From positions 1 through 38,465 of the forward strand of contig JAVEET010000352.1 of the NCBI GenBank assembly GCA_030840295.1: 38,465 nt of DNA, given 5' to 3'. Below are positions 1 to 38,465 of the stretch, in pieces. Source of the stretch: Pseudonocardiales bacterium (lineage in GTDB: Bacteria; Actinomycetota; Actinomycetes; Mycobacteriales; Jatrophihabitantaceae). A program made the translations under genes and the position numbers. How positions within the stretch are numbered: position 1 is the first letter of the stretch; every line of letters starts with the position of its first letter. The notes beneath the pieces were generated by a model that worked only from the letters and a program-made list of their open reading frames with translations, was not told the DNA's origin and made no database searches.

Positions 1-615
1 TTGGCCGAACTCCGCCTCGGCGCCGCCCGGGCGAGCACGGATTCGCTGTACCTGCAGATCGGGACCGGGATCGCCGCTGCGGTGATCGTGGACGGCCGAG
101 TGATGACGGGTTCCGCTGGAATGTCCGGCGAGATCGGTCACCTTCCGGTTATGCCGGATGGTGAACTGTGCGTCTGCGGTCAGCGCGGCTGTACCGAGAT
201 CTATGCCAGCGCAGCGGGCCTGGCGCGACGCTACCAAACGATCTTGGCAGCCAGTGGCCGCCCAGGCGATCGATATCCGCCAGGATCGATTCAAGGTGCA
301 CCGGTCGCCGCGGAGGCCGTTCTCGCGCGGGCTGCAGCCGGCGACGCGCTCGCCTCGCGCGTGTGGAATGAGGCCGTAACCGCACTCGGTCGCGCCCTGG
401 TGAGCTACACATTGCTGATGGACCCCGACCTGATCGTGCTCGGCGGCGGCCTTTCCCTCGCCGGTGACACCCTCCTGCTACCACTGGCCGAGTCACTGCA
501 TTCCGGCCTGGCATTCCGCCGGCCGCCCCGCCTGGTCATCGGCACGTTCGGGGCGGACGCCGGCCGGGTCGGGGCCGGCCTGATCGGCTGGGAAGCTGCC
601 GGAGGCGACCGATGA
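1..615 (+). CDS. ROK-family sugar kinase, C-terminal part (5' end outside window)
   Basis: This is the C-terminal two thirds of a ROK-family kinase, which phosphorylates a sugar such as glucose or an N-acetylhexosamine with ATP in the cytoplasm. The first visible codon is TTG at the window edge and the frame is already inside the fold, so the true start lies upstream. Visible marks are the LQIGTGIAAAV phosphate/sugar loop near residue 20, GEIGHLPV near 43-50 with the zinc-ligand histidine, the ROK cysteine cluster CVCGQRGC at 57-64 followed by E66, and the late glycine-rich VLGGGL segment. The stop overlaps the ATG of nagA in an ATGA, so the two are translationally coupled. That context suggests an amino-sugar kinase (GlcNAc or ManNAc), but the substrate cannot be read from the sequence. 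Confidence 0.85.
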   Translation: MAELRLGAARASTDSLYLQIGTGIAAAVIVDGRVMTGSAGMSGEIGHLPVMPDGELCVCGQRGCTEIYASAAGLARRYQTILAASGRPGDRYPPGSIQGAPVAAEAVLARAAAGDALASRVWNEAVTALGRALVSYTLLMDPDLIVLGGGLSLAGDTLLLPLAESLHSGLAFRRPPRLVIGTFGADAGRVGAGLIGWEAAGGDR

Positions 616-1790
616 TCTTGCAAGGCGCAACGCTGGTGCTGCCCACTGCTTCGGACGAACATGGCTGGCTCCAGATCGAGGGTGATCGGATCGTCGAGAT
701 CGGCAGTCGGGCGAACGGCCGGATCGCTGCGACCGGCCGGGTCGATGAGGTCGATGCGGCTGCGGACGCTCCATCCGAGCGGGTAAGCCTGGCCGGCGGC
801 TGGCTGGTCCCAGGCTTCATCGACGTGCACTGCCACGGCGGTGACGGTGCCTCCTTCGCCGCGGCCGATCCGTAGCAGCTTGAGCGGGCCGCGAATTTCC
901 ATCTGCGCCACGGCACGACGACCGTGCTCGCATCGTTGGTCACCAACCCGTTGGATTCATTGCTCGCCCAACTCGCCGCCGTGGCCGAGCTCAGCCGGTC
1001 CGACGGGCCGATTCTCGGTGCCCATCTGGAAGGTCCCTACCTCTCCCACGCCCGGTGCGGCGCGCAGAACCCGAACTTTCTGCTCGAGCCGGATCTGGAG
1101 CACTTCCGCCGACTCGTTCAAGCTGCCGACGGCACCTGTCGCATGATGACCCTCGCGCCCGAACTGCCCGGCGCGCTGAAACTGATCGACGCCGTCCGGC
1201 AGTCAGGAATGATCGCGGCGGTCGGTCACACCGATGCCACCTACGAGCAGGCGGTCGAAGCCTTCGAACGCGGAGCAGCGGTGGCAACACACCTCTTCAA
1301 CGGGATGCGGGGCGTGCATCACCGTGAGCCGGGACCGGTGTTGGCAGCGCTGGATTCCGGGGCAGCGTGCGAGGTGATCAACGACGGGGTGCACGTACAT
1401 CCTGCTGTGCTCAGACTGGTCGCCGACCGAGATCCGGCGCAACTGCTGCTGATCACCGACGCCATCGACGCGGCCGGCGTCGGCGATGGCCGCTATCTGC
1501 TGGGCGGCCAGGCCGTTCAGGTGCATAACGGGCAGGCCAGGCTGGACAACGGCTCCTTGGCCGGCAGCGTGCTGACCATGGACCGGGCCTTTCGCCGAGC
1601 CGTGCTCGAGACCGGGCTGGCCATCGTCGATGCCGTGGCCGCTGCCAGCACGAATCCGGCACGGGTACTCGGGCTGTCCGAGGACCGGGGAGCGATCCGG
1701 GTCGGGCTGAGGGCTGACCTGGTCCACCTCGACGCAGATCTCCGACCGGTCGCGGTCATGCGCGGCGGCCAATGGATCACGGGCGGCTGA
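612..1790 (+). pseudogene. nagA: N-acetylglucosamine-6-phosphate deacetylase (nagA) interrupted by an in-frame amber codon
   Basis: NagA removes the acetyl group from N-acetylglucosamine-6-phosphate in amino-sugar recycling. The frame from ATG 612 reads the N-terminal part including the metal motif HCHGG, then meets TAG at 873-875 (codon 88). The same frame continues with no shift to 1790. It holds HLEGPYL, the histidine of VGHTD, THLFNGM, NDGVHVHP and the catalytic aspartate of ITDAID. Without the TAG the product would be about 391 residues, normal for the family. The codons around it read GATCCG TAG CAGCTTGAG, consistent with a point change from CAG or GAG. Possible readings are a recent nonsense mutation, a sequencing error, or suppression. 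Re-initiation at GTG 924 would give 288 residues lacking the first metal ligands and is unlikely to be active. Upstream it is coupled to the ROK kinase. Confidence 0.88.
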
Positions 1791-1837
1791 GCCCCCCGAC
1801 CGGCCCGCGTGGGCGCACCTGCGGCACCGCGATCAGC

Positions 1838-1843
1838 TACCGT
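1838..1843 (+). promoter_or_regulatory. Candidate -10 box of a leaderless otsB transcript
   Basis: TACCGT fits TANNNT and ends seven bases before the ATG at 1851. There is no Shine-Dalgarno sequence in front of that ATG. This is the leaderless arrangement common in actinobacteria. No convincing -35 box is visible, so the call is tentative. Confidence 0.35.
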
Positions 1844-1850
1844 CGGCCGC

Positions 1851-2687
1851 ATGCACATCGCCCTCCGTCCGCTAGCCGAACAGCTGGCGACCGATCCGAG
1901 TTCAGTGCTCCTCGCCCTTGATTTCGACGGCACTCTGTCGCCGATCGTCGATGATCCAGAACGTGCGCGGGCTGTTCCCGCGGCGATCGAGGCCCTGGTC
2001 GACCTGGCCGACCGTGGTGCCCGCATCGCCATCGTGACCGGTCGGGACGCAGCCACGGTCGTCGAGCTCGGCGGCTTGGAACGGATAAGGGGTGTGCTGG
2101 TCAGCGGACTACACGGCGCCGAGACCTGGCACGAGGGGCAATTTCGCACCCGGGACGAGCCGGCGGGTATCAGCGCGCTTCGCGAGGCCCTGCCGCCGCT
2201 CCTGGAGCGGGTCGATCCGGGAGTCTGGCTGGAGGACAAGCGGCTGTCGTTGGTGGTCCACACCCGTCGCGCCACGCATCCCGAGCAGTCGCTGGAGATG
2301 CTGAGGGAACCGGTGACCGCGCTGGCCGCGGAGCACGACCTGGATGTCGTCGGCGGCAAGTTCGTCCTGGAGATTCGCATCCCCGGCCTGTCGAAGGCCG
2401 ACGCGGTCAGTTCGCTACTGAACGAGCACACGAGGGCCGCACTGTTCTGCGGAGACGACCTCGGGGACCTGCCGGCGTTCGAAGCGATCCGGTCCTGGGC
2501 GGCCGACTCCGGCCACACCGGGATCACCATCGCCGTCGGCGAGGTGCCGCAGGTGAGCACGGCGGCCGACCTGCAACTCGACTCGCCGGAAGAACTGGCC
2601 GAACTACTGTCCGACCTCGCCGATCAAGACAACCGGCGCGATCCGCCCTTGAGAGGACCGGAGGTCAATCCGCAGACACCGCCCTGA
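1851..2687 (+). CDS. otsB: Trehalose-6-phosphate phosphatase OtsB
   Basis: This HAD-superfamily phosphatase dephosphorylates trehalose 6-phosphate to trehalose, the second step of the OtsAB pathway. I chose ATG 1851 (278 residues) over the GTG at 1809. The first catalytic motif then sits at the expected place near the N-terminus (LDFDGT, D24 nucleophile and D26), and the extra upstream residues look unlike the family. Further motifs are VTGRD, the GLHGAE substrate loop, LEDKRLS and the metal-binding GDDLGDLPAFEA near residue 202. Length is normal for bacterial OtsB. Its last 23 bases overlap the 3' end of otsA on the other strand, so the two pathway genes converge instead of forming an operon. 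Confidence 0.92.
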   Translation: MHIALRPLAEQLATDPSSVLLALDFDGTLSPIVDDPERARAVPAAIEALVDLADRGARIAIVTGRDAATVVELGGLERIRGVLVSGLHGAETWHEGQFRTRDEPAGISALREALPPLLERVDPGVWLEDKRLSLVVHTRRATHPEQSLEMLREPVTALAAEHDLDVVGGKFVLEIRIPGLSKADAVSSLLNEHTRAALFCGDDLGDLPAFEAIRSWAADSGHTGITIAVGEVPQVSTAADLQLDSPEELAELLSDLADQDNRRDPPLRGPEVNPQTPP

Positions 2688-4203
2688 TCTGAGCGCGGAA
2701 CCATTCGGGCGGCGAGGCTCCCGCCGAAGCCTGTCTCAGCCGCACCGATCGCAATTCCCTTTCCACATCGGGCATCTCCAGGGCGATCCGCAGGGCGGCC
2801 GCGGTACCCGTGACATCGAACGGGTTCACCAGCACCGCGTCGTCGCCGAGTTCATCCACGGCGCCGGCCTGCCGGGACAACACCGGGATGCCGTGTCGTT
2901 CGGACAACACACAGCCTTCCTTGACGACCAGATTCATGCCATCGCGGATCGGGTTGACCAACAGCACATCGGCCATCCGCATTGCAGCCAGTGACCCGGG
3001 ATAGTCCTCTTCAACCTCGAGTTTCAGCGGTGTCCACTCATCGGTGCCGAACTCGTCGTCGATCTCATCCGCGAGCCGTTTCACTTCGGCGGTGTAAGCC
3101 CGGTAGTCGGCCAGATCATGTCGCGACGGGTAGGCGAACGCGAGATGAACGACCCGGTTGTGCCACACCGGATTGGCCCGTAGGAACTCGCGATAGGCCA
3201 TCAGGCCACGCAGAATGTTCTTGCTCAGCTCCGTCCTGTCCACCCGGGTGATGACCTTGCGGTCGCCGACGGTCCGCTGCAACGTGCGCATCCGGGCCTG
3301 GGCGTCGCGCTGGTTGGCTCGCTCGCGCATCACCTCGACATCCACCCCGAGCGGGAAGGCTTGGATCGAGACCTGGCGCCCGTCGCGCGCAGTGACCGTG
3401 CCGCCGCCTCCCTCGAGGTAATCGACGTTGACCCGCAGGATTTCGTTGCAGCAGTCCAGGAAGGCCTTGGCCCACCGGGGAGTGTGGAATCCCAGCACAT
3501 CGGCCCCGAGCAGGCCGTCGAGGACCTCCCCCGCGATGTCGTCTGGAAACAGCTGGAAGTACTCCGGCGGTGCCCAAGGCGTGTGCGTGAAGTGAGCGAT
3601 TCGGACGTCGCGCCGCCGGGCACGCAGGTAGGACGGCACCAGGTTCAGGTGATAGTCCTGGACCATCACCGTCGCCTCCGGGGCGGCCTCCAGATCGAGT
3701 GCTTCGGCGAACGCGTGGTTGTAGCGCCGGTACGCCGCCCACTGGCGCCGCCACTTCTCGTCGAAGACCGGGGTCCGCGCGGTGTCGTAGAGCAGGTGCG
3801 CGATATACCACAAGGAGGAGTTGGCAATGCCGTTGTAGGCCTGGCGAAACGTCGTGGAGTCGATCGGCAGCATCCGTACGTCGACGCCCTCGATGAGGTC
3901 CACCGAGGCCTTGGATCCGGACACGTGTCCATGTTCAGACTCCCTGGCCAGTGCACGCTCGGCGTCGTTGAGAGCCGCGCAAACCCAGACCACATCGTCG
4001 CGTCCGTGCAACGCGGCCAGCATTCCGCTGACCAGCCCGCCGCCCCCGCGGTCCACCTGGTCCTCGCCACCTTCGACCGACTTGACCGAGATCGGTCCGC
4101 GGTTGGAGGCGACCACCAGCCTCGCTGTCCCGGTGCGGGCTTCGCTGTCCACGACAGCTCCTCTCACGCCCCGTTCAGGCGACGCCACCTGAGCATTCAC
4201 CAT
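2665..4203 (-). CDS. otsA: Alpha,alpha-trehalose-phosphate synthase (UDP-forming) OtsA
   Basis: This GT20 glycosyltransferase joins a nucleotide-activated glucose to glucose 6-phosphate, giving trehalose 6-phosphate for OtsB. The 512-residue product shows VVASNRGPISV with the glucose-6-phosphate loop near residue 31, GGGGLVSGM, the HFTHTPWAPPEYF segment, the RVDRTELSKNILRGL segment with the phosphate-binding Arg and Lys, and DGMNLVVKEG near the C-terminus. Length is typical. The start is ATG 4203, with GAGGTAG about eight bases upstream. A short N-terminal extension (about 25 residues) before the conserved core could mean a start slightly further in. It is convergent with otsB and divergent from the ABC exporter. 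A role in osmotic or desiccation protection is family knowledge. Confidence 0.93.
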   Translation of the reverse strand: MVNAQVASPERGVRGAVVDSEARTGTARLVVASNRGPISVKSVEGGEDQVDRGGGGLVSGMLAALHGRDDVVWVCAALNDAERALARESEHGHVSGSKASVDLIEGVDVRMLPIDSTTFRQAYNGIANSSLWYIAHLLYDTARTPVFDEKWRRQWAAYRRYNHAFAEALDLEAAPEATVMVQDYHLNLVPSYLRARRRDVRIAHFTHTPWAPPEYFQLFPDDIAGEVLDGLLGADVLGFHTPRWAKAFLDCCNEILRVNVDYLEGGGGTVTARDGRQVSIQAFPLGVDVEVMRERANQRDAQARMRTLQRTVGDRKVITRVDRTELSKNILRGLMAYREFLRANPVWHNRVVHLAFAYPSRHDLADYRAYTAEVKRLADEIDDEFGTDEWTPLKLEVEEDYPGSLAAMRMADVLLVNPIRDGMNLVVKEGCVLSERHGIPVLSRQAGAVDELGDDAVLVNPFDVTGTAAALRIALEMPDVERELRSVRLRQASAGASPPEWFRAQIRAVSAD

Positions 4204-4366
4204 CCAGAGCTACCTCTGTCTACCAGGTGCCGCCATCCGCCCGGGTACCGCCGAGTCGACCGAGCGCTATCTTGTGTGTGCAACGACTGGCAACCCCCTG
4301 AGTGCAGGCGGAGCGAGGTTGGTCGATTTGACCAGATCGCTCCTTGATCTCTGCTTGGATGTGCCC

Positions 4367-5380
4367 ATGACTATGATTCATCAGACCGGCGACGGCGGTG
4401 TAAGTGCAGTCGTAGAACGGCCGGACGGGCGCATTGTGATCGACAATCTGACAAAGGCGTTCGGTCGCCAACGCGCGGTCGACAGCCTGAGCTTCACCGT
4501 GGAACCAGGCTCGGTCACCGGATTCCTGGGGCCCAACGGTGCCGGCAAGACCACGACCCTGCGTATGTTGCTCGGCCTCATCGCGGCCACCTCGGGCACT
4601 GCCACCATCAACGGCGTGGCCTACCACTCCCTCGCCAGGCCCTTGCAGACCGTCGGGGCGGCACTGGAGGCCTCGAGCTTCCACCCGGCGCACACCGGCC
4701 TGCAGCACCTTCGTATCTATTGCGCCGCCGCCGGCCTGCCGGCCAGGCGTGCCGACGAGGTCCTCGACCTGGTCGGTCTGACGGCCGCGGCGAAGAAGAA
4801 GACCAAGGGTTACTCAATGGGAATGCGCCAGCGGCTCGGCCTCGCGGGCACCCTGTTGGGCGATCCCAAAGTGTTGATCCTCGACGAGCCTGCTAACGGC
4901 CTGGACCCTGAGGGCATCCGGTGGCTGCGAGGCTTCTTCCGCCACCTCGCCGGCGAGGGACGGACGGTTCTCGTTTCCAGTCATCAGCTCGCCGAGATTC
5001 AAGAGGTCGCCGACCGCGCGGTCATCCTCAACCAGGGCAAGTTGGTTCGGGCCGGCACGATGGACGAGCTGTCGGCCGGTACGTCGACGGCCGTCGTTCG
5101 CGGTCCGGATCTGGCCCCGCTGCAGCTGGCCCTGGCCGAAGCCGGGCTGAGCGGCACTACCGAGGCCGACGGATCGCTGCGGGTACGGGCCGACGAGCTC
5201 ACCCAGATCGGCCATCTTGCCTTCGTCTATGGCGTGGAACTGCACGAGTTGACGCTGGAGGAATTCGATCTGGAGCAGCTCTTCTTCACCCTGACCGAGG
5301 GAGCTCACCGCGGGGCCGATCTCTCCGTCCCAGGTAGGACACCATCAATGACCTTTCAGGACCCGGGAGCAGCGCGATGA
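4367..5380 (+). CDS. ABC transporter ATP-binding protein
   Basis: This is the ATPase subunit of an ABC-2-type exporter and acts at the inner face of the membrane with the next gene's product. Walker A is GPNGAGKTT, the Q-loop region follows, the signature is YSMGMRQRLGLA, Walker B is VLILDEPANGLDP, and the switch histidine is in LVSSHQL. The frame is open back to a GTG at 4274. I prefer ATG 4367 (337 residues) because the ATPase core (IVIDNLTKAFG) begins about 24 residues later, as usual, and the upstream codons look non-coding. ATG 4373 is equally possible. Its stop overlaps the permease ATG in an ATGA. The substrate is unknown; relatives of this DrrA/CcmA-like group export drugs, lantibiotics or lipids. 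Confidence 0.88.
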   Translation: MTMIHQTGDGGVSAVVERPDGRIVIDNLTKAFGRQRAVDSLSFTVEPGSVTGFLGPNGAGKTTTLRMLLGLIAATSGTATINGVAYHSLARPLQTVGAALEASSFHPAHTGLQHLRIYCAAAGLPARRADEVLDLVGLTAAAKKKTKGYSMGMRQRLGLAGTLLGDPKVLILDEPANGLDPEGIRWLRGFFRHLAGEGRTVLVSSHQLAEIQEVADRAVILNQGKLVRAGTMDELSAGTSTAVVRGPDLAPLQLALAEAGLSGTTEADGSLRVRADELTQIGHLAFVYGVELHELTLEEFDLEQLFFTLTEGAHRGADLSVPGRTPSMTFQDPGAAR

Positions 5381-6138
5381 TCAACCTCATCAGGTCCGAG
5401 GTGCTAAAGATCCGAAGCACCCAGGTATGGATCTGGATGCTCGTCCTGGCGGTGGTCTTCACCGGCCTCATCACCCTGGGCGCCAGCGCCGACGCGGTCA
5501 GAAGGTATGAATCCGGCCAGCCGGTCGTCTATTACGACCTCTTCACCACCTCCACCAGCGCATCGTTCGCGCTGATGATCCTCGGCATCCTCGGTCTCAC
5601 CACCGAGTTTCGGCACCAGACGATCACCCCGACCCTGCTGGCCACCCCGAACCGCTGGAAGTTACTGGCCGGCAAGATCGCGTCCTACGGTGTCTTCTCG
5701 ATCATCTATTCGATCGTCTGCATCGCCGTTAACTTCACGGTCGCCATCATCTGGCTGTCAGCCAAGAACGTGCCGCTGGAATACGGTCACGGGGTTGCGG
5801 GTGGCGTCGTCAAGGTCTTCATCTCGTTGGTCCTGCTCGGCATTTTCGGCCTCGGCGTTGGTGCGCTGATCCGCAACCAAGCTGCCGCCATGGTCTTGGG
5901 CATCGTCTACTTCGGCATCCTCAACTTCCTGCTGGCCGGTATCCCGTTCATCCGGAAGGTCTGGATGTTCGAACCTGGGGGCGCGTTCGCGGTGTTCACC
6001 TCCAACGGCCAGATGACCGGGCTGTCCAGCGACGTATACGTCATCACGCCGATGGCAGGCCTCGCAATCCTCATCGGGTGGTGCGTCCTCATCCTGGGCC
6101 TCGGCGCCGTGCTGAGCCTGAACCGGGACATCAGCTGA
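5377..6138 (+). CDS. ABC-2 type transporter permease
   Basis: This 253-residue integral membrane protein is the partner of the preceding ATPase. About six hydrophobic segments can be seen: near residues 17-38 (VWIWMLVLAVVFTG), 58-77, 105-130 (IIYSIVCIAVNFTVAI), 145-165, 172-190 and 225-245. A short cytoplasmic N-terminus (MINLIRSEVLKIRSTQVW) is typical of ABC-2 permeases. The ATG lies within the stop of the ATPase gene (4-base overlap), so both are made together. No substrate can be inferred. The transcript probably ends in the gap before kgd. Confidence 0.85.
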   Translation: MINLIRSEVLKIRSTQVWIWMLVLAVVFTGLITLGASADAVRRYESGQPVVYYDLFTTSTSASFALMILGILGLTTEFRHQTITPTLLATPNRWKLLAGKIASYGVFSIIYSIVCIAVNFTVAIIWLSAKNVPLEYGHGVAGGVVKVFISLVLLGIFGLGVGALIRNQAAAMVLGIVYFGILNFLLAGIPFIRKVWMFEPGGAFAVFTSNGQMTGLSSDVYVITPMAGLAILIGWCVLILGLGAVLSLNRDIS

Positions 6139-6361
6139 CCACCGCCTGACCCGGTGCCGGCGGCGACCAGCTTTAGGTCCTTTGTGAGCAACCGCACCGA
6201 CATCGCGGCGGCCCACAGGGCCTAGATCACTGCGTGTGCTGCCACCGCGCGCGTAGGCTGGTTACCCGGGTCATGACCACGCGGTGTGACAAATGTCGCG
6301 TTGCTGGATCGAGTCCCGAAGCAACCGACATACGCACACTCTCAAAGGTGGCCGAACGCTC

Positions 6362-9300
6362 GTGACCGCACAGTCCTCGACTGGTGAATCATCCACAGCC
6401 CGCCCTGACTTCGGCGCGAACGAATGGCTCGTCGAGGAGATGTACGAGCGTTATCTGGCCGATCCGAGCACGGTCGACGCGGCATGGCATGACTTCTTCG
6501 CCGATTACCGGCCAACGGTCGGCCCGGCCCGGACGATAGCCGGGCCGGCCGAGCACGGCGCGGCAGCCCAACACCCCAACGGGACCCCGGCGGCCGGGTC
6601 GACTCACGCAGTTCAGGAGGCCGAGGAAGCCCAGGCGGCCTCCAACACCGCCTCGGCGACCACCGAGAGCGCTCCGGCGCCGACAGCGACCAGCACGGTG
6701 AACAACGGGGCCGCGAAGCCGGGCGGAGCGGATCGACCGTCCTGGACCACACCGACCGTGGCACCCGTCGCTACCTCCGAGGCACACATCACCACCCTGC
6801 GCGGAGCGCCGGCGAAGGTCGTCTCGAACATGCAGGCTTCGCTGGAGATCCCGACCGCCACCAGCGTCCGAGCCGTACCGGCCAAGCTGATCGCCGACAA
6901 CCGGATCATCATCAACAACCACCTCCGGCGCGCCCGCGGCGGCAAGATCAGCTTCACCCACATCATCGGCTACGCCGTGGTGCGCGCGCTGCACGCCTAC
7001 CCGGAGATGAACAACTCGTTCGCCCTCACCCCCGACGGGAAGCCGGCGGTCGTCCAGCCTGAGCACGTCAACTTCGGCCTGGCCATCGACCTGCCCGGCA
7101 AGAACGGCGGCAGGTCCCTCGTCGTCGCCAGCGTCAAGCAAGCGGAAAACATGGACTTCGCGGCATTCTGGGGTGCCTACGAGGACATCATCCGACGGGC
7201 TCGGGCCGGCAAGCTCACCGCCGACGACTTCGCCGGTTCCACCATCAGCCTCACCAACCCAGGAACCATCGGAACCAACCATTCGGTGCCCCGCCTGATG
7301 CAGGGCCAGGGCACCATCATCGGGGTCGGTGCGATGGAGTACCCGGCGCAGTACAGCGGCATGAGCGAGGAATCCCTCGCCAACGCCGCCATCAGCAAGA
7401 TCATGACGCTCACCTCGACCTATGACCACCGGATCATTCAGGGCGCACAGTCCGGCGAGTTCCTGCGCAAGATCCACCAGTTGCTGCTGGGCGAGGACAA
7501 CTTCTACTACGACATCTTCAAGTCCCTCAAGATCCCCTACGAGCCGGTCATCTGGCTCACCGACCGTGAGTTCAGCCACGAGGGCCAGATCGACAAGGCG
7601 GCCAGGGTCGTCGAACTCATCAATGCCTACCGCACGTCCGGCCACCTGATGGCCGACACCGACCCGCTCGAGTTCCGGATCCGCACCCACCCGGACCTCG
7701 ACATCACCAAGCACGGGCTCACCCTCTGGGACCTCGACCGGGAGTTCCCCGTCGGAGGTTTCGCCGGCCACAAGCTAATGAAGCTTCGTGACATCCTGGG
7801 TGTGCTGCGCGACGCGTACTGCCGACGGGTGGGCGTGGAGTACATGCACATCATCGATCCCGAGGAGCGCTCCTGGATTCAGGAGCACATCGAGATCAAG
7901 ACCGATGCCCCGACCCGCGAGGAACAGAAGCACATCCTGTCGCGGCTCAATGTGGCCGAGGCCCTCGAGACGTTCCTGCAGACCAAGTATGTCGGGCAGA
8001 AGCGGTTCAGCCTGGAGGGTGCCGAGACGGTGATCGCCCTGCTCGACGCCGTCCTCTCGGCCGCGGCCGGCCAGGATCTCGACGAGGTGGTCATCGGCAT
8101 GCCGCATCGCGGTCGCCTGAACGTGCTAGCCAACATCGTCGGCAAGCCGTACGCGAAGATCTTCAATGAGTTCGAAGGAAACATCGATCCCGGCACGGCC
8201 CAAGGGTCCGGCGACGTGAAGTACCACCTCGGCGCCCACGGCACCTACACCTCCCCCGACGGCAAGCAGATTGCGGTCGAGTTGACCGCCAACCCCTCTC
8301 ACCTGGAGGCGGTCAACCCGGTGCTCGAGGGAATCGTCCGCGCCAAGCAGGACATTCTCGACAAGGGCGAGGACGGTTTCACCGTTCTGCCGTTGCTCAT
8401 GCACGGCGATGCGGCTTTCGCCGGTCAGGGCGTGGTGGCGGAGACGCTCAACCTGTCGCAACTGCGTGGCTACCGCACCGGCGGCACCGTGCACGTCGTG
8501 GTCAACAACCAGGTCGGGTTCACCACCTCGCCATCACAGTCCCGATCGAGCCTGTACTGCACCGACATTGCCCGGATGATCGCCGCACCGATCTTCCACG
8601 TCAACGGTGATGATCCCGAGGCCTGCGTGCGGGTCGCCCGGCTGGCGGTCGAGTACCGGCGCCAGTTCAAGAAAGACGTCGTCATCGACATGGTCTGTTA
8701 CCGACGCCGGGGCCACAACGAGGCGGACAACCCGTCGTTCACCCAGCCGCTGATGTACGACATCATCGACAACAAGCGCAGCGTCCGCAAGCTCTACACC
8801 GAGGCTCTCATCGGCCGCGGCGACATCACCATCACCGACGCCGAAGAGGCGCTGAAGGACTTCCAGTCCCAGCTGGAAAAGGTGTTCCTCGAGACCCGGA
8901 ATGCGACCGGGCGGCCCACGCCCGAGCCCAAGATGAACGAGACCGCTCCCCAACAGCAGGCACCCAGTGCCATCCCGGCCGAACTCATCAAGAGCATCGG
9001 TGAGCTGTACGCCAACCACCCGCAGGGTTTCACGATCCACCCTCGGCTCAAGGCGCAGATCGATCGGCGGGTCGCGATGACCACCGGCGGCGATGTCGAC
9101 TGGGCCACCGCCGAACTGCTCGCGCTCGGCTCCCTTACAGTGGACGGACATCCGGTCCGGCTGGCCGGGCAGGACTCCCGCCGGGGCACCTTCACCCAGC
9201 GGCACGCGGTACTCATCGACCGCAACACCGGCGAGGAGTACACACCGCTGCGCCACATCCCGAATGCGATCGCTCCGTTCCGAGCCTATGACTCGCTGCT

Positions 9301-10123
9301 GTCCGAGTACGCCGCGATGGGCTTCGAGTACGGCTACTCGGTGGCCAATGAGGACTCACTGGTGGTCTGGGAGGCGCAATTCGGCGACTTCGCCGACGGA
9401 GCCCAGACGATCATCGATGAGTTCATCGCCTCCGGCGAGGCCAAGTGGGGCCAGCGTTCCTCGGTGACGCTGTTGCTTCCCCATGGCTATGAGGGCCAGG
9501 GCCCGGACCACTCGTCCGGCAGGCCCGAACGCTTTCTGCAGCTGGCGGCCGAGAACAACATGACGATCGCCATGTGCTCCTCGCCGGCCAACTACTTCCA
9601 TCTGCTGCGCCGCCAAGCCCTGTCCGACATTCGTCGGCCGCTCATCGCCTTCACGCCGAAATCGTTGCTACGTCTGAAGGCCGCGGTGAGCCAGCTGGAC
9701 GAGTTCTCCAGTGGCAGTTTCCGGCCGGTGATCGGTGACGACACGGTCGACCCGGCGGGTGTGACCCGGGTGGTGCTGTCCAGCGGCAAGATCTACTACG
9801 ACCTGTTGGCGGCGCGCACGGCTGCTGGTCGCTCCGACGTAGCCCTGGTCAGGATCGAGCAGCTCTACCCGCTGCCCGGTGAGGACATCGCGGCCGAACT
9901 GGCCAAGTGTCCCAACGCGCAGTTGATCTGGGCCCAGGAGGAACCGGCCAACCAGGGCGGCTACCCGTTCATTGCGTTGAACCTGCCGGAGCAGCTGGCC
10001 GCCAAGGGCGACACTCGCCCGATCTACCGCGCCTCCCGCAAGGCGTCGGCCTCTCCTGCTGTGGGTTCGGCCAGCATCCACGAGGCGCAGCAGCGCGAGG
10101 TGGTCGCCACCGCCCTCGGCTGA
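6362..10123 (+). CDS. kgd: Multifunctional 2-oxoglutarate dehydrogenase/decarboxylase Kgd (E2o-like domain fused to E1o)
   Basis: This is the actinobacterial fusion of an E2o-like succinyltransferase domain and the thiamine-dependent E1o component of 2-oxoglutarate dehydrogenase, acting in the TCA cycle. I chose GTG 6362 because the product then begins with the family N-terminus ([16 protein letters not shown]) and AAAGGTGG lies about ten bases upstream; the frame is open to 6293. At 1253 residues it is close to the mycobacterial enzyme. Order: N-terminal helix (12-45); Ala/Pro/Thr-rich linker (about 60-130); acyltransferase domain ending in [16 protein letters not shown] (about 365-380); then the E1 part with [24 protein letters not shown] and [10 protein letters not shown] for thiamine diphosphate and magnesium, and the C-terminal transketolase-like domains. 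Family members are regulated by acetyl-CoA and by FHA-domain inhibitors; neither is visible here. Confidence 0.95.
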
Positions 10124-10127
10124 GTCC

Positions 10128-10162
10128 CGAACGGCTGTGCCAGCCCCGGGAAACGCCGTTCG
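10128..10162 (+). terminator. Inverted repeat behind kgd, probable terminator
   Basis: CGAACGGC (10128-10135) and GCCGTTCG (10155-10162) are perfect 8-base arms around a 19-base loop, starting four bases after the kgd stop. There is no T-run. It lies between kgd and the promoter of the next gene, so termination is a reasonable but unproven role. Confidence 0.5.
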
Positions 10163-10182
10163 CCAGCCAGTCCCGACGCCGA

Positions 10183-10213
10183 TTGACCGGCGCTGATGGT
10201 CCGCAGCTAGGTT
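10183..10213 (+). promoter_or_regulatory. Promoter of the Gfo/Idh gene, leaderless type
   Basis: A -35 box TTGACC (10183-10188) and a -10 box TAGGTT (10208-10213) are separated by 19 bases. The -10 box ends six bases before ATG 10220, so transcription should start at or next to the A of the start codon. No ribosome-binding site is present, which fits a leaderless mRNA. Confidence 0.55.
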
Positions 10214-10219
10214 GGTCAT

Positions 10220-11224
10220 ATGTCAGAAAAACTCTCCGACGACCAGCCCGTCCGCTGGGGGATCCTCGGTGCCGGTGGCATCGCCGAGACGGTGTGCCAC
10301 GACATCGTCCTGACCGACGGCAATTCGGTCGCTGCGGTCGCCGCCCGTGATGCCGGCCGAGCCGCCGATTTCGCCGGTCGCTACGGCGGTTCCCGCAGCT
10401 ACGGCAGTTACGACGAGCTGGTCGCGGACCCGGACCTCGACGTGATCTATGTCGCGACCACGCACCCCAGCCATCGCTCGCATGCCTTGCTGGCCATCGA
10501 GGCCGGTAAACCCGTCCTCATCGAGAAGCCGGTCTGCCTGAACGCAGCGGACGCCCGAGAGGTGTTGACGGCGGCCGCAGAGGCTGACCTGTTCGCGATG
10601 GAGGCCATGTGGATGCGGACGAATCCGCTGATCCGCCAGGCCGAGCAGCTGATCAGCGACGGCGCCATCGGGGAGATCCGCGGGGTGCGGGCCGAGTTCG
10701 GTGCCGGTGTGCCCTTCGACCAACATCATCGGATGTATGACCTGGACAACGGTGGCGGGGCGCTGCTGGACCTAGGTGTATATCCGGTGACCTTCGCCTA
10801 CCTGTTCCTGGGTCGCCCGAGCCGGGTCACGACCACCGGCCGGATAGCGCCGACCGGGGCCGACATGACAGTAGCCATGCAGTGGGCCTACGACGGCGGA
10901 ACGGGGGCCCAATTGTGGTGCTCGTCTGCCATCCCAGCACCGAATCAGGCGGTGGTCCTCGGGTCCACCGGGTGGATCGCCACCGAGGGCGCGGCGCACC
11001 GGCCGACCGGCCTGCTCGTCCATACGGCCGAGGAGGAGTACCGGATCGAGGATCCCATCGCCGGCCAGGGGAACGGCTACGGCCCCGAGATCGCGGAGGT
11101 CGAGCGTTGCCTGCGAGCCGGACTGACCGAGAGCCCGCTCATCCCACACGCCGATACGATCGCGATCCTCGAACTGCTCGATGAGGCGCGGGCCGTGCTC
11201 GGCGTCAAGTACCCGGGAGAGTAG
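10220..11224 (+). CDS. Gfo/Idh/MocA-family oxidoreductase
   Basis: This is an NAD(P)-dependent oxidoreductase of the Gfo/Idh/MocA family, which acts on sugars, inositols or related polyols. The 334-residue product starts with a Rossmann nucleotide fold (WGILGAGGIAETV, residues about 14-26). It then has YVATTHPSHRSHALLAIEAG and the diagnostic EKP (LIEKPVCLNAADA, about residue 98), where the lysine helps hydride transfer. The C-terminal half carries the substrate domain with DLGVYPVTFAYLFLG. The start is ATG 10220, apparently leaderless. The DUF6104-like gene begins on the base after the stop. The substrate is not readable; dihydrodiol dehydrogenase-like members resemble it. Confidence 0.88.
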   Translation: MSEKLSDDQPVRWGILGAGGIAETVCHDIVLTDGNSVAAVAARDAGRAADFAGRYGGSRSYGSYDELVADPDLDVIYVATTHPSHRSHALLAIEAGKPVLIEKPVCLNAADAREVLTAAAEADLFAMEAMWMRTNPLIRQAEQLISDGAIGEIRGVRAEFGAGVPFDQHHRMYDLDNGGGALLDLGVYPVTFAYLFLGRPSRVTTTGRIAPTGADMTVAMQWAYDGGTGAQLWCSSAIPAPNQAVVLGSTGWIATEGAAHRPTGLLVHTAEEEYRIEDPIAGQGNGYGPEIAEVERCLRAGLTESPLIPHADTIAILELLDEARAVLGVKYPGE

Positions 11225-11398
11225 ATGTACTTCACCGACCGCGGCATCGAGGAACTGGAGAACCGGCGCGGTGACGAGCAGGTCAGTCTGGCCTGGTTGG
11301 CGGGCCGCCTGCAGGCCTTTGTCGATCTGAACCCCGAGTTCGAGGTCTCGATAGAACGGCTCGCCACCTGGCTTGCCCGCGCGGACGACGAGGACTGA
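11225..11398 (+). CDS. Small conserved protein, DUF6104-like (57 aa)
   Basis: A short open frame starts with ATG directly after the oxidoreductase stop, with GGGAGAG just upstream inside the previous gene. It encodes 57 residues beginning MYFTDRGIEELENRRG and ending in a helix LATWLARADDED. I recognise this as the small actinobacterial family DUF6104 by its MYFTDRGIEELE start and VDLNPEFEVSIERLATWLAR end. Its function is unknown. It is soluble and acidic, with no cysteine. Tight linkage suggests co-transcription with the upstream gene. Confidence 0.8.
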   Translation: MYFTDRGIEELENRRGDEQVSLAWLAGRLQAFVDLNPEFEVSIERLATWLARADDED

Positions 11399-11449
11399 CC
11401 GGCGGCAGGTAGGCCGGAACACCGACAGCTGACGGGCGGTACAACAGGC

Positions 11450-12787
11450 GTGGCCGAGTGGAGCGGAATCCGGAGCCGGGGCGACCAGCTGCTGGCCCGC
11501 GTCCGATCGCTCGGCGTTCGGGAAACGCTGTCGATCGAACGCGAGGTGTTCCGGCGGATCCTCAAATCGACGCTCGCCGCCACGCTGGCCTGGTTGGTGG
11601 CCGAACTGATCAACAGCCCGCGGCCGGCCCTCGCCGCCCTTGCCGCCATCATCGTCCTGCAGATCACCGTCCGGGCATCGCTGGCCCGCAGCATCCAATT
11701 CACGGTGGCTGTGACGCTGGGCCTAGGCGGCGCAGTCGCTCTGGGCCACCTGCTCGGCGTCAGCTGGTGGTCGATCGGCGTGGTGGTGCTGGCCGGCCTG
11801 ATTGTGGGAGAAGTGCTGCGGTTGGGGCCGTTGTCCGGCCAGGTCGCAATCTCGGCCCTACTCGCGCTTTCGCTGGGCAACGGCTATGGAATCGAACGCA
11901 CCATTGATACGGCCATCGGTGCGCTCATCGGGGTTCTGGTCAACGTGCTGATCAGCCCGGCCTCCTACGTTTCCGAGGGCGGGCGGACACTGCGCGCGAT
12001 CGGCGAGGACCTCGGTGCGCTGCTCGATGACATGGGCACCGGACTCACCAAGCAGCCCAGTGAGGAGACCGTGCGCCGTTGGCTATCCCGCGCTCGCGAC
12101 CTCAGTGCCGACTCCCGGGCCGCGATCGCTACCGTCAAGCAGGGCGAGGAGAGTCTCCAGTTCAATCCACGGGCCCGCGGCGAGCTTGCTCAGCTTGCCC
12201 GGCTGACCGAGGCCAGGCGTGCTCTGGACCACGCGATAAATCAGACCCGGGGCATTGCCAGAAGCCTGCTCGACATGCCCATGCCCGCCCCCGAGCCTGA
12301 GATCACGGCCGCACTCCCCCGGCTCGGCGAGATGATGTGCGCAGCCGGCAAGGCGGTCGCGGCATTCGGCCGGTTACAGGAGCAGCCTGGTTCGGCAGAG
12401 GATCGCGCCTTGTTGGAAGGAAGTCCTGCGACGGCCGCCCGCTTGGCGGCCCGAGCAGTGCATGCCCTCGGGTCGCTGACCATCGACGATGCCGACCCTG
12501 TCTCGGTGGCCGACGGGGGCGAAGCGCGGCCGTCCGCCGAGCCATCGCGCGATGCCCAGCCCTCGCCCGATGCCGAGCTCGCGACCAAGGGCGAGGCCGG
12601 ACGGCTGCTGGTGTCGGTCTTCGTCGACGTGGAACGACTCGTTCATGAGGTCGACATCATCTCGGGCGCTCATCGGGCCGCGGTCGCTGATTCTGAGGCG
12701 GAATCGGATCACGATGCAGCTTCAGACTCAGCTTCGGTATCGAGGTCGGATCCAGCGGATCCGATCAGCGGCAAGCAACAGCAATAG
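11450..12787 (+). CDS. FUSC/aromatic acid exporter (ArAE)-type membrane protein
   Basis: This 445-residue membrane protein has a cluster of hydrophobic segments at about residues 38-175, for example WLVAELINSPRPALAALAAI, FTVAVTLGLGGAVALGHLL and IGVVVLAGLIVGEVL. A long cytoplasmic helical part follows. The lone membrane block with a conserved polar stretch (LKSTLAATLAWLVAE) fits the FUSC/ArAE superfamily, whose members are thought to export aromatic acids. The C-terminal 60 residues are acidic, low in complexity and rich in Ser, Asp and Ala, ending SGKQQQ. The start GTG 11450 lacks a clear ribosome-binding site, so an internal start is possible. The transport substrate is unknown. Confidence 0.72.
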   Translation: MAEWSGIRSRGDQLLARVRSLGVRETLSIEREVFRRILKSTLAATLAWLVAELINSPRPALAALAAIIVLQITVRASLARSIQFTVAVTLGLGGAVALGHLLGVSWWSIGVVVLAGLIVGEVLRLGPLSGQVAISALLALSLGNGYGIERTIDTAIGALIGVLVNVLISPASYVSEGGRTLRAIGEDLGALLDDMGTGLTKQPSEETVRRWLSRARDLSADSRAAIATVKQGEESLQFNPRARGELAQLARLTEARRALDHAINQTRGIARSLLDMPMPAPEPEITAALPRLGEMMCAAGKAVAAFGRLQEQPGSAEDRALLEGSPATAARLAARAVHALGSLTIDDADPVSVADGGEARPSAEPSRDAQPSPDAELATKGEAGRLLVSVFVDVERLVHEVDIISGAHRAAVADSEAESDHDAASDSASVSRSDPADPISGKQQQ

Positions 12788-12796
12788 GGATGCAGG

Positions 12797-12895
12797 TCAA
12801 TCCCAGTGATGCGACCCGCCGCCCACCGCCAGCAGGAACAACGCGGCGAGGGCAACGATGACCAGCCCAGTGCCCGACCCAGTCATGGTGATCAT
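12797..12895 (-). CDS. 32-residue single-span membrane peptide with perfect Shine-Dalgarno
   Basis: On the minus strand ATG 12895 opens a 32-codon frame ending in TGA at 12799-12797. It encodes a short polar start (MITMTGSGTG), one hydrophobic stretch LVIVALAALFLLAVGGG and a tail SHHWD. In front is AAGGAGGTGA (12910-12901), fully complementary to the anti-Shine-Dalgarno sequence and five bases from the ATG. This is the strongest ribosome-binding site in the host part of the window, which argues that this tiny gene is translated. It resembles small single-pass membrane peptides in general; I recognise no family. It lies between the FUSC-type gene (convergent) and the YczE-type gene (same strand, upstream). 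Confidence 0.65.
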   Translation of the reverse strand: MITMTGSGTGLVIVALAALFLLAVGGGSHHWD

Positions 12896-12944
12896 GATGG
12901 TCACCTCCTTCACAGGACCCATTCTGTCCCGCGGTTTACACAAT

Positions 12945-12956
12945 TACAAATTTGTA
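12945..12956. promoter_or_regulatory. Perfect 12-base palindrome TACAAATTTGTA, candidate operator
   Basis: TACAAATTTGTA is a perfect palindrome in an AT-rich patch (about 12936-12957) of an otherwise GC-rich region. It lies about 50 bases upstream of the 32-residue membrane peptide gene, which is read leftward. The position suits an operator or promoter element. Which regulator binds is unknown. Confidence 0.4.
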
Positions 12957-12999
12957 CACCGACTGGCTGATCACAGCTCATGTGTCCAATCACGGAACG

Positions 13000-13650
13000 C
13001 TAGATCGCCTCCTGTTCAGTAAATGGCCCTGCTGGGCCATGCCGTACGTTGACCGCCGGAGCCGGCGGAACCCCGTGGCCGAGCAGGCGCAGGAAGAATT
13101 GCGCGATCGGGCCGATGGCGAGGGCGAATACCACCGTGCCGATACCGACAGTGCCACCGAGTAGCCATCCCACGGCCAAGACGGAGAGTTCGATGATGGT
13201 CCGGGTCAACCGAAGCGAAACGCCCGTGCGGGCGGCCCAACCGGTCATCAGGCCGTCCCGTGGGCCAGGCCCGAGGCCGGCGGTGATGTAGAGCCCGGTA
13301 GCCAGGCCGCACAAGAGGATGCCGCCGGCCAGCAGGGCGTACCGGACCGGCAACGCATGCTGGGCCGGCAGCACTTCAAGGGTCAGGTTCAGCGACAGTC
13401 CGACCATCACCACGTTGCTCACCGTCCCCAAGCCTGGCAGCTGACGGATCGGAATCCATCCGAGCAGGACGACAACTCCCACCAAGATCGACACCGTGCC
13501 GATCGCGAGATGAACCCGATTCGCCAGTCCCTGATGCAGAACGTCCCACGGATCCAGGCCGAGTCCCGCTCGTACCTGCATGGCCGCCGAGGCGCCATAG
13601 AGCCACAGTCCGACGTACAACTGGACCAGCCGCCGGATCCAAGACCACAT
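13000..13650 (-). CDS. YczE/YitT-type integral membrane protein
   Basis: This is a 216-residue membrane protein with about five hydrophobic segments. I start it at ATG 13650 (MWSWIRRLVQLYVGLWLYG) because family members begin just before this first span. The open frame continues to 13890, but the extra 80 residues look non-coding and cover the divergent promoter region. The motif RAGLGLDPWDVLHQGL near residue 28 and the later GLYITAGLGPGPRDGLMTG are the paired glycine/aspartate repeats typical of the YczE group, giving an internal two-fold pattern. The function is unknown. Genes of this group are often divergent from a MocR-type regulator, as here, and are thought to be its target. Confidence 0.82.
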   Translation of the reverse strand: MWSWIRRLVQLYVGLWLYGASAAMQVRAGLGLDPWDVLHQGLANRVHLAIGTVSILVGVVVLLGWIPIRQLPGLGTVSNVVMVGLSLNLTLEVLPAQHALPVRYALLAGGILLCGLATGLYITAGLGPGPRDGLMTGWAARTGVSLRLTRTIIELSVLAVGWLLGGTVGIGTVVFALAIGPIAQFFLRLLGHGVPPAPAVNVRHGPAGPFTEQEAI

Positions 13651-13750
13651 GCCTTTCCACACCCCGCCAGACGGCCGGGAGCGCACCCCCGCAACAGAGC
13701 TGGACGCGCCGGGACTTGAAGTTTCACTGATCACCGATCCAGCCTTCCAG

Positions 13751-13791
13751 GCCAATACCATCCATCCCACTGCCAATTCTCGCAAATTGGC
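13751..13791. promoter_or_regulatory. Repeated GCCAAT sites, candidate MocR operator
   Basis: GCCAAT occurs at 13751-13756 and 13772-13777, a spacing of exactly 21 bases (two helical turns). The second copy is also the left arm of a perfect inverted repeat, GCCAATT (13772-13778) with AATTGGC (13785-13791). The cluster lies between the YczE-type gene and the divergent MocR-type gene. MocR-group regulators commonly bind direct repeats, so this is a plausible operator. This is an inference. Confidence 0.45.
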
Positions 13792-13899
13792 CCGTTTTCG
13801 TTCCCTTGCGGCCAGCACAATAGGGGCATAGGCACAAGCTGCCCCTGGTTTGAGCCGATTCCCAGGCCACTTCACCCGAGGCCATGTCAAACTGGACCG

Positions 13900-15363
13900 G
13901 TGAACGCCTCCAACCGAGTAGGACCTCGGGCGCTGGCCGCCCTGCTGCCCGACCTCGACCGGCAGTCCGGTCCCCGCTATCGCGCGCTGAGTTCCGCCCT
14001 GACGGCCCTGTTGTTGGACGGCCGGCTCGCAGGCGGTACCCGCTTGCCTTCGGAGCGGGACCTGGCCGCTCAGCTGCGGGTAAGTCGTGCCACCGCCACC
14101 GCTGCCTATGACGATCTAGCCAGCAACGGAATGTTGCTGCGTCGACGCGGCTCGGGAAGCTATCTGATACTCCCCGCTGCCGCCCGGGTGGCCGGGCCCG
14201 GAGCGCGGATGGCCCGCAACCCGCTAACCCAGGACACCATCGATCTGTCCATCGCCAGCCTGCCCGCGGTGCCAGGCCTGCTACAGGCCGCGACCCTGGC
14301 GGCCCTCGAGCCGCTCGGCCGCCTCGCCGCCGCCGATGGTTATCACCCCTATGGTCTCGACGAGCTGCGCGATGCCGTGGCTGCCAGATACCGGATGCGC
14401 GGGGTCGAGACCAGTCGTGAACAGATCCTGATCACCAACGGTGCCCAGCATGCCTTCGATCTGATCCTGCGCGCCCTGGTGAGCCCAGGCGACCGGGTGC
14501 TGACCGAGCTGCCGAGCTACCCCGGTGCTCTGGAGGCCATCAAGGCCCACAGTGCCCGCACCGTCGCGGTACCGCTGAGCGCCGCGCATGGGTGGGACTC
14601 CGGCGCGATCGCCAACGCCCTGCTGCAGACTGCGCCCCGACTGGCCTACCTGATCCCGGATTTCCACAATCCGACCGGGTCGTTGATTCCGACCGCTCAG
14701 CGGCGCCAGACTGCTGCGGCGGCACGCCGCTCGGGAACCCGGATCGTCGTCGACGAGTCCTTCATCGACATCGATCTGCGCGCCGATGCCGAGCGGATCG
14801 AGTCACCGCTGCCAATGGCCGCACTCGACCCCTCAGGGTTCAGCATCGGGTCACTTTCCAAGCCGATCTGGGGCGGTCTGCGGATCGGCTGGATCCGCGC
14901 CGATGTCGCGGACATCCAACGACTGGCCGTTGCCCGCGCAAGAGGCGACATGAGCGGCGCCGTACTGGAACAGCTGGTGGCGCTCGAGCTACTGCGCGAT
15001 CTCGACGCGAACCTGGGACCGCGGCTGGCCCAGCTGGGCGAGCAACGAGATGCGCTGCTGGCTGAGCTGACCCGCCGCCTACCGGGCTGGCGGGCCGCCC
15101 GTCCGGCCGGTGGGCTCTCCGCGTGGGTGGAGTTGGACGCCCCTGCGGCGACCCCGCTGACTCATCTGCTGGAGCATCGCGGCATCCTGATCAGCCCGGG
15201 ATCACGCTTCGCCCCCGACGGGGCGTTGGAGCGATTCTTACGGATCCCCTTCGCGTTGCCGACACCCCGCCTGGTCGAGGCGGTTGCCGTGCTAGCCCAG
15301 ACCTGGACCGAGCTGGACCCCAAGCGGCACGCCAGGACGGAGACGTCCCTGGTGACCGCGTGA
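13900..15363 (+). CDS. MocR-type transcriptional regulator (GntR HTH fused to aminotransferase domain)
   Basis: This 487-residue regulator combines an N-terminal GntR winged helix (about 20-95, with RLPSERDLAAQLRVSRATATAAYDDL) and a fold-type I aminotransferase domain (about 115-480). The PLP lysine is in SIGSLSKPIWGGLRIGW and the conserved PDFHNPTG segment is near residue 253. MocR proteins use the aminotransferase domain to sense PLP or an amino compound. The start is GTG 13900. It is divergent from a YczE-type membrane protein, the arrangement known for the YczR subgroup, so the likely role is control of that neighbour. The natural effector is unknown. Its 3' end faces the malic enzyme across 29 bases. 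Confidence 0.88.
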   Translation: MNASNRVGPRALAALLPDLDRQSGPRYRALSSALTALLLDGRLAGGTRLPSERDLAAQLRVSRATATAAYDDLASNGMLLRRRGSGSYLILPAAARVAGPGARMARNPLTQDTIDLSIASLPAVPGLLQAATLAALEPLGRLAAADGYHPYGLDELRDAVAARYRMRGVETSREQILITNGAQHAFDLILRALVSPGDRVLTELPSYPGALEAIKAHSARTVAVPLSAAHGWDSGAIANALLQTAPRLAYLIPDFHNPTGSLIPTAQRRQTAAAARRSGTRIVVDESFIDIDLRADAERIESPLPMAALDPSGFSIGSLSKPIWGGLRIGWIRADVADIQRLAVARARGDMSGAVLEQLVALELLRDLDANLGPRLAQLGEQRDALLAELTRRLPGWRAARPAGGLSAWVELDAPAATPLTHLLEHRGILISPGSRFAPDGALERFLRIPFALPTPRLVEAVAVLAQTWTELDPKRHARTETSLVTA

Positions 15364-15392
15364 AGTAGCAGGCAGTGCCCGGCGGGCGCCTG

Positions 15393-16565
15393 TCAGCTGA
15401 GGCGAGCAACACCGTCGCGCCGCGCCTGCTCGGCCACCGCGGCGCGGACCGCCGGCGCGACCCGGCCGTCGAACGGCGTGGGCACGATGTACTCCGGGCG
15501 CAGCTCGGCGCCGACGACCTGGCCGATGGCATCGGCGGCCGCCAGCTTCATACCCTCCGTGATGGAGCGGGCCCCGGCGTCGAACGCACCGGCGAACATG
15601 CCGGGAAAAGCCAGCACGTTGTTGATCTGATTCGGCAGGTCGCTGCGCCCGGTAGCCACGACTGCGGCGTGGCGGTGTGCGATGTCCGGATGCACCTCCG
15701 GGGTGGGATTGGCGAGCGCGAAGATGATCGCGTTGTCTGCCATCCGGGCGACGGCCGACTCCGGCACCACACCGGCACTGACGCCGAGGTACACGTCGGC
15801 TCCGGCAAGCGCGTCCTCGCAGGAACCCGTCAGCCCCGCGACGTTCGTCTTCGCTGCCAGCTCCTGCTTGACCGGCGTGAGGTCCGTCCGGCCCGCGTGC
15901 ACGATGCCGCGTGAGTCGGCGACCGCAATATCGCCGATGCCGGCCGCCAGGAGGATCTTGGTGCACGCGACCCCCGCCGCACCCGCGCCAGAGACGACTA
16001 CCCGCAGATCGCCGAGGCTGCGGCCGGTCACCGTTGCCGCGTTTCGCAACGCCGCCAGGACGACGATCGCGGTTCCGTGCTGATCGTCGTGGAACACCGG
16101 GATCGGCAGTAGTTCGCGCAGGCGCTCCTCGATCTCGAAGCACCGAGGCGCGGAGATGTCCTCGAGGTTGATGCCGCCGAAGGACGGCGCGATCCGGACG
16201 ACGGTGTCGATGATTTCCGCGGTGTCGGTGGTCGACAACACGATGGGCACCGCATTCACGCCGGCGAACTGCTCGAATAACGCGGCCTTTCCCTCCATGA
16301 CGGGTAGCGCGGCCGCCGGGCCGATATCGCCTAGGCCGAGCACGGCGGTGCCGTCGCTGATCACTGCGACCAGCCGAGACCGCCAGGTGTACCTGGCGGC
16401 GAGGGATTCATCCGCCGCGATCGCGGCCGATACCTCGGCGACGCCGGGTGTGTAGGCCAGCGATAGGGCGTCGCGGTCGGTCAGGGGCAGGGTGCTCCGA
16501 ACTACGAGCTTGCCGCCCTCGTGGCTCCTGAAGACCGGACTTGTCGGGTCGAACGGCTGCGTCAT
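15393..16565 (-). CDS. NAD(P)-dependent malic enzyme
   Basis: The enzyme oxidatively decarboxylates malate to pyruvate with reduction of NAD(P), linking the TCA cycle with pyruvate. The 390-residue length is the short bacterial form. Visible features are the catalytic tyrosine in LAYTPGV (Y38), the lysine in MEGKAALF (K93), the metal ligands in [10 protein letters not shown] (E135, D136) and [10 protein letters not shown] (D160, D161), and a Rossmann segment [12 protein letters not shown] (190-200). The start is ATG 16565 with GGGAG about six bases upstream. Cofactor preference cannot be read reliably. It is convergent with the MocR-type gene. Confidence 0.93.
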
Positions 16566-16833
16566 TGCAGGCTCCCAGGTGTGCGAATTCCTCGAGTTTC
16601 ATTCGGCGATCTGCGAAGGGTCTGCAGTGTGCCATCCGGCGGAAGGACGGCGGTTGTCACACGCGCTCCCGCGGCCGTGCACGATCCGTACTCACGGCGA
16701 GTCCTGCCGGGAGGCGATGTCGTGGGTCGATCGTGATGAACTACGGGGGGTTACCCGCAGGTGAGGAGTCTTGCACGCCCACCCGCCCGCGCGCAGCAAG
16801 CCGGGGACAGCGTGAGCAACGACACCGCCGAAA

Positions 16834-17217
16834 TCAGAGGTCCCACGGCGGCCGAACGGCCACTCGATGACCGAGCAATCGGCTCCAACTGGACCACCGG
16901 GTGCGACGGTGTGCCGCGGCCAACGGCCACGTCCAGCGCACCCTGGCCAAGGCCTCGGCTACGCCGTGCTGACGCGAGTCCGAGCCGGCCCGGGCGTTGT
17001 CGCTGGCGAGCAGCCAGCCGCCCTCCTGCTCCCGCACCGCGCGCTTGATCACCAGCAGCTCGGGATGCGAGCGGAACCGGGCAAGCACCACCGCTCCGGC
17101 CACCACCGGAGCCCGGTAGGAGGCCAGCACCAGGTCGCCGGGCAACAGGCCCGGAGTCATCGAGGGCCCTACCACCCGCGCGACCTGCCAGGGCAGCAGA
17201 TACTTCATGGTGCGCAT
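16834..17217 (-). CDS. sodX: Nickel-type superoxide dismutase maturation protease SodX
   Basis: This small S26-family (signal peptidase I-like) protease has 127 residues. The nucleophile motif GPSMTPGLLPGD has Ser19, and the general base lysine is in LLVIKRA (Lys58), the spacing of a signal peptidase dyad. It lacks a long N-terminal anchor. In nickel-SOD loci SodX cuts the N-terminal leader from SodN so that the new N-terminal histidine can bind nickel. Here it is divergent from sodN, with 87 bases between the starts. The start is ATG 17217 (MRTMKYL); ATG 17208 is an alternative. Confidence 0.85.
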   Translation of the reverse strand: MRTMKYLLPWQVARVVGPSMTPGLLPGDLVLASYRAPVVAGAVVLARFRSHPELLVIKRAVREQEGGWLLASDNARAGSDSRQHGVAEALARVRWTWPLAAAHRRTRWSSWSRLLGHRVAVRPPWDL

Positions 17218-17290
17218 GCTGCCGGATCATCAAATCGCTGCGGGAGTAGGGTCGCAACATGCTCTAGAACAGGGCGCCCCCTTAGTCTCG

Positions 17291-17703
17291 CAGAAGGAGA
17301 TGTCATGCGTTTGCTGCGGCATTCGACCACCGCTTCAGCTCACTGCGACCTGCCGTGCGGTGTCTATGACCCCGCTCAGGCCCGCATCGAGGCAGAGTCC
17401 GTCAAAGCGATCATGGAGAAGTATCAGGGCAACGAGGATCCGGTCTTCCGGACCCGCGCGCTGATCATCAAGGAGCAGCGCTCCGAGCTCGTCAAGCACC
17501 ACCTGTGGGTCTTGTGGACGGACTACTTCAAGCCACCGCACTTCGAGAAGTACCCGAAGTTGCACGAGCTGTTCAACAACGCCACGAAGGCGGCTGGTGC
17601 CGCGGGCGGCAAGGGCACGGTCGACCCGGCCGAAGGTCAGAAGTTGCTCGATCTGATCGCCGAAATCGACACCATATTTTGGGAAACCAAGAAAGCCGCG
17701 TGA
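17291..17703 (+). CDS. sodN: Nickel-containing superoxide dismutase SodN (CDS from ATG 17305; range includes its RBS)
   Basis: SodN converts superoxide to hydrogen peroxide and oxygen in the cytoplasm using a single nickel ion. The coding part runs from ATG 17305 to TGA 17703 (132 residues) behind AAGGAGA. A 12-residue leader (MRLLRHSTTASA) precedes the nickel hook HCDLPCGVYDP, whose His, first Cys and second Cys are the ligands after leader removal by SodX. The mature part is about 120 residues, close to the known family size, and is rich in helices with conserved YFKPPHFEKYP. Nickel-dependent control by Nur is known in relatives; I could not identify an operator in the 87-base gap. The prophage begins directly behind its terminator. 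Confidence 0.95.
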
Positions 17704-17709
17704 GCCTGA

Positions 17710-17729
17710 GGCCCCGTATTTACGGGGCC
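17710..17729 (+). terminator. sodN terminator hairpin
   Basis: GGCCCCGT (17710-17717) and ACGGGGCC (17722-17729) form a perfect 8-base stem with a 4-base loop, seven bases after the sodN stop. There is no T-run on the plus strand. It probably ends sodN and marks the last recognisable host feature. Confidence 0.65.
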
Positions 17730-17731
17730 AA

Positions 17732-17747
17732 GCGGTGTTCACACCGC
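17732..17747. repeat. Inverted repeat over the integrase stop; near the expected attL
   Basis: GCGGTGT (17732-17738) and ACACCGC (17741-17747) are perfect arms around two bases and contain the integrase stop codon (17741-17739). Together with the sodN hairpin they form two consecutive stem-loops between host and phage genes. The repeat could end integrase transcription or belong to the attachment site. The att core cannot be defined without attR. Confidence 0.4.
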
Positions 17748-18929
17748 CTCTAGTCCGCAGACAGTCCGCAAGCCGTCGAGGGTCGCATCCGAGATCGTTC
17801 GGATGCGATCTTCGTCGCCGGGCCAAAGGTGGGAATAGATCTTGAGCGTGACGACCGGGCTTGCATGGCCCAGGACCACCTGAACCTGCTTAACGCTCGC
17901 GCCGCCCGCGATGAGTCCCGACGCGTAGAAGTGACGCAGATCGTGAGTGTCCAGCGCGAGGCCGGAATGCTCGTCGAGCCACGCTTGCGCGTCGCGCTTG
18001 GTTGCGAAGGTCCGGGTCGACTCGGCGCCACCAACATCTAGGTAGCGTGCCTGCCACTGCCCCGGCCGCGGCTTGCTCACCTGTCGCTGCGCAGCCGTCC
18101 AGATGTCCTTCCACGCTCCGTACCGCAGCGCCTGACCCTTCGTGGCCGTGAAGAGATCGCCGTCTGACGGATAGGCCGCAAGGTGAGCCGCCAGCGCCCC
18201 GATGACGACGTCGCCGACCGGAACTGTCCGGACAGACTTGGCCGTCTTCGTCGGCCCCATCTGGCCCGTCTGAAGCCGTTGCCGCTGCACGCGCACGGTG
18301 CGCCGCAGGAAGTCGACGTCAGACACCTGAAGACCCAAAGCCTCGCCGATCCGAAGCCCGGAACCAGCCAGCAGCACCACCAGAGCCCGATACAGCTCGG
18401 GTACCGCGTTGACCAGCGCCGCAACTTCCGCCTCGGCCGGCGGGTGAACCTCTCCCTCATCGTCGGTACTCGGGAGCACGATCCGCCGGCAGGGCGACGA
18501 GGCGACGACCCGATCATCGACGGCCGATCCGTACATGCGGGCCAGGGTGTCGTAGATGTTGCGGACCGTCCCGGGTGCAAACGTCTCGGACAACGCCTTG
18601 ACCATCATCTGGACATCGCTGCGCAATATCGATTGCAAGGTGCGGTCACCGAACCGGGGGATGATGTGCAACCTGAGTGCGTTGTCGGTGATCTTGGCGG
18701 TATTGGGCCGGCTGACTTGTCCGGCCTCCCACTTCGCCGCGTACTCGCCCACTGTGGTCCTGGCGACCTTCGGATCAATGTACGTTCCGGTCTGCACCGC
18801 GGCCGTCACCGAATCGATCCACCGTTGTGCATCGACCTTGCGGCCAAAGTGTCGAGAGTGCTCCTTGCCCGCGGCGTCTCGATACCGGGCCCGCCACTGG
18901 CCGTCTGAACGCTTAGCGATATTGGCCAT
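17739..18929 (-). CDS. int: Tyrosine-family phage integrase with an internal second arm-binding-like domain
   Basis: This 396-residue integrase catalyses site-specific recombination of the prophage. It has an N-terminal AP2-like arm-binding motif (about 9-40, GQWRARYRD..G), a core-binding SAM-like domain (about 58-155) and a catalytic domain (about 165-396). Catalytic residues are R193 (GSGLRIGEAL), K228 (TKTAKSVRTVPV), H329 and R332 (HDLRHF), H355 (LGHAS) and Y365 (IYSHL). Between K228 and H329, residues 290-321 repeat the N-terminal motif (GQWQARYLDVGG, then TFATKRDAQAWLD). This is an unusual insertion. The start codon overlaps the repressor stop in TGATG, so both come from one leftward transcript. 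It lies at the left prophage end, reading toward sodN. Confidence 0.92.
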   Translation of the reverse strand: MANIAKRSDGQWRARYRDAAGKEHSRHFGRKVDAQRWIDSVTAAVQTGTYIDPKVARTTVGEYAAKWEAGQVSRPNTAKITDNALRLHIIPRFGDRTLQSILRSDVQMMVKALSETFAPGTVRNIYDTLARMYGSAVDDRVVASSPCRRIVLPSTDDEGEVHPPAEAEVAALVNAVPELYRALVVLLAGSGLRIGEALGLQVSDVDFLRRTVRVQRQRLQTGQMGPTKTAKSVRTVPVGDVVIGALAAHLAAYPSDGDLFTATKGQALRYGAWKDIWTAAQRQVSKPRPGQWQARYLDVGGAESTRTFATKRDAQAWLDEHSGLALDTHDLRHFYASGLIAGGASVKQVQVVLGHASPVVTLKIYSHLWPGDEDRIRTISDATLDGLRTVCGLEAV

Positions 18930-19525
18930 CAGCCCGCCTCCTCGGCGTCGACTTCAGCCTGAGCGCGAGCCATTGCTGCATCCCACTCCGGGCCACCTCG
19001 AAGCTGTGCCAGGAGGGTGCTCGTCATGTGTTCAGCTGCATTCTCGTCCATCAGATCCTGGACATCGGGACTAGCAAGGCCGCCGATGGCATCGTCGACC
19101 CAAGCCCGCATCGCTAAGCGCACTCCCTCTTCGGCGACCGGATGCTTGATGTAGTGATCGCGCAAGGCACTCTCTGCTTGCTTTGCGCGATCCGCCGCTA
19201 CCCATACCTCGGCTTTGGCCGCGGTCCAGCGCTCGAACAGCTCGGTCGCGGCTTTGCTTAGCTTGATCTCTACGGGCACGAGCAGATCCTCGATGTCGAG
19301 CTCGAACACCTTGGAGAACGCCACGAGCTCGTCGACCGAGATCCGCCGAGGTGGCTCGCCCTTTTCGATCTTGTAGATCGCAGAGGCCTGGATCGCGCAC
19401 CCAGCGTCTGTCATCCGCTTTGCCGTGCCCTCGTAGGTCCAAGCGCGCTGCTCGCGCTCAAAGGCGATCCGTCGAGCGAGGTTCGCCTCACTCTGCAGGG
19501 ACCGCAGTCGATTCGGTCTTGGCAT
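18929..19525 (-). CDS. Phage repressor-like XRE-family HTH protein
   Basis: This 198-residue protein has an N-terminal XRE/Cro-C1 helix-turn-helix (about 15-78: RRIAFEREQRAWTYEGTAKRM, then SAIYKIEKGEPPRRISVDELVAFSKVF) and a helical C-terminal part rich in Ala, Glu and Asp. I chose ATG 19525 because AGGAGGG lies five bases upstream; a GTG at 19531 is in frame but lies inside that spacing. It is read leftward in front of int and is translationally coupled to it. Its promoter overlaps an operator-like palindrome, and the rightward early operon starts from an adjacent promoter. That position is the one expected for the lysogeny repressor. No protease-type C-terminus was seen. Confidence 0.8.
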   Translation of the reverse strand: MPRPNRLRSLQSEANLARRIAFEREQRAWTYEGTAKRMTDAGCAIQASAIYKIEKGEPPRRISVDELVAFSKVFELDIEDLLVPVEIKLSKAATELFERWTAAKAEVWVAADRAKQAESALRDHYIKHPVAEEGVRLAMRAWVDDAIGGLASPDVQDLMDENAAEHMTSTLLAQLRGGPEWDAAMARAQAEVDAEEAG

Positions 19526-19541
19526 GTCCACCCTCCTGATT

Positions 19542-19614
19542 TTCCTAAGCGGAAGAGACGTTAGCCGTGTTGGCTTGAACAGTCAACGCTTTTCCGGCAT
19601 GTTCTTAATCAGAA
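19542..19614. promoter_or_regulatory. Divergent repressor/early promoters with two operators
   Basis: Leftward promoter (minus strand): TTGACT (19586-19581), 17 bases, TAACGT (19563-19558). Rightward promoter: TTGAAC (19575-19580), 17 bases, CATGTT (19598-19603). The two -35 boxes abut as TTGAACAGTCAA. Two 13-base palindromes lie at the predicted start sites: TTCCTAAGCGGAA (19542-19554) and TTCTTAATCAGAA (19602-19614; arms extend to TGTTCT/AGAACA). They match at 10 of 13 positions and their centres are 60 bases apart. Binding by the adjacent repressor is an inference. Confidence 0.65.
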
Positions 19615-19639
19615 CACACAACAACCGGGAAGGAACGTC

Positions 19640-19828
19640 ATGCAAGCAGCTGTTGAGTACCTCACCACGGAGGAGTTGGCAGACAAGCTGCGCACGACTC
19701 CCGAGACTTGCCGATATTGGCGGCATGTCGGCAAGGGCCCACGATCCTTCAAGGTCGGCCGACGGGTGCTCTACGGGGTGGCCGACGTCGAGAAATGGAT
19801 CGCTGAGGCTCGCGCCAGTGTCAGCTGA
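19640..19828 (+). CDS. Excisionase-like small HTH protein (MerR/Xis type)
   Basis: This 62-residue protein carries a winged helix of the excisionase/AlpA type: YLTTEELADKLRTTPETCRYWRHVGKGP, then FKVGRRVLYGVADVEKWI. Such proteins bend DNA at attachment sites and direct the integrase to excision, or act as small regulators. The ATG at 19640 follows GGAAGGAA. It is the first gene of the rightward early operon and lies opposite the repressor, the usual place for xis or a cro-like gene. Its last codons overlap the GTG of the next gene. Confidence 0.8.
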   Translation: MQAAVEYLTTEELADKLRTTPETCRYWRHVGKGPRSFKVGRRVLYGVADVEKWIAEARASVS

Positions 19829-20597
19829 CAGCAGCCACGGCGCGCACAACTCGCTTGAGCCGGCAGTCCGCTCGATCCACGTGATGGATGCCCGAGCGCT
19901 CACCGACCGGATCAAAGTCGCGGTCGAGGCGACCTGGATCCTCGTCGTCGAGGCGTACACCTCGCGTGCGTGGTCAGCACTCGGGTACGCGACGTGGGAT
20001 GACTACTGCACGAGGGAATTTGGCACATCGAGACTCCGATTACCCCGTGAAGAACGGCAGGAAGTCGTGTCGTCACTCCGCGAGCAAGGGCTGAGCATCC
20101 GTGCAATCGCGACTGCTACAAGCCTGAGCGTCGGCACGGTCCAGGCCGTAACCGGGGAGCCGCAGGTGTTCAAAACTGAACACCTGGAATCATCTCCGTT
20201 TCACCACGCTGAGGAAGAATCGGCCACCGACCTTGGGGCGGTCGCATCCAAGACCCTGCCGGCTGGCCGCGGCCCCGTCGACCTTCTCGATGAACCACCA
20301 CTGACCCACGAGCAGTGCGAAGCCATCGAACGCGAGCATGCCGAGGCTCGAAAGATCACCGGCAGAGACGGCAAACAGTATGCGTCTGTCGCCAGCAAGT
20401 CGCCCGGGCGCAAGCCGCTACCGGACTCGTTCCGTACTGCGATCTACAACCTCGGCAAGGCCGTCGCGTCTATCGACCGATTGTCAGAAGACGATCGATT
20501 CAGCAAGAACGCGGGTCAGATCCGGCAGACAACTCTGCACGACCTGACCCGCGCCCGTGACGCGTTACAGCGCGTCATCAATCAACTTTCCAACTGA
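19818..20597 (+). CDS. Phage DNA-binding protein with HTH, function unknown
   Basis: The frame is open far upstream, but GTG 19818, overlapping the excisionase stop, gives a sensible 259-residue protein. The N-terminal part (MDARALTDRIKVAVEATW, ALGYATWDDYCTREFG) is common in actinobacterial phages and chromosomal KorB-like proteins. A helix-turn-helix follows (REQGLSIRAIATATSLSVGTVQ, about residues 90-112). The middle is an acidic linker, and the C-terminal 70 residues are helical (FRTAIYNLGKAVASIDRLSEDDRF). It probably regulates early genes or takes part in replication or partition. The role is not established. Confidence 0.7.
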   Translation: MSADSSHGAHNSLEPAVRSIHVMDARALTDRIKVAVEATWILVVEAYTSRAWSALGYATWDDYCTREFGTSRLRLPREERQEVVSSLREQGLSIRAIATATSLSVGTVQAVTGEPQVFKTEHLESSPFHHAEEESATDLGAVASKTLPAGRGPVDLLDEPPLTHEQCEAIEREHAEARKITGRDGKQYASVASKSPGRKPLPDSFRTAIYNLGKAVASIDRLSEDDRFSKNAGQIRQTTLHDLTRARDALQRVINQLSN

Positions 20598-20612
20598 CCA
20601 GGAGTATATCCA

Positions 20613-21458
20613 ATGACCGCTGTGGTAACCGCGTTCCCGACTACAAACAAGATCAGTACCGCCATCATCGAGGTCACGCCGGACACGGCGCGGCGGTGGC
20701 TTGAGAGCAACAACACGCACAATCGCAAGCTTTCCCCCATGCGCACGGCGCAGTACGCGCAGGATATGGCGTCGGGACGGTGGAGTTTTAACGGCGAGGC
20801 GCTCCAATTTGATCGCGACGGAGTCCTGCTCAACGGCCAGCACAGGCTGTCGGCCATCGTGGTCTGCGGGATACCGCAGACCTTCCTTATAGTGCGCGGT
20901 CTCGATCCAACAACTCAGATCACAATCGACCAGGGCACTCGAAGGGCGCCGGGAGAGCAGCTGCAACTCGCCGGGATCCCGGCAGGCAATTCCATTGCTG
21001 CTTCCCTCCGTGTGTATCTCGAATGGCAGCAAGGTCGCCTGTTCTCCGGAAAAACGCTCGGTGTAACCACATCGGAAGTGGTCGAGTGGGCATCTGCACA
21101 TCTCGACGCGGTCGAAGAGCTCCGCAGGATTTCGAACTCCGGCATCCGCCGAGTGCCCGGCGTCCCGTCGATTGCGCTGGCAGTGGCGCTTCGATTGCAT
21201 GAGATCGATCGAGTTGCCGCCGACAACTTTGTGAGCTCGTTGATCTCTGGCGCAAATCTCGCGGCGGACTCGCCCGTCCTTGCTCTTCGCAATCGCCTTG
21301 CGAAGGCGAAGGAATCAGGTATCAGAGTCAGCACAAAGGACGCCATCGGGTTCTACGTGACAGCCTGGAATGCCTACCGCGACTGCCGGCCATTGACCAG
21401 AATCCAGCGGCCAAGCGGCGCGTCATGGACCGTGGACAACTTCCCGACCCCGCGATAG
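20613..21458 (+). CDS. ParB/sulfiredoxin-fold phage protein
   Basis: This 281-residue protein starts at ATG 20613 behind AGGAG. The N-terminal half carries the ParB/Srx-like signature: an early substrate-like segment, then LSPMRTAQYAQDMASGRWSF and LLNGQHRLSAIVVCGIPQTF (about 72-90), where GQHRL corresponds to the nucleotide-binding or catalytic loop of the superfamily. The C-terminal half is helical, without a recognised domain. Such proteins are common in actinophages near replication genes and are annotated as ParB-like nucleases. Real activity (NTP binding, nuclease or nucleotide modification) is unproven. Confidence 0.72.
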   Translation: MTAVVTAFPTTNKISTAIIEVTPDTARRWLESNNTHNRKLSPMRTAQYAQDMASGRWSFNGEALQFDRDGVLLNGQHRLSAIVVCGIPQTFLIVRGLDPTTQITIDQGTRRAPGEQLQLAGIPAGNSIAASLRVYLEWQQGRLFSGKTLGVTTSEVVEWASAHLDAVEELRRISNSGIRRVPGVPSIALAVALRLHEIDRVAADNFVSSLISGANLAADSPVLALRNRLAKAKESGIRVSTKDAIGFYVTAWNAYRDCRPLTRIQRPSGASWTVDNFPTPR

Positions 21459-21599
21459 CACGCGGCCGGACCGGGGGTGTCAAGCCTTCACCGTGAGGGG
21501 ATGGGCCGGCAACCCCGGTCTCCCTGACGATTCTGCTGAGCCAGTGCGGCCGGGGCGAGCATGTAGTTCACCGACGAAGACCCTTGAGGGGGCAGACGA

Positions 21600-22259
21600 A
21601 TGAGCCGAACAATGCAGAGCGCTCTCGAGAGCACCGCGCTGGGTTTCCCTTGCAACAGGTGCCGCGCACGCGCGGCCGAATGGTGCTATCAGGGCACTGG
21701 GGATGCGTGGGCCCGGACAACACACGTCGAGCGTGGACGATCGGCCGAGTTTGTCGACGGGGCAGCTTTCGACCTGCACAAGATCGAGGGCATGACGACC
21801 CTGCACTTGCAACGGTTCTTCAGCAGGATCGATCGATCGGACGGTGCGAATGCCTGTTGGCCATGGATCGCTGGACACAGCGCAACGGGCTACGGAAATT
21901 TCTGCATCGCGGGGCGGGCCATCAACGCGCATCGGTTGTCCTGGGCGTTGGCCAATCGCAGCGCCGTGCCGGGACGCCTAGCTTTTGTCTGCCACCGGTG
22001 CGATAACCCGACCTGCGTAAATCCGTGCCACCTCTTCCTGGGCACGCCAGCCGACAACTCACAGGACGCAGTGGCCAAGGGAAGAATCCTGCCCAACAGT
22101 GGATCTTTCGCTCCGACGACCCATTGCCTCCGACGCGATCACGACCTGGGTTTGCCTGGCGCCCGAGTCAAGCGAAGTCGGCCCGGACGCCAGGGCGAGT
22201 GCAGGGAATGCACGAACGAGCTCAGGCGCCAGCGTCGAGCGGCCGGCCTCTGTGCCTGA
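21600..22259 (+). CDS. HNH endonuclease with N-terminal zinc-finger segment
   Basis: This 219-residue protein has two parts. Residues 17-45 ([14 protein letters not shown], then H) form a CxxC..C..H finger like the small actinophage zinc-finger proteins. From about residue 65 ([14 protein letters not shown]) it is an HNH_3-type nuclease: [26 protein letters not shown], then [19 protein letters not shown] with the metal-binding histidine and asparagine, and a C-terminal CRECTN zinc knuckle. The HNH part could start on its own at ATG 21792 (155 residues). ATG 21600 follows GAGGGGG. The last eight bases overlap the GTG of the primase gene. It is probably a homing-type nuclease. Confidence 0.78.
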
Positions 22260-24801
22260 ACCTCGTCCATACGCAGAAGCGGCACTCATCTACTACCGGG
22301 CCGGGTTTCCAGGTGTCCTGCCCGTCAAGGGCAAATGGCCACCGCCGACCGGCTGGACCGGCACCAACGGCGCGTGGCCGAGCTACCCGGACGTCATGGC
22401 CTGGATCGAGGGCGATGAGGGCAAGCTCAACATCGGGCTACGCCTGCCCCGCCACGTGATCGGCATCGACGTCGATGACTACGGCACCAAGACCGGCGGC
22501 CGGACGCTGGCCGATCACGAGGAGCTATGGGGCCCGCTGCCACCGACGTGGATCTCGACCAGCCGCGGCGATGGCGTCTCGGGTATCCGGTTGTTCACGG
22601 TGCCCGAGGGTCTGCACTGGCCCGGCGAGCTGCGCGGCGGCGGCGTCGAGATAATCCAGTACAAGCACCGCTACGTCATGTGCTGGCCGTCGATCCACCC
22701 CGACACCGGACGAATGTACGGCTGGGCTGGGGCATCCTGGCCGCTCGCGACTGCCGCTGGCTGGCCAGCTAGCGGCAATGGCGTGCCCAACGCTGGCGAA
22801 CTGCCCAACCTGCCCCAGGCTTGGATCGATGGACTGACGCAGGGCAAGAGCGCGACCGACGTCGAGAAGGCCGACCTCGGCGACGCCCAGGCCGCGCTCT
22901 GGCTCACGCAGCACGGCGGGCAGGAGCGCCAGTGCCCGGCGATGATCCGCGCGGTCGAGCGTTGCCGTGAGGAGCTGTCCGCCCCGGGTGCATCGCGCCA
23001 CGACGTCACGATGCGCGGAGTCGCCCGGATCACGCATCTGCTCACCGAGGGCCACCACGGCGCCATGGCCGCGCTCAGCGCCGTGCACGGCGCCTTCGCT
23101 GCCGCGGTCAATGATCCGAGCCGCTCGGGCGAGTGGGGCCGGCTCATCACTGGCGCGGTGCAGATCGCCGCGGTGCACCAGCCGGCGCCGTTCGATCCGT
23201 GCATCTCACCGTTCATCGCCGGCCACGTGCCGAGCTCGCCGCTGCGACAAGAGAGAACCTCATGGGATACCAGCCCGATATCAGCATCGAGTGCGCCCGC
23301 TGCGGGCACACCGGCGTCGTCGTCCACTTCACCTACGCCAGTGGTTGCCCTCGCGCCGGTTGTGAGCATGATCCCCGAGACAACGACGGTTGGCACTATC
23401 ACTGCACTGCCTATGGCTGCGAGTGCACCGGATGCGACCCCAGCAGGGCAGCCGAGCTCAATCGGGTTATTGACGCCTGGTACGCCCGCACGCACCAGCT
23501 GGTGGCCGGTGGACCTGAGCCGGATCCTCAACGGCGAGCACGCCGAGGAAGCGCCCGAGGTACTGCGACGCGATGATGGCGCCGCGCTGTTCTACCTGGG
23601 CCGCGTCAACGGGCTGATCGGGCCGAGCGAGTCCGGCAAGTCATGGGTCGCGCTCGCCGCCTGCGCGCAAGAACTGCTCGACGGCCACCACGTGACCTAT
23701 CTCGACTTCGAGGACACGGCCAGCGGCGTGGTCCGGCGGGTGCTCGGGATGGGCGTGCCGCCCGACGTGATCGCCGAGCGGTTCCACTACATCGGCCCGG
23801 ACGAGTCGCCGGCACCCGAGGCGCTCGCAGACCTCACCGCGACGCTGACCGAGCACTCGCCCCGCCTGGTCGTGCTCGACGGGTTCAACGCCGCGATGAG
23901 CCTCGCCGGCCTCGAGCTGATGAGCAACACCGACGCGACCGTGTTCTTTCAGCGGCTACTCAATCCGATCATGCGCAGCGATCGCGCGATTGTGTACGTC
24001 GACCACGTGCCCAAATCGAAGATAGACGAGTCATCCGGCGGAATTGGTGCCCAGGCCAAAAGAGCCATGACAACGGGCTGCACAATTCGAGTGGATAAGA
24101 AAGATGAATTTGGCCCGGGCGTTACCGGCTATTTGAAATTGACCATTGATAAAGACCGCATGGGCCACGTCCGCGAGGTCGCTATTGGTGCGAAGTTCGC
24201 GGGCACCGCGGTTATCGATTCGGCACACGGGCTGATGACGATCACCATCGAGAAGCCCGTCAGCGAGGTCGAGGTCGAGACCAAGCGCGAGGCTCGCAGG
24301 CACCCGGACGTCATGCAGCAGATCTCTGAGCTGCTCGCGATCGCGCCCGAGGGCCTGTCCAAGAATGTGGTGCGCAAAGAGGTCACCGCGGGCAACCCGG
24401 CGATCGAGGCGGCGCTCAGGGACCTGCTCAGTGAGGGCTACATCGAGCAGTCGACCGGCTCGCGCAGCGCGATCATCTGCAAGAACGTTCGTCCGTTTCG
24501 TGCCGATTCTGATATCCGGTTCACTGCCTTCGATCCCACCTCGCCCGACCTCGCCCGACCTCGCCCCGACCTCGCCCCGGGCGATGTGCCAAGTCGGGTC
24601 AGCTACGTCGCTCGCCCACCTCGCCCGGACCCCTACGTAGTAGGGTCCGGCGGGGCGAGGTCGGAGCCCGATGGAGCCGGTGCGGCGAACACCGAAAATG
24701 AGCACCTTGCACCGGGCGAGGTCGATGAGACTGATCTGACCTGGCGCGATGGCAATCTCGTCAACAAGCGCACCGGCGAGATCGTCCGGCGGCGGGCATG
24801 A
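22252..24801 (+). CDS. Primase-polymerase / RepA-like helicase fusion, phage replication protein
   Basis: This 849-residue replication protein starts at GTG 22252 inside the HNH stop region; earlier starts only shadow the HNH gene. Residues 6-190 are a prim-pol domain with the DxD of GIDVDDYG (D73, D75), [14 protein letters not shown] and [13 protein letters not shown]. Residues about 425-680 are a RecA-like AAA helicase: Walker A GPSESGKS (457-464) and Walker B LVVLDGF (about 540). A winged helix follows (about 683-745), then a Pro/Arg-rich tail. The linker at about 337-420 is low in complexity and overlaps a cysteine-rich frame. The segment 24031-24160 is richer in A and T than its surroundings, suggesting mosaic origin. 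The tail codons carry the iteron cluster. Confidence 0.88.
23262..23576 (+). CDS. Nested cysteine-rich zinc-finger-like frame inside the primase-helicase linker
   Basis: In another frame ATG 23262 opens 104 codons, weakly preceded by GAGAGAA. The product starts [18 protein letters not shown] and contains [19 protein letters not shown] and a helix [15 protein letters not shown]: eight cysteines and several histidines, like a zinc ribbon. By hand count about 75% of third bases are G or C over the first 59 codons, against about 60% in the primase frame. The primase frame here is only a Ser/Thr/Pro/Ala-rich linker. The last 25 codons look like shadow of the helicase. It may be a real overlapping gene, or the remnant of a small gene that once separated primase and helicase. 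Translation is unproven. Confidence 0.45.
   Translation: MGYQPDISIECARCGHTGVVVHFTYASGCPRAGCEHDPRDNDGWHYHCTAYGCECTGCDPSRAAELNRVIDAWYARTHQLVAGGPEPDPQRRARRGSARGTATR
24538..24722. repeat. ACCTCGCC iteron cluster with large inverted repeat, candidate phage replication origin
   Basis: ACCTCGCC occurs at 24538-24545, 24548-24555, 24558-24565, 24569-24576 and 24618-24625, and as its complement GGCGAGGT at 24654-24661 and 24715-24722. The first four are 10, 10 and 11 bases apart, one helical turn each. The fifth and sixth copies are the outer arms of an inverted repeat whose inner arms are CGGACCC (24626-24632) and GGGTCCG (24643-24649), with CTACGTAG in the loop region. It lies within the replication gene, as in lambda, where the origin lies inside gene O. 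Function is inferred. Confidence 0.5.
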
Positions 24802-25223
24802 TCGACCAGCGGCTCAAGAGCATCCTCGAGGCCAAAGGCCAGTGGAACGCCGATGGCGTCTCCCGCAAGGCGCGAGGGCGGATCTGCCGGCGGTGCCAGC
24901 GGCCCGTCATGGTCGGCCTGGACGCCGACCTCGGCGGGATGCCGACCGCGTGCGACCTCACGCCATTGACGCCGATGGGTGAAGTGGCTGCGCTATTCAA
25001 TGGTCAGCCGACATTCTCGCTCGAATGGCTATTCGACCATTACGAGATCGATTTCCGCGACTCGCACCGCATCCTCGGCAGTCCGGCGGGCAGCAGCCCT
25101 AAAGCGGACGTGCTCGCGTTGCATCGCTGCGATACGCAATTCAATGAATCGCAAACAGCCGACAGCAAAGTCATTAATCCGAACATCGAGAAAGGCGCCA
25201 CCCCTGATGAATGCCCCTTCTGA
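24798..25223 (+). CDS. Phage protein of unknown function with CxxC motif (141 aa)
   Basis: The ATG overlaps the primase-helicase stop in an ATGA. The 141-residue product has an N-terminal CRRCQRPVMVGLDADLGG (about 30-47) followed by a conserved cysteine and a helical middle (LEWLFDHYEIDFRDSHRI). The tail is polar, ends DECPF, and is noticeably richer in A and T. One zinc site is plausible. Position between helicase and RuvC-like gene suggests a role in DNA metabolism. I recognise no family. Confidence 0.72.
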   Translation: MIDQRLKSILEAKGQWNADGVSRKARGRICRRCQRPVMVGLDADLGGMPTACDLTPLTPMGEVAALFNGQPTFSLEWLFDHYEIDFRDSHRILGSPAGSSPKADVLALHRCDTQFNESQTADSKVINPNIEKGATPDECPF

Positions 25224-25770
25224 GCTCCGAGTGATCGGGATTGATCCGAGCCTGACCGCGACGGGCGTCGCCTCATCGTTCGGCTGCAGCACGTTCACGA
25301 GCAAGGCGCCCGGCAAGGACGGGACGCCGCTGCATGACCTGATGCGGCTCCGTGAGATCACGGCGCAGATCACCGGCTACTGCGTCGAGATGATGGCCGA
25401 CCTCGCAGTGATCGAAGCACCCGCGTACTCGAGCAACACCGGCAAGTCGACCGATCGCGCAGGCCTGCATTGGATGATCCGCGATCGCCTGCTCGATGTC
25501 GGTGTGCCGGTGGCCATCGTGATCACCAGCCAGCTCAAGAAGTACGCGACCGGCAAGGGCAACGCCGACAAGGACTCGGTGCTCATCGCCGTCGTGCAGC
25601 GGTTGCCGATCATGGTCACCAACAACAACGAGGCCGACGCCGCGGTGCTGTACGCGATGGGCATGGCTCACCTGGGCCACCCGATCGCCGTGCTGCCCGC
25701 ACAGCACCGATCAGCGCTCGACGGGGTCAAGTGGCCCGTGCGCAGTGCCGCGGTCGAGGTGGCCACGTGA
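25207..25770 (+). CDS. RuvC-like Holliday junction resolvase
   Basis: This 187-residue protein has an RNase H-like fold of the RuvC type. The acidic residues are D13 in VIGIDPSLTATG, E70 in LAVIEAPAY, and D144 in NNEADAAVLYAMG, in the expected order. KKYATGKGNADKD (about 111-123) is the conserved basic loop seen in phage and actinobacterial RuvC relatives. I start it at ATG 25207, overlapping the previous gene by 17 bases; the open frame upstream is shadow. It would cut branched DNA during replication or before packaging. The next gene's GTG overlaps its stop. Confidence 0.85.
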   Translation: MNAPSELRVIGIDPSLTATGVASSFGCSTFTSKAPGKDGTPLHDLMRLREITAQITGYCVEMMADLAVIEAPAYSSNTGKSTDRAGLHWMIRDRLLDVGVPVAIVITSQLKKYATGKGNADKDSVLIAVVQRLPIMVTNNNEADAAVLYAMGMAHLGHPIAVLPAQHRSALDGVKWPVRSAAVEVAT

Positions 25771-25991
25771 GCGACATCGAGAGCGGCGAGGTGACGCCAG
25801 GGCCGTACAACCGTGAGGTGCTGGTGGCTACCCTCATCTACCACTGGCGCAAGGATATTAGGGGCTGCGGCTGTGGCTGGGCTGCCCTGGGTGCATCTCA
25901 CCCTGAGCATGTCGTGGACGTATACGAAGAGTCCGTCGCCTTTACCCCTCGTGGTGGTCAGCATGGCAACCCGGACGGTGGTACCCGATGA
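25767..25991 (+). CDS. Small phage protein with CGCGW motif (74 aa)
   Basis: GTG 25767 overlaps the RuvC stop (GTGA). The 74-residue product has a short leader, then LIYHWRKDIRGCGCGWAALGASHPEHVVDVYEE. The CxCGW..LG.SH..H pattern recurs in small actinophage proteins and could bind one metal ion. The tail PRGGQHGNPDGG comes from a 17-base sequence repeated in the next gene. Function is unknown. Confidence 0.7.
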   Translation: MSDIESGEVTPGPYNREVLVATLIYHWRKDIRGCGCGWAALGASHPEHVVDVYEESVAFTPRGGQHGNPDGGTR

Positions 25992-26133
25992 GCGACCAAA
26001 TCGAGATGCCGGCCAACTGCACCGATTGCGGCGGCGTCTGGGATCTCAACGCCCTGCATTCCGAGCATGACGGGTCGATTACGTGCCCAAGATGCCACCG
26101 GGCACGCCGGGAAGAGGGTGGTCAGCATGGCAA
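25953..26133 (+). repeat. Direct repeat GGTGGTCAGCATGGCAA (two copies)
   Basis: The 17-base sequence occurs at 25953-25969 and 26117-26133. The second copy contains the ribosome-binding region and ATG of the gene at 26127. The first copy lies near the end of the preceding coding region, with an ATG that opens no convincing gene. The match suggests local duplication of a translation-start segment. Confidence 0.6.
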
Positions 26134-26137
26134 GTGA
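25988..26137 (+). CDS. Small zinc-ribbon phage protein (49 aa)
   Basis: ATG 25988 overlaps the previous stop in an ATGA. The 49-residue product begins MSDQIEMPANCTDCGGVWDL and has a second knuckle ITCPRCHRARR, making a clean four-cysteine zinc ribbon with 20 residues between the pairs. It is too short for more domains. It overlaps the next gene by 11 bases. It may help nucleic acid or protein contacts; no family is recognised. Confidence 0.7.
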   Translation: MSDQIEMPANCTDCGGVWDLNALHSEHDGSITCPRCHRARREEGGQHGK

Positions 26138-26354
26138 CGACGACGTGAGCGACCTCGAGCCAGCCGTTCCGGCTCGCGACGAGTTCGGCCGGCTGAGCCT
26201 GTCGTCGCCGATGATCGCGAGCTGGCCGTGCCGATGGTGCAAGCAGCCGCTCGCTCGCGTGCATCCGATCCGGCTCAACACCGAGTACAGCGAGGCGTCC
26301 AACTGCGTGTTCTGCCTCAACTGCGACAACGGACTTGGAGTCACCCCACGATGA
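26127..26354 (+). CDS. Small CxxC-rich phage protein (75 aa)
   Basis: ATG 26127, with GAGGGTGG about six bases upstream, opens a 75-residue frame. It has an acidic start (MASDDDVSDLEP), then SWPCRWCKQPLARVH and NCVFCLNCDNGLG, again two cysteine pairs typical of a zinc ribbon. The stop overlaps the ATG of the next gene in an ATGA. Function is unknown. It is part of a run of coupled cysteine-rich genes. Confidence 0.7.
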   Translation: MASDDDVSDLEPAVPARDEFGRLSLSSPMIASWPCRWCKQPLARVHPIRLNTEYSEASNCVFCLNCDNGLGVTPR

Positions 26355-27289
26355 GCCGATCGAAACACGCGGCCCGGCGCCGATGCGATTGCGGCCGGCC
26401 GCTCGGCGATGAGTTCCTGTGCAAGGACTGCACCGACCAGCTGCGCCGCACGCTCACAGACCTGCCCGGACGGCTCGCAGAGGTCGAGGACACCGCCTGC
26501 AGGCAGGACACGATCGTGAGCCAGGGAGATGGCGGATCGTCAACCAAGGGCAAGGTCCGGCCGCTGGCGTATCGACCCGAGGTATTCGCGCTGCTGCACG
26601 AGGCGCGCAACGTGATCACGACCTGGGTGCGCGACACAGCCGATCACCGAGGTATCCGGCTCGACGACCGGCACCCGATCCTGCTCGGTGCTCGGTGCGG
26701 CGATCGGGAGTGCGATCACGACACGTGCCGGTGGATTCGGCGGCGTGGCCAGCTCGTCGTGCCAAGCAGCACCGCGGCGCTGTGCGGATGGCTGGCCCGG
26801 CACGTCGATGCGATCAGGCTCAGCCCGCAAGCCTCGGCATGCGCTGCAGCATTCGCCGGTTTGTACGCCGAGTTGCTCGAGGTCACCGATCTGCCACCGA
26901 TCCCGATCTACCTCGGGCCCTGCGATGACTGTCGTCGGGCAATGTACGTCGCGCGAGGCGAGGAATGGCACAGCTGCTCAACGCGTGGATGCAAGCAGAT
27001 CTACCACGTGGACGGCCGCGTCGATCAGCTGATCCGCGACTCACGCAACGTGGTGGCCAGCCCTGCCACCATCGCCACCGCCCTCACCTCGCTCGACCAG
27101 CCCATGACGGAGGAGCGCATCCGCAAGTGGAAGGAGCGCGGCTGGCTGCCGCCCACCAAGCACGACACCAGAGGACGTCCGATGTACCGCGTGGGCGACG
27201 TGCTCGACCTGATCGAGCGTGAGGATGCGATGGCACGCAAGCGAGCCGCTGCCAAGCTGATCGGCGTGTCGTCACGCAAAGGTGCTTGA
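26351..27289 (+). CDS. Phage DNA-binding protein: zinc knuckles plus C-terminal MerR-like HTH
   Basis: This 312-residue protein starts at ATG 26351 within the previous stop. The N-terminus carries CDCGRPLGDEFLCKDC (a four-cysteine knuckle, about 12-27). The middle has a cysteine/histidine set (CGDRECDHDTCRW) and a later CDDCRRAMYV..CSTRGCKQIY zinc ribbon. The C-terminus (about 255-300: MTEERIRKWKERGWLPP, then RGRPMYRVGDVLDLIERE) is a MerR/excisionase-like helix-turn-helix. The layout recurs in actinophages near the end of the early operon. A regulator of late genes is possible; this is inference. Confidence 0.75.
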   Translation: MSRSKHAARRRCDCGRPLGDEFLCKDCTDQLRRTLTDLPGRLAEVEDTACRQDTIVSQGDGGSSTKGKVRPLAYRPEVFALLHEARNVITTWVRDTADHRGIRLDDRHPILLGARCGDRECDHDTCRWIRRRGQLVVPSSTAALCGWLARHVDAIRLSPQASACAAAFAGLYAELLEVTDLPPIPIYLGPCDDCRRAMYVARGEEWHSCSTRGCKQIYHVDGRVDQLIRDSRNVVASPATIATALTSLDQPMTEERIRKWKERGWLPPTKHDTRGRPMYRVGDVLDLIEREDAMARKRAAAKLIGVSSRKGA

Positions 27290-27316
27290 CGTGTGTCACA
27301 GTCCCGTGAGTAAGGC
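27286..27316 (+). promoter_or_regulatory. Weak candidate late promoter
   Basis: TTGACG (27286-27291) overlaps the stop of the upstream gene, and TAAGGC (27311-27316) follows after 19 bases. It would drive a short leader ending at the hairpin 27368-27399 and, with antitermination, the late genes. Only the -35 box is close to consensus. Confidence 0.25.
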
Positions 27317-27367
27317 GTTAGAAGTGTCTGGAGATCCGGACTGCACGCCTCACCACACACACAGTGC

Positions 27368-27399
27368 AGGGCCCCGTCACCCACGTGGTGCGGGGCCCT
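27368..27399 (+). terminator. Strong hairpin ahead of the packaging genes
   Basis: AGGGCCCCG (27368-27376) and CGGGGCCCT (27391-27399) are perfect 9-base arms around a 14-base loop that contains CAC/GTG for extra pairing. It lies between the last early gene and the HNH/terminase cluster and probably ends early transcription. There is no T-run. Confidence 0.6.
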
Positions 27400-27422
27400 C
27401 GCCTTGCCGTGGCCCACGCTGA

Positions 27423-27755
27423 ATGCCGAACGCACCAGCGCGTCTGTGCCCACGATGCAAGGCACTGGTGCGTGGTCGCTGCCCCACGTGCACGAGGCAG
27501 CGCAAGGCCAGGCATGACAGCTCACGTGCATCACCTGAGCAGCGAGGCTACGGCTACCGATGGCGCACGTACGTACGGCCGGGCTTCCTGCGAGAGCACC
27601 CGCTGTGCGTGCTGTGTGGTGTGCTGGCCGAGGTGCCCGACCATTGGCCAGAGACGCGGCGCTCGCTCGTCGAGCGAGGTGCGAGCGATCCTGACGCTCA
27701 TCACCGCATGCGCCCGCTGTGCCTGTCGTGCCACGCTCGCTACGGCGAGCGGTGA
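27423..27755 (+). CDS. HNH endonuclease next to the terminase
   Basis: This 110-residue protein has two N-terminal cysteine pairs (LCPRCKALVRGRCPTC), then YGYRWRTYVRPGFLREHPLCVLC and the metal motif DAHHRMRPLCLSCHARYG. It belongs to the compact HNH nucleases encoded beside terminase in many cos-type phages, where they are needed with TerL for genome cutting at cos. The start is ATG 27423. The DH of the usual HNH signature is replaced by DAHH spacing; the likely catalytic histidine is still present. The terS gene follows after 190 bases. Confidence 0.82.
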   Translation: MPNAPARLCPRCKALVRGRCPTCTRQRKARHDSSRASPEQRGYGYRWRTYVRPGFLREHPLCVLCGVLAEVPDHWPETRRSLVERGASDPDAHHRMRPLCLSCHARYGER

Positions 27756-27945
27756 CTGTCATTCACCACGATGCGAGCCGGTGCCCGAAACGGACATAGG
27801 GGTCGAAAGATCTCTAATGCCCAAGGGGGTCGCCACCGACAGGGGTTCGCTTCCGTACACCGATGATCATTTCGGTCTTTTCTTTGGTCCACATTGACCT
27901 AAAAGGTCAATGTGTCCGTTTCCGTCCATACGTGAGGTGATCAGC
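27756..27945 (+). other. HNH-terS intergenic region, expected neighbourhood of cos
   Basis: No gene is seen in these 190 bases. In HNH/P27-terminase phages the cos site usually lies close to these genes, so this is its likely place. It contains the 25-base palindrome at 27890-27914 and GC-rich runs near 27820-27845. I cannot identify the cohesive-end sequence itself. Confidence 0.3.
27890..27914. repeat. Perfect 11-base inverted repeat upstream of terS
   Basis: CACATTGACCT (27890-27900) and AGGTCAATGTG (27904-27914) pair perfectly around AAA. It is AT-rich compared with its surroundings. It ends 31 bases before the terS ATG. It could be a terminator, an operator for a late regulator, or a terminase recognition site; the sequence does not decide. 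Confidence 0.6.
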
Positions 27946-28395
27946 ATGGGAGCACGCGGCGCGCTCAAGCTCCCGGTCCACCTCCGGGCCGTCACCGACA
28001 CCGAGACCGCCGACACGGCCGCCGAGATGGTGCCGAAGGTCGCGCCGACCAAGCCTCAGACCGTCACCGACAACCCGGCGCTCTCCCTGCTCTGGGATCA
28101 GATCGTGCCCGAGCTCGACCGCACCGGCCTGATCGCCCCCTCGGACGCGCCGGCCGTCGAGCTTGCCCTGCGCCACTTCCTGATGGCACGGGTCGCGGCC
28201 GATGAGGTCGGCGACACGGTCACGGTGATCGATCGCGAGAACGACGCGCGCAAGCACCCGGCCGAGGCAGTGTTCCGGGCCGAGTCCGAGATGTTCCTCA
28301 AGTACGCAGCCCAGCTCGGCATGACCTTCGTGGCGCGGGCCCGCACCCCCGCCGCGAAGGGAGCCGACGATGGCGAGAGCAACCCGTTCGCTTAG
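27946..28395 (+). CDS. terS: Terminase small subunit (P27 family)
   Basis: TerS recognises phage DNA and guides the large subunit to start packaging. I chose ATG 27946, preceded by GAGGTGA six bases upstream; the frame is open to 27910. The 149-residue product begins MGARGALKLPVHLRAV and has the helical P27-type core NPALSLLWDQIVPELDRTGLIAPSDAPAVELALRHF (split over about 45-80), with a basic C-terminal segment. The size fits the family. It overlaps terL by 26 bases. Confidence 0.85.
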   Translation: MGARGALKLPVHLRAVTDTETADTAAEMVPKVAPTKPQTVTDNPALSLLWDQIVPELDRTGLIAPSDAPAVELALRHFLMARVAADEVGDTVTVIDRENDARKHPAEAVFRAESEMFLKYAAQLGMTFVARARTPAAKGADDGESNPFA

Positions 28396-30094
28396 GCTCT
28401 CGGCCAAGCTCTCGCCCGAGATTCTCTGGTACCTCGAATCGCGCGGCTACGAGATCCCGACCTGCGTCCCGCTGATCCGGACACCCGAGCCGCGCACCGT
28501 CAAAGGCGCGGTCTTCGATCCGGCCAAGGTCGACAAGGTCATCACCGCGCTCGGCAAGCTCAAGCACACGCAGGGCAAGTGGGCCAACACGCCGATCGTG
28601 CCGGCCGCGGTGCAGGTCGCCTACATCATCGCCCCCGTCTTCGGCTGGGTCGCCCCGGACGAGGACGGCGTCAACCGCCGGATCATCCGCGACGCCTACG
28701 TCGAGATGCCCCGCAAGGGCGCCAAGACCACACTGGTCGCCAGCCTCGCGATGTACCTCGGCTTCGCCGATGACGAGCCGGGAGCGCAGGTAATCCTGGG
28801 CGCCGCGTCACGCGACCAGGCCGGCCAGGCATACAAGCCGCTGGCCGCGGTCGCCAAGTCGTCAAAGGTGCTGCTCGACGCGGGCGTGCGTGCGCTCAAG
28901 TCCGAGATCATCAAGGCGAGAGACGGCTCGGTCGTCAAGGCGGTCAGCTCCCGCGGTGACCTCGCCCACGGTGCCAACGTGCACGGCGGCCTGGTTGACG
29001 AGCTGCACGTGCACAAGTCCCCCGACCTGCTCGAGGCGATCGAGTCCGGCACGGGTGCCCGGTCGCAACCGCTGGTCTTCATCATCACGACTGCGGACGA
29101 TGGCCAGGTCACATCGGTCTACGCCCAGCGGCGTGACCTCATCGAGAAGATCGCCGCCCGCGTCTTCAAGGCGCCGGCGATGTACGGCGTGGTGTTCGCA
29201 GCGGATAGGCGCGAAGACCCGTTCAGCGAGCAGACGATTGCGAATGCCAACCCGCTGTACCCGGTGACGCCGAGCCGCTCGTTCATGAAGCAGGCGGCCG
29301 ACAAAGCCAAGGCCAACCCGGTCGCCATGGCGTCCTACGAGCGGCTGCACCTCGGCATCCGTTCATCGCTCGATGCTCGGTTCATCGACCTGACCCGCTG
29401 GGATCGCAACGCCTCGATCATCGACGAGCAGAAGCTCGCCGGCCGCAAGGCGTGGGGCGGCATCGACCTCGGCTCGGTCTCGGACATCACCGCGCTGGTC
29501 TGGCTGTTCCCGGACGCCGACCGCGGTGGCTACGACGTGCTGGCCCGGTTCTACACGCCCGAGGCATCGCTCGACGCTCTCGACAAGCGGACGCAGCGCA
29601 CGGCCTCGGGCTGGGTCAAGAGCGGACACCTCACCCTCACCCCGGGCGACGTGACCGACTACGACTGGATCGCCACGCAGGCGCACAAGGATCTGGAAAC
29701 CTTCGACGTCAAGAACATCGGTTACGACCGGTGGCACGCCTCGCAGCTGGTCGTTGACCTGCAGAACGAGGACGAGGACCTCATGGTCGGCGTGGCCCAG
29801 GGTGTGGCGTCGCTCTCGGCTCCGCTCAAGGAGATCGAGCGCCTGGTGCTCAAGGGCACCGCGGCCAAGCCGTTGTTCCGCCACGGCGGCAATCCGGTCT
29901 TTCGCTGGATGGCCGACAACCTCCGCGTCTACATCGACTCGAACGGAAACATCAAGCCCGACAAGGCCAAGTCGATGGACAAGATCGACGGATTCTCTGC
30001 CGCGGCAACAGCCCTCGCGGTCGCCATGCAGGCGGCCGAGCACGAGACCCCAAGCATCTACGAGACCCGCGAGCCGCTGGTCATTCCCGGATAG
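28370..30094 (+). CDS. terL: Terminase large subunit (HK97/P27-associated type)
   Basis: This is the packaging motor ATPase and nuclease that pumps DNA into the prohead through the portal. The 574-residue product has the ATPase Walker A variant PRKGAKTT (114-121), Walker B LVDELHVH (208-213) and a coupling motif in IITTADDGQ. The nuclease domain has the RNase H-like acidic residues in GIDLGSVSDITALVWLF (about 365), GYDRWHAS (about 450) and the final aspartate in KIDGFSAAATALA (about 540). It starts at ATG 28370 inside terS. Length is typical. A small gene follows after ten bases. Confidence 0.94.
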   Translation: MARATRSLRLSAKLSPEILWYLESRGYEIPTCVPLIRTPEPRTVKGAVFDPAKVDKVITALGKLKHTQGKWANTPIVPAAVQVAYIIAPVFGWVAPDEDGVNRRIIRDAYVEMPRKGAKTTLVASLAMYLGFADDEPGAQVILGAASRDQAGQAYKPLAAVAKSSKVLLDAGVRALKSEIIKARDGSVVKAVSSRGDLAHGANVHGGLVDELHVHKSPDLLEAIESGTGARSQPLVFIITTADDGQVTSVYAQRRDLIEKIAARVFKAPAMYGVVFAADRREDPFSEQTIANANPLYPVTPSRSFMKQAADKAKANPVAMASYERLHLGIRSSLDARFIDLTRWDRNASIIDEQKLAGRKAWGGIDLGSVSDITALVWLFPDADRGGYDVLARFYTPEASLDALDKRTQRTASGWVKSGHLTLTPGDVTDYDWIATQAHKDLETFDVKNIGYDRWHASQLVVDLQNEDEDLMVGVAQGVASLSAPLKEIERLVLKGTAAKPLFRHGGNPVFRWMADNLRVYIDSNGNIKPDKAKSMDKIDGFSAAATALAVAMQAAEHETPSIYETREPLVIPG

Positions 30095-30104
30095 GAGTCG
30101 CGCC

Positions 30105-30326
30105 ATGCGTCGAGACCGACTCCTGCGCCAGATGCTCCGCGAGCGTTTCGTCATCACGCTCAAGTCCGGTGAGACTTTCGACGGCCTGCTCGACGATCAC
30201 GACGAGTCGACGATCGAGTTGCTCGATCCGTTCGCCGTCGACAAGACCGGCCGGGTCAGCGTCGACGGCCGGCTGTACCTGCCGCGCGCCGAGATCGCAT
30301 ACTTCCAGCGTCCCGAGATCCTGTGA
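30105..30326 (+). CDS. Small Sm/SH3-like beta-barrel phage protein (73 aa)
   Basis: ATG 30105 follows GGAG. The 73-residue product has a basic helix (MRRDRLLRQMLRERF) and then five predicted short beta strands: VITLKSGETFDGLLDDHDE, TIELLDPFAVD, RVSVDGRLYLPR and IAYFQRP. A helix followed by a strand pattern with a G-x-F-x-G-x-L turn is reminiscent of Sm/LSm folds. The gene recurs between terL and portal in actinobacterial siphoviruses. Function is unknown. The fold is my reading of the strand pattern and is not proven. It overlaps the portal start by four bases. Confidence 0.6.
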   Translation: MRRDRLLRQMLRERFVITLKSGETFDGLLDDHDESTIELLDPFAVDKTGRVSVDGRLYLPRAEIAYFQRPEIL

Positions 30327-31750
30327 TCATCTCCCGCGGGCAGTCGCTCGACTTCGCACCGCAGGCGCTTGGCGAAACCACGCCGCTCGCCTCGGCCACC
30401 GGCTACTTCTACGCCGAGCAGGGCCTCGAGCTGGCCAACAAGTTCGCCGCCTACGGCCAGCTGTACCGCAAGCAGCCGATGATTGCGACGCTCGTCGACA
30501 AGCTGGCCAACGCGGTCGCACGCCTGACGATCCAGGTCTGGGACAACGCGCCGGCCAGCGGCAAGAACCTCGTGCTCGACTCGCCCTACGCCAAGCTGCT
30601 CAAGACGCCGTGCCCCACGATGTCACCGTTCAACTTCTGGCGCTGGACCGCATCGACGTATGAGATCTACGGCGAGGCGTTCTGGCTCAAGATCCGGGTC
30701 GCGGGCCAGGTCGTCGCGCTGTTCCCGATGCACCCGTCGCGGACGGCGATCCTGCGCGAGCAGGATCTCAAGACCAAGCAGTGGCACCTCTTCTACGTGT
30801 TCACGCTGGGCGTCGCGTCGGCCGGCCTGCTCAAGGTTCCCGCCGAGGACGTCGTGCCGTTCCTGCGCTACAACCCGGACAACCTCATGCGCGGACTGTC
30901 CCGGCTCGAGTCGCTCAACTCGACCCTGCTCGCCGAGGACGCCAGCCGGCGCGCGAATGCGTCGAGCTGGAAGAAGGGCGCTCGCCCGGATCTCATGATC
31001 TCGGCACCGGCGGCACTCAGCGACAAGGCGTACGGCCGCCTGCAGAAGACAATCATGAGCAATCACGCCGGGCCCGACGCGGCCGGCGGCACTCTGGTGC
31101 TCGAGGAGGGTGCCAAGCCCGTCCCGATCCAGCACACGGCCGTCGAGATGCAGTACATCGAGTCGCGCAAGCTCAACCTGCAAGAGGGCTGCATGGTCTA
31201 CGACGTGCCGCCGCCCGTGATCCACATCCTCGATCACGCGACTTTCTCCAACATCACCGAGCAGATGCGCTCGCTGTATCGCGACACGATGCCGCCGCGG
31301 CTCGAGGATATGGAATCGACTATCGATTTCTTCCTGCGCCCGGAGTTTGACCTGTCCGGCTCGACGGATGCCCGCTTCGCGCTGGACGAGGTGCTGCGGG
31401 GTGACTTCGAGAAGCGGGCCGTTGCCGTTGGCCAGCTGATCGAGAAGGGCGTCATGAAGCCGTCCGAAGGTCGGCCGATGTTCGATCTCGACGACGCCGG
31501 CCCGGTCGCCGACAAGCTCTACGCCAACGCCGCCTTGCAGGAGCTGGGCCGCCCGGCTGAGCGCGTCACCATCACCGCCCAGGCACCAGCCTCGCCCGGT
31601 GAGATCGACGACGCCCAGGACGCTGCAGACGATGCCGCTCAGCAGCAGGACGACGCGCTCGCCTCACGTCAGCAGGGCACTCGCACGGTCGTGCAATACG
31701 CACCACCAACCAAACGAGGCGGGCGCCCGCCTAGAAAAGAGAAGTCATGA
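30323..31750 (+). CDS. Phage portal protein (HK97 family)
   Basis: The portal forms the dodecameric ring at the capsid vertex through which DNA is packaged. The 475-residue product starts at GTG 30323, overlapping the preceding stop. Family marks are YRKQPMIATLVDKLANAVA in the N-terminal part, STYEIYGEAFWLKIR, VVPFLRYNPDNLMRGLSRLESL, and GAKPVPIQHTAVEMQYIESRKL in the clip/stem region. The C-terminal 60 residues are low-complexity (QDAADDAAQQQDD) and basic at the very end. Length is usual for HK97-type portals. It lies between terminase and protease genes, as expected. Confidence 0.92.
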   Translation: MIISRGQSLDFAPQALGETTPLASATGYFYAEQGLELANKFAAYGQLYRKQPMIATLVDKLANAVARLTIQVWDNAPASGKNLVLDSPYAKLLKTPCPTMSPFNFWRWTASTYEIYGEAFWLKIRVAGQVVALFPMHPSRTAILREQDLKTKQWHLFYVFTLGVASAGLLKVPAEDVVPFLRYNPDNLMRGLSRLESLNSTLLAEDASRRANASSWKKGARPDLMISAPAALSDKAYGRLQKTIMSNHAGPDAAGGTLVLEEGAKPVPIQHTAVEMQYIESRKLNLQEGCMVYDVPPPVIHILDHATFSNITEQMRSLYRDTMPPRLEDMESTIDFFLRPEFDLSGSTDARFALDEVLRGDFEKRAVAVGQLIEKGVMKPSEGRPMFDLDDAGPVADKLYANAALQELGRPAERVTITAQAPASPGEIDDAQDAADDAAQQQDDALASRQQGTRTVVQYAPPTKRGGRPPRKEKS

Positions 31751-32127
31751 GCAACCTGCAGGACAACTGCGTGCACGGTGGCACCGCCGCCGACTTCACC
31801 GCGGTCAACCCCGTCATTCCGCCGTTCGAGCTGGCCGTCGAGTCCGACACCGGCCGGATGAAGGTCGGCGATGGCGTGACCGCATGGACCGCGCTCGACT
31901 ACATCGCCGGCGTGAAGACCGGCACCGCCGTACTCGTTGCCGGATCGGTTGTCGTCGCCGACACCAGGATCACCGCCAACTCGGTCATCCGCGTGGCGAG
32001 CAGGGTTTTGGGCGGCACACCCGGTGCGCTGTTCATCTCGGCCAAGGCCGCCGGCACCAGCTTCACCATCGGGTCCACCAGCAACACCGAGACCTCGACC
32101 GTTCGCTACGACGTCATCGCGTACTGA
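31747..32127 (+). CDS. Capsid fibre/decoration-like protein
   Basis: This 126-residue protein starts at ATG 31747, overlapping the portal stop. The N-terminal 60 residues (PFELAVESDTGRMKVGDGVTAWTALDY) match the short repeat found at the N-terminus of many phage tail and head fibres. The C-terminal part (TAVLVAGSVVVADTRITANSVI, then GTSFTIGSTSNTETSTVRYDVIAY) is a beta-rich jelly-roll-like module seen in actinophage structural proteins. The place between portal and protease suggests a head decoration protein or fibre. It is followed by a strong hairpin. Confidence 0.65.
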   Translation: MSNLQDNCVHGGTAADFTAVNPVIPPFELAVESDTGRMKVGDGVTAWTALDYIAGVKTGTAVLVAGSVVVADTRITANSVIRVASRVLGGTPGALFISAKAAGTSFTIGSTSNTETSTVRYDVIAY

Positions 32128-32133
32128 GCCTGA

Positions 32134-32170
32134 CGGGTCCGTGGTGGCGCTCAGTGCTACCGCGGGCCCG
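32134..32170 (+). terminator. 15-base-pair hairpin between fibre-like gene and protease
   Basis: The arms at 32134-32148 and 32156-32170 pair over 15 positions (three G-U pairs in RNA) around a 7-base loop. It starts six bases after the stop of the fibre-like gene. It probably reduces read-through or protects the 3' end. There is no T-run. Confidence 0.6.
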
Positions 32171-32211
32171 AACCGGCCAGCCGTCGTCGGTCAACCTCCG
32201 AAGGAGCCACC

Positions 32212-33210
32212 ATGAACGTGATCCGCAAGGACGCCGCGATCGTCAACACGGGTAGTGATGACGATTTCCCCGGCACCTTCGAGGTAGTCCTCTCGACCCC
32301 CGCTCTCGACCGGGACGGCGACGAGCTGGCATCCGAGGACTGGAAGCAGCCGCTACCCGAGCACATCACCTTCGACACCGATCACGGCATGAGCGTCGCC
32401 TCGACGGTCGGATCCGGTGCACCGCGCATCGAGAAGGACGGCCGGCTGATCGTGTCCGGCACCTACTCCTCGCTCGACCGCGCGCAGGAGTGCCGCACCC
32501 TCGTCAAGGAGGGCCACATCCGGACGACCTCGGTCGCGTTCATGAGCGAGAAGTCCACCAAGGACGGCAAGACGCGGACCACGCGGGAGCTGCTCAACGG
32601 CGCATTCGTCGCCATCCCGAGCAACCGCGAGGCGCTCGTGCTGAACTCCAAGGCGCTCGATCTCTCGACCGAGCTGACCGCCTCCGCACCCACCGACCCG
32701 TCCGAGATCGGCCAGCTAGTCACCCGCCTGCTGATCGCCAACGGAATCCGGACCAAGGGATTCCGGGCGGACACCAAGGCGGTCGCCGGCTCGTACGAGC
32801 AGCGCCAGCAGGCACTCAGTGACGCGATCGATTCCCGCTACCCGGGCGATGACATGTACGCATGGACGCTGGCCACCTTCGATTACTCGGTCGTGTACCG
32901 GGTCGGCGGCAGCAGCGACCTCCGCGGCCAGTGGCAATGCGACTACACCTACGCCGACGACGGCACGGTCGAGCTCGGTGAGCCGACTCGCGTGACCATG
33001 GTCGAGCAGGTTGTGCCTGCCGCGGCCGCCAAGTCGCTCACACAAGACCAGGACGACCAGACAGACCCCGCCGCCGCCGATGAGCCGGTAACCCCCGCCG
33101 CAGACGAACCTGCCGCCGAGGTCACCGACGAGCCCGCCGCCGCCGAGTCCGATGTCGACCTGCAACTGAGGGCGTTCGCTCTGAGCATCCTCGCGCAGTC
33201 GGCCGACTAG
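32212..33210 (+). CDS. Prohead maturation protease (HK97 / S78 family)
   Basis: This protease removes the delta domain of the capsid protein after prohead assembly. The 332-residue product starts at ATG 32212 behind AAGGAG. Catalytic candidates are the histidine in FDTDHGM (H58) and the serine in IRTTSVAF (S107), with the usual LDRDGDEL strand before them. The protease fold ends near residue 150 (GAFVAIPSNREAL). The rest is a long extension with an acidic Ala/Pro/Glu/Asp tail (about 275-315), which may act as a scaffold. It lies directly upstream of the major capsid gene. Confidence 0.9.
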   Translation: MNVIRKDAAIVNTGSDDDFPGTFEVVLSTPALDRDGDELASEDWKQPLPEHITFDTDHGMSVASTVGSGAPRIEKDGRLIVSGTYSSLDRAQECRTLVKEGHIRTTSVAFMSEKSTKDGKTRTTRELLNGAFVAIPSNREALVLNSKALDLSTELTASAPTDPSEIGQLVTRLLIANGIRTKGFRADTKAVAGSYEQRQQALSDAIDSRYPGDDMYAWTLATFDYSVVYRVGGSSDLRGQWQCDYTYADDGTVELGEPTRVTMVEQVVPAAAAKSLTQDQDDQTDPAAADEPVTPAADEPAAEVTDEPAAAESDVDLQLRAFALSILAQSAD

Positions 33211-33248
33211 GCCTCCCCCTTCCTTTCAAACAAGAACGGAGCAACACC

Positions 33249-34505
33249 GTGCCCACTCTGCTCGAATCCAAGAACGGCATGCGCAGCCTCGCCCTCAAGG
33301 CGCAGGCGTGCGTGGACAACGCCGAGATGACCCAGGCCGAGAAGAAGGTCGAGCTCGACAAGCTCGAGGTCGACCTCAAGACCTTCTCCGACTCGATCGC
33401 CATGTGGGAGCAGGCCGAGCGCCTGATCAAGGGCGGCGACGCTGCCGACGACGCCAAGGCGGAAGAGGCCGCGATCCAGCGCGCCAAGGGCATCGGCCAA
33501 CAGGTCGTCGAGTCCGAGGCGTATCGCAACGCTCTGGTCGCGAAGTCCAACGGCGGCCGGTTCGCCTACGCCACCGAGGTCAAGGTGCCCGGGATCATCG
33601 ACGAAGGCACGACCTTCGCCAACGGCTTCCCGACCGGTGCTGCGGGCGCCACGATCATGCCCGACTACCTGCCGGGCATCGTCGAGCTCAAGTTCCGCAA
33701 GCTGCTCATCGCGGATCTGTTCGCCCAGGGCTCGACCTCGAGCAACCAGATCTCCTACGTCAAGGAGACCGCGTTCAACAACAGCGCGGCCGGCGTGGCA
33801 GAGAAGGGCAAGAAGCCGCTCTCGGACGACATCGTTGCCCGGGTCGTCGAGCAGGTCGGCAAGATCGCCCACCTGATGAAGATGACCGACGAGATGATCG
33901 AGGACGCACCGGCGTTCCGGTCCTTCCTCGAGAACCGCCTGATGTTCGGCGTCAAGCTCAAGGAAGACAGCGAGCTGCTCGTCGGCACCGGCTACCCGAG
34001 CGTGCCCGGCCTGCTGGGCCGCAGCGGCTTCCAGACCGACATCGCGGCCGCGGGCACCGATGCTCTCGGCGGGGCGACCACGGTCATCGATGCGGTCTAC
34101 AAGCAGATCACCGCGATCCGCTTCAACGCCTTCGTCGAGCCGGACGCGATCGTCATCGATCCCCTGAACTGGCAGCACGTCCAGCTCGGCAAGGATCTCA
34201 ATGGCCAGTACTACGCCGGTGGCCCCTTCATGGGCTCGTACGGCAACGGCCAGTACACCAACGTGATGCAGTTCTGGGGTCTCAAGACCGTCGTCACGCC
34301 GGCACCGCTGTCCAGCAAGATCGTGGTCGGCGGCTTCCAGGAGTGCGGCCAGGTGTTCCGTCGCTCGGGCATCACGGTCGAGCTCACCAACTCGAACGTC
34401 GACGACTTCGAGAACAACCTGATCACGGCTCGTGGTGAAGAGCGCCTCGCGCTCGCCATCTACCGCGCCGGTGGCTTCGGAACGGTCACCCCGACCTGGA
34501 CGTAA
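33249..34505 (+). CDS. Major capsid protein (HK97 fold)
   Basis: This 418-residue protein starts at GTG 33249, with a CGGAG ribosome-binding site. Residues 1-100 are a charged coiled coil (LEVDLKTFSDSIAMWEQAERL), the delta-domain scaffold removed by the protease. The HK97 core follows: NGFPTGAAGATIMPDYLPGIVEL, YVKETAFNNSAAGVAEKGKKPLS, KIAHLMKMTDEMIEDAPAF in the spine-helix and P-domain region, and DAIVIDPLNWQHVQLGKD in the A-domain. Length and gene order are typical. A 15-base-pair hairpin lies behind it, as is common after strongly expressed capsid genes. Confidence 0.94.
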   Translation: MPTLLESKNGMRSLALKAQACVDNAEMTQAEKKVELDKLEVDLKTFSDSIAMWEQAERLIKGGDAADDAKAEEAAIQRAKGIGQQVVESEAYRNALVAKSNGGRFAYATEVKVPGIIDEGTTFANGFPTGAAGATIMPDYLPGIVELKFRKLLIADLFAQGSTSSNQISYVKETAFNNSAAGVAEKGKKPLSDDIVARVVEQVGKIAHLMKMTDEMIEDAPAFRSFLENRLMFGVKLKEDSELLVGTGYPSVPGLLGRSGFQTDIAAAGTDALGGATTVIDAVYKQITAIRFNAFVEPDAIVIDPLNWQHVQLGKDLNGQYYAGGPFMGSYGNGQYTNVMQFWGLKTVVTPAPLSSKIVVGGFQECGQVFRRSGITVELTNSNVDDFENNLITARGEERLALAIYRAGGFGTVTPTWT

Positions 34506-34515
34506 GCCTCTGATC

Positions 34516-34569
34516 TGCGCAGTGGCGGGACCGGCTTTCCCTCGTGGCCGAGCCTCCCGCCACTGCGCA
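34516..34569 (+). terminator. 15-base perfect inverted repeat behind the major capsid gene
   Basis: TGCGCAGTGGCGGGA (34516-34530) and TCCCGCCACTGCGCA (34555-34569) are perfect 15-base arms around 24 bases that allow further pairing. It lies 10 bases behind the capsid stop and before the next ribosome-binding site. It is probably a partial terminator or mRNA stabiliser that sets capsid excess over connector proteins. Confidence 0.75.
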
Positions 34570-34603
34570 CCAGGGTCCATCCCATCGATCAAGGAGCTGC
34601 ATC

Positions 34604-34840
34604 ATGACCGACGAGCACCGCACCGACGACTACGAGAACCACACCCCGCCCGTGGTTACCGAGGCAGGCATCGCGCGGCCGAGCGAGACCGAAGAGTTCC
34701 GGTCGCACGACCACGACGAGCTGCACGCCTCCCGGGTGATCCAAACCATCCAGGATGGCGCCTACGTCGAGGTCAAGTCCATCGACGACGCTGAGACCAA
34801 GGTCGTCACCCCGGAGTCCAAGACGGTCGAGACCAAGTAG
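34604..34840 (+). CDS. Small acidic phage protein of unknown function (78 aa)
   Basis: I start at ATG 34604, behind AAGGAG; the frame is open to 34544, but that part overlaps the hairpin. The 78-residue product is acidic and polar, beginning MTDEHRTDDYENHTPPVV. A C-terminal beta-like part follows (ASRVIQTIQDGAYVEVKSIDDAE). It lies between capsid and head-tail connector. A capsid accessory role is possible. No family is recognised. Confidence 0.65.
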   Translation: MTDEHRTDDYENHTPPVVTEAGIARPSETEEFRSHDHDELHASRVIQTIQDGAYVEVKSIDDAETKVVTPESKTVETK

Positions 34841-34842
34841 TC

Positions 34843-35352
34843 ATGACCGATCCACTCGCCCAGGCGGCGATGGTCGCCTGGTGCGGGTGGGATCCAACCG
34901 AGGTCGTGACCGACCGCACCATCAAGCTCGACGGCACCGGCAACGATCTGCTGCTGCTGCCCTCGCTGCACGTGACCGGCGTGTCCGCCATATCCGTGAC
35001 CGACCGCTGGGGCACTGTCACCGTGCCGACGATCGGCCCGGGCATGGACTGCGATTGGTCTGAGAACGGCTGCTTGGTCTGGAATAGCTGGGCCCGCGGC
35101 AACGTGTGGCCCTACGGGCAGCGCAACGTCGGTGTGACCTACTCCGGTGGCTACACGGTGGACACCTTGCCCGCCGAGATTCCCTCCGTGCTCGCGTCGA
35201 TCACCAAGCGCATGCCGACAGCCAGCAGCGGCAAGCAGTCCAAGACGATGGGCAGCACCTCGTTCACGTACTCCAAGACGGCCACCGCCGGTGAGTTGTT
35301 GGTGGTCGAGCAGCTCGTGCTCAACCGCTACCGAATCCTCGGCGCCCGCTAG
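34843..35352 (+). CDS. Head-tail connector (adaptor) protein
   Basis: This 169-residue protein begins three bases after the previous stop. It has a short helical start (MTDPLAQAAMVAWCGWDPTE), a beta-rich middle (LLLLPSLHVTGVSAISVTDRWG), NVGVTYSGGYTVDTLPAEIPSVLASITKRM near residue 105, and a C-terminal helix ending LNRYRILGAR. The 'YSGGY..LP..I......' pattern is common in gp6/adaptor-like proteins that dock on the portal. Gene order supports this. An HNH gene interrupts the connector cluster directly downstream. Confidence 0.75.
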   Translation: MTDPLAQAAMVAWCGWDPTEVVTDRTIKLDGTGNDLLLLPSLHVTGVSAISVTDRWGTVTVPTIGPGMDCDWSENGCLVWNSWARGNVWPYGQRNVGVTYSGGYTVDTLPAEIPSVLASITKRMPTASSGKQSKTMGSTSFTYSKTATAGELLVVEQLVLNRYRILGAR

Positions 35353-35503
35353 CGACTTCGGGGCGGGGCGTCAAACTCGCGCCCGGCAAAGGACATTGGC
35401 CCGCGTTAAGGATCGCTCGGAGAGTTCCACGCCGGGTGCCTTTCACTCTCTGATGAGCGGTCCTGCGCCCCGTCCCGCTTCACCCCCTGCAGAACAAGGA
35501 AAA

Positions 35504-35532
35504 CCCCCGCGACGATGGCAATCGTCCGGGGG
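35504..35532. terminator. Strong hairpin in front of the second HNH gene
   Basis: CCCCCG (35504-35509) plus GACGAT (35511-35516), with one bulged C, pairs with ATCGTC plus CGGGGG (35521-35532) around GGCA. AAAA precedes it on the plus strand, so on the minus strand it is followed by TTTT, like an intrinsic terminator reading leftward. It could also act in both directions. Confidence 0.6.
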
Positions 35533-35558
35533 CGTGGCCCGACTGGTTGGAGTCGAAC

Positions 35559-35972
35559 ATGGATCAGCTTATCTGGGTCGAACGCTTTCTCCCGAAGGTC
35601 GAGACGCAGCCGGACGGTTGCCATCTCTGGCAGGCGGCCTCCCGTGGTGGCTACGGGCTGTTCTGGCTTGACGGCAAGACGCAGCAGGCACATCGCCTGG
35701 CATACGAGCACCTTGTCCAGGAGATACCGCTCGAGCTTCAGCTCGATCATCTTTGCCGGACACGATTGTGCGTCAACGTCGAGCACCTTGAGCCCGTGAC
35801 GCACGCGGAGAACGTCAGGCGCGGCACGGTCGGCGAGAACAACCGCCGCAAGACGCACTGCTCACATGGTCACGAGTTCGCCCAGGCGAACACCTACGTC
35901 GACAAGCTTGGTCGCCGACATTGCCGCAAGTGCGACGTCCTCGCTCACCCTCGACGCCGGATCGCAGCTTAG
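35559..35972 (+). CDS. HNH endonuclease (homing-type) inserted among connector genes
   Basis: The ATG at 35559 follows GGTTGGAG; an upstream TTG at 35547 is also in frame. The 137-residue product is an HNH_3 nuclease: CHLWQAASRGGYGLFWLDGKT, AHRLAYEHL, then LDHLCRTRLCVNVEHLEPVTHAEN with the H-N-H residues, and a C-terminal zinc segment THCSHGHEF..CRKCD. It resembles the HNH part of the gene at 21600 in layout. It sits between the adaptor and the next connector gene, preceded by about 200 non-coding bases with a strong hairpin. This marks it as a mobile homing-type insertion and not a structural gene. Confidence 0.85.
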   Translation: MDQLIWVERFLPKVETQPDGCHLWQAASRGGYGLFWLDGKTQQAHRLAYEHLVQEIPLELQLDHLCRTRLCVNVEHLEPVTHAENVRRGTVGENNRRKTHCSHGHEFAQANTYVDKLGRRHCRKCDVLAHPRRRIAA

Positions 35973-35987
35973 CTAAAAGGAGTTCGC

Positions 35988-36308
35988 GTGTCCGAGCTCG
36001 ATGAGTGGTGGGTCCACACGGTCGCAGTCGAGACCAAGCTCGGTGCCGGTGCCTACGGCGACCAATGGGCATCCGCCGTGCCGGCGCTGGTTTTCGTCGA
36101 GGACGTCACCAAGCTCGTACGCGACGCTAGCGGCACCGAGGTCGTATCCACCTCGACCGTGTTTGGCGAGTTGACCCTCGCGTCGCTGTTCGCCCTCGGA
36201 TCCATGGTCACAACGTCATCCGGCCGCGAGTCCCGCGTGATCACGCTTGCCCGTTTCGATTCCGGATCCCTCGAAGGTCTCGACCACATCGAGGTTCATC
36301 TCTCCTGA
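35988..36308 (+). CDS. Head closure / stopper-like connector protein
   Basis: This 106-residue protein starts at GTG 35988 behind AAAAGGAG. It is beta-rich (MSELDEWWVHTVAVETKL, then VVSTSTVFGELTLASLFALGSMVTTSSGRESRVITLARFDSG). Size, strand pattern and position between adaptor and gp10-like genes fit the head-completion (stopper) proteins of siphoviruses, which seal the connector after packaging. No clear sequence family can be named by eye. Confidence 0.65.
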   Translation: MSELDEWWVHTVAVETKLGAGAYGDQWASAVPALVFVEDVTKLVRDASGTEVVSTSTVFGELTLASLFALGSMVTTSSGRESRVITLARFDSGSLEGLDHIEVHLS

Positions 36309-36318
36309 GGAGGTCCGC

Positions 36319-36687
36319 ATGGGCGTCGAAGTCAAGGTCACCATGAACCCGGCCGCCCAGGTCCAGCTCGCGGCAGCACGCCGGCGTGGACTGCTCGCAG
36401 CCGGCAAGGCGCTTCTCGCCGTTTCCAGCGCACGAGCGCCCTACGATCCCAACTCGCGCCACGAAGTTCACATGCGCGACACCGGCCGCGCCGAGCTGGT
36501 GATCGAGGCTGAGTCGGATGCGGTCGCGATCGCCTACAGCGCGTTCTACGCGGCCATCCAGCACGAGGATATGACCTACAAGCACGAGCGGGGCGAGGCC
36601 AAGTTCCTCGAGCGCACCATGCTCGAGGCTGGCGAATCGGCCTTCGAGCCAGTCGCCGCCGCGATGCGCGAGGTCACCAGCACATGA
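36319..36687 (+). CDS. HK97 gp10-like head-tail joining protein
   Basis: ATG 36319 follows GAGGAGGT, a strong ribosome-binding site; the longer open frame upstream is rejected. The 122-residue product has an N-terminal helix (QVQLAAARRRGLLAAGKALLAV) and the family mark YSAFYAAIQHEDMTYKHERGEAKFLERTM near residue 73. That pattern is typical of HK97 gp10-like or minor capsid neck proteins. It overlaps the tail terminator start by four bases. Confidence 0.78.
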   Translation: MGVEVKVTMNPAAQVQLAAARRRGLLAAGKALLAVSSARAPYDPNSRHEVHMRDTGRAELVIEAESDAVAIAYSAFYAAIQHEDMTYKHERGEAKFLERTMLEAGESAFEPVAAAMREVTST

Positions 36688-37115
36688 CGATGACCGAGTT
36701 TGTGACCGGCATCGCCGAGCTGATTGCCGGCGCCAATATCGGGATCTGGACTCCGACCGGTGTCTACACCCCCGGGCAGATCGCCATCACGATCCGAGCA
36801 ACTCCCGAGTCGCCCGACGACCTGATCGTCCTCACGCCGTACCCGGTATTCGATCACCCCGAGCTGAACGACTCGACGATCGGACTGCAGATCAGGACTC
36901 GGGGCGGCAAGGATCCGCGCACGGTGGACGGCCGCGATGACGCAATCTTCGACCTTCTCGAGGGATTGCGCGACGTCACGGTCGGTGGCACACCGGTCGT
37001 GCTGATCAGCCGCCAATCAAGCCTCCCGCTACCGCAAGACGCAAATCAGCGGTGGGAACGAAGCAGTAACTACTACGCGCAGGTCGCCTGGCCTACGCGG
37101 CACCGCACCGACTAA
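36684..37115 (+). CDS. Tail terminator-like protein
   Basis: The start ATG 36684 overlaps the previous stop in an ATGA. The 143-residue product begins with a helix (MTMTEFVTGIAELIAGAN), followed by beta strands including ITIRATPESPDDLIVLTPYPV, STIGLQIRTRGGKDPRTVDGRDDAIFDLLEGL and a final YYAQVAW. The D..IGLQIR.R...D...vd...d.i...L pattern is common in minor-capsid-3/tail-terminator proteins, which cap the tail tube. Gene order directly before the tail tube gene agrees. Confidence 0.72.
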   Translation: MTMTEFVTGIAELIAGANIGIWTPTGVYTPGQIAITIRATPESPDDLIVLTPYPVFDHPELNDSTIGLQIRTRGGKDPRTVDGRDDAIFDLLEGLRDVTVGGTPVVLISRQSSLPLPQDANQRWERSSNYYAQVAWPTRHRTD

Positions 37116-37135
37116 CCGCCTGAGGAGGCGCAGTC

Positions 37136-37870
37136 ATGGCTCTTGCCATCACCTCGTACACCCCGACCACGGGGTCCGCCTTGGGCGGTACCTCGTGCGT
37201 CATCACCGGTACCGGCCTGGATCTCGTCCAGGACGTGCTGGTCGGCTCCAAGCTGGCCATCATCGTCGGTACCCCGACCGCGACGTCGCTGACCTTCAAG
37301 ACGCCGCCCGGCGTCGCGGGCACCTCGCCCGTGCGGGTCGTCGACAGCCTCAGCGCGATCGCCGTGGCCGGCACCCCGTTCACCTACACCGCGGTCACGG
37401 TGCCCGAGACTCTGGTCTCGTCGCTGGCCCGCAAGTGGAAGCTGGACGTGGACAGTTCCGTCGCCCAGGACGGCACCGGATACATCCCGGTGCGCGCCGT
37501 CATGGACTTCCAGCCGGCCGTCGCCGACACCATGGTCGACGACTCGGACTACGACTCCAACGGCTGGGGCTCGGACGTCAAGACCATGCTCAAGTGGTCC
37601 AACGTCGTCAAGCTGGGCCGCAAGAAGGGCCTCACGACCGGCGGCTACGACCCCGGCCAGGAAGTGCTGCGTGCGGCTCAGGATCAGTTCGGCGCCGCTG
37701 CCGTCGTACGGATCCGCTGGTATGACCGCAACAAGGGACCGGAAGCCTACGAAGGCTTCGCTCAGGTCCAGTGGAACGAGGACGGCGGCAGCACCTCTGC
37801 CCTCGGCGGCGTGACCTGCACCCTGACCGGCAACGGCCAGCGGACGCTCATCACGAACCCGATGCCGTAA
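37136..37870 (+). CDS. Major tail (tube) protein with N-terminal IPT/TIG domain
   Basis: This 244-residue protein starts at ATG 37136 behind TGAGGAGG. Residues 4-85 form an IPT/TIG Ig-like domain: ITSYTPTTGSALGGTSCVITGTGL, then VLVGSKLAIIVGTPTATSLTFKTPP and TSPVRVVDS. The rest (about 93-244) is the tail tube part: RKWKLDVDSS, FQPAVADTMVDDSDYDSNGWGSD, and FAQVQWNEDGG in the conserved beta sandwich. Ig-like domains on tail tube proteins usually sit at the C-terminus; here it leads. It may decorate the tail surface and bind host glycans. The stop overlaps the next ATG in TAATG. Confidence 0.82.
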   Translation: MALAITSYTPTTGSALGGTSCVITGTGLDLVQDVLVGSKLAIIVGTPTATSLTFKTPPGVAGTSPVRVVDSLSAIAVAGTPFTYTAVTVPETLVSSLARKWKLDVDSSVAQDGTGYIPVRAVMDFQPAVADTMVDDSDYDSNGWGSDVKTMLKWSNVVKLGRKKGLTTGGYDPGQEVLRAAQDQFGAAAVVRIRWYDRNKGPEAYEGFAQVQWNEDGGSTSALGGVTCTLTGNGQRTLITNPMP

Positions 37871-38361
37871 TGGCTCTTGCTGACCTCCGCGAGTTCATTG
37901 ACTCGCCGAAGCTCACGCTCCCGATCGGTGGCCGGTCCTACAACGTAGGGCCGGTCACCGCTCAGGTGTGGCTGCGACTGCAGGAGATCCAGGCTCGCGC
38001 AGCCAAGGTCATTGAGGATGCGGCCAAGCTGTCCGACGACCCCGATGCCGTCCTTGCCGCCAGTGACACCGAGATCGACGAGATCAGCGAGCTCGATCTG
38101 ATCAAGCTCGCACTCGGCGATGCCTTCGACGTGATGGTCAGGGGCGGCGTGACGGGCCCCGAGCTCAAGCACGCAGGCGTCACGGCCTACTACTGGCAGC
38201 TCGGCCAGGAGTCGGTTGCCGAGGCGATCTGGATCTCGGCGGGAAAAGCGACGGCGCCGCGCCGGGCGCCCAGGACATCGATCCGGACGAGTACGGGTGC
38301 GGCGACTACGACCCGGAAACGGGCCTCTGGGAGTGGTACGAGCTCCCGGAAGAAGCCCTAG
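37870..38361 (+). CDS. Tail assembly chaperone, zero-frame product (gpG-like)
   Basis: This 163-residue product of the zero frame begins MALADLREFIDSPKLTLPIGG. It has a helical core (VWLRLQEIQARAAKVIEDA, SELDLIKLALGDAFDVMV) and the typical YYWQLGQESVAEAIW near residue 115. The last 38 residues after the slippery site are Arg/Thr/Ser-rich and look like shadow sequence. The gene lies between tail tube and (beyond the window) tape measure, where chaperones guide tape-measure folding. It contains a canonical -1 frameshift heptamer that yields the longer form. Confidence 0.85.
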   Translation: MALADLREFIDSPKLTLPIGGRSYNVGPVTAQVWLRLQEIQARAAKVIEDAAKLSDDPDAVLAASDTEIDEISELDLIKLALGDAFDVMVRGGVTGPELKHAGVTAYYWQLGQESVAEAIWISAGKATAPRRAPRTSIRTSTGAATTTRKRASGSGTSSRKKP

Positions 38362-38465
38362 CCGACGCCCCCATCACATGGTCCGACTTGCTCCAGCAGT
38401 GGGATCTCATCGAGAACGATCTGCAAGACAAGGGAATCGACGTCGCGAGCGGCATCCTGGCCGCT
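37870..38465 (+). CDS. Tail assembly chaperone, -1 frameshift product (gpGT-like, 3' end outside window)
   Basis: A -1 slip at GGGAAAA (38241-38247) joins the zero frame to a second frame that is open from there to the window edge. The added part begins SDGAAPGAQDIDPDEYGC and continues with WEWYELPEEALADAP, WSDLLQQWDLIENDLQDK and GIDVASG, the features of the T part of lambda-type GT chaperones. It has regular coding character, unlike the zero-frame tail. The stop lies beyond 38465. Confidence 0.82.
38241..38270 (+). promoter_or_regulatory. Programmed -1 ribosomal frameshift site (slippery heptamer and stem-loop)
   Basis: GGGAAAA at 38241-38247 is in the correct phase (G GGA AAA) for tandem -1 slippage. 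Five bases later GGCGCC (38253-38258) can pair with GGCGCC (38265-38270) around six bases, a plausible stimulatory stem-loop. Confidence 0.8.

Follow-up and report, generated by a model that had tools for sequence, protein, structure and literature searches.

Membrane proteins of 28–49 amino acids that bind transporters are established, namely MgtS, MgtR, MgtU and AcrZ, and modulating larger membrane proteins is a well documented role at this size (PMC10710835, in part). Type I toxins and TimP measure 18–51 residues, are mostly hydrophobic and lie in the membrane (PMC7667032, in part). A third described system is YczR–YczE, in which a MocR regulator is encoded divergently from the membrane protein gene yczE; no small peptide gene is mentioned for this pair in the portions of PMC4944035 cited here. 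A PMC literature search limited to the pairing of yczE with a small membrane protein returned no paper joining the two.

Here we describe a 32-codon gene beside a YczR–YczE pair in the window, the whole 38,465-nt stretch of actinobacterial DNA that was analyzed. Its product is like MgtS, MgtR, MgtU and AcrZ in size and in having a single hydrophobic helix. Unlike them, it matches no Pfam or NCBIfam family and comes from another phylum. The type I toxins and TimP offer a second possible likeness, in size and hydrophobicity, yet the peptide gene has a strong, unhidden ribosome site and a stable place behind yczE. The YczR–YczE pair itself occurs without the peptide in most loci examined.

The peptide gene and its product

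The gene, recognized as one for a small membrane protein from homologs, protein-like substitution and a helix at residues 2–26, occupies positions 12,797–12,895 of the minus strand. It runs from an ATG at 12,895–12,893 to a TGA at 12,799–12,797 and encodes the 32-residue peptide MITMTGSGTGLVIVALAALFLLAVGGGSHHWD. The Shine–Dalgarno sequence AAGGAGGTGA (12,901–12,910, minus strand) lies 5 nt before the ATG, with CCATC as the spacer. A preliminary description had assigned a membrane peptide to 12,797–12,910; these coordinates are exact, and the strand, which it left unstated, is minus. Translation of the interval on the plus strand yields a hydrophilic fragment. On the strand of yczE, 104 bp separate the gene from the yczE stop; on its other side, a convergent FUSC/ArAE-type gene stops 9 bp away.

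We counted the pattern AAGGAGGTGA-N3..9-ATG. It occurred once in the window versus never in 100 shuffles, and four times in the 4.65-Mb genome (G000) versus never for the reversed-pattern control. These counts bear out the earlier view that such a ribosome site is unlikely by chance. The other three perfect sites of the genome cluster on contig C281, no more than 7 kb apart (L111, G000:C281:36000-47000). This region looks like a mobile element; its translations read like an FtsK/TraD-like ATPase, a DNA methylase and an ImmA/IrrE-like protein.

The single hydrophobic span that had been proposed is supported by a best 19-residue mean hydropathy of 2.31 and by an AlphaFold model (mean pLDDT 78, used for the helix only) with a helix at residues 2–26. 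A coding gene of <50 codons and a helix of membrane-spanning length, the features looked for in a single-span small membrane protein (<50 amino acids), were both found. All 12 copies described below have one such span (mean 2.28–2.91 over 19 residues) with no Lys or Arg ahead of it, and a short polar tail follows, the net charge ranging from –2 to +3. Among the positions that vary least are Ala15, Ala18 and Gly27. The His-His-Trp-Asp tail highlighted earlier is indeed present in the window peptide, but as a conserved feature it did not hold up, being confined to G000 and G012; other copies carry SDHR, SHHSD, SKHE, RKHH, SHQH, RRS, NKRRR or RNKRDE. The window tail may resemble that of MgtS, but the tail is not conserved in the relatives.

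When the 12 members were searched against Pfam, NCBIfam and PHROGs, no family matched. The best weak matches had E values of 0.5 (Pfam), 0.0057 (NCBIfam, Rumino_NPXTG) and 0.05 (PHROG); for the window copy, Rumino_NPXTG scored E 3.1 and 8.2 bits, against a cut-off of 23.5. Rfam gave one match, which scored below the gathering score and lies inside the FUSC gene.

Relatives and evidence for coding

Searching 24 genomes of the family with the 32 residues (E ≤ 1) gave matches in 10 genomes. Each match was read, leaving 10 true copies in nine genomes, the window's own included: one each in G000, G012, G015, G010, G019, G020, G021 and G018, and two in G017. Matches in G006 and a second one in G021 (L010, L012) were pieces of long frames. 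An order-wide profile search added the yczE-linked copies of G018 (E 0.003) and G017 (E 0.014), for a total of 12 copies of 31–34 amino acids. Nine of these lie behind yczE. The other three are paralogs elsewhere in G017 and G018 that adjoin gltB and a DUF58 gene, away from yczE; one G017 paralog ends ∼30 bp before the DUF58 ORF. A purine-rich ribosome site precedes the ATG in 10 of the 12 copies and is weak in the yczE-linked copies of G017 and G018. Behind the G018 paralog, before gltB (the glutamate synthase gene), stand two stacked, very stable hairpins (L083 5216-5330, z –8.9).

Across 298 genomes of the order, the profile found members in nine genomes, all in the family of the window. 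Among the matches listed, those in other families (E up to 0.345) were partial profile matches, mostly inside long frames, and three outside matches read by hand (L023, L080, L081) were not members. In 394 genomes of the class, a draw that need not include other members, G000 was the sole member at E ≤ 0.01. Plasmids and phages gave no match to the peptide at E ≤ 1. These searches suggest that the gene is most likely restricted to this lineage, one actinobacterial family.

Two further matches, in G000:C54 and G012:C265 (E 1e-4 and 1e-5), belong to a different hydrophobic ORF of 46 amino acids without a good ribosome site and were not counted. This small ORF (L045, G000:C54:19266-19355, minus strand; L044, G012:C265) is conserved in the two genomes, has a weak ribosome site and is flanked by an HU-like gene and by a gene for a membrane protein, cobS-like by appearance.

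Substitution rates were estimated by the Nei–Gojobori method. For G000/G012, dS was 0.28 and dN 0.03 (dN/dS ∼0.1). The corresponding dS and dN values were 1.03 and 0.28 for G000/G015, 1.71 and 0.30 for G000/G010, 0.46 and 0.19 for G019/G020, 0.67 and 0.19 for G020/G021, and 0.09 and 0.014 for G018b/G017b. Constraint between distant copies is only moderate on these estimates, given the values for G015/G010 (dN 0.56, dS 0.87) and for the paralog pair G018b/G017c (dN 0.49, dS 1.00). Between G018 and G017, the yczE-linked copies show nine base differences, distributed 1, 0 and 8 over codon positions 1, 2 and 3; all nine are silent, and the proteins differ by one added Asn. Summed over five non-overlapping pairs, mismatches at the three codon positions were 24/15/41 (chi-square p = 0.0014). 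These comparisons show protein-level selection on the peptide gene, which we regard as almost certainly real. The relatives preserve the frame, start, length and hydrophobic span, and 10 of the 12 copies also the ribosome site. The preliminary description had named a lack of such conservation as what would count against it; its proposal of a genuine small membrane-peptide gene stands, while the role it raised, in regulating a transporter or a stress response, is a hypothesis.

The yczE locus and the upstream region

The yczE ORF (13,000–13,890, minus strand) encodes a YczE-type membrane protein that matches NCBIfam NF052291 with 253 bits over residues 86–268. The true start is probably near residue 86. 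The first 85 of the 296 codons (13,634–13,890) are probably non-coding, since the family match begins at residue 86 and the aligned G012 stretch contains two stops. Divergent from yczE is the gene for a YczR-like, MocR-type regulator (13,900–15,363, plus strand; Pfam GntR and Aminotran_1_2), which has V-D-E, the YczR signature (PMC4944035), within 'VVDES'. This is the arrangement of the YczR–YczE pair (PMC4944035, in part). Just before the MocR gene, at 13,865–13,897, two GGCCA repeats 15 bp apart and a TGGAC resemble, but do not match, the YczR motif GGCCA-N12-TGGCC (PMC4944035). The FUSC/ArAE-type membrane protein gene (11,450–12,787, plus strand; Pfam ArAE_1, FUSC_2) converges with the peptide gene. 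Next to it lies a DUF6104 gene (11,225–11,398, plus strand; PF19599), which is the convergent neighbour in relatives without FUSC.

We compared yczE loci across the 24 family genomes. Of 24 loci given, 22 were best loci with readable downstream DNA; the G007 locus was unreadable (contig end) and the second G019 locus lacks the peptide. Weak YczE matches L072–L074 were outside the scan, and G023 is without YczE. The peptide is present in 9 of the 22 loci and absent from 13, and in all nine gene-bearing genomes a copy lies directly behind yczE, on its strand. The order kgd – MocA-like – DUF6104, with yczE convergent to the last, is kept at most loci, so the absences concern the same site. The stops of yczE and of the convergent gene are 150–373 bp apart with the peptide (8 loci) versus –170 to +38 bp without it (11 loci), G019, G022 and G003 being not measurable. 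Across these loci, the peptide site is an indel. The suggestion that relatives would carry the peptide downstream of YczE- or FUSC-type genes was thus borne out for yczE, at 9 of 22 loci, and in part for FUSC, which adjoins four of those nine. In the window's genus, the four loci with the peptide have FUSC and the five without it have no FUSC there. The link is not general, because in other genera the peptide is present without FUSC.

On a YczE tree, the presence label required four changes; none of 500 shuffles needed so few. The peptide-bearing members of the window's genus, four in number, grouped together with moderate support. The pattern is compatible with one gain and several losses, or with a few gains. 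In the family of G094, the 14 best of 18 yczE matches (four weak ones left out) all have a MocR neighbour, and none has the peptide. Hydrophobic ORFs at three loci of this family (L096, L097, L101) seem to be the last part of a longer frame, and no ribosome site precedes them.

We aligned the region from the yczE stop to the peptide ATG (12,896–12,999, minus strand), where the peptide's own promoter presumably lies. Within it is a 24-bp box, TGTACAAATTTG-N6-TGTAAA (12,935–12,958, minus strand), found ∼40–83 bp before the peptide ATG in the four gene-bearing genomes of the window's genus. Each of these genomes has a single such box, and the other 20 of the family have none; it probably serves the peptide gene as a regulatory or promoter element. 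A scan of 11,400–14,100 on both strands found no sigma-70 consensus promoter, so that, if the box belongs to the promoter, the window copy is likely to depend on an activator or on a different sigma factor. No YczR-type GGCCA site was seen in the gap upstream of the peptide. Different, mutually similar elements (TAAC-NG-NTAC...GNTAA) precede the copies of G019, G020 and G021 and the paralogs. With up to three mismatches, TTTACAGGTACN5GTACCGCTAA occurs three times in the 24 genomes, each time before a paralog; the reversed control gave two. Judged by position, the upstream elements look like –35/–10 promoters with a repeat in the spacer. Since three paralogs in one genus have a promoter element of their own, the gene behaves as a self-contained cassette. 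Comparison of the loci shows a unit of putative promoter plus ORF that can occur, be missing or be duplicated while leaving the neighbouring genes undisturbed.

Candidate roles of the peptide

On balance, and by a modest degree, we favour a lineage-restricted, single-pass membrane protein of 31–34 residues, expressed from its own promoter, that would tune a larger membrane protein; the tuning role we infer by analogy. The neutral N-terminus and hydrophobic helix would enter the cytoplasmic membrane, leaving the short polar tail probably on the inner side. By packing against a larger membrane protein, the helix would then tune that protein's activity or stability whenever the dedicated promoter is active. 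As a single candidate for this partner YczE ranks first, though it is a rather doubtful one. It cannot need the peptide, because 13 of 22 yczE loci, mostly with the same neighbours, lack it; among these genomes, YczE is not an obligate partner. The paralogs, by gltB and the DUF58 gene rather than yczE, weaken any single-partner model.

Could the peptide instead be a dedicated accessory subunit that binds YczE and is made in addition to it? Such a subunit would suit the finding that each of the nine gene-bearing genomes has a copy immediately after yczE and in its orientation. It is nonetheless unlikely given the 13 of 22 loci with yczE alone, the 14 loci of G094's family that keep a MocR neighbour and have no matching small gene, the paralogs away from yczE, and the absence of YczR's reported GGCCA motif from the upstream gap. 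A membrane-damaging toxin of a type I toxin–antitoxin-like pair, kept in check by an adjacent or antisense RNA, is also unlikely. Length, a single hydrophobic span, patchy presence and paralogs do fit such toxins (PMC7667032, in part), as do the two strong hairpins (z –8.9) behind the G018 paralog. Yet folding of the window peptide mRNA is not unusual (z –0.45), nor is that of G018b or G019 (–0.23 and +1.59). One paralog (L085) reached z –2.87. Many type I toxins have an mRNA that needs processing or unfolding before it is translated, but folding by itself is not decisive on this point. The ribosome site is strong, the yczE-linked copy keeps one place across four genera, the sigma-70 scan of 11,400–14,100 offered no promoter-like site for an antisense RNA on either strand, and plasmids and phages had no matches (E ≤ 1).

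GC-rich DNA has many short ORFs, but a chance ORF, or a non-coding RNA with a fortuitous ribosome-like site, is very improbable in view of the syntenic homologs and of the frame, start, length and synonymous bias kept in five non-overlapping pairs. Hardly credible is a leader peptide that controls a downstream gene by attenuation: the G017 paralog ending ∼30 bp before the DUF58 ORF would be so placed, whereas in the window a convergent gene follows directly on the peptide gene, leaving nothing downstream for it to control.

A wider reading, which we put forward tentatively and consider unlikely, is that self-contained cassettes, each a promoter plus a 31-residue membrane peptide, form a family, not described before, within a single actinobacterial family. 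Each genus would have a dedicated operator, the 24-bp box in the window's genus and TTTACAGGTACN5GTACCGCTAA for the paralogs of another, and the cassettes would settle beside different genes and give membrane-level control, possibly via a regulator whose only target is the peptide.

Selection acts on a 32-codon gene that lies outside Pfam, NCBIfam and PHROGs and possesses a dedicated upstream site. With the gene either there or missing at one fixed site behind yczE, the loci offer a clean natural comparison for what such peptides do. The peptide may also shed light on YczE, the function of which is poorly known (PMC4944035, in part).

Follow-up and report, generated by a model that had tools for sequence, protein, structure and literature searches.

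Complex tyrosine recombinases of the IntTn916 type (PMC8138268) consist of an N-terminal arm-type module, a core-binding domain and a catalytic domain with the RKHRH residues and a tyrosine, have an excisionase gene nearby and arm sites flanking the core. In phages and conjugative elements, control over the direction of recombination is attributed to the arm-binding module at the N-terminus of the integrase. The catalytic-domain insertions named in the pertinent part of Smyshlyaev et al. 2021 (PMC8138268) are those of integron integrases, the beta insertion of IntTn916 and that of the Arch2 group, and an AP2-like insert ahead of box II is absent from that account. The insertion described for the Tn1549 group is a beta-hairpin between catalytic strands two and three, not a module preceding box II, and the portion of an actinobacterial conjugative-element survey that was available makes no mention of such an insert either; the search covered openly accessible literature.

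We analyzed a 38,465-nucleotide stretch of a Pseudonocardiales genome (hereafter, the window), which encodes a tyrosine integrase of 396 amino acids (P0001; 17742..18929, minus strand) with matches to PF00589 (E = 3.8e-19) and to the PHROG_1 integrases (E = 3.9e-58). The catalytic R, K, H, R, H and Y of PF00589 are all present, as R193, K228, H329, R332, H355 and Y365 (spanning 17835..18353, minus strand). Judging by the structural model and the sequence, this protein shares with complex tyrosine recombinases both an N-terminal module of three strands and a helix and putative arm-type sites on the two sides of the core. What sets it apart from the IntTn916-type integrases is a second arm-type module, located inside the catalytic domain.

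The repeated module, its insertion site and its predicted fold

Residues 284-319 of the integrase align without gaps with residues 4-39, which belong to the N-terminal arm-binding module (18813..18920, minus strand); 18 of the 36 positions are identical, and the BLOSUM62 score is 101, whereas 2000 shuffles of the remainder of the integrase gave a mean of 28.6 (sd 4.6) and a maximum of 53. The original prediction, which placed a repeat of the N-terminal motif at residues ~289-323 (17961-18065), after K228 and before H329, and noted no loss of catalytic residues, had these coordinates right, and all six catalytic residues are invariant in an alignment of 27 integrases. We delimit the inserted AP2-like module as residues ~285-321 (17967..18077, minus strand). 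The Pfam arm DNA-binding family PF14657 matches it in residues 306-321 only, with 16.7 bits against a cut-off of 22.3.

Many codons, synonymous positions included, differ between the two copies of the module, so that the duplication is not a recent tandem slip. A frame artefact, considered in the original prediction, is unlikely: the frame is open over the whole length of the integrase, insert included, and a search of the source genome, a 375-contig draft, yielded no second copy of the insert. The fragmented state of this draft is what could speak for a chimera that arose in assembly or sequencing, but the open frame, the diverged codons, the lack of a donor copy in the assembly and independent parallel cases in other genomes (see below) make such an origin extremely improbable.

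The module copy is an insertion of 37-38 amino acids directly ahead of the catalytic H329. It is missing from relatives that are 46-57% identical to the window integrase (L047, L033, L035, L036, L037 and others), in which the helix that ends near residue 284 joins the start of the box II helix, at residue 328, directly. In a census of 167 integrases, 14-19 residues separate the helix tryptophan from the box II histidine in most proteins, compared to 52 in the window integrase, which is the sole carrier of the module within its own clade. In the same census, the loop before box II accommodates unrelated inserts in L142, L151, L046, L043, L032/L084 and L180, and thus tolerates insertions; it might also serve as a site for adding a domain to engineered integrases. 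Such a loop could have taken up a functionless copy of the module as a neutral passenger, and this is the main rival explanation for the insert of the window integrase. Both the unrelated inserts and the lack of the module in any close relative fit it, as does the decay of the DNA-facing surface described below. The insert nevertheless retains an intact strand-helix core despite its divergence, and it is confidently predicted to fold on its own.

Among the unrelated inserts, that of the L142 integrase (ORF +2914) is a Cys-rich stretch of ~40 residues (CCDTC...) and is possibly metal-binding. Within the clade of the window integrase, L032, L084 and L043/L049 carry different inserts before box II that lack the module motif. 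An insert of ~70-75 amino acids is found at this position in L095-L099 from IMG/VR (L095, ORF 1846-3255), and its end resembles the start of the module's helix.

In the full-length AlphaFold2 model, built with 27 sequences (pLDDT 89), the N-terminal module forms strands at residues 2-6, 12-17 and 23-28 and a helix at residues 31-47, all with pLDDT above 90. The insert forms strands at residues 293-297 and 303-307 and a helix at residues 311-321, which match the N-terminal elements 12-17, 23-28 and 31-47 at an offset of 280, but the pLDDT is 60-75 and the first strand is unformed, which counts against our preferred explanation. When the insert was folded alone, from a single sequence without an alignment, three strands and a helix (bbba) were predicted with pLDDT 88; this test is independent because the N-terminal module was not part of the input. 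The anticipated likeness to the fold of the N-terminal module is thus borne out by the isolated insert, whereas in the full model it lacks the first strand.

The top structural match of the isolated insert is the GCC-box-binding (AP2) domain of the plant transcription factor AtERF1 (1gcc), with Z 5.2 and an rmsd of 2.6 across 46 residues. This match has Z below 8 and unrelated folds score within 1 Z of it, so that it is supporting evidence only. At an E threshold of 0.001, Foldseek found no match for the isolated insert, a sequence search of the PDB with the insert returned nothing meaningful, and neither the insert nor the N-terminal module is significantly similar to AtERF1 in sequence. For the rest of the integrase, the best structural match is the Tn1549 integrase (6en2; Z 22.9, rmsd 3.1 over 290 residues), the likeness extending over the core-binding and catalytic domains.

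The sodN target and the arm-type sites

The integrase belongs to a prophage with genes for a primase, a RuvC-like protein, a terminase, a portal protein, a protease and tail proteins, which is spread over two contigs (the right end of G000:C110 and the left end of C25). The start of the integrase gene is overlapped by that of a phage repressor-like HTH regulator (18929..19531, minus strand; phrog_11503, E = 1.5e-5; phrog_3, E = 7.1e-5), and an excisionase-like HTH protein is encoded at 19640..19828 on the plus strand (phrog_66, excisionase, E = 4.4e-8). C25 carries the tail half of the prophage, including a 1430-amino-acid ORF that resembles a tape measure protein by length and position only.

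The attachment site of the prophage is the 3' end of sodN, the gene for nickel superoxide dismutase (17305..17703, plus strand), which also adjoins the integrase in related loci. The last codons and the stop codon of sodN lie within the 25-bp attL core (17682..17706, plus strand), which recurs exactly at the opposite end of the prophage (G000:C25 22106-22130). We found sodN next to the integrase in L032, L033, L034, L035, L037, L042 and L043/L049, as well as beside the integrase end in L045; an entire clade of actinobacterial integrases adjoins this gene. On the other strand beside sodN, the window also contains a signal peptidase-like ORF (16834-17217); a signal peptidase is the usual neighbor of the nickel superoxide dismutase gene.

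Two GTCCGCA sequences in an 11-bp register, the putative P' arm-type sites, overlap the 3' terminal codons of the integrase gene (17753..17770, plus strand). On the P arm in C25, the same heptamer occurs at 21957, 21968 and 21979, again in the 11-bp register, so that five putative arm sites (three plus two) flank the 25-bp core on both sides, and this tandem arrangement is found nowhere else in the two contigs. Overlap of the P' sites with the integrase end may explain the similar C-terminal tails ('RT(V/G)CG'-like) of the relatives. In relatives, sodN is followed by a conserved CTGACCTGCGGTTTT, which resembled a further arm site at first but, when inspected by eye, reads as a terminator hairpin.

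The insert-free L033, L035, L037 and L042 have the GTCCGCA pair, exact or slightly varied, and its distance from sodN is almost unchanged. Given that these relatives keep both the target and the pair, recognition of the target and of the arm sites appears to be independent of the insert. This bears on the central proposal of the original prediction, that the insert works as a second arm-binding module, either by bridging arm sites in an altered geometry or by governing directionality. Its homology to the arm module, the matching fold and the presence of five arm-type sites speak for such a role. However, the arm sites of insert-free relatives have the same sequence and spacing, no second class of repeated site was detected within the P (500 bp) and P' (420 bp) regions that we examined, and the DNA-facing basic residues of the insert have been lost. 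The proposal is therefore unsupported, and we consider it very improbable.

A second insert-bearing lineage

The same insertion also occurs elsewhere. A fragment search in the order of the window genome, combined with a profile search in its class, identified a lineage of integrases (P0002; L050, L051, L054 and L072-L082) in which a similar module occupies precisely this loop ahead of box II. The original prediction knew of no described example; this stands for the literature searched, within the parts of it that were accessible, but the same arrangement exists in this second lineage. Its members share 29-35% identity with the window integrase, and the insert is present in 8 of the 12 genomes of one genus that were examined. 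These actinomycete integrases (represented by L050, L074 and L081) share with the window integrase the AP2-like insert in the same loop but are encoded on RepSA conjugative elements at tRNA genes, to which several members are close, rather than on a prophage at sodN; their insert is more acidic and, by the tree, of separate origin. The element around L116 encodes RepSA, an HTH_17 excisionase-like protein and a GntR/UTRA regulator, as actinomycete conjugative elements do.

Between close pairs of this lineage, the dN/dS of the insert is ~0.2-0.4, which is below 1 and above that of the catalytic domain. Thus, there at least, the insert is under purifying selection and probably functional. That the same kind of module has become fixed with dN/dS below 1 also argues against a neutral passenger in the window integrase, an explanation that we regard as unlikely but serious.

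In a tree built without the insert, the window integrase falls among the insert-free integrases of the sodN clade; a single clade of all insert bearers, the window integrase included, is rejected by the AU test (p-AU 1e-52), and the starred branches of the tree force at least two changes of insert state. Furthermore, the insert of the window integrase is most similar to N-terminal modules from within its own clade and from a few other integrases, with scores of 107-109 against those of L037, L083 and L047, so that independent duplication is the simplest reading. On this simplest reading, insertion of the module before box II had at least two origins among actinobacterial integrases and is a rare arrangement. 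Alternatively, an ancient insert may have been lost many times.

Searches with the insert and its flanks against 50,697 phage records gave chance matches only; matches to a Pasteurella phage and a faecal contig seemed to span the insert but, on reading of the sequences, contain none. The insert of the second lineage was not found in plasmid records. A phylum-wide sample of 396 genomes yielded the window integrase only, a prevalence that is a lower bound because ~13 candidates were scored per genome.

The DNA-facing surface and the proposed role of the insert

The net charge of the 15 inserts ranges from -4 to +1, the insert of the window integrase being the least acidic (+1), compared to +2 to +8 for the N-terminal modules. 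Of the AP2 DNA-contact positions considered here, contacts at 150 and 152 have been described in PMC3644242, and the others are reportedly those of Allen et al. 1998. We mapped seven contact positions through the 1gcc sequence, in an inferred register. Among the modules listed, in N-terminal ones 2-6 of these positions are basic and none is acidic, whereas in the inserts listed (L054 being aligned in the wrong register) 0-3 are basic and as many as 2 acidic. The N-terminal module of the window integrase itself, read by hand, has A5, R7, D9, R15, R17, K22 and H24, that is, five basic residues and one acidic. In its insert, only one of the seven positions is basic (R295), and the basic DNA-contacting face of the sheet has accordingly been largely lost.

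Taken together, the homology between the two modules, the AP2-like fold, the insertion-tolerant loop and the insert-free relatives with the same target and arm sites lead us, on balance, to lean towards a duplicated module that has been repurposed for contacts within the complex of integrase and DNA. The loss of the basic face of the inserts, evident in both the charge and the contact positions, argues against a second arm binder. The N-terminal arm-type module, AP2-like with three strands and a helix, would have been duplicated into the loop before box II; the original module would still bind the five GTCCGCA sites and do the arm work, and the inserted copy, its basic face mostly lost, would make contacts between subunits or against core-flanking DNA. 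Duplication of this module ahead of box II could even be a recurrent route by which a DNA-binding module becomes an internal regulatory or synapsis element, a generalization that we put forward as rather unlikely; such an element may, for example, dock on the neighboring subunit or take the place of arm DNA so as to gate strand exchange. With a copy devoid of the basic face in the same catalytic loop of two unrelated lineages, these integrases offer a natural experiment on the ways in which integrase complexes acquire new contacts.

Helices aI and aJ of the Tn1549 integrase contact DNA, according to the relevant part of its structural description (PMC5871717), and, by helix order in our model, the insert would sit between their counterparts, which makes its proximity to DNA plausible. 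The insert could then bind DNA beside the core site and extend core recognition between two DNA-touching helices, consistent with the retained R295. This seems improbable, given that insert-free relatives use the same sodN core, that basic residues have been lost and that the inserts of the other lineage are acidic. Short of such a role, and with repurposing as a contact element still the preferred reading, the net charge of +1 and R295 leave some room for weak DNA binding by the insert of the window integrase.
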